Below, in pieces: positions 1-38,973 of a stretch of DNA of 38,973 nucleotides. The position numbers and the translations under genes were made by a program. Positions within the stretch are counted from its first letter, which is position 1. Each line of letters starts with the position of its first letter. The notes beneath the pieces are model-generated. The model was not told the DNA's origin. It ran no database searches and worked only from the letters and a program-made list of their open reading frames with translations. The stretch comes from Erysipelotrichaceae bacterium (GTDB taxonomy: Bacteria > Bacillota_I > Bacilli_A > RFN20 > CAG-826): assembly GCA_012744375.1 (NCBI GenBank), contig JAAYCD010000054.1, forward strand, positions 1 through 38,973. Reading direction: 5' to 3'.

Positions 1-812
1 ACTTCGTGATTAATATCATGTGACAAAAAGGGGAATAATCTTTCTTGATCAATGAATCTCAAGGTCGCACTCTCATAGTTAAAAGGAATAAGACTATAGT
101 AAGCAAACTTTAAGTTACCTAAATTTAAGCGATAATAATAATCGACGTCTAAATAGTCACTAAAAGAGGTAAAATCTAGTCTTTCATTAATACCGAACAA
201 GGAAATCCCGTCGGCAAAAAAGGCGAAGTTTTCACTTGAAAATATTCCGTTTTTCAACGTTTGAAAATTGATAAATTGTGTTTGAGGGAAATTAAAATTT
301 ATCGTTGGATACGATTTAAGTATTGTCGAATTTGCATCATAAATTTCAAAAGTCATCCCAAGACCTTGGGTGGTCATTAAATTACTTATTGGAACCTTAA
401 ATGTCACACTTTGCAAAGTTCCAGAAGTATAATGATGGGAATTTTGTGTACTTGAATAAACTTGCCCGCTGTTATTGCTTAGGCGCAATCTTTCTCTTAT
501 ATTTTGACTTTGAAAATAATAACGATATTGGAAAGTAATATAGTAATCTGGGTCGCCGTATTTAAACGGTCCATATATTATTCCATTAGTAGCGATGTAT
601 TCGCTTGGAGTCTGAGCGCTTGAAGTAACGGATGTACTAGAAGATGACTTCGATGAAGATAAACTGGACATTGAAAAAGTGGAACTTGGCGGCGGTAAAC
701 TTGGCAACGATGGACTGGGATTATTGGGATCAACCGGCGTAATATCTCTTGCTTGCACCACCGCAATATTTGGCAAAATAAAAGCTAGTAAAATCATCGG
801 AAGTTTAGACAC
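1..812 (-). CDS. Secreted/cell-surface hypothetical protein, GTG start, truncated at left window edge (C-terminus outside window)
   Basis: Open minus-strand frame from GTG at 812-810 to base 1, absent from the ORF track. N-term VSKLPMILLAFILPNIAVVQARDITPVDPNNPSPSLPSLPPPSS.. looks like a signal peptide followed by a Pro/Ser-rich linker. SD GGAGGT (821-826) lies 8 nt upstream of the GTG. Confidence 0.75.
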   Translation of the reverse strand, partial: MSKLPMILLAFILPNIAVVQARDITPVDPNNPSPSLPSLPPPSSTFSMSSLSSSKSSSSTSVTSSAQTPSEYIATNGIIYGPFKYGDPDYYITFQYRYYFQSQNIRERLRLSNNSGQVYSSTQNSHHYTSGTLQSVTFKVPISNLMTTQGLGMTFEIYDANSTILKSYPTINFNFPQTQFINFQTLKNGIFSSENFAFFADGISLFGINERLDFTSFSDYLDVDYYYRLNLGNLKFAYYSLIPFNYESATLRFIDQERLFPFLSHDINHE

Positions 813-1140
813 GATAAAACACCTCCAAAAAACGCAGCATCGCTTGCTTTTTATAGCGATAGAAACTCGACGTTGAGTATATGGATTTCCACCAGCCATC
901 ATAACCTTGGAAGAAAAACTCGTTATTGATAATACTGCGGTCTCTTTCGTTGAGTGACTCAAAGGCAGATATGACTTTAGTAAGATAAATTTGACAAGCT
1001 AAATTACTTGTTTGCTCTATTTGATTACTCAATAAATTTTCGGTTCTCAATTGGGCTATTTTGCGCGCCAAAAAATAGCGCCTTGCAACGCGTTCAGCCA
1101 ATTCACTCAATTGCTTGAAACTTACTTCTGACAGCGTCAT
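805..1140 (-). CDS. Small sigma-70-region-4/HTH-like protein, possibly MG284/MPN403-like; ORF can extend to 1161 but the internal ATG has the better SD
   Basis: ORF 805..1161; C-term LNERDRSIINNEFF...WWKSIYSTSSFYRYKKQAMLRFLEVF resembles a sigma-like HTH. SD AGGAG precedes MTLSEV. The 3' end overlaps the downstream GTG start. Confidence 0.5.
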   Translation of the reverse strand: MTLSEVSFKQLSELAERVARRYFLARKIAQLRTENLLSNQIEQTSNLACQIYLTKVISAFESLNERDRSIINNEFFFQGYDGWWKSIYSTSSFYRYKKQAMLRFLEVFYRV

Positions 1141-1323
1141 TTTTTTGCTCCTACTTAGCAAATAGGTTACACTTTCTGATTTTGTCCAAAGAAATAATAA
1201 TTTTGTGTTATTTTATATCATTTTGTACTGGCGTTATGTTAGTGATTGACTGTAATATGGAAAATAGCGATTATCGATACTGTTTTATCAAAAATAGTTT
1301 AATATTAATAAAAGGACCCAGAT

Positions 1324-1872
1324 ATGATAGTACTTAGCGGGGCTAGTGCTTCCGGCAAAACAGAAGCGGCCAAAATGTTGATGACAAAATATGGCATAAA
1401 ACGTGCCATTACCACTACTACCCGACCAATGAGAAGTCAGGAAGTCGATGGCAGAGATTATTTCTTCGTGAGCAAAGAAACTTTTGAGAAATTAATTGCA
1501 GATGGCGCTTTTGTGGAATACACGATTTATAATGGTAATTATTATGGTTCTACCAAAAACCAAATTGCTGATAATCGATCGGTAGTTATCGATTTAGAAG
1601 GTTTAAAATCATATACGCAATTTAATGACAAAAGAATCGTCACTTTTTATTTATCTGCTTCTGAAGAACTTTGTTATAAACGTATGTTAGAAAGAGGCGA
1701 CACAGTAGAAGACGCCCAAAGAAGAATTGCCAATGACCGCAAACTATTTGCGAGAAATCGCATTCCAAAAGTTGACTATATTATTGATTCTGGAAGCAAG
1801 TCGATTGAAGAGGTCGCCGATGAAGTGTATCGTCTATATAACGAACACCTCAAAGCAAAGCATCAGTCTTAA
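1324..1872 (+). CDS. Guanylate kinase-like P-loop kinase
   Basis: MIVLSGASASGKTE P-loop, TTTTRPMRSQEVDGRDYFFVSKETFEKLI guanylate kinase signature. Confidence 0.85.
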   Translation: MIVLSGASASGKTEAAKMLMTKYGIKRAITTTTRPMRSQEVDGRDYFFVSKETFEKLIADGAFVEYTIYNGNYYGSTKNQIADNRSVVIDLEGLKSYTQFNDKRIVTFYLSASEELCYKRMLERGDTVEDAQRRIANDRKLFARNRIPKVDYIIDSGSKSIEEVADEVYRLYNEHLKAKHQS

Positions 1873-3134
1873 TTAAGATTTTTATATTTGTAGGCGAAAG
1901 CTGGATTGAGAAGGACATCATATGTGATGCCTTTTTCTTTAGGAATATAACTAAGTACATAGTTTTCTTTGCTAAATGTGGAAAAGTCAATTTCATAAGG
2001 TAAGGTAATTTTCACTCTTTGCCAATTTTTTGTAACCATTAAAAGCATAAATTTCAAAGTTTCTATTACATCACTTTCTTCAAGCAAAGAAACAATGATT
2101 TCGTTTTCTTTCGGCAAGAAAGGAAGTGGACCAGGAATTAAATCAAACTTATTATAAATATTGACCATTGGAATTTGATCAGCACCCAATTCTTTAATAA
2201 TCGCTTGCGTGGTTTTAATTTCTTCCTCCATAAATGGATCAGATATATCAACGACTTGCACTAATAAGTCTGCTTCTTTGATTTCTTCTAATGTCGAACG
2301 GAAGGCGTCGACCAAATAAATAGGCAAATCAGAGATAAAACCTACTGTATCGGTCATAAAGAAGGTCGGATAGCCATAGATCGATATTGCCCGAGTTGAC
2401 GTCTCTAACGTCGCAAAAAGGGCATTTTTCTCTAGGACGGTTTTCTCTTCTTTACTCATTTTCACCAAACGATTTAAAAGTGTCGATTTACCGGCATTGG
2501 TGTAACCCACGATACAAATCTTAGGAATCGGATTATTTATTCTCTTGCTACGGGAATTGCGACGCGAAAGCTTAATGGCGTTAAGCTCTTTCTTCTTTTG
2601 ATTAATTGCGGTGGCAATTTGTCTTCTTGATAACTCAATTTGCTTTTCGCCTTTACCTTTGTTATGACCAGAGCCACTTGTGACTTGGGCATATTCTGCT
2701 TTTTCATCAATTAGATGATTTTGTAGATATGATAATCTAGCGATTTCGACTTGGAGCTTCGCTTCTTTAGTGCGTGCATTTTTTTCAAAAATGTCTAAAA
2801 TAACAAAAGTGCGATCGATAACTTCTAAATTAGTTATACTTTCAATATTCTTTTTTTGTAATCCTGATAATTCAAAATTACAAGCAATTAGCTCGATTTT
2901 GTTCTCGGGATGATTTTCATTATAGTTGAAACAGTAATAAGCGATTTCTTCTAATTTACCTTTGCCAATATATGTGCTTTTTTCAATGGCTTCAATATCT
3001 TGAGAAAAGAAAGAAATGACATCGAGGTTAACTTCTTTTAAAAGCATAACAAACTCATTTTGCGCATGATTCAAAATAAGGGAATTGCTTTTACCAGTGG
3101 AAATAACCAAGACTCTTTTTGGAGTTAAATCCAT
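1869..3134 (-). CDS. hflX: GTPase HflX
   Basis: GYTNAGKSTLLNRL, DTVGFISDLP, NKFD; N-terminal HflX domain with YIGKGKLEEI. Confidence 0.88.
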   Translation of the reverse strand: MDLTPKRVLVISTGKSNSLILNHAQNEFVMLLKEVNLDVISFFSQDIEAIEKSTYIGKGKLEEIAYYCFNYNENHPENKIELIACNFELSGLQKKNIESITNLEVIDRTFVILDIFEKNARTKEAKLQVEIARLSYLQNHLIDEKAEYAQVTSGSGHNKGKGEKQIELSRRQIATAINQKKKELNAIKLSRRNSRSKRINNPIPKICIVGYTNAGKSTLLNRLVKMSKEEKTVLEKNALFATLETSTRAISIYGYPTFFMTDTVGFISDLPIYLVDAFRSTLEEIKEADLLVQVVDISDPFMEEEIKTTQAIIKELGADQIPMVNIYNKFDLIPGPLPFLPKENEIIVSLLEESDVIETLKFMLLMVTKNWQRVKITLPYEIDFSTFSKENYVLSYIPKEKGITYDVLLNPAFAYKYKNLN

Positions 3135-3139
3135 AAACC

Positions 3140-4414
3140 CTACCTTTCTTCTTCATTATATGTTAAATCTGTCACCATTAATCTTTTGACGGTAAATTCA
3201 TCTGCTTCCAAAACCTTAAAATGATAGTGGGCGAATTCAAATTCATCGCCAGGCTTAGCAAAACGATCCAATATGTCCTGACAAAAACCACCAACAGTAG
3301 TATAGTCAGTATCTACCTCGTCATCATCATAATCAATATATTCAAAGAAGTCTTCAATGTTCATTGTTCCATCAACAATATATACACCATTGCCTTTGGT
3401 GACATATTGTTCTTCAATTTCATCGTCCTCATCGAAAATATCACCGACAATTTCTTCTAATAAGTCTTCCATGGTGACAATACCTTCGGTACCACCATAT
3501 TCATCTTTAACTATAGCAATATGAATTTTACTTGTTTTAAATTCATTTAATAAGTCCAAAATTTGATGGTTTCTTGGGACGACAAGCGGTTTATAACAAA
3601 GCGACAAAATGTCGATATCTTTTTCATTTGCTAAAAGTTTTTTTGCTAAAGCTTTGACTGGTAATATACCGACAATATCATCAATTGTGTCTTCATAAAC
3701 TGGAATACGAGAATGTTTAAAGAAATCTTTATCTTTGATTAATTCATGAATATCATCATCAACGGCAATTGCAAAAACATCGACGCGAGGAGTCATAATT
3801 TCAAAGGCCGCAATATCATCTAAATCAATCGCTTCTCTTAATAAGTTGGCTTCTTTTTCTTTCAAGATGCCTTCTTCTTCAATGACGTTAACCATTTCAT
3901 CTAAAACATCAACATCGATTTCTTCTTCTTCTTTAGCTTTTTTGGCAAACAATTTTCCAAAAAGTTTAAATGCTTGCGCAATCGGCCAAACAAAGATGTA
4001 AAAAACATATTTGACGACTGTTACAGGGTAAGCAAAATAAATAGCTAAAGAATAGTTGAACCTTTTGGCAAAAGCTTTTGGCAAAAATTCACAAAAAATA
4101 ATTATAAATATAGTAAAACACAATGTGGCAATAACGGTGCCGTAATGAACATTGCTTGCTTCTAAAGACAAGCCGATAAAGGTGACGAGAGAGGAAGCAA
4201 AGATGTTGACGATATTATTACCAAGCAAAATGGCCGAAATTGGCAAATCATAATCTTCCACAATTTTTAACGCGGCCCTAGCCCGTTTTTCTTTTTTGCC
4301 TTTTTCTCTAGTCAGGCGATCTTTATCGACAGTAGAAAAAACCATGTCTGCACCAGATAAAAACATAGAAAAGAGTGAACAAACAGCAATAATCAACCAA
4401 TAATACCACTGCAT
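3140..4414 (-). CDS. CNNM/CorC-HlyC family membrane protein with CBS pair and transporter-associated C-terminal domain
   Basis: N-terminal CNNM TM domain; MTPRVDVFAI, SRIPVYEDTIDDIVGIL, DEYGGTEGIVTMEDLLEEIVGDIFDE. Confidence 0.9.
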   Translation of the reverse strand: MQWYYWLIIAVCSLFSMFLSGADMVFSTVDKDRLTREKGKKEKRARAALKIVEDYDLPISAILLGNNIVNIFASSLVTFIGLSLEASNVHYGTVIATLCFTIFIIIFCEFLPKAFAKRFNYSLAIYFAYPVTVVKYVFYIFVWPIAQAFKLFGKLFAKKAKEEEEIDVDVLDEMVNVIEEEGILKEKEANLLREAIDLDDIAAFEIMTPRVDVFAIAVDDDIHELIKDKDFFKHSRIPVYEDTIDDIVGILPVKALAKKLLANEKDIDILSLCYKPLVVPRNHQILDLLNEFKTSKIHIAIVKDEYGGTEGIVTMEDLLEEIVGDIFDEDDEIEEQYVTKGNGVYIVDGTMNIEDFFEYIDYDDDEVDTDYTTVGGFCQDILDRFAKPGDEFEFAHYHFKVLEADEFTVKRLMVTDLTYNEEER

Positions 4415-4416
4415 AA

Positions 4417-5433
4417 TTATTTGCCTTCCTTTACATGACTTGGTTCAGAAATATCTTCAACAAGTTCTTCCAAAACGTCATCCATAGTAACCATTCCGAG
4501 TATTTTATTATCTTTGTTTCTCACAATAGCAATATGCGTGTGGTGTCTTTTAAAACCGGTGAATAAATCATCAATCATAATATCAGGAGAAACGAAATAT
4601 GGTTTCTGCAATACTTTACGAATAGAAACAGTTGGATCATTTAAATAAGCACTAAAATAAGATTTTAAATGCAAAACTCCAATCACATTATCAAAATTGC
4701 CATCATAAACAGGAATGCGAGAATAATTAGTTTTTAAAATAATCTCGTGTAGTTCTTCTTTTGTCAGATTTTTTATGTTAAGGGCGAAAATCTTATTTCT
4801 CGGTGTTAACACTTCTTGTACGTTGGTGTCGGCAAATTCTAATACTGATTGAATAATGTCGACTTGTTCTTCGTCTATTACGCCTTCTTCTGAAACCTTT
4901 TCAACGATGCTTTCGAAGTCTTCTTCATTAAAAGCTGTTTCTTCTTTAACTTTGAATATCTTTTCGATAGTTTTTGCCATTAAATCAAAAATTAAAGTGA
5001 TTGGGTAAAGTAACAACATTAAAAAATATATTGGATAAACAAGTATTTTTGACAATGTGTCTGGAATACTCCTTGCGATAGTTTTTGGGAACGCGTCGCC
5101 GAAGATATAAAGTATAAAAGTAATCAAAACTGAAGAAATTATTGAAACAGTTTCATTAGAAACACCTGTTGATTTAAACAAATTATAAAAAGAAACTGTC
5201 GAGACAGCACTGGCGATGATAGCGACTATATTATTGCCAATTAAAACGGCGATGAGGGCACGGTCATATTTTTCGCGTACTTTTAACACCAGTTTGGCGG
5301 TTTTATTACCTTCGTCTGCTTCAACTTGCATTTTGAAGCGATTTACTGACGCAAGAGCGGTTTCACTAGCTGAACAGAAAAAACTTGTGAGGACACAAAT
5401 GATGATGATCGTCCACGACAGAGGCACTTCCAT
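4417..5433 (-). CDS. CNNM/CorC-HlyC family membrane protein (tandem paralog)
   Basis: SETALASVNRFK, SRIPVYDGNFDNVIGVLHLK, MVTMDDVLEELVEDI. Confidence 0.9.
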   Translation of the reverse strand: MEVPLSWTIIIICVLTSFFCSASETALASVNRFKMQVEADEGNKTAKLVLKVREKYDRALIAVLIGNNIVAIIASAVSTVSFYNLFKSTGVSNETVSIISSVLITFILYIFGDAFPKTIARSIPDTLSKILVYPIYFLMLLLYPITLIFDLMAKTIEKIFKVKEETAFNEEDFESIVEKVSEEGVIDEEQVDIIQSVLEFADTNVQEVLTPRNKIFALNIKNLTKEELHEIILKTNYSRIPVYDGNFDNVIGVLHLKSYFSAYLNDPTVSIRKVLQKPYFVSPDIMIDDLFTGFKRHHTHIAIVRNKDNKILGMVTMDDVLEELVEDISEPSHVKEGK

Positions 5434-5531
5434 TTAACCAACCACTTCCTTTCTTTTTGTCAGCGTATAATAAAATACCATATTATTATAATAATTCCAA
5501 TAATTATATGATGATTTTTAATGATTTTGGC

Positions 5532-7139
5532 TTATAAATGCGCGAATTTTTGACCACCTTTTCCATTGAAATAACGCACAATCAAAGCAGTTATTCCAAT
5601 AAAAACCAAGATGAAAATTCCAAGCAAAAGCGCCACAGGAAAACCAAATAAATAATTCAAAAGAATATATAAACCGACAAATAGAGCCGATAAAGCCCAA
5701 CCGCCAAAAATGGCAATCATCACTGGCGCGCTTTGTTTAATTGGAGTCATTTCGTTAGTCCATGTTAAATTGACAAAACTTAAGCTTAAGAATACGGATG
5801 CATAAGCGAAGAAAATTACATAAATCATGGACAATACGCACACCAAAACTTTATCTAGGATTGATCCTTCAATTAAGGCTACGAGTGAAATGGAGGTAAA
5901 TAAAATTGGCGGGAGAGTCAAAATAATTTGCACCCACGCTTTAGCATGCAAAACGTATTTTGGTTTTACAGGCAATGATTGGTATACCCAAATATGGCGT
6001 CCTTCTAATGAAACAGATGGCGCGGCAGTATCATTCATCGCCGAAAAAGAAAACATAATAGCGCACGCAATAATGATAAATAATCCATCAAAACCAGCGC
6101 TCATTTCATTTTGCATTAATTCAAGTAATTCGGGCCCAAAAATTAAAGCCGCTATTCCCATTCCAGTAATGAAAATAGTTCCTAATCCGCAGTTGAGCAT
6201 ATAAAGCGCGCTAGAAAATAAGCGCCTAAATTCCTTAAACAAAACAGCGTGAAAAACGGAGCGACGTTTATATAATCTTTCTTTGTAGGCAATTTTTTTC
6301 TCACCATAATTTGCAGTAGCAATTTTAATAAAATTAAATGAAAGAATTGCCCACACTAATCCTGAAATGGCTAAGTTAATAACAAGAAAGACAGCAGTAA
6401 ACAGCCAATCGCCTTCGCCCATCTTACCAAACATGTAAAGTGGATATAAATATTGCTTAACGATATTCCCATATTGCAGTGCGTCTTCAACGAGTGTTTG
6501 TACAAACTGACTACCAAAAGTAAAAGCAACATAGTATAAAGCAATGCCGACAAGAGAAAGTAGAACTATGACAAAACTTTTGGTCTTAAAACGAATACTT
6601 ATTCTTGCTACAACCCAACCCAATGCACAGGAAAGAATTAATACAATCAAGGAAATAATAAAAACTAAAAGTAAGCCACAGATGAATCTACCGATGGTAA
6701 ATCCTGCAACGAACCAATATATGACAGTGGCAGGCAAGATGACTAATCCTGAATACATTAAACCTAGCAAATAAACATTTAATAAACGAGATACAATGAT
6801 ATATTTCACAGGAATTGGCATCGATAATAATAGGTCATTGTCTTTAGATAAATATAGACCGGCAAAAGTATTAAAAATACTACCAAAAGCGCCTAGTAAA
6901 ATGGCAATCATTGAAAAAATTAAAAAATATAACCATCCGACATCCTTTTCAACAAGTGGTCCAGCAAGGCCAAAGGCCATAAAACCAAACATCCCACCAA
7001 AGATGACTAGCATTAACAAAGCAAATAAACAGAAAAACAAAATGACTTCTTTTTTTGAGCGTTTGCGATTCTTCTTAAAATCGTAAAAGTAAGCTCTAAA
7101 TACTTCCATCAGTTGTTTTTTAAGTAGTACCTTAAGCAT
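5532..7139 (-). CDS. ABC-2 type transporter permease
   Basis: 535 aa polytopic protein; overlaps the ABC ATPase ORF by 8 nt. Confidence 0.8.
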   Translation of the reverse strand: MLKVLLKKQLMEVFRAYFYDFKKNRKRSKKEVILFFCLFALLMLVIFGGMFGFMAFGLAGPLVEKDVGWLYFLIFSMIAILLGAFGSIFNTFAGLYLSKDNDLLLSMPIPVKYIIVSRLLNVYLLGLMYSGLVILPATVIYWFVAGFTIGRFICGLLLVFIISLIVLILSCALGWVVARISIRFKTKSFVIVLLSLVGIALYYVAFTFGSQFVQTLVEDALQYGNIVKQYLYPLYMFGKMGEGDWLFTAVFLVINLAISGLVWAILSFNFIKIATANYGEKKIAYKERLYKRRSVFHAVLFKEFRRLFSSALYMLNCGLGTIFITGMGIAALIFGPELLELMQNEMSAGFDGLFIIIACAIMFSFSAMNDTAAPSVSLEGRHIWVYQSLPVKPKYVLHAKAWVQIILTLPPILFTSISLVALIEGSILDKVLVCVLSMIYVIFFAYASVFLSLSFVNLTWTNEMTPIKQSAPVMIAIFGGWALSALFVGLYILLNYLFGFPVALLLGIFILVFIGITALIVRYFNGKGGQKFAHL

Positions 7140-7845
7140 TATCTTCCTCCAATTCTAAGAAAACTTCTTCTAAGCTTTCATCACCTTTTACTTCTTCCAT
7201 GGTGCCTTCCTTGACTAAATAACCATTTTTAATAATAGCAACTTTATCACATAGTTTTTCTGCGACTTCAAGCACGTGAGTGGAGAAGAAAATTGCCCCA
7301 CCATTATCGCAATGTTCACGCATCAATTTTTTTAAAGTGTGCGAAGCTTTTGGATCTAGCCCAACAAATGGCTCGTCCATGATGATTAATCGGGGATTAT
7401 GAATTAATGCAGAAATAAGTGCTAATTTTTGTTTCATACCATGGGAATAGGTGGCGATTGGTTGCGCCAAACTAGCGGTTAGTTCGAACATATCACCGTA
7501 CTTTTTAATTGCTTCTTTTCTTTCTATTGACTTAATACCAAAAATATCAGCAATGAAATTTAAGTATTTAATACCTGTCATAAAATCATATAAATCTGGA
7601 TTATCGGGGATATATGCTAAATCTCTTTTACATTCAAGGGGATAATCGGTAATTGAACGACCATTAATTAAAATACGACCTTCATCAAAATTCAAAATAC
7701 CAACGATACTTTTTAAAGTAGTAGTTTTTCCTGCCCCATTATGGCCAATAAAACCATAGATTTCACCTGGCTTAATATGGATGCTCAGATTGTCAACTGC
7801 TTTCTTGTCCCCATACTTTTTGGTTAAATTTTCAATGACTAACAT
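7132..7845 (-). CDS. ABC transporter ATP-binding protein
   Basis: GHNGAGKTTTLKSI Walker A, YSHGMKQKL signature, LIIMDEP Walker B. Confidence 0.95.
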   Translation of the reverse strand: MLVIENLTKKYGDKKAVDNLSIHIKPGEIYGFIGHNGAGKTTTLKSIVGILNFDEGRILINGRSITDYPLECKRDLAYIPDNPDLYDFMTGIKYLNFIADIFGIKSIERKEAIKKYGDMFELTASLAQPIATYSHGMKQKLALISALIHNPRLIIMDEPFVGLDPKASHTLKKLMREHCDNGGAIFFSTHVLEVAEKLCDKVAIIKNGYLVKEGTMEEVKGDESLEEVFLELEEDNA

Positions 7846-7848
7846 AAA

Positions 7849-8367
7849 CTATTCTCCTTTTTCAATGGCGTAATATTTTGCTAAATGCTTTTCGCCTTTA
7901 TAATTAATTTCTTCTTCTTTTTCTAGCGGTATCATATGACATTTTTCCATCACTCTCTTGCTAGCGATATTTTCAACAAAATAGCCAGCAATAATGCGTT
8001 TATATCCGATGCGGAATAACTCATTTATCGCCATGGATAACGCTTCGGTCATATATCCTTTTCGGTGATAATGACTATTAATAACATAGCCTAATTCAAT
8101 CTCACCATCTTTTATATAAACATCATTAATGAAACCAATTAAAGTATCATCTAGGCAAATAGCATAAACAAAATGATGTTGACTGTGGCTATTTCCACAT
8201 AGTTTATTAAACAACATTTCCGCTTCTTTTTCATCATGAAAATCTGGAATCATGTACGTCTTTTTCACGATTTCATCAAAAAAGATTATTGTGACCGCTT
8301 GTTTATCGCTTTGTTTAAAATTTCTAAGAGTTAAGCGCTTAGAAGTAATCGATTCACTTTTAAGCAT
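7849..8367 (-). CDS. GNAT family N-acetyltransferase (RimJ/RimL-like)
   Basis: SKRLTLRNFKQSD...IELGYVINSHYHRKGYMTEAL; ENIASKRVMEKCHM. Confidence 0.85.
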   Translation of the reverse strand: MLKSESITSKRLTLRNFKQSDKQAVTIIFFDEIVKKTYMIPDFHDEKEAEMLFNKLCGNSHSQHHFVYAICLDDTLIGFINDVYIKDGEIELGYVINSHYHRKGYMTEALSMAINELFRIGYKRIIAGYFVENIASKRVMEKCHMIPLEKEEEINYKGEKHLAKYYAIEKGE

Positions 8368-9094
8368 TATTTTTCTTCCTTAGATAAAATAAGCGTCTAG
8401 TTTCTTTTTGTTCGCCAGGCCAGGCGAAATATTCTAACCTTTCAATCACAAAATATTTTTCTATAATGGCGGTCCATTCTTCGTCGGTCAGACTTAATAG
8501 ACGCAATACACCATTGATATATATTTGGTTATCTACAACAGTTAATCCGCGTGTTTTTGCCGTTTCACGGTCCATATAAAAGTTCAAACTAATGATGGCA
8601 CACCCATCTTCTGTGAGCACTCTTCCTAAATTGCAAACAATTGTTTCTGCCATTGCTTGAGGCACGACATCAACGACGTTAGAACAAAAAATACCGTCAT
8701 AAGTGTTGGATGGTTGTTTTTCCAACCAATTTTCGTCAATTTGGTGAAGATGGATATTGTCTTGAACTTTGAAAGCGCGAGCATAATAACTCGTCATTTT
8801 GCATCCATTAGGAATTACTTCTACACTAGTGATGTTTTGTCCACCACTTTTAGCAATAATGATGCTTGCCCAGCCACTACCACATCCATAATCAAGTATG
8901 CATGCTTTTTTGCCTAACAACTCAGCAGCACCAAATAACTTTTGCGAAGGTGCCAAAGTTAGATAATCAACTTCAGCATCAACATCGGATTGTTCATCTG
9001 CTGGTTGCTCAAATTGATATGATTTATTCCAAAATTCAACCAGTGTTTGATAATCTTTCATGTTTTCTTTTTCCATATCCATTACCCCAAACAT
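8360..9094 (-). CDS. Class I SAM-dependent methyltransferase
   Basis: ILDYGCGSGWASIIIAKSGG motif I; several possible N-terminal Met starts. Confidence 0.8.
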   Translation of the reverse strand: MFGVMDMEKENMKDYQTLVEFWNKSYQFEQPADEQSDVDAEVDYLTLAPSQKLFGAAELLGKKACILDYGCGSGWASIIIAKSGGQNITSVEVIPNGCKMTSYYARAFKVQDNIHLHQIDENWLEKQPSNTYDGIFCSNVVDVVPQAMAETIVCNLGRVLTEDGCAIISLNFYMDRETAKTRGLTVVDNQIYINGVLRLLSLTDEEWTAIIEKYFVIERLEYFAWPGEQKETRRLFYLRKKNNA

Positions 9095-9273
9095 TTTTTT
9101 GACTGATGTATGGTTCGAAGAAACTTGAACTTTAAAAAGTTCTCATTAATCTAGTGACCTTATGGAAACTTTACAAAAAAATAGATAAATAATCAACAAA
9201 CAATAATTTTTTGTCGATAAATAGTAAACTTTTATTAGTATAGTGTTAATAAAACACGTCAATAGTCCATGAA

Positions 9274-9320
9274 ATAAAAACTCGCCCTTATTACTCATAT
9301 AGAGCAATTAATTAGCGAGT
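9274..9320 (-). terminator. Intrinsic terminator after tRNA-Glu
   Basis: Minus strand ACTCGC..TTGCTC TATAT GAGTAA..GCGAGT followed by TTTTATTT. Confidence 0.7.
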
Positions 9321-9331
9321 AAAGAAACTTG

Positions 9332-9406
9332 TGGTGATCCCACCGGGAATCGAACCCGGGATTAGACCTTGAGAGGGTCTCGTCTTGACCTCTTGACCAT
9401 GGGACC
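9332..9406 (-). tRNA. tRNA-Glu(CTC), CCA encoded
   Basis: Cloverleaf GGTCCCATGGTCAAGAGG...AGACC CTCTCAA GGTCT...GGTTCGATTCC...TGGGATCACCA; anticodon loop CTCTCAA. Confidence 0.92.
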
Positions 9407-9429
9407 AGCGAGAGTAATTATACCCTCGT

Positions 9430-11103
9430 TTATTTAACTAATAAAGAACAAACGTGATTGATTCTACGGTCACTTTCATCCTTACCTAATACCTTCATTA
9501 CTGAATATAAATTAGGGGCATTTTTGCGAGCAGTTAAGGTAATGCGTAAGATCTCTGCAAGGTCACCAATGTTACCTTTATAGGCGGCAGGATTGGCTTT
9601 ATATTCCTTGGTATTCGTAGCATAATTTAACTTAGCACCAATTTCTTTGAGGCTGTTGAACCAAGCTTGTTCATCTTGTTCACAAGATAAATTGTTTTTA
9701 ATAGCCACCAATGCTTCAATTAAATCTTCTTTTGTAAATCTATCATTAAAAGGTAAACCCTTAGCCACTTCAGCTTCATATAAATCTTGGTAGAAATAAC
9801 CGATAATATCTAAAACATTGCCGAACTTTTCATAATCTTTGCGCGGATTAATCTTTTCGCGGTCGATATTCATAATCTCGGCAAAATAGTGAGGATTATA
9901 ATTAATTCGCTTAGCTAATTCAGGTGCATATTTATCAGCATAATGCTTCGCAAATAATGTGATTTCGTCCTTATTTAATTTTGCGAACAACTCACGGGCG
10001 AAAAAATTGAGTTTGCCCATATCGAAAAGCGCACCGTCTAACGACATTTTATTCAAATTAAAGATAAAATCTTCCATATGCTCGAAGTTATTTTTTAAAA
10101 TCCATTCTTCAAAATTTGAATTAGCAATGGTCATCAAATACATAATCAATGCTTTTGGATAATATCCATCCTCAATGAAATAAGAAACAGCGGCTTCGCT
10201 ATCCAAACGTTTTGATAGTTTGCGTTTGTTACCTGTATTTTCATCAAGTTTCATGATAACTGGAAGATGGGCATAGTTTGGTTTGTTCCAACCAATTGCA
10301 TCAAAAATTTGCACGTGAATTGGCAATGACGCTACCCATTCCTCGCCACGAATCACTGTAGTTGTACGCATGAAGTGATCGTCCACCACGTGAGCGAAAT
10401 GATAAGTTGGCAACCCGTCGCTTTTGCAAATAACAATGTCTTGATCGTTTTCTGCAATTTCAAATTCACCTCTAATCAGATCGGTAACTTTGATTTTGTT
10501 TTCGTGATTGCCTTCGCTCCTAAAACGGACGACATAACGTTCGCCATTAATTATTCTTTGATATCTCTCTTCATTACTAATATTGCGATATTTCGCAAAT
10601 TGACCGTAATATCCTGGATTAACTTTTAGTTTTTCTTGTTCCTCGCGAATCGCTTCCACTTCTTCAGGAGTGCAAAAACATGGATAAGCTAAACCAATTT
10701 CTAACAAATACTTAATAACCGTGTGGTAAATTTCGCTGCGTTTAGATTGAATGTAGGGACCGTAATTACCCTCTTCATAATCGCCAAAATAGCCTTCGTC
10801 AGGAACGACGTCAAAAATCTTAAGTTGTTCTATTAGTCTTTCGCCAGAACCAGCAATTTCACGTTTCATATCCGTGTCTTCAAGACGAATGAAAAATACA
10901 CCATTGGATTGTGTGGCTACTTTGCGGCAAATCATCGAAGTGAATAATGAGCCTGTGTGCAAAAATCCAGTTGGAGAAGGAGCAAATCTAGTAACTTCTG
11001 CTCCGGCTACTAAATTTCTTAAAGGATACTTCTTTTCTAAATCTTCAATCGTCAAAGTAATATTTGGGAAAATAGCGTCAGCGATTTGTTTGTTCGTAAT
11101 CAT
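9430..11103 (-). CDS. gltX: Glutamate--tRNA ligase
   Basis: FAPSPTGFLHTGSLFTS (HIGH-like motif), RLEDTDMKRE, KRKLSKR (KMSKS-like). Confidence 0.9.
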   Translation of the reverse strand: MITNKQIADAIFPNITLTIEDLEKKYPLRNLVAGAEVTRFAPSPTGFLHTGSLFTSMICRKVATQSNGVFFIRLEDTDMKREIAGSGERLIEQLKIFDVVPDEGYFGDYEEGNYGPYIQSKRSEIYHTVIKYLLEIGLAYPCFCTPEEVEAIREEQEKLKVNPGYYGQFAKYRNISNEERYQRIINGERYVVRFRSEGNHENKIKVTDLIRGEFEIAENDQDIVICKSDGLPTYHFAHVVDDHFMRTTTVIRGEEWVASLPIHVQIFDAIGWNKPNYAHLPVIMKLDENTGNKRKLSKRLDSEAAVSYFIEDGYYPKALIMYLMTIANSNFEEWILKNNFEHMEDFIFNLNKMSLDGALFDMGKLNFFARELFAKLNKDEITLFAKHYADKYAPELAKRINYNPHYFAEIMNIDREKINPRKDYEKFGNVLDIIGYFYQDLYEAEVAKGLPFNDRFTKEDLIEALVAIKNNLSCEQDEQAWFNSLKEIGAKLNYATNTKEYKANPAAYKGNIGDLAEILRITLTARKNAPNLYSVMKVLGKDESDRRINHVCSLLVK

Positions 11104-11192
11104 GGAATTTTACCTCTTAAAAATCTTATCAAAATACTATTGCAAGAAAATCATTGTTTGCTATAATAATGGGGCGATTTGGAAATCCAATT

Positions 11193-11266
11193 GCAGGTGT
11201 AGTTCAGTGGTAGAACGTAACCTTGCCAAGGTTAATATGCGGGTTCGATTCCCGTCACTTGCTCCA
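11193..11266 (+). tRNA. tRNA-Gly(GCC), CCA encoded
   Basis: GCAGGTGTAGTTCAGTGGTAGAAC..TAACC TTGCCAA GGTTA..GGTTCGATTCCCGTCACTTGCTCCA. Confidence 0.95.
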
Positions 11267-11278
11267 GAAAAAGCACTA

Positions 11279-11303
11279 CCTAGATGATTATCTAGGTTTT
11301 TTT
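11279..11303 (+). terminator. Intrinsic terminator after tRNA-Gly
   Basis: CCTAGAT GATT ATCTAGG followed by TTTTTTT. Confidence 0.8.
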
Positions 11304-12306
11304 ATTGGTTGTCATCATCATTTTGTTCATTTTTTAAAGATTCTTCGATATTTTTCTTTTCTTCGGCACTAAAATCAATGCTTCGTTGAAGCTTTTGAAT
11401 GATTTCATTGATGGCTTGTTCATTACCTTGTTTAAAGTGGTTTTCGTATTTTTTATAAATCACTTCTATGTTTGGATAATAAAAAGGCAAGAATATAAAA
11501 AGAAGAGCTACACTACCGATCATCACTAATGATGGCAAAAGAGTAATGTCTTGAATGGCAAAAATACATATGACAGAAGCGACCACCATGCCAAAAACGG
11601 ATAGGGCTAGCAATGGCCAGTTAAGTGCCCACCAGTCCTTGCGCATTTCTTTTCCAAAACGACGATAAGTGTTGTTGACACATAAACGAATAATTGGAAT
11701 TGTCGATACGAGTACATTAGCACGATAATATAAAGAAATTGATGAAAACGAAATAAAGTATATAAACGAGAGCATTAACGGTGCTATTGCCATTGCCTCA
11801 GCATAAGTAAAGAAGGTTAATAGTAAACCATTATTTGCGTTAAGCATGTTGTTAAAGTCTTCGATACTTAATTCATTTAAATTAAAGACCACAACAAATT
11901 CTTCGATCGCATCGACAAAGAATTGTCCGTAGTATGATTGGAAAATAAAATACAAAATAGCAGAAAAAACAAATGTTCCACCGAGATAAAATAATACAGC
12001 TTTTGCAAACGAACTTATTGCGCGGAACGTGCCTCTAAACTGTGGGCGAAAATAGCCAAGAAAATAACTAAAGAAGCCAGGCATACTAACTGGTTGGTTT
12101 ATTTGTAAATAATAACTTGAAATGTGGCAGGCAAATAAAAACGGCAACAAGAAAAAAGGAATGACAATGATTAAGAAAGCAAAATCAATCAGAGTTAACA
12201 TTGTGACTAGAATCATCGCTAATCCGCAAAATATACCAATTGCGATGTTGGCATAGATGTTGTTTTTGGCTTTATTAAAAGCTTGTTGTCTAAGTGGATT
12301 TTTCAT
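11302..12306 (-). CDS. Polytopic membrane protein of unknown function
   Basis: 334 aa, multiple hydrophobic segments; stop/start contiguous with upstream NERD-like ORF. Confidence 0.7.
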   Translation of the reverse strand: MKNPLRQQAFNKAKNNIYANIAIGIFCGLAMILVTMLTLIDFAFLIIVIPFFLLPFLFACHISSYYLQINQPVSMPGFFSYFLGYFRPQFRGTFRAISSFAKAVLFYLGGTFVFSAILYFIFQSYYGQFFVDAIEEFVVVFNLNELSIEDFNNMLNANNGLLLTFFTYAEAMAIAPLMLSFIYFISFSSISLYYRANVLVSTIPIIRLCVNNTYRRFGKEMRKDWWALNWPLLALSVFGMVVASVICIFAIQDITLLPSLVMIGSVALLFIFLPFYYPNIEVIYKKYENHFKQGNEQAINEIIQKLQRSIDFSAEEKKNIEESLKNEQNDDDNQ

Positions 12307-12947
12307 TATTTTTTCCTTCTGTTTGCTTTAGCAATCGCTTGGACAGCATTAGCAAGTTGCTGTTCATTTATTGCTGGGAGTGGGCGTTTTTCAATAGCCC
12401 TGATCAAAGCAGGGAAACGCTTTCTTTGAATAATATAAAATTGCTTTGAATCACTCGTTACTTGTACTTTGCAATCATCATTAATCAAAACAATGCCAAT
12501 TAATAAAGAAGCATTGAGTCCAGTAGCAGCCGACAATTTTTTTGTTAAATTTTTTGATTGAATAATAGGATTGTCGGTATATGCTTTTTTACCTCTATGT
12601 GAAATAAATACCAAAGATCCATCGGTTGCTTTGCCAACCAAATCACCTTCGTAATATTGTGAAGTAATGACATAAATAAATTTATCACCAAATAAAACAT
12701 GGTCTACTAAAGCATTTTTATTGTCGTCAATTCTAAAGACAAATTGATTTATGAGATAGTAATCATAATCAAGGGCGGTTTGATATACTTTCTTATAAAA
12801 CTGAATTTGGAAATTTTTGCGTTTATAATAATGTGAAATCGGAATATATAGAGCAATACCAATGAATAATGCTAAAGCAATTGGCACAGTGATGATAAAG
12901 GCCAATTGTAAGTCTGTCATGTTTCCGTTAAGTAAAATTTGGTGCAT
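12306..12947 (-). CDS. Membrane-anchored NERD (nuclease-related domain)-like protein
   Basis: N-terminal TM; DYYLINQFVFRIDDNKNALVDHVLFGDKFIYVITSQYYEGDLVG..NPIIQSKNLTKKL..GIVLINDDC. Confidence 0.6.
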   Translation of the reverse strand: MHQILLNGNMTDLQLAFIITVPIALALFIGIALYIPISHYYKRKNFQIQFYKKVYQTALDYDYYLINQFVFRIDDNKNALVDHVLFGDKFIYVITSQYYEGDLVGKATDGSLVFISHRGKKAYTDNPIIQSKNLTKKLSAATGLNASLLIGIVLINDDCKVQVTSDSKQFYIIQRKRFPALIRAIEKRPLPAINEQQLANAVQAIAKANRRKK

Positions 12948-12999
12948 ATAATTAATATATCAAAAATGACCTTAATAATTAAGGACATTTCACACTATT

Positions 13000-13608
13000 T
13001 TAATCTAGAATTGTTTTACCAGTTTTGATGGCGTCGATTATCTTATCAAATTCTTCTTTGCACATTTTACGAGAAATGGGTGGTAAATCGTTCAAAGAAA
13101 ACCAGCGAACATCGTCGGTTTCATATTCATGCTCACGTAGTTCACCGACTAGTTTTGCTTCGAAAAGAATCAAATATTCAGGGATAATAGCGTTTGTCTT
13201 AAAAGGGGTTCGATTCAATAGGCCAAGCAATCGCACAATTTCAATGTCGGCTCCTGCTTCTTGCAAGGCTTCATTTTTGGCGGTCTCTGTAGCCGAATCA
13301 TATAAATCTGCCCATCCTCCAGGAAAAGAATATGTTTGAGATTTTGCTTCTCTAACAAATAAGGCCTTTTGCTTATCTTCGCTTAAAATTACCGTCCTAA
13401 CAGTTACATTTGGTGTAGGATAAATATCCCTAGAAAAATAATTCGGTCGATTAAACTTTACTTCTAAGAAATTTTCAAGCATTTCAGTCGTTAAATCGTT
13501 GATTTGCTGATAGTTAGTTAGGGCATATGGATCTTTAGAAAAAACCAATCCAATTTTAGCGATGGATTGGATTTTAATTAAATAATCGTAAAATTCTTTG
13601 CTCTCCAT
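13000..13608 (-). CDS. NUDIX hydrolase
   Basis: GGWADLYDSATETAKNEALQEAGADI NUDIX box. Confidence 0.9.
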   Translation of the reverse strand: MESKEFYDYLIKIQSIAKIGLVFSKDPYALTNYQQINDLTTEMLENFLEVKFNRPNYFSRDIYPTPNVTVRTVILSEDKQKALFVREAKSQTYSFPGGWADLYDSATETAKNEALQEAGADIEIVRLLGLLNRTPFKTNAIIPEYLILFEAKLVGELREHEYETDDVRWFSLNDLPPISRKMCKEEFDKIIDAIKTGKTILD

Positions 13609-13610
13609 GA

Positions 13611-14387
13611 TTAATCAGATGAACGATCCGACATGTAGTTATCAAAGACGCGAAGGAAATTAGTTTGGTTAACTGCTTCCAAGCCACCATTAACGGCGAT
13701 AGAAATACGGCCTGTCTCTTCTGAAACAACTACAGTAACAGCATCAGAAATTTCCGAAATACCAATCGCGGCTCTATGGCGAGAACCATATTTTCCAGCG
13801 AATGGTTTCGTAGTTGGAGTATAAAAAACACTTGCCGCTAAAATTTCATTCCCATGAATTACTACTGCACCATCATGCAAACGAGTACCGGGATAAAAAA
13901 TTGTTAATAACAATTCGGGAGTCACAGGCGCGCGAATCGGTACGCCATTTTTAATGATGTCCTTAAGTGAGGAATTTTTCTCAAAAGTAATAATTGCGCC
14001 AATGCGAGAATTAGACAAAGAAATTACAGTTGTTTCAATGTTTTTGAAAAGCTGTTGTGTGTCGTAAATTTTTTCTATGCCAAAATTAACTGGTTTTGCA
14101 GTGCGACGAGAAAAGGGGTTGGCAATAAATTTTCTTAAGTCGCCAAGATTGGCGAAGAAGCAAGCGGCTAAGCCTGCAGCAGATACAAAAGAAATCAATT
14201 GGCAGACGGTTTCTAAGGTTAATAAGTAAGCAGTCACATAAAGCAAGAAGGAAAACACAAGGAAAATAAAACTCGTTCGACGTTTAGATACTTTCGATAT
14301 CACAAAAAACAAAAGTGCGTAAACTAAGACAATGACAACCATTGAGGCAATAAAATTGCCAATGTTATTTTCCCAAGCAAACTCCAT
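13611..14387 (-). CDS. cdaA: Membrane diadenylate cyclase (CdaA-like DAC domain)
   Basis: N-terminal TM region; LHDGAVVI and GSRHRAAIGISE catalytic motifs. Confidence 0.9.
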   Translation of the reverse strand: MEFAWENNIGNFIASMVVIVLVYALLFFVISKVSKRRTSFIFLVFSFLLYVTAYLLTLETVCQLISFVSAAGLAACFFANLGDLRKFIANPFSRRTAKPVNFGIEKIYDTQQLFKNIETTVISLSNSRIGAIITFEKNSSLKDIIKNGVPIRAPVTPELLLTIFYPGTRLHDGAVVIHGNEILAASVFYTPTTKPFAGKYGSRHRAAIGISEISDAVTVVVSEETGRISIAVNGGLEAVNQTNFLRVFDNYMSDRSSD

Positions 14388-14471
14388 AACCGTGTTCGCC
14401 CTCCTTTTAAATTGATGGTGTTATTTATATTATTGAATATATTATCAATAATTGACAGCAAATTATGCTGT

Positions 14472-14855
14472 TTAGTTAGCAATTTTCACAATTGTTTGCG
14501 GATCTTGACTCCGTTTGTTAACTAAACGAATTTTGTGTTTTTTGCTAAACTCTTCGACAAACTGTTCACCAGTATCGGTGATACGAAAAAATAGTTTGTT
14601 GCTTTTTGAATCAAAAATCTTTCCTATATAGCCATAACGAAACAGCATTAAGGTTAAATGTGAGACCTTCTTACTTGTGTATGAAGACAAGGTTCCAAAG
14701 GTAGGAAAAGCGGAGAATGGCCTAGTTTCTTCGTCAACTTTACCATTGAGAATTTTGAATATGCCTTCATTCAGTGGATAATATTGCAAATCGTTTAAGA
14801 GTTTGAGTGTTAACAATACTTTGTAATAAGTCTGGTTTAAGCGTAGCTGTCTCAT
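14472..14855 (-). CDS. Small winged-helix protein, possibly a stand-alone RQC-like domain
   Basis: GIFKILNGK..FGTLSSYTSKKVSHLTLMLFRYGYIGKIF..LFFRITDTGEQFVEE resembles the RecQ RQC wHTH pattern; no helicase domain. Confidence 0.45.
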   Translation of the reverse strand: MRQLRLNQTYYKVLLTLKLLNDLQYYPLNEGIFKILNGKVDEETRPFSAFPTFGTLSSYTSKKVSHLTLMLFRYGYIGKIFDSKSNKLFFRITDTGEQFVEEFSKKHKIRLVNKRSQDPQTIVKIAN

Positions 14856-14955
14856 ATCAATAGTCTACCTTGTTCATGAGGGAAGGTCAAAGACATTCTC
14901 TATTGAGAAAAGGCCATAACTTCGATAGAATAATGACGAAAGAGAGATTATATTC

Positions 14956-15675
14956 ATGTCAACTCCTCATATAAATGCTAATCTTGGAGATTTTGCGGAA
15001 GTGGTTTTAATGCCAGGCGATCCTTTACGCGCTAAATGGATTGCGGAAACCTTTCTCCATGACGTTAAACTAGTGACTAGTGTTAGAAACATTTTCGGCT
15101 ACACTGGATATACAAAAAATAACAAACGCATCAGCGTAATGGCTTCTGGTATGGGTCATTCCTCCATCGGAATTTATTCATACGAACTATTCGCCAAATT
15201 TGGTGTCGAAGCCATTATCCGCGTCGGCACATGTGGTGCTTATCAACCAGACATCGGTTTATACGATGTTTTAATTGCCAATACCTCTTCTACCGATAGC
15301 AATTGGGCACACCAATACCAACTTCCAGGTACTTTTTCCGCCGGCGCGGATTTTGATTTAGTTCTTGCCTCGGTCGCTGCTGCGAAAAACAAAAATGTGC
15401 CAGTCCATGTCGGCAATGTTTTATCTTCTGATGTTTTTTATAACGCAAACGTCGATGCTTGGAAAAAATGGGCTGAAATGGGTGTGTTGGCCGTCGAAAT
15501 GGAATCATATGCACTATACTGCAACGCAGCAAAATTGCACAAAAAGGCACTTTGTATTTTAACAGTTAGTGACTCCTTCCACTTCAAGGGCGAATTAACT
15601 CCCGAAGAAAGAATGAATGGTCTTTCAAGAATGATTGAAATCGCCATTCAAGCTGCGGAAACTGTGGCTGATTAA
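14956..15675 (+). CDS. deoD: Purine nucleoside phosphorylase DeoD-type
   Basis: MSTPHINANLGDFAEVVLMPGDPLRAKWIAETFL; VEMESYALYCNA. Confidence 0.95.
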   Translation: MSTPHINANLGDFAEVVLMPGDPLRAKWIAETFLHDVKLVTSVRNIFGYTGYTKNNKRISVMASGMGHSSIGIYSYELFAKFGVEAIIRVGTCGAYQPDIGLYDVLIANTSSTDSNWAHQYQLPGTFSAGADFDLVLASVAAAKNKNVPVHVGNVLSSDVFYNANVDAWKKWAEMGVLAVEMESYALYCNAAKLHKKALCILTVSDSFHFKGELTPEERMNGLSRMIEIAIQAAETVAD

Positions 15676-15693
15676 TTTATAATTAATTTAATG

Positions 15694-15725
15694 AAAAAAA
15701 CATGTGGCATTGCCACATGTTTTAT
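15694..15725. terminator. Bidirectional intrinsic terminator between convergent deoD and cadA
   Basis: AAAAAAACATGTGGC ATT GCCACATGTTTTA. Confidence 0.9.
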
Positions 15726-15738
15726 ATTGCTCGTTAAT

Positions 15739-17934
15739 TTATTTTTGCTTACCAATTGAACGATATAGTATCAGAAGAGAATTAATAACTAAAACTACGG
15801 TCAAGCCAGTATCGGCGATAATTGGCACCTCCATAGGAAGATTAACTCCAGGGATAACGACAAGGATGAAGACAATGAGTTTCACTAATAAAGCGAAAAT
15901 GATATTGAATATGGCAGTGTGGCGCGCGATACGGGCGATTTTAACTGACTCATACACCTTAGCAGGATTATCATTCATGATGACGATATCGGAGTTTTCA
16001 ACTGCGATGTCACTACCTATAGCACCCATTGCATAACCGACGTCACTTCTCATGATGCTTGGTGCGTCGTTAATACCATCGCCAACAAAGGCGACATTTT
16101 TCTTTGTATCACCCATCTCTCTTTCAAGAATTTCAATTTTATTATCAGGGGTTAATTCGCTATAAACTCGATCAATACCCAATTCTTTTTGTAATGCCAA
16201 AGCATTTTCACGACGATCTCCTGTTAGCAAAATGACTTGCATTTTTTCTTTGTGCAAAAGCTTCACCATATCATAAGAATCGTCTTTAATTTTATCGTCT
16301 AAAACGATATAGCCGAGGTATTTGCCATCTATTTGACAGTGGACAATAACGCCTTGTTCATTGGTTGGATTAACCTCAACACCAGTTTCTTTCATGAAAG
16401 TGGCTTTACCAGCAAAGATGCGTTTTCCTTCATAAATGGTTGTAACGCCTGAACCAGCGATTTCTTTAAAATCAATTTGTTTGGCCGCAATAGCTTTTAC
16501 GTCAACATCATGACAAATGGCCTTTGCGATTGGGTGCGTAGATAAGCTTTCGACAGCATATAATGCATCCATAAGTGCTTTTCCATTAACTCCTTCAGCC
16601 GGAACAATTTTTTGAATAGAGAAGATGCCGTGGGTTAAAGTACCAGTTTTGTCAGTGACGACTTTTCCGATTTGATTTATTTCATCTAAATAATTAGTTC
16701 CTTTAATGACAATACCTCTTTTGCTTGCTAAACCGATGGCGGCAAAATATGCAAGAGGGACAGAAATTACGATCGCACAAGGACAACCAGTAACTAAAAT
16801 CATTAACCCAGAGACAAAATAAGTACGCCATTCGCCAGTTATAAGGCTACCAAGCAGGAAAACAACGATCGAGAGCAAGACAATTATTGGCGTATACCAA
16901 CGCGCAAATTTTGCGATGAATTCATCGGCTTTGCTTTTGTTTTCGCCACTATACGAGATCAGTTTGATGATTTTTGAAACAGCACTATCTTCGTAACGTC
17001 TTGTAACTTTCACTTTAATGAAACCTGCTTCTAATAAACAGCCAGCAAAAACTTCCTTGTGGTCAACATCTCCAAGTACTGGAACAAATTCACCAGTCAA
17101 AGAAGATTTATTAATATAGCCGCTTCCTTCGATAATTTCTCCATCGACCGGAATCATTTCGCCGGCACTAATAACCACGATGTTTCCGATTTCTAATTCT
17201 TCTGGATTAACTTTATAAACTTGATCACCATCTAAAATATTGGCGTATTCCACTCGTAATTGAATGGCATTCATAACAGCTAACTTACTTCTGTTTGTGG
17301 CAAACTTTTCAATAATTAAACCGATTTGGAAAAAGCCTACAATCATCATGCCTTCCATTAAGAAGTCAACACCTTTATCGATATGGTGCGTGTCGGTTGG
17401 TACCATTTGATAGGCCTCAACCATATATATAACTGAAAGTGCAATCGCCCCTAAAACGGCGATAGTTATTAATAGGTTGTGGTCAATGATATTTTGACGG
17501 TTTTTGATGTGCACAAGCACACGCCAGGATACATCATATAATAATAATGCGGTCGCAACTATATATAGTGAAAATCTAATCCACCCAGTGGTGTCGATAC
17601 TGTTTATTACAAACATGTTCACTACAAAGATAATCGTGGCAAAAATAACTCTCAAGAGTGTATATAACATGTACCCTGTGAACAACTTAATATTGTTTTC
17701 GGGGGCTTTGTTATCTGATTCTTTTAAGGAAAGCGTGTTGCTTTCTACTTTGGCAATTAAGCCTAATAGTTTTTCAATAGAAAATGCGTCATTAGTAAAA
17801 GTAATGAACATTTTATTTGTTGAGAAGTCTATATGAGCTTTTTCAATTCCTTCTTGTTTATTGAGAAATACTTCGGTTTTGTTCGCACAGTTAGGGCAAT
17901 CAAAACCCGAAAGGTGATATACTTTTTTAACCAT
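15739..17934 (-). CDS. cadA: P1B-type heavy-metal ATPase (Cd/Zn/Pb-type)
   Basis: N-terminal HMA domain GFDCPNCANK; TGCPCAIVIS; DKTGTLT; GDGINDAP. Confidence 0.92.
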   Translation of the reverse strand: MVKKVYHLSGFDCPNCANKTEVFLNKQEGIEKAHIDFSTNKMFITFTNDAFSIEKLLGLIAKVESNTLSLKESDNKAPENNIKLFTGYMLYTLLRVIFATIIFVVNMFVINSIDTTGWIRFSLYIVATALLLYDVSWRVLVHIKNRQNIIDHNLLITIAVLGAIALSVIYMVEAYQMVPTDTHHIDKGVDFLMEGMMIVGFFQIGLIIEKFATNRSKLAVMNAIQLRVEYANILDGDQVYKVNPEELEIGNIVVISAGEMIPVDGEIIEGSGYINKSSLTGEFVPVLGDVDHKEVFAGCLLEAGFIKVKVTRRYEDSAVSKIIKLISYSGENKSKADEFIAKFARWYTPIIVLLSIVVFLLGSLITGEWRTYFVSGLMILVTGCPCAIVISVPLAYFAAIGLASKRGIVIKGTNYLDEINQIGKVVTDKTGTLTHGIFSIQKIVPAEGVNGKALMDALYAVESLSTHPIAKAICHDVDVKAIAAKQIDFKEIAGSGVTTIYEGKRIFAGKATFMKETGVEVNPTNEQGVIVHCQIDGKYLGYIVLDDKIKDDSYDMVKLLHKEKMQVILLTGDRRENALALQKELGIDRVYSELTPDNKIEILEREMGDTKKNVAFVGDGINDAPSIMRSDVGYAMGAIGSDIAVENSDIVIMNDNPAKVYESVKIARIARHTAIFNIIFALLVKLIVFILVVIPGVNLPMEVPIIADTGLTVVLVINSLLILYRSIGKQK

Positions 17935-18301
17935 TGTTTGTTTCCTCCATCACATGTTCGTACGCTACGCTTAATAACAAACGGATGTGTTTATCTTTTA
18001 AAAAATAATAAACTTTTCTTCCTTCTTTTCTGGTGCCCACCAGTTGAATGTTTTTCATGACTTTCAATTGGTGCGACACTAGGGATTGGGAGGCCCCAAT
18101 TTCATAAGCGATATCGTTAACGCATTTTTCAATCATACAATTTAACATTTCGCATGATTCACACTTCTGGTCGCTTTCCAATTTGCAGCAGCAAGATGTA
18201 TCATCGAGTAACGCAAGCATTATTTTGATGCGTGTTTTGTCAGATGCGGTGGCAAGTAGCCTTTCCATTTTCTCAATTGCACTTGGGGATACGCTTTTCA
18301 T
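17927..18301 (-). CDS. ArsR/SmtB-family metal-responsive repressor with Cys-rich insertion
   Basis: DIAYEIGASQSLVSHQLKVMKNIQLVGTRKEGRKVYYFL wHTH; SCCCKLESDQKCESCEMLNCMIEKC cluster; overlaps cadA by 8 nt. Confidence 0.9.
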   Translation of the reverse strand: MKSVSPSAIEKMERLLATASDKTRIKIMLALLDDTSCCCKLESDQKCESCEMLNCMIEKCVNDIAYEIGASQSLVSHQLKVMKNIQLVGTRKEGRKVYYFLKDKHIRLLLSVAYEHVMEETNNG

Positions 18302-18318
18302 TTTTCGACCTCTGGACT

Positions 18319-18347
18319 ATTATATGAACGTTCATTCATATTTTCAA
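18319..18347 (-). promoter_or_regulatory. arsR-cadA promoter with embedded ArsR-type palindromic operator
   Basis: Minus: -35 TTGAAA (18342-18347), 17-nt spacer, -10 TATAAT (18319-18324); palindrome ATATGAA-CGTTCA-TTCATAT at 18322-18341. Confidence 0.75.
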
Positions 18348-18385
18348 GCAAAAAGAAAAAAATGTTTTACGAATGAGGTGTTGGT

Positions 18386-19249
18386 TTAAAAACCAACAAC
18401 CAAACACGTCACATAGCCAAGCACAACTGCTAAGACAAAACAAAGACCAATAATATAGAAAATTTGCTTAACGTTTTTGTATTCTTTAATAAGTACCATG
18501 ACGCCTAGCCCTGTATTGACTAGCAAACCAGCAAATAAAGCTCCAAAAGAAAGAGAGTTAGCTAAATATAGTTCGGTGATAAACACACTTGAAGCACAAT
18601 TAGGAATTAAGCCGATAATCGATGCAAACAAGGGGGCTAAGTATTTATTTGATAACATAAACGCGTTGAAATATTCTTGACCGACGAAACCTATTAGTAA
18701 ACCCAAGGCGAGATTAATAACAAATACATATAAAAGGATTTTAAGCGCGTGAACCAAAGGATGTACGAGATGTTCATGTACTGGTGTTTTTTCATGGTGG
18801 TGTTCAATACAAACTGGTTCTTCTTCGACATGGTCGGCCTGTTTAATTGATTGTTTACGAATAAATACATCGACCAATAAGCCAACTGAAGCACCAACAA
18901 GTAACTTCAAACCAATTAAAGGGAAGATGGCGAAAGTTTTTTCATTCCAAGAAGTCAAAAGCACTAGTAATGCTTCATCACTACAAGCAAGGAAGACAGC
19001 CACCAAAGTACCAATTGTAATATATTTTCTTGTGTACAAGTCTGCAGCAACGACACTTGTTCCACATTGTGGAATTAAACCAAACATCGCTCCAAATAAT
19101 GGCGCGGTTCTTTTTCTTTTAACTAAGAAGTTTGCCACGGCTTTTTCTATAAAGGAAAGGACCAAGTGGAAGAAAAATACGAAAACAAAGACAAGCAAGC
19201 TGTCTCTGATTGAGTCTTTTAATATATCTAAGAAAATGTTCCAAGTCAT
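18386..19249 (-). CDS. Putative heavy-metal/manganese exporter, ArsP_2-like 10-TM protein
   Basis: Repeated motifs FGLIPQCGTSVVAADLY and IGLIPNCASSVFITELY; His/Glu/Cys-rich loop HVEEEPVCIEHHHEKTPVHEH. Confidence 0.75.
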   Translation of the reverse strand: MTWNIFLDILKDSIRDSLLVFVFVFFFHLVLSFIEKAVANFLVKRKRTAPLFGAMFGLIPQCGTSVVAADLYTRKYITIGTLVAVFLACSDEALLVLLTSWNEKTFAIFPLIGLKLLVGASVGLLVDVFIRKQSIKQADHVEEEPVCIEHHHEKTPVHEHLVHPLVHALKILLYVFVINLALGLLIGFVGQEYFNAFMLSNKYLAPLFASIIGLIPNCASSVFITELYLANSLSFGALFAGLLVNTGLGVMVLIKEYKNVKQIFYIIGLCFVLAVVLGYVTCLVVGF

Positions 19250-19336
19250 AGAGGTTTGGCCTTAGGCCACGTATATCATACCATTAAAATATTTTTATTA
19301 TATAGAAACGCTTAAAATTTTAATAACTTGATTTTG

Positions 19337-19960
19337 TTATGAATTTTTCATCACTGCTTCATCAATTCCTTGTGCAATCACTTCGATGATGTCGCAACAA
19401 GATTCCAATGATCTGATGATTGTTTCAGCGATATAAATATCTCTTAAGTCGCCACCGTTTTGATATAGTTCGCGCATCGAAGTTAAAAATAGCTTATCCC
19501 CTTCTTCTTCGATGGATAACACTTCCATAATTTTATCTTTTAAGATTTTTGATCTTTTAAAGTTTGGAAATTCATCAAGTACAACCGCAAGAGCATTACA
19601 TTCTCTTTTAATAATACCAATAAATTTAGTAGTACAACTCGGTAGTTTTTTCGCATTGTAAATGTACATATTAATAAGTACATCTTCGATGTAATCTGTT
19701 GCATCGTCAATGCTGCGAATTATCGATAAAATATCTTCGCTTTCAATTGGGGTAATAAATTCTTTTGCAAGTCTTTCTAAAGCATCACGCAAATACAAAT
19801 CTGCGTCGTGTTCGATAAGGTGCATTTTTGATTTTTGTTCTTCGGTGATGCCGTCTTTAAAATTATCCACCACTACTTCAAGATAATTGATGGCTTGAAT
19901 CGCAAAATCGAATGATTCGGCGAATGATTTGAAATAATAATTAACTTCTTTTTTTTTCAT
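19337..19960 (-). CDS. DUF47 / PhoU-like phosphate transport accessory protein
   Basis: 207 aa helical protein of TIGR00153/DUF47 type directly downstream of pit. Confidence 0.85.
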   Translation of the reverse strand: MKKKEVNYYFKSFAESFDFAIQAINYLEVVVDNFKDGITEEQKSKMHLIEHDADLYLRDALERLAKEFITPIESEDILSIIRSIDDATDYIEDVLINMYIYNAKKLPSCTTKFIGIIKRECNALAVVLDEFPNFKRSKILKDKIMEVLSIEEEGDKLFLTSMRELYQNGGDLRDIYIAETIIRSLESCCDIIEVIAQGIDEAVMKNS

Positions 19961-19972
19961 TTTTGATTCCTC

Positions 19973-21028
19973 CTAAAAAATAAACAAGAACAATTTTGCA
20001 ACTAAAAAGCCACATAAACCGCAGCCTGGGAAAGTCAAAATCCAAGTAAACACCATATCCTTGACGACTGTCCAATCTACCGACTTAAAACGTTTTGCTG
20101 AGCCGGTGCCCATAATTGATGTGGTTTTCATATGTGTGGTTGAAACTGGAATACCTACCAGCGAAGAGAAAAATAAACAAGTGGCAGCAGTAAAATCTGA
20201 CACAAAGCCTTGATATTGATTTAACCTAACCATATCCATTCCCACCGTCTTAATAATCTTATAACCACCAATAGACGTACCAAGACCCATGATTAACGAA
20301 CAATAAATCATTAGCCATATTGGAATAACAAAGGCTCCGTTGGCGCCAACAACACTTGGCTCAATAAAACTAGTTGCCAGTAAGAAAACGCCCATGAATT
20401 TTAATCCATCCTGAGCTCCATGCATAAACGCCATTGAAGCACCACCGAATATTTGCGCTTTGGCAAAGAAACGATTTGCTTTATTGCGGTTGACGTTTTT
20501 AAAGATTACTTGTACGAGTTTGGTTATACCAAAAGACAAACCGAAACCGATAACTGAAGCAATGATAATTCCATACAACACACTAAGCCAGGCTGGACCA
20601 GTGCCACTAAAACCTGCTAAGCCGTTTAACGCTACTGCAGAACCTGCAATACCCGCGATAAGTGCATGACTTTCACTAGTCGGAATACCAAACATCCATG
20701 CCGCAGTTGCCCAAATAACAATGCCCACCATTCCAGCGCATATAGCAATTAGCTGTTGATTAGGGTCACCGTTAAAGTTTCCCATATTCGAAATAGTTGC
20801 AGTCACACTACTGCTAATCAAAGACATAGCAAGGACACCAAGAAAATTAAAAATGACCGCCATAATAATTGCGGCTTTTGGTGACATTGCCCGTGTAGAT
20901 ACGACTGTAGCGATTGCGTTGGGAGCATCTGTCCAACCATTAACCAAAATAACAAACGAAACCAAAATTACTACAACGAGCAAGATCGGTTTATCCACTG
21001 CTAGGTTAAAAAAATCAAATAATTCCAT
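19973..21028 (-). CDS. pit: PiT-family inorganic phosphate transporter
   Basis: NGWTDAPNAIATVVSTRAMSPKAA; GIPVSTTHMKTTSIMGTG. Confidence 0.92.
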   Translation of the reverse strand: MELFDFFNLAVDKPILLVVVILVSFVILVNGWTDAPNAIATVVSTRAMSPKAAIIMAVIFNFLGVLAMSLISSSVTATISNMGNFNGDPNQQLIAICAGMVGIVIWATAAWMFGIPTSESHALIAGIAGSAVALNGLAGFSGTGPAWLSVLYGIIIASVIGFGLSFGITKLVQVIFKNVNRNKANRFFAKAQIFGGASMAFMHGAQDGLKFMGVFLLATSFIEPSVVGANGAFVIPIWLMIYCSLIMGLGTSIGGYKIIKTVGMDMVRLNQYQGFVSDFTAATCLFFSSLVGIPVSTTHMKTTSIMGTGSAKRFKSVDWTVVKDMVFTWILTFPGCGLCGFLVAKLFLFIF

Positions 21029-21062
21029 TATTTCTTAATCTACTCCTTTTTGAAATCATAAA

Positions 21063-21575
21063 ACATTAAATCATATATTTAATACATTGGGGTTAAGTCG
21101 AAATTCCAATTCCTTTCAACTATACCCTTTCGCCTTTAGTGGGATGGACAACACCACAAAGTGTCTAATCCACCTTCTTTGGTTTTATGGTCTCAATTGG
21201 AGTTAATCAATAGAATTACTAATACGTGTCGAAGACTTTTCGCTCAACGATTCTTCGAGATAATAGCCTCATCGCTTGGTTCAGTTGTTTAGTAAGTTGA
21301 ACCAACCGATGAAAATACTATCCTTCCCTTGCGAGCGATTTGATCTTACGACCGTTAACGTTTTTCTAAAATCTTAACCTTTTCAAAACCATTAATAAGT
21401 TTCCACTAGGGTAAGGCTTCTTTGGTGGTAAACATTTTTTTCTAACACGCATAGTTTCAATACCATGGCGTTAGTCATACAAAATGGTAATTGCACCACC
21501 AATCATAGTTAAACATATTTAGTGTTAATACGGCAATATATTTTGGAAATTAAGGCTAAAGCTTCGGTTATTATA
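21063..21575 (-). ncRNA. Candidate large structured RNA (stand-alone ncRNA or long 5' leader of pit), family unknown
   Basis: No ORF in ORF track; minus strand folds by hand into >=8 helices with minus-specific G-U pairs, GNRA-capped hairpins and a long-range helix 21403-21417/21132-21142; TATAAT at 21570-21575. Confidence 0.6.
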
Positions 21576-21579
21576 TATT

Positions 21580-21594
21580 AAAAAACGGTCCGTT
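21580..21594 (-). terminator. Weak terminator-like hairpin downstream of methyltransferase
   Basis: Minus AACG GAC CGTT TTTT. Confidence 0.35.
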
Positions 21595-21624
21595 AGCCGC
21601 GCCGCTTCTTTATTATATTTATTA

Positions 21625-22374
21625 TTATGGTTTTACACTTCTTAATGCTAAAAATGTCGGGATATTAAGGTCTTGAAGTCTAGTTTCTCCATCGGTGTCC
21701 TCAAATAAATGCGTCAACATAAAACCAGCTTCAAGTTGCCCGCCGATTTGTTCCTCCAATGTGTGCGAAAACTGGACGCCACCATCTTCTTTTTGCAAAA
21801 ATTCCATTTGTTCCGGATTAACAAGTGGGTTAAATGGTAATTTGTTAACAACGCGTTCATATTTCTCATCTAGTATGTAATCAATAAACATATCAATGCC
21901 AGAAACAAGGACGCCTCCATGTTTTAAAACCCGATAACATTCTTTCCAAATTGGTTTAACATCTTGAACATAACAATTGGAGACAGGGTGAAAAATCACA
22001 TCAAATTCACCATCTTCAAAAGGAAGTCTTTCGGTCATATCACCACGGATAACTCTAATTTGATAACCTTCTCTTGCGGCGACCAAGTGCTCACTATTTA
22101 ATTGTTCGGGTGAATAATCAAACACCGTACAATTCGCTCCGAGCGCAGCAAATATTGGCATTTGTTGACCACCACCACAAGCTAAACCTAAAAGTTTTTT
22201 TCCTTTCAAGTTTCCAAGCCATTCATGAGGCACAGGTTTAGTTGGCGTTAAGGCCACATCCCAAATACCCTTTTTTGCATTATCAAAAACTTCATGAGTA
22301 ATTGGTTGCCCCCATTTCCAACCACTTTTTACCCAGCGATCAATGGTTTCGGCGTTAATATCTTGATATTTCAT
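21625..22374 (-). CDS. Class I SAM-dependent methyltransferase
   Basis: KLLGLACGGGQQMPIFAALG; ATG at 22374 preceded by SD GGAGA (ORF track uses upstream TTG at 22389). Confidence 0.88.
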   Translation of the reverse strand: MKYQDINAETIDRWVKSGWKWGQPITHEVFDNAKKGIWDVALTPTKPVPHEWLGNLKGKKLLGLACGGGQQMPIFAALGANCTVFDYSPEQLNSEHLVAAREGYQIRVIRGDMTERLPFEDGEFDVIFHPVSNCYVQDVKPIWKECYRVLKHGGVLVSGIDMFIDYILDEKYERVVNKLPFNPLVNPEQMEFLQKEDGGVQFSHTLEEQIGGQLEAGFMLTHLFEDTDGETRLQDLNIPTFLALRSVKP

Positions 22375-22492
22375 AATTATATTCTCCAAATTTAATTTAA
22401 TTCATAGCTGTTTTTGTAAGCCATCATCTAACATTGGCAGCAAGAAACTATAGATAAATGAATACTTTAATGTTTATAAGTATTCCACAAGG

Positions 22493-23033
22493 TCAGTGTT
22501 TTTTTCTTTCGTGGTGTCTATTTGATGGCTTGGCCGCTATTACTGGATATCCGGCGACCAGAATACTGACAGGAACAAGGTAATCTAGAATTTCAAATTC
22601 CGTGACTAGTGCTTCAGGAATAAAATGCATTACCCAAGTTGAACCAAGACCTTGGTTAGTAATTTCTAGCATCATATAAGTAGTGGTAATTGCTGCATCT
22701 ATTTCGCCACTGAGTTTTTCATCAAACTCTCTTTTCCAACACTGAGTCTGATCATAGCAAACAATAAAAGCTAATGTTTCATCGAAATGTGAGTATTTGC
22801 ACTTTTGCAATTTTAATAAAGCTGTTGGGCTTTTAAAACAAAAATCTTAAGCGGCTGATAGTCACACGCGCTAGGGGCAATTTTTGCCGCTTCTATAATA
22901 GCACAATTTTATCTTCTTCTACTTGTTGAGATGAAAATTTTCTCACTGAATAACGCTCGTTTAACAAAGCCAACAAATCAAAACCTTTTCCTTTGATTAA
23001 ATCTTTTTCTTTTTTAGAAAAAACATTTTTCAT
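22493..23033 (-). pseudogene. Nitroreductase-family protein, disrupted by two apparent single-base deletions
   Basis: Three frames join into one protein: MKNVFSKKEKD..LLNERYSVRKFSSQQVEEDKIV / IIEAAKIAPSACDYQPLKIFVLK / SPTALLKLQKCKYSHFDETLAFIVCY..GYPVIAAKPSNRH; breaks near 22900 and 22832. Confidence 0.8.
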
Positions 23034-23053
23034 TTTGTAGACCCTTTTCTTAG

Positions 23054-23908
23054 TTATTTTTGTTTTGCTATCGAAGAAGTTCTTTTGCGTCTAACAACTG
23101 GTTTTTTAACTGGTTGCTCAACTTCTGGCTCTTTAGGAATTTGCATTAATCTAGGTTTAATTGCAATTTTCCATACATTCTTCTCTTCAATTAAATCGTA
23201 ATAATCTGCGAGTTGTTTTTGGAAAAAAGGCAAGATTCTTTTATTTGGAGCTCCATAGTTTTTTGGATTAAATTCTTTGTCCTTAACACCCAACAAAATA
23301 GATAGTCTTGATAAGTACATGTAGCCATCGCTATCTTTGTTTTGATCGATAATACCATTGACCAAAGCAACAAATTCATTTAAACGTTGATCGATGCTTT
23401 TGTTGATTTCTTCCAATTCTTTTTTATTAGATACTACTTTTTTAACTTCTTGAGATTTCTTTGCATTATAAATTTGTTCAACGTTAATAAATTGATCGCA
23501 AGCACTCTTGAAGTGTTTGCTAACATTGTCTCTACCAGCACCGATGACAAAACGATTGTTTTCTTTTAGTTTTTTAACTAAAGGGGTGAAGTCTGCATCA
23601 TGGGTAGCTAAACAAAAAGCGTCAATGTAATCTTTGCTTAAAAGCTCAATTGCCTCAATTGACATTCTAATATCAACAGCATTTTTGCCAGTTGAAAACC
23701 TGAGTTGATAAATTGGATCCAACTCTAATTTCTTAAATTTATCTGCAAGTTTTTTGCCTTCTTCATTAGAAAAATAAACTCGCCCGATAATCACATCTCC
23801 GATTTCGTCGAGTTCATCAAACAAGATATCAAAATAATGGTCCTCATTGAAATTATCATAATCGACCAGCAAAGCGATTCTTTTCATTTCAGTATTAGTG
23901 TTTTTCAT
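23054..23908 (-). CDS. NYN (LabA/DUF88 PIN-like) domain protein with C-terminal OST-HTH/LOTUS domain
   Basis: IALLVDYDNFN...KNAVDIRMSIEAIELL..FCLATHDADFTPLVKKL; C-term DSDGYMYLSRLSILLGVKDKEFNPKNYGAPNKRILPFF. Confidence 0.82.
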   Translation of the reverse strand: MKNTNTEMKRIALLVDYDNFNEDHYFDILFDELDEIGDVIIGRVYFSNEEGKKLADKFKKLELDPIYQLRFSTGKNAVDIRMSIEAIELLSKDYIDAFCLATHDADFTPLVKKLKENNRFVIGAGRDNVSKHFKSACDQFINVEQIYNAKKSQEVKKVVSNKKELEEINKSIDQRLNEFVALVNGIIDQNKDSDGYMYLSRLSILLGVKDKEFNPKNYGAPNKRILPFFQKQLADYYDLIEEKNVWKIAIKPRLMQIPKEPEVEQPVKKPVVRRKRTSSIAKQK

Positions 23909-24123
23909 ATTTATTCCTATGCCTTTGCTTACTAAAAGTATATTTTACTTTTGGTAGGATTAAAATCATTTTTGCCTGAAAGGGTTGTTCCGTTGATTAT
24001 TTTTATTGTAATAAGCAATATTTATACCCAATTATCAAAGTTTCGACTTCCAACTTATATATGCTATCTTTGAATATATTGCTTTTTTACAAATTCAATT
24101 GCTTGTCTTTAAGGTAACAAATC

Positions 24124-24164
24124 ACTGACTTAGTTATTGACCAAAATAGTCAGTATGATATTAT
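24124..24164 (+). promoter_or_regulatory. tetR operon promoter with overlapping inverted repeat
   Basis: -35 TTGACC 24137-24142, 16 nt, -10 TATTAT 24159-24164; inverted repeat ACTGACT (24124-24130)/AGTCAGT (24148-24154). Confidence 0.6.
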
Positions 24165-24170
24165 AAGTGC

Positions 24171-24791
24171 ATGAAACAATTTGTTAACTTTGAAAAATTG
24201 CCGGAAGAAAAGAAGATAAAAATAATCAACGCCGGGCTTGAACTATTTAGTCAATATGGTTATGACCAGACACCTACTGACTTAATCGTAAAAAAAGCCC
24301 AAATATCAAAAGGAGCATTATTCCTATATTTCGAAAACAAAGAAAATTTTTTTATATATCTTTTTGATTACGCTTCTAAGAAATTGATTAATGAGGTTAA
24401 TCCAAATCCCCCTCAAATCAACATGGATATTTTTGATTACTTGCCTTATGTTACAAAACAAAAAATAGACTTATTATCTAAGTGTCCTTATCTCATGAAT
24501 TTTGTAATGAAAGCCTATGAACAAAACTACCAATTATTAAAAGATAAAGGCGGTATTGATTTTTTTGAAAACTATCAAAAGCAAGCTAGTTTCATCTATG
24601 ACAAAATTGATTTTACCACTCTTAAAGAAGATATTTTCAAAGAGAGATTTCTTTCTTGGGTAACAATGATATCGCAGGGCTTTGTCCAAACCTATATCCA
24701 ATTTCCTAGTCAAATTCACGACAAATTAATCAATGATTTATATGCACTTTTTGATCAATTAAAGAAAAGCTTTAGAAAGGAAAAATTGTGA
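24171..24791 (+). CDS. TetR/AcrR-family transcriptional regulator
   Basis: KIKIINAGLELFSQYGYDQTPTDLIVKKAQISKGALFLYFENKENFF. Confidence 0.9.
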   Translation: MKQFVNFEKLPEEKKIKIINAGLELFSQYGYDQTPTDLIVKKAQISKGALFLYFENKENFFIYLFDYASKKLINEVNPNPPQINMDIFDYLPYVTKQKIDLLSKCPYLMNFVMKAYEQNYQLLKDKGGIDFFENYQKQASFIYDKIDFTTLKEDIFKERFLSWVTMISQGFVQTYIQFPSQIHDKLINDLYALFDQLKKSFRKEKL

Positions 24792-25656
24792 TTATAGCCA
24801 AAGGATTAACTAAAGACTATGGCAATGGCAGAGGAATTTTTGATGTCAGTTTCCAAGTGGCTGCTGGCAGCTGCGTCGGTTTTTAGGCCCAAATGGAGCT
24901 GGGAAAACCACTACCATTCGACACTTGATGGGTTTTATTCAATATTATGACGGCGAGGTTTCCATTAAAGGATTAAACTGCAAAACCGACCAAGTGAAAA
25001 TTCAACGTTTTTTGGGCTATTTGCCTGGAGAAATTAACTTTTTTGATGATATGCGTGGTAATGAACTTATCGGCCTAATTGCCAAGATGCAGGGATTGAA
25101 ATCTTTGGATTATTCCAAAACACTTTTGCAGTACTTTGAATTAAATCCGAATATGAAAATCAAAAGAATGAGCAAAGGGATGAAACAAAAGTTGGCCATT
25201 GTTATAGCTTTTATGGGTGACCCAGATATTTTTATCATGGACGAACCCTCTAGTGGATTAGATCCTTTGATGCAACAAAAGTTAGTTAATCTCATATTAG
25301 AACATAAAAAACGTGGCAAAACTTTCTTTCTCTCTTCCCATAGTTTTGAAGAAGTAGAAAAAACGTGTGATCGCATATTAATGATTAGGGAAGGCAGAAT
25401 AATTAATGATAGCCACGTCGAGACATTAAAGAAAGAACAACTTAGGAAATATGAGGTGGTATTTGCTAAGCGTGAGGATGCTGAGCGTTTTGCTAAACAA
25501 AATGGTGGCTTAATTAATAAAGATTGTTTCGTCACCGTCGAAGTATTAGATTCATTTAGTTCTTTGCTTGCCCAACTGAAAGATTTCGAAATTATTGATA
25601 TTAGTAAGAAGAATCTGAATTTAGAAGAAATATTCATGAAATATTATGGTGATTAG
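24788..25656 (+). CDS. ABC transporter ATP-binding protein, interrupted in frame by TAG at 24884; -1 shift at T5 (24880-24884) restores Walker A
   Basis: GTG start overlaps tetR stop (GTGA). Frame 1: VIIAKGLTKDYGNGRGIFDVSFQVAAGSCVGF*; -1 frame continues LGPNGAGKTTTIRHLMGFIQYYDGEV..RMSKGMKQKLAI..IFIMDEPSSGLD. Confidence 0.85.
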
Positions 25657-25657
25657 T

Positions 25658-26464
25658 ATGATTAATTTGACGTTATATAAAAAAGAAATGAAGCAAAACA
25701 TGCTCATTTTTCTCATTTTTGTTAGTTTGACTATTTTGTATGGAGTGATTGTTTCAGCACTCTTTGATCCTGTCGCAGAAGGGTTGGGTTGGATGCAAAT
25801 TATGCAAGAAACATATCCCGAGATGCTCGATTTTATCGGTTTTAATGTTGCCCAGTTTAACGACTATCAGTATTTTGTTTCTGGTTATCTCTATGGAATG
25901 CTATTTATACTTTTTGGATTAATCTATATCAACATATTATCAAACAGGCTAATATACCGCTATCTTGATCGTGGTTCAATTGTTTTGCTATTAGCAACAC
26001 CAAACTCACGAACAAAAATAATAATCACACAAATCAAAGTTTTGGGCACCTATATTTTTGCTTTAACCATGTCGATGTTTTTAATTACAGGTGGCTTTGG
26101 AGCAATATTCAACCCAGCGTATGTTGATTTTGGAAAATTATTTTACCTCAACATATCATTCTGCATTATGCTCACCTTTATTTGCTCGGTCATGGTGCTG
26201 TGTCATTGTCTATTTGAAGGAAAGTTGGCTCAAGGATTGGGTATTGGTTTACCAATTATCTTTTTCTTCATGCGACTTGTCAGCAACTTAGGAGACAACT
26301 ATGAAATTGCATCCTATTTTACCCCCTTTAGCTTATTTAATCCGATGTTATGTATAAATTATGATGCTCTATCATTTGTATATAACGGAATATTAATCGC
26401 TCTATCTATTGTGCTTTTTGGTTTTACCTTATTTGGTTTCAACAAAAGAGATTTATCGATTTAG
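25658..26464 (+). CDS. ABC transporter permease
   Basis: Polytopic; follows the ATPase; likely start MINLTLYKKEMKQN (ORF track 25646). Confidence 0.8.
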   Translation: MINLTLYKKEMKQNMLIFLIFVSLTILYGVIVSALFDPVAEGLGWMQIMQETYPEMLDFIGFNVAQFNDYQYFVSGYLYGMLFILFGLIYINILSNRLIYRYLDRGSIVLLLATPNSRTKIIITQIKVLGTYIFALTMSMFLITGGFGAIFNPAYVDFGKLFYLNISFCIMLTFICSVMVLCHCLFEGKLAQGLGIGLPIIFFFMRLVSNLGDNYEIASYFTPFSLFNPMLCINYDALSFVYNGILIALSIVLFGFTLFGFNKRDLSI

Positions 26465-26480
26465 ATTATACATATATAAA

Positions 26481-26506
26481 AATAATGGCAAACGCCATTA
26501 TTTTTT
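26481..26506. terminator. Intrinsic terminator, shared by the ABC operon (+) and tRNA-Gly (-)
   Basis: AATAATGGC AAAC GCCATTATT TTTT, perfect 9-bp stem. Confidence 0.88.
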
Positions 26507-26516
26507 ATTATTTAAT

Positions 26517-26590
26517 TGGAGCACGCGACGGGAATCGAACCCGCACGATTAGCTTGGGAAGCTAAAGTTCTACCACTAAACTACGCGTGC
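26517..26590 (-). tRNA. tRNA-Gly(TCC), CCA encoded
   Basis: GCACGCGTAGTTTAGTGGTAGAAC..TTAGC TTCCCAA GCTAA..GGTTCGATTCCCGTCGCGTGCTCCA. Confidence 0.95.
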
Positions 26591-26597
26591 TTTTAGT

Positions 26598-26617
26598 AAA
26601 AAAGCCCTTGACGGGCT
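26598..26617 (-). terminator. Hairpin plus U-tract between tRNA-Val and tRNA-Gly
   Basis: Minus AGCCC GTCAA GGGCT TTTTT. Confidence 0.55.
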
Positions 26618-26629
26618 ATTTAACTTTTT

Positions 26630-26705
26630 TGGTGGGTACTGACGGGATCGAACCGCCGACCTTCTGTACGTCAAACAGATGCTCTCCCAGCTGAGCTAAA
26701 TACCC
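26630..26705 (-). tRNA. tRNA-Val(GAC), CCA encoded
   Basis: GGGTATTTAGCTCAGCTGGGAGAGC..TCTGT TTGACGT ACAGA..GGTTCGATCCCGTCAGTACCCACCA. Confidence 0.95.
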
Positions 26706-26708
26706 TTC

Positions 26709-26785
26709 TGGTGCCGACTACAGGAATTGAACCTGCAACCTACTGATTACGATTCAGTTGCTCTACCAGGTTGCGCTAAGTCGGC
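26709..26785 (-). tRNA. tRNA-Thr(CGT), CCA encoded
   Basis: GCCGACTTAGCGCAACCTGGTAGAGC..ACTGA ATCGTAA TCAGT..GGTTCAATTCCTGTAGTCGGCACCA. Confidence 0.95.
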
Positions 26786-26834
26786 AACTGATGTCGTTAC
26801 ACAAAGATTAGGCTTGCTTACTTCGTGCTTAATT

Positions 26835-26862
26835 ATTATACGAAATACAAAAATAATGTCAA
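26835..26862 (-). promoter_or_regulatory. Consensus sigma-A promoter for tRNA-Thr-Val-Gly cluster
   Basis: Minus TTGACA - 16 nt - TATAAT. Confidence 0.75.
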
Positions 26863-26901
26863 AGTTTTTTCGATTAAGTTTTTGGGAAATTTAATGGCTT
26901 T

Positions 26902-27783
26902 TTATTTTTTATATAGTGCCTTAATGTAATCGATAAAATTTTCTTCAATTACTGATAGTTTGTGACCCTTCCTCCAGACGAAAAGATATTCAACCGAAGT
27001 GTCGTCTCCAGCGATGTCTTTGGATATAATTGAACTATTCAAAATATAACTTGTTTTTGGGAAAATACTCACGCCAACATTACGACCCGCAAGTGCGGCG
27101 GCGTCTAAATAATTATCCATCTCACAAACAATATTTGGTTCGGTATGAATTTTTCTAAACCATTTACTAATTTGGTCAATAAACGCTTTCCTACTTGGAA
27201 CAATTAGTGCCTCATTTTTCAAAGAGTTTATATCAACTATATCGCCTTCAAGTTTAGCCAAAGGATGATCGACATTCATAAATGCAACGAGTTTTTCTTC
27301 GCCAACTTTAATTGCATTCAGCAAAATTTCATCAAAAGGGGCTGTAATAACCGCTAAGGAAATCAAGCCACCGCGCATTTTTTCGATTAAATCATCACTA
27401 TTTCCATCGATAACACGGAAGCGAACATAAGGATATTCTTTCATCGATTCACTAATCCAAGTGGCCGCAATATCTGGCGCCATTCCCTCGACTAAGCCAA
27501 TAGAAATCGTTCCTCTTAAACCGTGATTCATATTAAAAATTTCACTCTTGGTTTGATCGACCAAACCGAGAATATCTTTACTTTTTAAGTAAAGGAAATT
27601 TCCTTCCTCCGTTAACTTCAAACGTCTTTTGCCTCTTATAAATAGCTTGACGCCAAGCTCCTCTTCTAGGTTTTTAATTTGGTTACTCAAAGGGGGCTGG
27701 GACATCATTAAAATTTTACTGGCCCGAGTGATGTTAAGTTCTTCTGCGACAACAACGAAATAAGACAGAGTTTTTAAATCCAT
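26902..27783 (-). CDS. LysR-family transcriptional regulator
   Basis: MDLKTLSYFVVVAEELNITRASKILMMSQPPLSNQIKNLEEELGVKLFIR. Confidence 0.93.
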   Translation of the reverse strand: MDLKTLSYFVVVAEELNITRASKILMMSQPPLSNQIKNLEEELGVKLFIRGKRRLKLTEEGNFLYLKSKDILGLVDQTKSEIFNMNHGLRGTISIGLVEGMAPDIAATWISESMKEYPYVRFRVIDGNSDDLIEKMRGGLISLAVITAPFDEILLNAIKVGEEKLVAFMNVDHPLAKLEGDIVDINSLKNEALIVPSRKAFIDQISKWFRKIHTEPNIVCEMDNYLDAAALAGRNVGVSIFPKTSYILNSSIISKDIAGDDTSVEYLFVWRKGHKLSVIEENFIDYIKALYKK

Positions 27784-27900
27784 AATTTATAATTAGTATA
27801 CCATACGAAAAAAATATAATAACTATAATTTTATATGTATTTTTAATAATTAATAAATTTTTTTATGATGAAAGAAATTATTATCCAGGAGGTCTTTTCA

Positions 27901-28011
27901 ATGGAAAGAATGGTTTACATGGTTTCTAGAACAAAAGACCTTATTAGCGATTCGAACCTTTATGTTCTAGCAGGTAATGTTTTCTTTACATTATCAAGGG
28001 AGGCTTTATGA
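27901..28011 (+). CDS. Candidate 36-aa leader peptide overlapping pyrG start (ATGA)
   Basis: [44 protein letters not shown]; stop TGA 28009-28011 overlaps pyrG ATG 28008-28010; too short for ORF track. Confidence 0.55.
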
Positions 28012-29606
28012 AGTATATCTTTGTCACTGGTGGAGTAGTTTCTGGCTTAGGGAAGGGTATTTGCGCCGCTTCGTTAGCGCGTTTACTCAAGCTTAGAGGC
28101 TACCGCGTTCAAAATCAAAAGTTTGATCCATACTTAAATGTTGATCCGGGAACGATGAACCCATTTCAACATGGTGAAGTTTTTGTCACCAGTGATGGAG
28201 CGGAAACGGATTTGGACCTTGGTCATTATGAGCGGTTTACCGACGAGTCGCTCGATGCCTCCAATTCCGTTTCTAGCGGCAAAATCTATTGGAATGTTGT
28301 CACAAAAGAAAGACGTGGGGAGTACCTAGGTAAAACCGTTCAGATTATTCCGCACGTCATTAACGAAATAAAGAATTTTATATACACAAACGACAAGAAA
28401 AATCTCGATATTGCGATTTGCGAAATCGGTGGCACCGTTGGTGATATTGAAAGTCAACCTTTCTTAGAAACCATTCGCCAAGTTGCCAGAGAAAAAGGAC
28501 GCAACAATGTCTTGTTCATTCATGTCCCATTAATCGTTGAAATTCCAGGAAGCGGTGAACTAAAAACTAAACCAGTGCAACGTTCGGTTAAAGAATTACA
28601 GTCTGCTGGAATTCAGCCAGACATTTTAGTGTGTCGCACTTCAAGAAGATTAAATAGCAAACTCAAAGAAAAAATTTCATTATTTTGCAACGTTGAAAAA
28701 GAATGTGTTTTTGAAAACATTACTGCTTCAACAATTTACGAAGTCCCGTTATTGCTTAACGAACAAGGTTTAGTTGCTCAAGTCTTAAAAAAACTATCTT
28801 TAGAAGACAATGAGATTCCAAATCTTGATAATTGGATTGCGATGGTAAAGAAAATCAAAAATGCGAACCAAAAAGTTAGTATCGCTTTAGTTGGTAAATA
28901 TGTTGAACTTCATGATGCTTATTTATCAGTTGAGGAATCTTTATTTCATGCCGCGAGTAGCTTAGATACAATTTGCGATATTAAATGGATTGATTCAGAA
29001 GAAGTGAATAGTGAAAACGTCGATTGTATGATTGGCGATGTTGATGGAGTTATTATTCCTGGCGGATTCGGCATCAGAGGTATTGAAGGCATGATTGAAG
29101 TTGCGCGTTATGCAAGAGTACACAATGTCCCATGCTTTGGCATATGCTTAGGTATGCAAATAATGACGATTGAATATGCTCGTCATGTTTTGAATTTCGT
29201 CGATGCAAACTCCACTGAATTTAACGAAAATACTCCTTATCCAGTTATCGACTTACTGCACGAGCAAAAAAATATCGAAGATAAAGGAGCAACCATGCGC
29301 TTAGGCTCTTATCCTTGTCGCATTGAAGAAGGAACGCTTGCACATCGCTTATATAAAACTACAGAGATTATTGAAAGACATCGCCACCGTTATGAATTCA
29401 ATAATACCTATCTCGAAGATTTTGAAAAGTCAGGTTTGATATTAAGTGGTTCATTTACGAGGGGAAAACTCGTTGAAATTATCGAACTACCAACGAATAA
29501 CTACCACATCGCCTGCCAATTCCATCCAGAATTCAAAAGTCGCCCAGATCGTCCACATCCCTTGTTTGTTGGCTTAATCGAAGCGTCTTTAAAAAGGAGA
29601 AAATAA
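28008..29606 (+). CDS. pyrG: CTP synthase
   Basis: [31 protein letters not shown]; GATase [10 protein letters not shown]. Confidence 0.98.
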
Positions 29607-29609
29607 ATA

Positions 29610-31148
29610 ATGAATCAAACTGTCATCATTTTAGATTTTGGAGCGCAATATGCCGAAGTAATTGCGCGCAAAGTTAGAGAATGTAATGTCTATTGTGAGG
29701 TATTATCGTGGCGAACACCACTAGAAACCATTATTGCGAAAAAGCCAATCGGTATTATACTTTCTGGTGGTCCTAATAGTGTTTACGCCACAGATGCCCC
29801 CACTATTTCAAAACAAATATTTGATTTAAATATTCCGGTTTTAGGTATTTGCTATGGCATGCAATTAATGATGCAACTATTAGGAGGCAAAGTAATTCCT
29901 GCTCAAGACAATTTGTCGCGTGAATATGGAAAAACAATTACTAATTTTCGCAATCAATGTTTACTGTTTAAAGGTTTGCCCGCAAAAAGTGTCACTTGGA
30001 TGAGTCACGGTGATGTTGTTGAAGCTATTCCTAATAGTTTTAAAGTTTCGGCTTATACTTCGCGCTGTCCATATGCTGGAGTATACGATGAAGTGCGTCA
30101 TTTTTATGGTATGCAGTTTCATCCAGAAGTAGAACATACAAAACATGGAAAAGAAATGATTCGAAAGTTCTTGCTTGATATTTGTCACGCAACAGGTGAC
30201 TGGTCAATGAAGGACTTTTTAGTTACTACAGTAGAACGATTAAAAATGGAAATTGGTGAAGAGCGCGTTTTACTCGCCCTTTCAGGTGGCGTAGATTCCA
30301 CTGTTGCTGCGGTCGTTTTGTCAAAAGCCATTAAAGAGCGTTTGATTTGTATTTATATTAACCATGGTTTAATGCGCAAAAATGAAACTGAAGAAATTAA
30401 AGAGCGATATAAGCAACTTAATCTCAATGTTCACTATGTCGATGCATCTAAGGAGTTCTTGAAAGCTTTAGCAGGTGTTGAAGAACCAGAGCAAAAAAGA
30501 CGTATCATCGGCAATATGTTTATCGAATCATTTGTTGGCAAAGCCAAAGAATTTGGTGGCGTTTCATACTTAGCGCAAGGCACTATATATCCTGACGTTA
30601 TCGAGTCTGGCTCTATCAATGGAAATTTGATTAAGAGCCACCACAATGTTGGTGGTTTGCCTAGTAAAATGCCGTTTAAAAGAATTATTGAGCCACTCGC
30701 TATATTATTTAAAGACGAGGTGCGCAAACTAGGACTTGAGCTTGGTTTACACGAAGATTTTGTTTATCGACAACCTTTTCCAGGTCCAGGCTTGGCGGTT
30801 CGCATTATCGGCGCTATTACCGAAGAAAAAATTGCTATTGTTCAAGAAGCAGACGCCATCTTGCGTGAAGTCATTAAAAAAAGGCACTGGAATATGAAAA
30901 TATCGCAACACTTTGCAGTATTGAGCAACATGAAGAGCGTCGGCGTAATGGGCGATAGTCGTTCGTATCATTACACTATTGCTATTCGCGCAGTGTCTAC
31001 TAGTGACTTTATGACGGCAAATTATGTTAAACTGCCATACAGCATTCTAGATGAGATTTCCAGACGAATCGTTAACGAAGTAAGAAATGTTAATCGCGTC
31101 GTATATGACATTACATCCAAACCACCGGCCACGATTGAATATGAATAG
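29610..31148 (+). CDS. guaA: GMP synthase (glutamine-hydrolyzing)
   Basis: ILDFGAQYAEVIARKVRE; LGICYGMQ; LALSGGVDSTVAA; C-terminal TSKPPATIEYE. Confidence 0.98.
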   Translation: MNQTVIILDFGAQYAEVIARKVRECNVYCEVLSWRTPLETIIAKKPIGIILSGGPNSVYATDAPTISKQIFDLNIPVLGICYGMQLMMQLLGGKVIPAQDNLSREYGKTITNFRNQCLLFKGLPAKSVTWMSHGDVVEAIPNSFKVSAYTSRCPYAGVYDEVRHFYGMQFHPEVEHTKHGKEMIRKFLLDICHATGDWSMKDFLVTTVERLKMEIGEERVLLALSGGVDSTVAAVVLSKAIKERLICIYINHGLMRKNETEEIKERYKQLNLNVHYVDASKEFLKALAGVEEPEQKRRIIGNMFIESFVGKAKEFGGVSYLAQGTIYPDVIESGSINGNLIKSHHNVGGLPSKMPFKRIIEPLAILFKDEVRKLGLELGLHEDFVYRQPFPGPGLAVRIIGAITEEKIAIVQEADAILREVIKKRHWNMKISQHFAVLSNMKSVGVMGDSRSYHYTIAIRAVSTSDFMTANYVKLPYSILDEISRRIVNEVRNVNRVVYDITSKPPATIEYE

Positions 31149-31159
31149 GAGTCAAATTT

Positions 31160-32494
31160 ATGACCAAAGAACAAATTAAAAATATAATCGCTGAGAAAAA
31201 TATCTCTTATATTAGAATGCAATTCACCGACATGCTCGGAGATATTAAAGCGGTTGAAATACCAATCAAGAAACTTGATGATGCATTAGATAATAAAATC
31301 ATGTTTGATGGTTCATCCATCGAAGGATTTGTGCGCATTAAAGAAGCAGATATGTATTTGCACCCAGATATCGATACCTTTTTGGTTTTACCTTTTGAAA
31401 ATGGCAAGTTCGGCGGTGTAGCCCGTTTCATATGTGACGTTTATACTCCTGACGGTAAACCTTTTGAAGGAGATCCACGCTATATCTTAAAAAGACAAAT
31501 TAAGAAGATGAATACAATGGGTATTGACACGTTGTGTGTTGGTTTTGAACCAGAATTTTATCTATTTAAAATAAACTCAGATGGTTCGATTTCAAATACC
31601 CCTACTGATAAAGCCAGCTATTTTGATTTATCCCCGTTCGCTGGTGGCGACGATATTAGAAGAGAAATCGCTTTAACTTTAGAAGAAATGGGTTTCGAAA
31701 TTCAGGCTTCTCATCACGAGGTTGGGCCTTCACAAAATGAAATTACTTTCAAATTCAGCGATGTCTTAAGTGCTTGTGATAAAGTTCTCACTTTTAAACA
31801 AGTCGTTAAAGTAATCGTAAAAAATCATAACTATTTAGCTTCCTTTATGCCTAAACCAATTAATAAACAAGCTGGTAATGGTATGCATACCAACTGCTCT
31901 TTATATGACAACGTTAAGGGCAACTTGTTCTATGATCCAAAAGAAAGCATGGAATTATCAATGCTTTGTAAAAAATGGATTACAGGTATAATTAGACACA
32001 CTAGAGAATTTGCCGCTTTAACTAATCCGATTGTTAATTCTTATAAGCGTTTGGTCAGTGGTTATGAGGCACCAATTTACGCTTGTTGGAGCGACGCTAA
32101 TCGCAGTTCATTAATTAGAATTCCTGCCATTCGTGGAGCCGCCACTAGAACCGAATTAAGAAATGTTGATCCTTGTGCTAATCCATATCTCGCTTTAGCG
32201 GGCATCTTGGCTGCTGGCCTTGACGGAATTGCTAATGTTAAAGATAATGAAATCATCTCTCCAGTTAAAGATAATTTATTTGAATTGAGCGATGACGAGA
32301 TTGACGCAAAAGGAATTACTCGCCTTCCGGAAACTTTATATTCAGCCATTAAAGAATTAAAAGAAAGTGCGTTAATGAAAGAAACACTTGGAAAACATTT
32401 GTTTAACAAATATATTGAAGCCAAAGAGAAAGAATGGAAAGAGTATCACACTACGGTCAGTGAATACGAACTTGCCAAATATTTAGGTAGATAA
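31160..32494 (+). CDS. glnA: Glutamine synthetase type I
   Basis: IRMQFTDMLGDIKAVEIP; MFDGSSIEGFVRI; NPIVNSYKRLVSGYEAP. Confidence 0.97.
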   Translation: MTKEQIKNIIAEKNISYIRMQFTDMLGDIKAVEIPIKKLDDALDNKIMFDGSSIEGFVRIKEADMYLHPDIDTFLVLPFENGKFGGVARFICDVYTPDGKPFEGDPRYILKRQIKKMNTMGIDTLCVGFEPEFYLFKINSDGSISNTPTDKASYFDLSPFAGGDDIRREIALTLEEMGFEIQASHHEVGPSQNEITFKFSDVLSACDKVLTFKQVVKVIVKNHNYLASFMPKPINKQAGNGMHTNCSLYDNVKGNLFYDPKESMELSMLCKKWITGIIRHTREFAALTNPIVNSYKRLVSGYEAPIYACWSDANRSSLIRIPAIRGAATRTELRNVDPCANPYLALAGILAAGLDGIANVKDNEIISPVKDNLFELSDDEIDAKGITRLPETLYSAIKELKESALMKETLGKHLFNKYIEAKEKEWKEYHTTVSEYELAKYLGR

Positions 32495-32495
32495 C

Positions 32496-34277
32496 ATGTG
32501 TGGAATTGTCGGTGCAGTTGGGTTTATAAACCCAAAAGAATATATCATTGAGGGTTTAAAAAAACTTGAATATCGTGGATATGATTCCGCGGGCGTTGCT
32601 ATGCTCAGCGACAATACAATTAAGATTATTAAGGATAAGGGCACAATCGATCATCTTGCCACATTACTCCCAGAATGTTTTGATACTGATTTAGCTATCG
32701 GCCATACGCGTTGGGCAACTCATGGTGCACCAAATAAAACCAATTCTCATCCTCACATTTCAAAAAGCAAAAAAATTTCCATTGTCCATAACGGAGTAAT
32801 CGAAAACTATTTAGACGTTAAGTCGTTCCTTAATAAGCATAACTATGATTTTGCGACGAGTACCGACACTGAAGTAGTTGTAAATTTAATTGAACTTTTT
32901 TATGAGCAAAATGGCGACATGTTGACTGCCTTACAAAAAAGCATGCGGATACTTAAAGGCAGTTATGCCTTGTGTATTATTAATGTCGATGACCCTAATT
33001 CCATCTACATAATGAAAAATTGTTCACCACTGCTAATCGGTGCTTGTGAAGATTTTACGCTTGTTTCTTCTGATGCTGGGGCGATGACTAAGTATACAGA
33101 TCGATTCATTGAACTTAGCGATCTTGAATACGGAAAAATTCAAAAGGACAAAGTGGAAATTTATAACATCAATGGTCAAAGAGTTGATAAAGTAGCTACT
33201 AAAAAGAATTTAGAAGATTTAGAAATTGACTTAAATGGCTATCCTCATTATATGCTTAAAGAAATTGATGAAATTGAAAACGTTATCCATAAAATCATCA
33301 GTCAATACTACGTAGATGATGAATTTAATTTTGATAAAGATTTGCTTTCCGACATGCGTCGCGCTGATAACATTATTTTTATTGCATGTGGCACTTCTTA
33401 TCACGCTTCTTTAGTAGGCGGCAGATATTTTGAAGTATACAATAAATCCGCCTCGATATATTTTGCTTCTGAATGGGCTTTTCATCCAACCTTTCCAGGC
33501 AATAAACCATTTGTGATACTAATTTCACAATCTGGCGAAACTGCTGATGTAATCCACTGTCAAAAAATTATTAATGAGCACAAGATTCCGCATCTTGTTA
33601 TCACTAATACTGATGGTAGCACTTTACAAAGAAATGCGATGTATTATTTACTCCTTTATGCTGGTAGAGAAATTTCTGTTGCTTCCACCAAAGCTTATGT
33701 CGCGCAAGTAGCATTGCTCGCCATACTTTCTCGAGCGCTTGGTGATATCAAACAAGTCATTACTGATCTATATAAATGTATTGATATTATTCGGGACATT
33801 CGTTATCACTGGCAAGATAAAATCAAAGACATTGCCATGCAAATTAAAGACATAAAAGACGTCTTTTATTTAGGACGTGGCTACGATTACTTTATGGCCC
33901 TTGAAGCTTCATTAAAACTAAAAGAGATTAGTTATATTCATTCCGAAGCTTTCGCGGGAGGAGAAATCAAACATGGCCCTATAGCCTTAATCGAGCAAGG
34001 AATGCCAGTAATTATATTTATTACCGACCCAGAAATTACCCACAGCATTCGCGGTAATGTTGAAGAAGTAAAAGCTAGAGGAGCCAAAACTTTTACCATC
34101 GCTAGAGATTCATTAAGCCGTGAAACAGATACGATTATTATACAAGAATATCCTTCATATCTTTCTAGTGTCGCTGTATCACCATTCGCCTTTTATTTAG
34201 CGTACTATGTCTCATTATTTAAAGGTTACAATGTTGATAAACCTAGAAACTTAGCAAAAAGCGTAACCGTTGAATAG
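32496..34277 (+). CDS. glmS: Glutamine--fructose-6-phosphate aminotransferase
   Basis: MCGIVGAVG; LEYRGYDSAGVAML; C-terminal DKPRNLAKSVTVE. Confidence 0.98.
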   Translation: MCGIVGAVGFINPKEYIIEGLKKLEYRGYDSAGVAMLSDNTIKIIKDKGTIDHLATLLPECFDTDLAIGHTRWATHGAPNKTNSHPHISKSKKISIVHNGVIENYLDVKSFLNKHNYDFATSTDTEVVVNLIELFYEQNGDMLTALQKSMRILKGSYALCIINVDDPNSIYIMKNCSPLLIGACEDFTLVSSDAGAMTKYTDRFIELSDLEYGKIQKDKVEIYNINGQRVDKVATKKNLEDLEIDLNGYPHYMLKEIDEIENVIHKIISQYYVDDEFNFDKDLLSDMRRADNIIFIACGTSYHASLVGGRYFEVYNKSASIYFASEWAFHPTFPGNKPFVILISQSGETADVIHCQKIINEHKIPHLVITNTDGSTLQRNAMYYLLLYAGREISVASTKAYVAQVALLAILSRALGDIKQVITDLYKCIDIIRDIRYHWQDKIKDIAMQIKDIKDVFYLGRGYDYFMALEASLKLKEISYIHSEAFAGGEIKHGPIALIEQGMPVIIFITDPEITHSIRGNVEEVKARGAKTFTIARDSLSRETDTIIIQEYPSYLSSVAVSPFAFYLAYYVSLFKGYNVDKPRNLAKSVTVE

Positions 34278-34291
34278 GGTCACGCTTTTTT
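34256..34291. terminator. Bidirectional terminator overlapping both convergent stop codons
   Basis: AAAAAGCGT..ACC..GGG..ACGCTTTTTT spans glmS stop (34275-34277) and the oxidoreductase stop (from 34280). Confidence 0.8.
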
Positions 34292-35800
34292 CTTATTTAG
34301 TATTGGAGTGAAGATATAATTTAATCTTTCTTTTTTGCATATTCTTTGAATCGCAAATTCTCCTTGTGTCATAGCGATTGGTAAACCGCCCGGACCTTGT
34401 AGCCATTGACCAGACAAATAAAAATTTTTAAGTCCTTTTAAGGTGCCATTATGTGTATACATGCTATCGCGCTTTGTAAAAGTGTAACTCATGAACACAC
34501 CATTTGTGGAATTAACGTAACGCTTAAATGTATGTGGAGTGGAAACATCTAATAATTCAAGTTCCCCCACATGTGGTAGATGGGCTTTAATGCGCGTTTT
34601 AACTTGTTCAGCAATTTCTTTTTTCTTCGCTAGATATGCTGAGCGATTTTTGCTTAAAGCTTGCCAATAAGGGTAATTTAAATTGCTTTGATCAAGCATG
34701 ATAAATAAAACTGTTCGACTGCCACGGGTAAATGATTCGTCATAACTATAACTACGAATAGTTAGGTGTTCAATTGTTTCGCCACCGAGTTCAAAAGGTG
34801 GGCAATCAAATGAATAAGGTGTTGGTAAATTGTTATCCTTTTTAATTGCAAAATGAACCATGACACAGCTTGGAGAAGGATGGCGTTTTGGATTATTAAA
34901 ACGCTTTTCAAATGATGGCAATGGATATTGATTTAACAATAATTTTTTTATTGTGTAATTAATATCTAAACAAGAAATAACATAATCGCCCTTAATGATA
35001 GTATCATCGACTAACTTAGCACCTTTTGCCACACCATGTTCCTTAAAAATACTAGTCACATTTGCGTTTAATCTTAAAGAACCGCCTAAAGCTATAAACT
35101 TATCTTTCATGCGTTCAACCATCGGTTTAGATCCGCCTTTTGGCACACCACCATCACCCATAGCAACAGTCGCATAACTATAAATCATTGAAAATAAATT
35201 ACCATACCCAGTTTGCGCTTTGGTAAGAGCAAATCTAATGCCGGGCGATTTAAATTTTTTTGCAAATTGAGCACTAGTTTGAAACATCGTATTTAAATAG
35301 CTTGGCCAAACAGAAAAAACTTGTAAACCTAGTTTAAGTTTGCGGGACAAAGGAATCATTGATAAAGGTAAATCAAGCGGTAATTCAACTTTTATAAAGT
35401 CTTTGACCATCTTAAAAAATTTACGAATCATTTTTTTATCAACTGGTGAAACCGCAATCCATTCCTTTTCAGCGCGATCTAAATCACACCACATGGTCAC
35501 GCTTTGACCTTGATATTCGTATGTACCCCAACTTGGTAAAAGTAAAATATCTTCTTGTGATCGAAAAGCATCGAGATTTTTCCACATTTCATTAAGTAAT
35601 GTGCCTTCTTTGGTGCCTGTTAACCAGTGGATACATCCATCCAAATAAAAGTTGCGACGAAACCACCCAGTACACATGCCGCCTACTGATGGGTTTTTTT
35701 CTAAAATAACAGCGTGAAAACCATTTTGTTCCGCGTAGATTCCAGCGGATAATCCAGCCACACCACCGCCGATAATGACAATTGTTTTCTTGTTTTGCAT
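34280..35800 (-). CDS. FAD-dependent NAD(P)/FAD oxidoreductase, CrtI/phytoene desaturase-like
   Basis: TIVIIGGGVAGLSAGIYAEQNGFHAVILEKNPSVGGMCTGW; C-term GQWLQGPGGLPIAMTQGEFAIQ. Confidence 0.88.
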   Translation of the reverse strand: MQNKKTIVIIGGGVAGLSAGIYAEQNGFHAVILEKNPSVGGMCTGWFRRNFYLDGCIHWLTGTKEGTLLNEMWKNLDAFRSQEDILLLPSWGTYEYQGQSVTMWCDLDRAEKEWIAVSPVDKKMIRKFFKMVKDFIKVELPLDLPLSMIPLSRKLKLGLQVFSVWPSYLNTMFQTSAQFAKKFKSPGIRFALTKAQTGYGNLFSMIYSYATVAMGDGGVPKGGSKPMVERMKDKFIALGGSLRLNANVTSIFKEHGVAKGAKLVDDTIIKGDYVISCLDINYTIKKLLLNQYPLPSFEKRFNNPKRHPSPSCVMVHFAIKKDNNLPTPYSFDCPPFELGGETIEHLTIRSYSYDESFTRGSRTVLFIMLDQSNLNYPYWQALSKNRSAYLAKKKEIAEQVKTRIKAHLPHVGELELLDVSTPHTFKRYVNSTNGVFMSYTFTKRDSMYTHNGTLKGLKNFYLSGQWLQGPGGLPIAMTQGEFAIQRICKKERLNYIFTPILNKKKA

Positions 35801-35857
35801 ATCTTAATCGTAATGAAAAGATATGACAAAATCACTCTACTAAGTTAGATAATTTCT

Positions 35858-38626
35858 CTACTGAGCTTGAGGGCGTTTATTTTGAGCTTTTTTCTTTAAT
35901 AAACGAATGAGTACAATAATTTCGTGGAGCACTAATGGAGCCATCGAAAGAAGAATGACGTATAACCAGTGAACAAAATCAAGTGTGTATGTGGAGAAGA
36001 ATGTATTAACTCCTGGTATTTCAACGACGGCAAATTGTAAGGCGATACCAACGATAAAAGCAATCCAGATGAGCTTATTTTTTGTTTTGAAATTGTGTAC
36101 GAAAGATTTCTTAAATGACGTCATACCTAGCATGTGGAACAACTCGCTTATTGCGAGTACACAGAACGCTGAGGTTTGACTCATCGCTAAGACATCGGCA
36201 TTAAAGTTTGGACTATTTGGATTTAGGATATCAGCAATTGCTTCTAAAGAATATCTTTGATATTCAATCATTGGAATCATTAAGAAAGCAAATACGGTGG
36301 TAATGGTAATTAATAAACCAAAACCAAATGTTATCCAATATCCACCATTGGAAAATAAAGATTCTTTAGGATTGCGTGGCATGTCGTCCATGATGCCATC
36401 TTCTTTTTCATCTGCCCCCAAAGCAACCGCAGGAAGCGAATCGGTAATTAAGTTAACCCATAAAATATGGATGGCAATTAACGGGGTAGGCAAGGAGTTA
36501 TTTAAAAATACAGACATTAAAACAACGATAAACATCGCCAACACTTCCGCGATGTTAGTGGAAAGTAAGAACAATACTGTTTTCTTGATATTTGCGTAAA
36601 TACCGCGGCCTTCTTCAACTGCCTTTTGAATTGAGGCAAAGTTGTCATCGGTCAAAACCATGTCCGCCGCCCCCTTAGCAACGTCAGTGCCAGTAATGCC
36701 CATCGCAATGCCGATATCAGCATTTTTCAAAGAAGGAGCATCATTAACACCATCGCCAGTCATTGCAACGATTGAGCCATTCGCCTTAATTGCGTTAACG
36801 ATTTGCACTTTATTAGACGGAGAAACACGAGCAAATACATGGACGGTTTTCACCTTTTCTTGTAGTTCTTCTGGGGTCAAAGTATCAATTTCATCACCCG
36901 AAAGAGCTACTTCGCCATCAGCGACAATACCTAATTGTTTTGCAATGGCTAAGGCGGTCGTCTTGTGATCACCAGTAATCATAATGGTATTAATACCAGC
37001 TTTTTTAAATATTGAAACAGCGTTAGCAGCCTCTGGTCTTGGTGGATCAATCATCCCTACTAAACCGACGAACACTAATTGTTCTTCTTTAAGTTCGTCG
37101 TCATATTTATAAGCAAGTGCCAAAACGCGCAAAGCATCAACCGCCATCGCATCACTTGCCATCAAAATATTCTTTTTATCTTTATCGCTCATCTCACGCA
37201 CTTCACCATTAATATCTATGTGACTTGCGACTCTTAAAATTGAGTCCATCGCACCTTTAGTAAAAATGAGTTTTTTACCATTATAGATATGTTGAGTGGA
37301 CATCATTTTTCTAACAGAATCAAACGGAAGTTCATTAACGCGAGGAGCAATTTTTTCTAGTTCGCTTTTGTGTTGATTCATTTTATTAGCGTATTCGACT
37401 AAGGCGATTTCTGTTGGATCACCATAAACACCTTCATCAACTACAGCATTACTACAAAGCGATAAACCCATCGATAAGAACTTATTTTCATCATTTAAGA
37501 TGTCTTTTTCTTCGATTAGTTTGCTGTTGATATAAGAGCGAACGACTGTCATCTTGTTTTGGGTAAGAGTACCGGTTTTATCAGAACATACGACCGAAAC
37601 AGCACCTAAAGTTTCAACAGAAGGAAGCTTTCTCACAATCGTGTTGGCTCTAACCATTTTTTGAACGCCAAGCGCTAAAACAATTGTCACAACCGCAGGT
37701 AAACCTTCAGGTACGGCAGCGACCGCCAAGGAGATGGAAAACATAAAGTTATCTAAGATACCAGCAATCCAACCATCAGCATCAAGATTACTATTTTTCA
37801 AAGCTAAATCGAGAAGTTGAACAGAAAATAACACCGCCACAATAATGAGCGTTAATATACCTAAAAACTTCGAAAGTTTGCTCAATTGTTTTTGTAATGG
37901 AGTTTCATCTTCTTCGCTTTCAGAAAGAAGCTTAGCGATTTTTCCGGTTTCGGTTTGCATACCAGTTAAAACAACCACACCTTCACCACGACCATATACA
38001 ACTGGGGTGGACATATATACCATATTTAAGCGATCTCCAACACCAATTTCATCAGAGAAAACTACATCAGCATTTTTCTCAACGGGCAAAGATTCACCAG
38101 TTAAAGATGATTCGTCTGTTTTTAAGTTAATCGCTTCAATTAATCTTAAATCAGCGGGGACGGTTCTGCCTTCTTCGAGAATGACTATATCACCAGGAAC
38201 TAGTTGTTCAGCTTTAAGTTCAACAAGTTGTCCATCTCTTCTAACAACACAAGTTGGTGAAGACATCTTTTTTAAAGCTTCGAGTGATTTTTCAGCTTTG
38301 CTTTCTTGAACAGTGGAAATGATGGCGTTTAAGAAAACAACACCCATGATAATAAGGGCATCAGCAAACTCAAAATGTTCGCCATGTTGAATGACATTAA
38401 ATAAACTGATGGCCAAACTCATAAAAGCCGCCGCCAATAAAATAAATATCATCGGGTCTTTGAAGTTAGAAAAAAAGACCAAGATAAGTGGGGCCTTTTT
38501 CTTTTCAGATAGTTTGTTTGGTCCATACTTAGTAAGGCGTTCATTCACTTCATCTTTTGACAATCCGTGTTTTCGATCAACATTAAGTTCATTTAGGACT
38601 TCTTTTGTGCTTTTGGTTTCGAACAT
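35858..38626 (-). CDS. P-type cation-transporting ATPase (Ca2+/Mn2+ P2-type)
   Basis: DKTGTLTQNKMTVV; GDGVNDAPSLKNADIGIAMGITGTDVAKGAADMVLTDDNF; TGESLPVEK. Confidence 0.95.
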   Translation of the reverse strand: MFETKSTKEVLNELNVDRKHGLSKDEVNERLTKYGPNKLSEKKKAPLILVFFSNFKDPMIFILLAAAFMSLAISLFNVIQHGEHFEFADALIIMGVVFLNAIISTVQESKAEKSLEALKKMSSPTCVVRRDGQLVELKAEQLVPGDIVILEEGRTVPADLRLIEAINLKTDESSLTGESLPVEKNADVVFSDEIGVGDRLNMVYMSTPVVYGRGEGVVVLTGMQTETGKIAKLLSESEEDETPLQKQLSKLSKFLGILTLIIVAVLFSVQLLDLALKNSNLDADGWIAGILDNFMFSISLAVAAVPEGLPAVVTIVLALGVQKMVRANTIVRKLPSVETLGAVSVVCSDKTGTLTQNKMTVVRSYINSKLIEEKDILNDENKFLSMGLSLCSNAVVDEGVYGDPTEIALVEYANKMNQHKSELEKIAPRVNELPFDSVRKMMSTQHIYNGKKLIFTKGAMDSILRVASHIDINGEVREMSDKDKKNILMASDAMAVDALRVLALAYKYDDELKEEQLVFVGLVGMIDPPRPEAANAVSIFKKAGINTIMITGDHKTTALAIAKQLGIVADGEVALSGDEIDTLTPEELQEKVKTVHVFARVSPSNKVQIVNAIKANGSIVAMTGDGVNDAPSLKNADIGIAMGITGTDVAKGAADMVLTDDNFASIQKAVEEGRGIYANIKKTVLFLLSTNIAEVLAMFIVVLMSVFLNNSLPTPLIAIHILWVNLITDSLPAVALGADEKEDGIMDDMPRNPKESLFSNGGYWITFGFGLLITITTVFAFLMIPMIEYQRYSLEAIADILNPNSPNFNADVLAMSQTSAFCVLAISELFHMLGMTSFKKSFVHNFKTKNKLIWIAFIVGIALQFAVVEIPGVNTFFSTYTLDFVHWLYVILLSMAPLVLHEIIVLIRLLKKKAQNKRPQAQ

Positions 38627-38648
38627 AATAATTACTCCTTCATTTGGA

Positions 38649-38745
38649 TGTAATCGTCTCGCGCATTATACACACGTATACATGGTCATAGTCCGGATGG
38701 TTAATCGTGTTGACGGAACTATAACTTAGCTACTCCCGCTTACTA
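38649..38745 (-). promoter_or_regulatory. Likely yybP-ykoY (Mn2+) riboswitch
   Basis: Minus AGCGGGAGTAGCTAAG..CCGTCAACACGATTAACCATCCGGAC..GCGCGAGACGATTAC carries the GGGAGUAGC, CGUCAACA and GCGAGAC segments of the motif; before P-type ATPase. Confidence 0.8.
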
Positions 38746-38797
38746 TTTACATACTTTATTATAAATAAAAACTAGAATTTAACAACAAAATATCATT

Positions 38798-38833
38798 GAA
38801 ATAAAAACCTCCGCCAATCAGCAAAGCGAAGGT
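38798..38833 (-). terminator. Intrinsic terminator after tRNA-Leu
   Basis: Minus ACCTTCGC..GCGGAGGT followed by TTTTTATTT. Confidence 0.8.
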
Positions 38834-38848
38834 ACTCTATTTAAGATG

Positions 38849-38935
38849 TGGTGCCCGAGGCCGGAATCGAACCGGCACGGTATCGCTACCGCTGGATTTT
38901 GAGTCCAGTGCGTCTACCAGTTTCACCACTCGGGC
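38849..38935 (-). tRNA. tRNA-Leu(CAA), CCA encoded
   Basis: Class II: GCCCGAGTGGTGAAACTGGTAGACGC..CTGGA CTCAAAA TCCAG..GGTTCGATTCCGGCCTCGGGCACCA. Confidence 0.95.
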
Positions 38936-38973
38936 AGCGAGATAATTATATACCAGTGGTGAAACAAATTTAA

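Follow-up and report, generated by a model that had tools for sequence, protein, structure and literature searches.

Known leaders are usually conserved. The locus described here resembles riboswitches and other 5′ leaders that control translation in having a long, structured putative leader and a predicted helix over the Shine-Dalgarno sequence of a transporter gene. Unlike riboswitch-type leaders, the RNA has no conserved aptamer and no relatives in front of other pit genes, and a second state is unsupported. Like the large ornate bacterial RNAs GOLLD, ROOL and OLE (PMC12286853), it is intergenic, spans hundreds of nucleotides and contains several domains, but it has neither a covariance-model match nor a conserved family of homologs. 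It also shares a hairpin of 67–75 nt with IS21-like elements (G405 L161, G399 L162 and G411 L201), in which the hairpin lies directly downstream of istB. Unlike these elements, the window contains neither istA nor istB and lacks the GGGTAGGGGGGTC..CGTGCG end, and about 450 nt of other structure surround its hairpin. Our literature searches returned no paper on pit leaders or on a structured RNA downstream of istB.

The window, the 38,973-nt stretch of DNA that we analysed, is the whole of contig G000:C53 from an Erysipelotrichaceae genome of 1.13 Mb that is 95% complete. On its minus strand, a methyltransferase gene (21625–22389) is followed by a gap, pit and a DUF47/PhoU-like gene. The gap (21029–21624) measures 596 nt and the next-longest intergenic region 262 nt, less than half of that, which bears out an earlier reading of the sequence alone (the sequence-only reading) that the longest protein-free stretch of the window lies here. 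Its GC content is 34%, against 24–34% in most other gaps of the window. Further upstream, an open frame at 22493–22810 that adjoins a 243-nt gap matches only the C-terminal half of nitroreductases and is probably a broken nitroreductase gene.

At gathering thresholds, Rfam models matched only tRNAs in the window, and a relaxed search (E up to 10) of the gap region 20900–21700 returned four chance-level matches far below the cut-offs. The families that had been named for checking (ROOL, GOLLD, OLE, raiA, RNase P, tmRNA and group I/II introns) gave no covariance-model match, leaving the RNA without a family. The genome has its RNase P RNA, a class B copy (288 bits), elsewhere, at G000:C80:16062–16382. 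We recognized no protein-coding or decayed gene in the interval, a finding that would have spoken against an RNA: six-frame translations with stops masked matched no Pfam family at E 0.1, and nothing recommends the short open frames that are present (28 codons on the minus strand, for example). The 3′ half also matched an ABC transporter gene in G002 (nhmmer, E 0.049); this match falls in coding sequence and was judged chance, as were matches to a Sulfolobales virus and a Bacillus plasmid.

The minus strand of 21063–21575 folds at −142.3 kcal/mol, against −104.7 ± 5.4 kcal/mol for dinucleotide shuffles, none of which (0 of 100) was as low (z −6.9); the comparison with shuffled controls proposed earlier was thus passed. 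The plus strand of the same interval reached a z-score of only −3.2, and it is on these two scores that the strand bias rests. A strand-symmetric count of helices (26 G-U versus 25 A-C) was swamped by chance helices and is not itself support for the bias. Flanking coding windows gave z-scores scattered around 0, with isolated values to about −4. The z-score, the strand bias and the lack of any Rfam match or protein family support the proposal of a minus-sense structured RNA of unknown family, and we conclude with high confidence that the gap encodes such an RNA. Within it, the segment 21217–21362 folds at z −5.8 on the minus strand. When the central hairpin was excised and the flanks were joined, they still gave −5.3 on the minus strand and −2.8 on the plus strand; because the flanks keep this score without the hairpin, the RNA appears to be more than mobile-element scrap. 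Its features are collected in Table 1.

Table 1. Predicted features of the RNA and its surroundings; helix numbers are those of the sequence-only reading.
Feature	Position	Strand	Evidence or remark
pit, phosphate transporter (PHO4 family)	19973–21028	−	PF01384, E 4.8e-78; gene that a leader would control
Proposed whole RNA or pit leader, ~540 nt (21063–21575 extended to the pit start codon)	21029–21575	−	z −6.9 for 21063–21575
3′ domain	21029–21215	−	z −4.7
Partner strand with pit Shine-Dalgarno GGAG (21043–21046)	21031–21064	−	GGAG unpaired probability 0.00 in full fold
Segment of Shine-Dalgarno helix, CAUAAAAC/GUUUUAUG	21182–21189/21057–21064	−	Predicted pairing
A+T-only hairpin AUUAAAU/AUUUAAU, then GUUUUAU	21065–21083	−	Helix probability 0.63; weak terminator at best
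Hairpin GGGU-AGUUGAAA/UUUCGACU-ACCC (helix 3)	21090–21127	−	Probabilities 0.95–0.98
Hairpin GGUGGAU-GACACU/GGUGUU-GUCCAUC	21143–21174	−	Probabilities 0.92–0.96
Anti-Shine-Dalgarno strand	21182–21215	−	Duplex with 21031–21064, −23.6 kcal/mol
Central domain: stems GUCG/CGAC, AAGAU/GUCUU and UCGCUCG/UGAGCGA bearing a long hairpin	21228–21352	−	Probabilities 0.94–1.00
Central hairpin, ~67 nt (helix 1)	21257–21323	−	z −6.3; homologous to post-istB hairpin of G405, G399 and G411
5′ domain: 9-bp stem 21494–21502/21422–21430 around hairpin 21442–21474 (helices 4 and 5)	21422–21502	−	Probabilities 0.94–0.99
TATAAT, possible −10 box of the RNA, no convincing −35	21570–21575	−	Sequence; weak
Possible terminator of methyltransferase gene, AAGAAGCGG..CCGUUUUUU and U-tract	21580–21610	−	Helix probability 0.80; not called by consensus scan

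Four of the helices proposed from the letters alone were recovered in ensemble folding where they had been placed: helices 1 (0.86–0.98), 3 (0.95–0.98), 4 (0.94) and 5 (0.97–0.99). Helices 2, 6 and 7, of which the last two are GNRA hairpins, are present as sequence and had ensemble probabilities of 0.00, because their bases are used by the longer pairings UCGCUCG/UGAGCGA (21332–21338/21240–21246), AAGAU/GUCUU and GUCG/CGAC. Helix 2 could form alongside UCGCUC/GAGCGA only as a predicted pseudoknot. On the minus strand, helices 1, 3 and 5 contain G-U pairs, as the sequence-only reading stated, and so does helix 4.

We favour, though not strongly (probability roughly 0.45), the reading that this minus-sense RNA of about 540 nt is the 5′ untranslated leader of the pit–DUF47 operon. 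It is favoured because of the long helix over the pit Shine-Dalgarno sequence and the lack of a convincing terminator between RNA and gene; a consensus scan found no terminators, including there. RNA and pit also share the same orientation. When folding was carried through to the pit start, a helix of 24–28 bp was predicted between 21182–21215 and 21031–21064; the 3′ boundary drawn earlier was too short, and the structure runs on to the pit ribosome-binding site. Keeping 21035–21064 single-stranded costs 8.5 kcal/mol in the ensemble fold. None of 3,000 shuffled pairs was as strong as the duplex, a comparison made on one sequence only. Across the window, 1 of 1,470 other segments reached −21.3 kcal/mol with the Shine-Dalgarno strand, and other genes in the window likewise differ in how far their Shine-Dalgarno sequences are paired; the predicted helix is notable but not unique in the window. 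A two-state switch is not supported, as the competing pairing with 21366–21398 (−13.3 kcal/mol) was reached by 154 of 3,000 shuffles and stands at chance level. Against a leader, no relative's pit carries the RNA and the promoter is weak: a promoter scan did not call the TATAAT at 21570–21575.

In the leader model, the default fold would hide the pit Shine-Dalgarno sequence in this helix and restrain translation, until the helix was opened by a ligand, by a protein or RNA partner, or by translation upstream; sensing or scaffolding would fall to the upstream domains. Transcription, co-transcription with pit and translational control are all putative steps of the model.

An unlikely but serious alternative is that the gap encodes a stand-alone, trans-acting non-coding RNA of about 480–510 nt (roughly 21065–21568) that precedes pit by chance. 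The interval without the pit start region already reaches z −6.9, the methyltransferase gene may have its own terminator just upstream, and the size and multi-domain look recall known large bacterial RNAs. Moreover, pit is not linked to the RNA in relatives. The closest by pit protein are the uncultured Bacilli RGIG4026 (84% identity), AS08sgBPME_6 (G012; 83%) and RGIG4062 (84%), in all of which other sequence lies upstream of pit and the RNA was not found; in the sister genome G012, a GGDEF gene precedes pit. Against such an RNA stand its unconvincing 3′ terminator, the predicted pairing of part of its 3′ domain with the pit ribosome site, and its lack of homologs. In BLAST of 95 and then 224 family genomes, the window was the sole match with a meaningful E-value; the other DNA matches (E 0.0006–1) were short and scattered. 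When a single-sequence covariance model was built from the central 146 nt, neither the family nor 279 genomes of the order yielded a match other than the source sequence, which also makes a multi-copy repeat in this genome unlikely. By these comparisons the whole RNA is an orphan, absent from all relatives searched.

The central hairpin does have relatives. BLAST over 395 genomes of the class matched it in G405 and G399, both of one other family, with E about 6e-8 per single genome, and both hairpins lie directly 3′ of istB. G405 carries a full IS21-like istA–istB pair (IstB_IS21, 7.5e-27; rve, 1.2e-9), and the G399 contig starts inside istB. The 3′ arm holds 26–28 nt identical between the window and G405, and nearly so in G399, in the same sense and with the same G-U pairs. 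A structural model of these three hairpins (R2) led to a third element in yet another family, G411, at E 0.0044; we consider it convincing despite this value because it lies directly after istB. The arms of the G411 hairpin have changed yet still pair, and its IstB is 74% identical to that of G405. Conversely, when the three element ends were combined into a profile, it matched the window at the hairpin only (32.6 bits, E 5.9e-12 in 1.6 kb searched). The region of homology is the 3′ end of istB in these IS21-like elements and may take in the last codons ahead of the hairpin; the sequence-only reading had not anticipated such an origin. Other class-level matches were judged chance: L154, L158, L159 and L160 resemble coding sequence, the L155 match is short and A-rich, and L156 falls within an apparent T-box leader before thrS.

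In the four-sequence alignment of the hairpin, 91% of cells are paired, against 34–49% in slid controls, and 4 of 23 pairs have changed on both sides. Covariation, the signal of a structured RNA that the sequence-only reading had looked to homologs for, could be measured for the central hairpin only, where it was positive but thin: with four sequences, the covariation measures are attained in 36–58 of 500 shuffles. One U-G pair is kept in all four sequences and one G-U pair in three; these few wobble pairs suggest that selection acts on RNA read in the sense of istB, corresponding to the minus strand of the window. That the central hairpin and the element hairpins share a common ancestor is well supported, unlike the route and direction of transfer; part of the RNA probably derives from mobile-element sequence.

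The elements themselves (L161:5635–8011, L201:7803–10173 and L162:1–320) have in common a 2.4-kb block of istA, istB, the hairpin, about 100 nt and GGGTAGGGGGGTC..TGGGGTTTCGTGCG. Their post-istB region folds better than shuffles (z −3.6, or −4.9 with part of istB) and may be a structured RNA or an element end of its own. The end of this region has short matches to phage records. In viral contigs, exact 16–20-mers gave nothing or unrelated places, and searches with a degenerate hairpin pattern and with IstB gave no match. Upstream of the G405 element, L161:1325–4504 holds a DUF5131-like gene and a gene of unknown family that precedes a DEAD-box helicase gene; together they might form an anti-phage island.

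This homology raises a rather more doubtful alternative, that the interval is a non-functional relic in which debris of an IS21-like 3′ end lies beside neighbouring inverted repeats and the good folding comes merely from inherited hairpins. The orphan status of the RNA would fit, as would the break in synteny with G012 exactly upstream of pit; synteny resumes only at a tRNA cluster (26516) and a P-type ATPase (35887). Two blocks of the window, 21029–26516 and 26800–35880, are missing from the syntenic place in G012, and the tRNA cluster between them is conserved (93%). A relic is harder to reconcile with the folding of the flanks without the hairpin and with the kept pairing of the hairpin, including its changes on both sides. 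Nor is any istA, istB or element end recognizable in the window, where the GGGTAGGGGG..GTC end sequence common to the three elements is absent from either strand, and IstB has no match in the genome at E 1e-15.

A bolder reading is that a conserved structured RNA follows istB in a lineage of IS21-like elements and that the RNA in the window is a domesticated, enlarged descendant of it, controlling a host phosphate transporter; we regard this as improbable. For the leader model, the ancestry that the hairpin shares with the post-istB hairpin makes it probable that the leader came together recently within this lineage, partly from mobile-element sequence.

Other pit loci showed no sign of a shared RNA. 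Within the family, the sequence upstream of pit is either short or unrelated. In 80 loci with pit homologs, the median upstream gap was about 208 nt and long gaps were common, which speaks for a leader here too. Several clostridial pit loci (L080, L122, L125, L143 and others) have regions, about 420 nt before pit, that are 72–82% identical over up to 420 nt and may be either coding sequence or a leader that is conserved. Structure was also predicted upstream of pit in RGIG4062 (z −3.3; L073:2240–2500), again in line with a leader; the region resembles a terminator-bearing yybP-ykoY (manganese) riboswitch (GGGAGUAG..CGUCA), but nothing there exceeded the Rfam cut-offs. Membership of a conserved pit-specific riboswitch class, diverged beyond recognition, would account for the position, the buried ribosome site and the many pit genes with long gaps before them, but it is highly improbable given that none of the 80 upstream regions resembles the window RNA, that no riboswitch family exceeded its threshold in the 20 longest-gap loci scanned and that family pit genes have no long leader. 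The RNA is most likely an unclassified structured leader and not a new widespread class of RNA.

If the RNA is a leader, a phosphate transporter gene in a reduced genome would be preceded by an RNA of unusual length, and this RNA would be lineage-specific, the kind that is invisible to comparative pipelines. If the link through the hairpin is true, mobile-element sequence has been reused in the leader of a host gene, and some IS21-like elements would carry a structured region, hitherto undescribed, at their 3′ end. That region after istB could be the part that is really new; were the bolder reading borne out, there would be a new class of mobile-element RNA and a host leader built from it.
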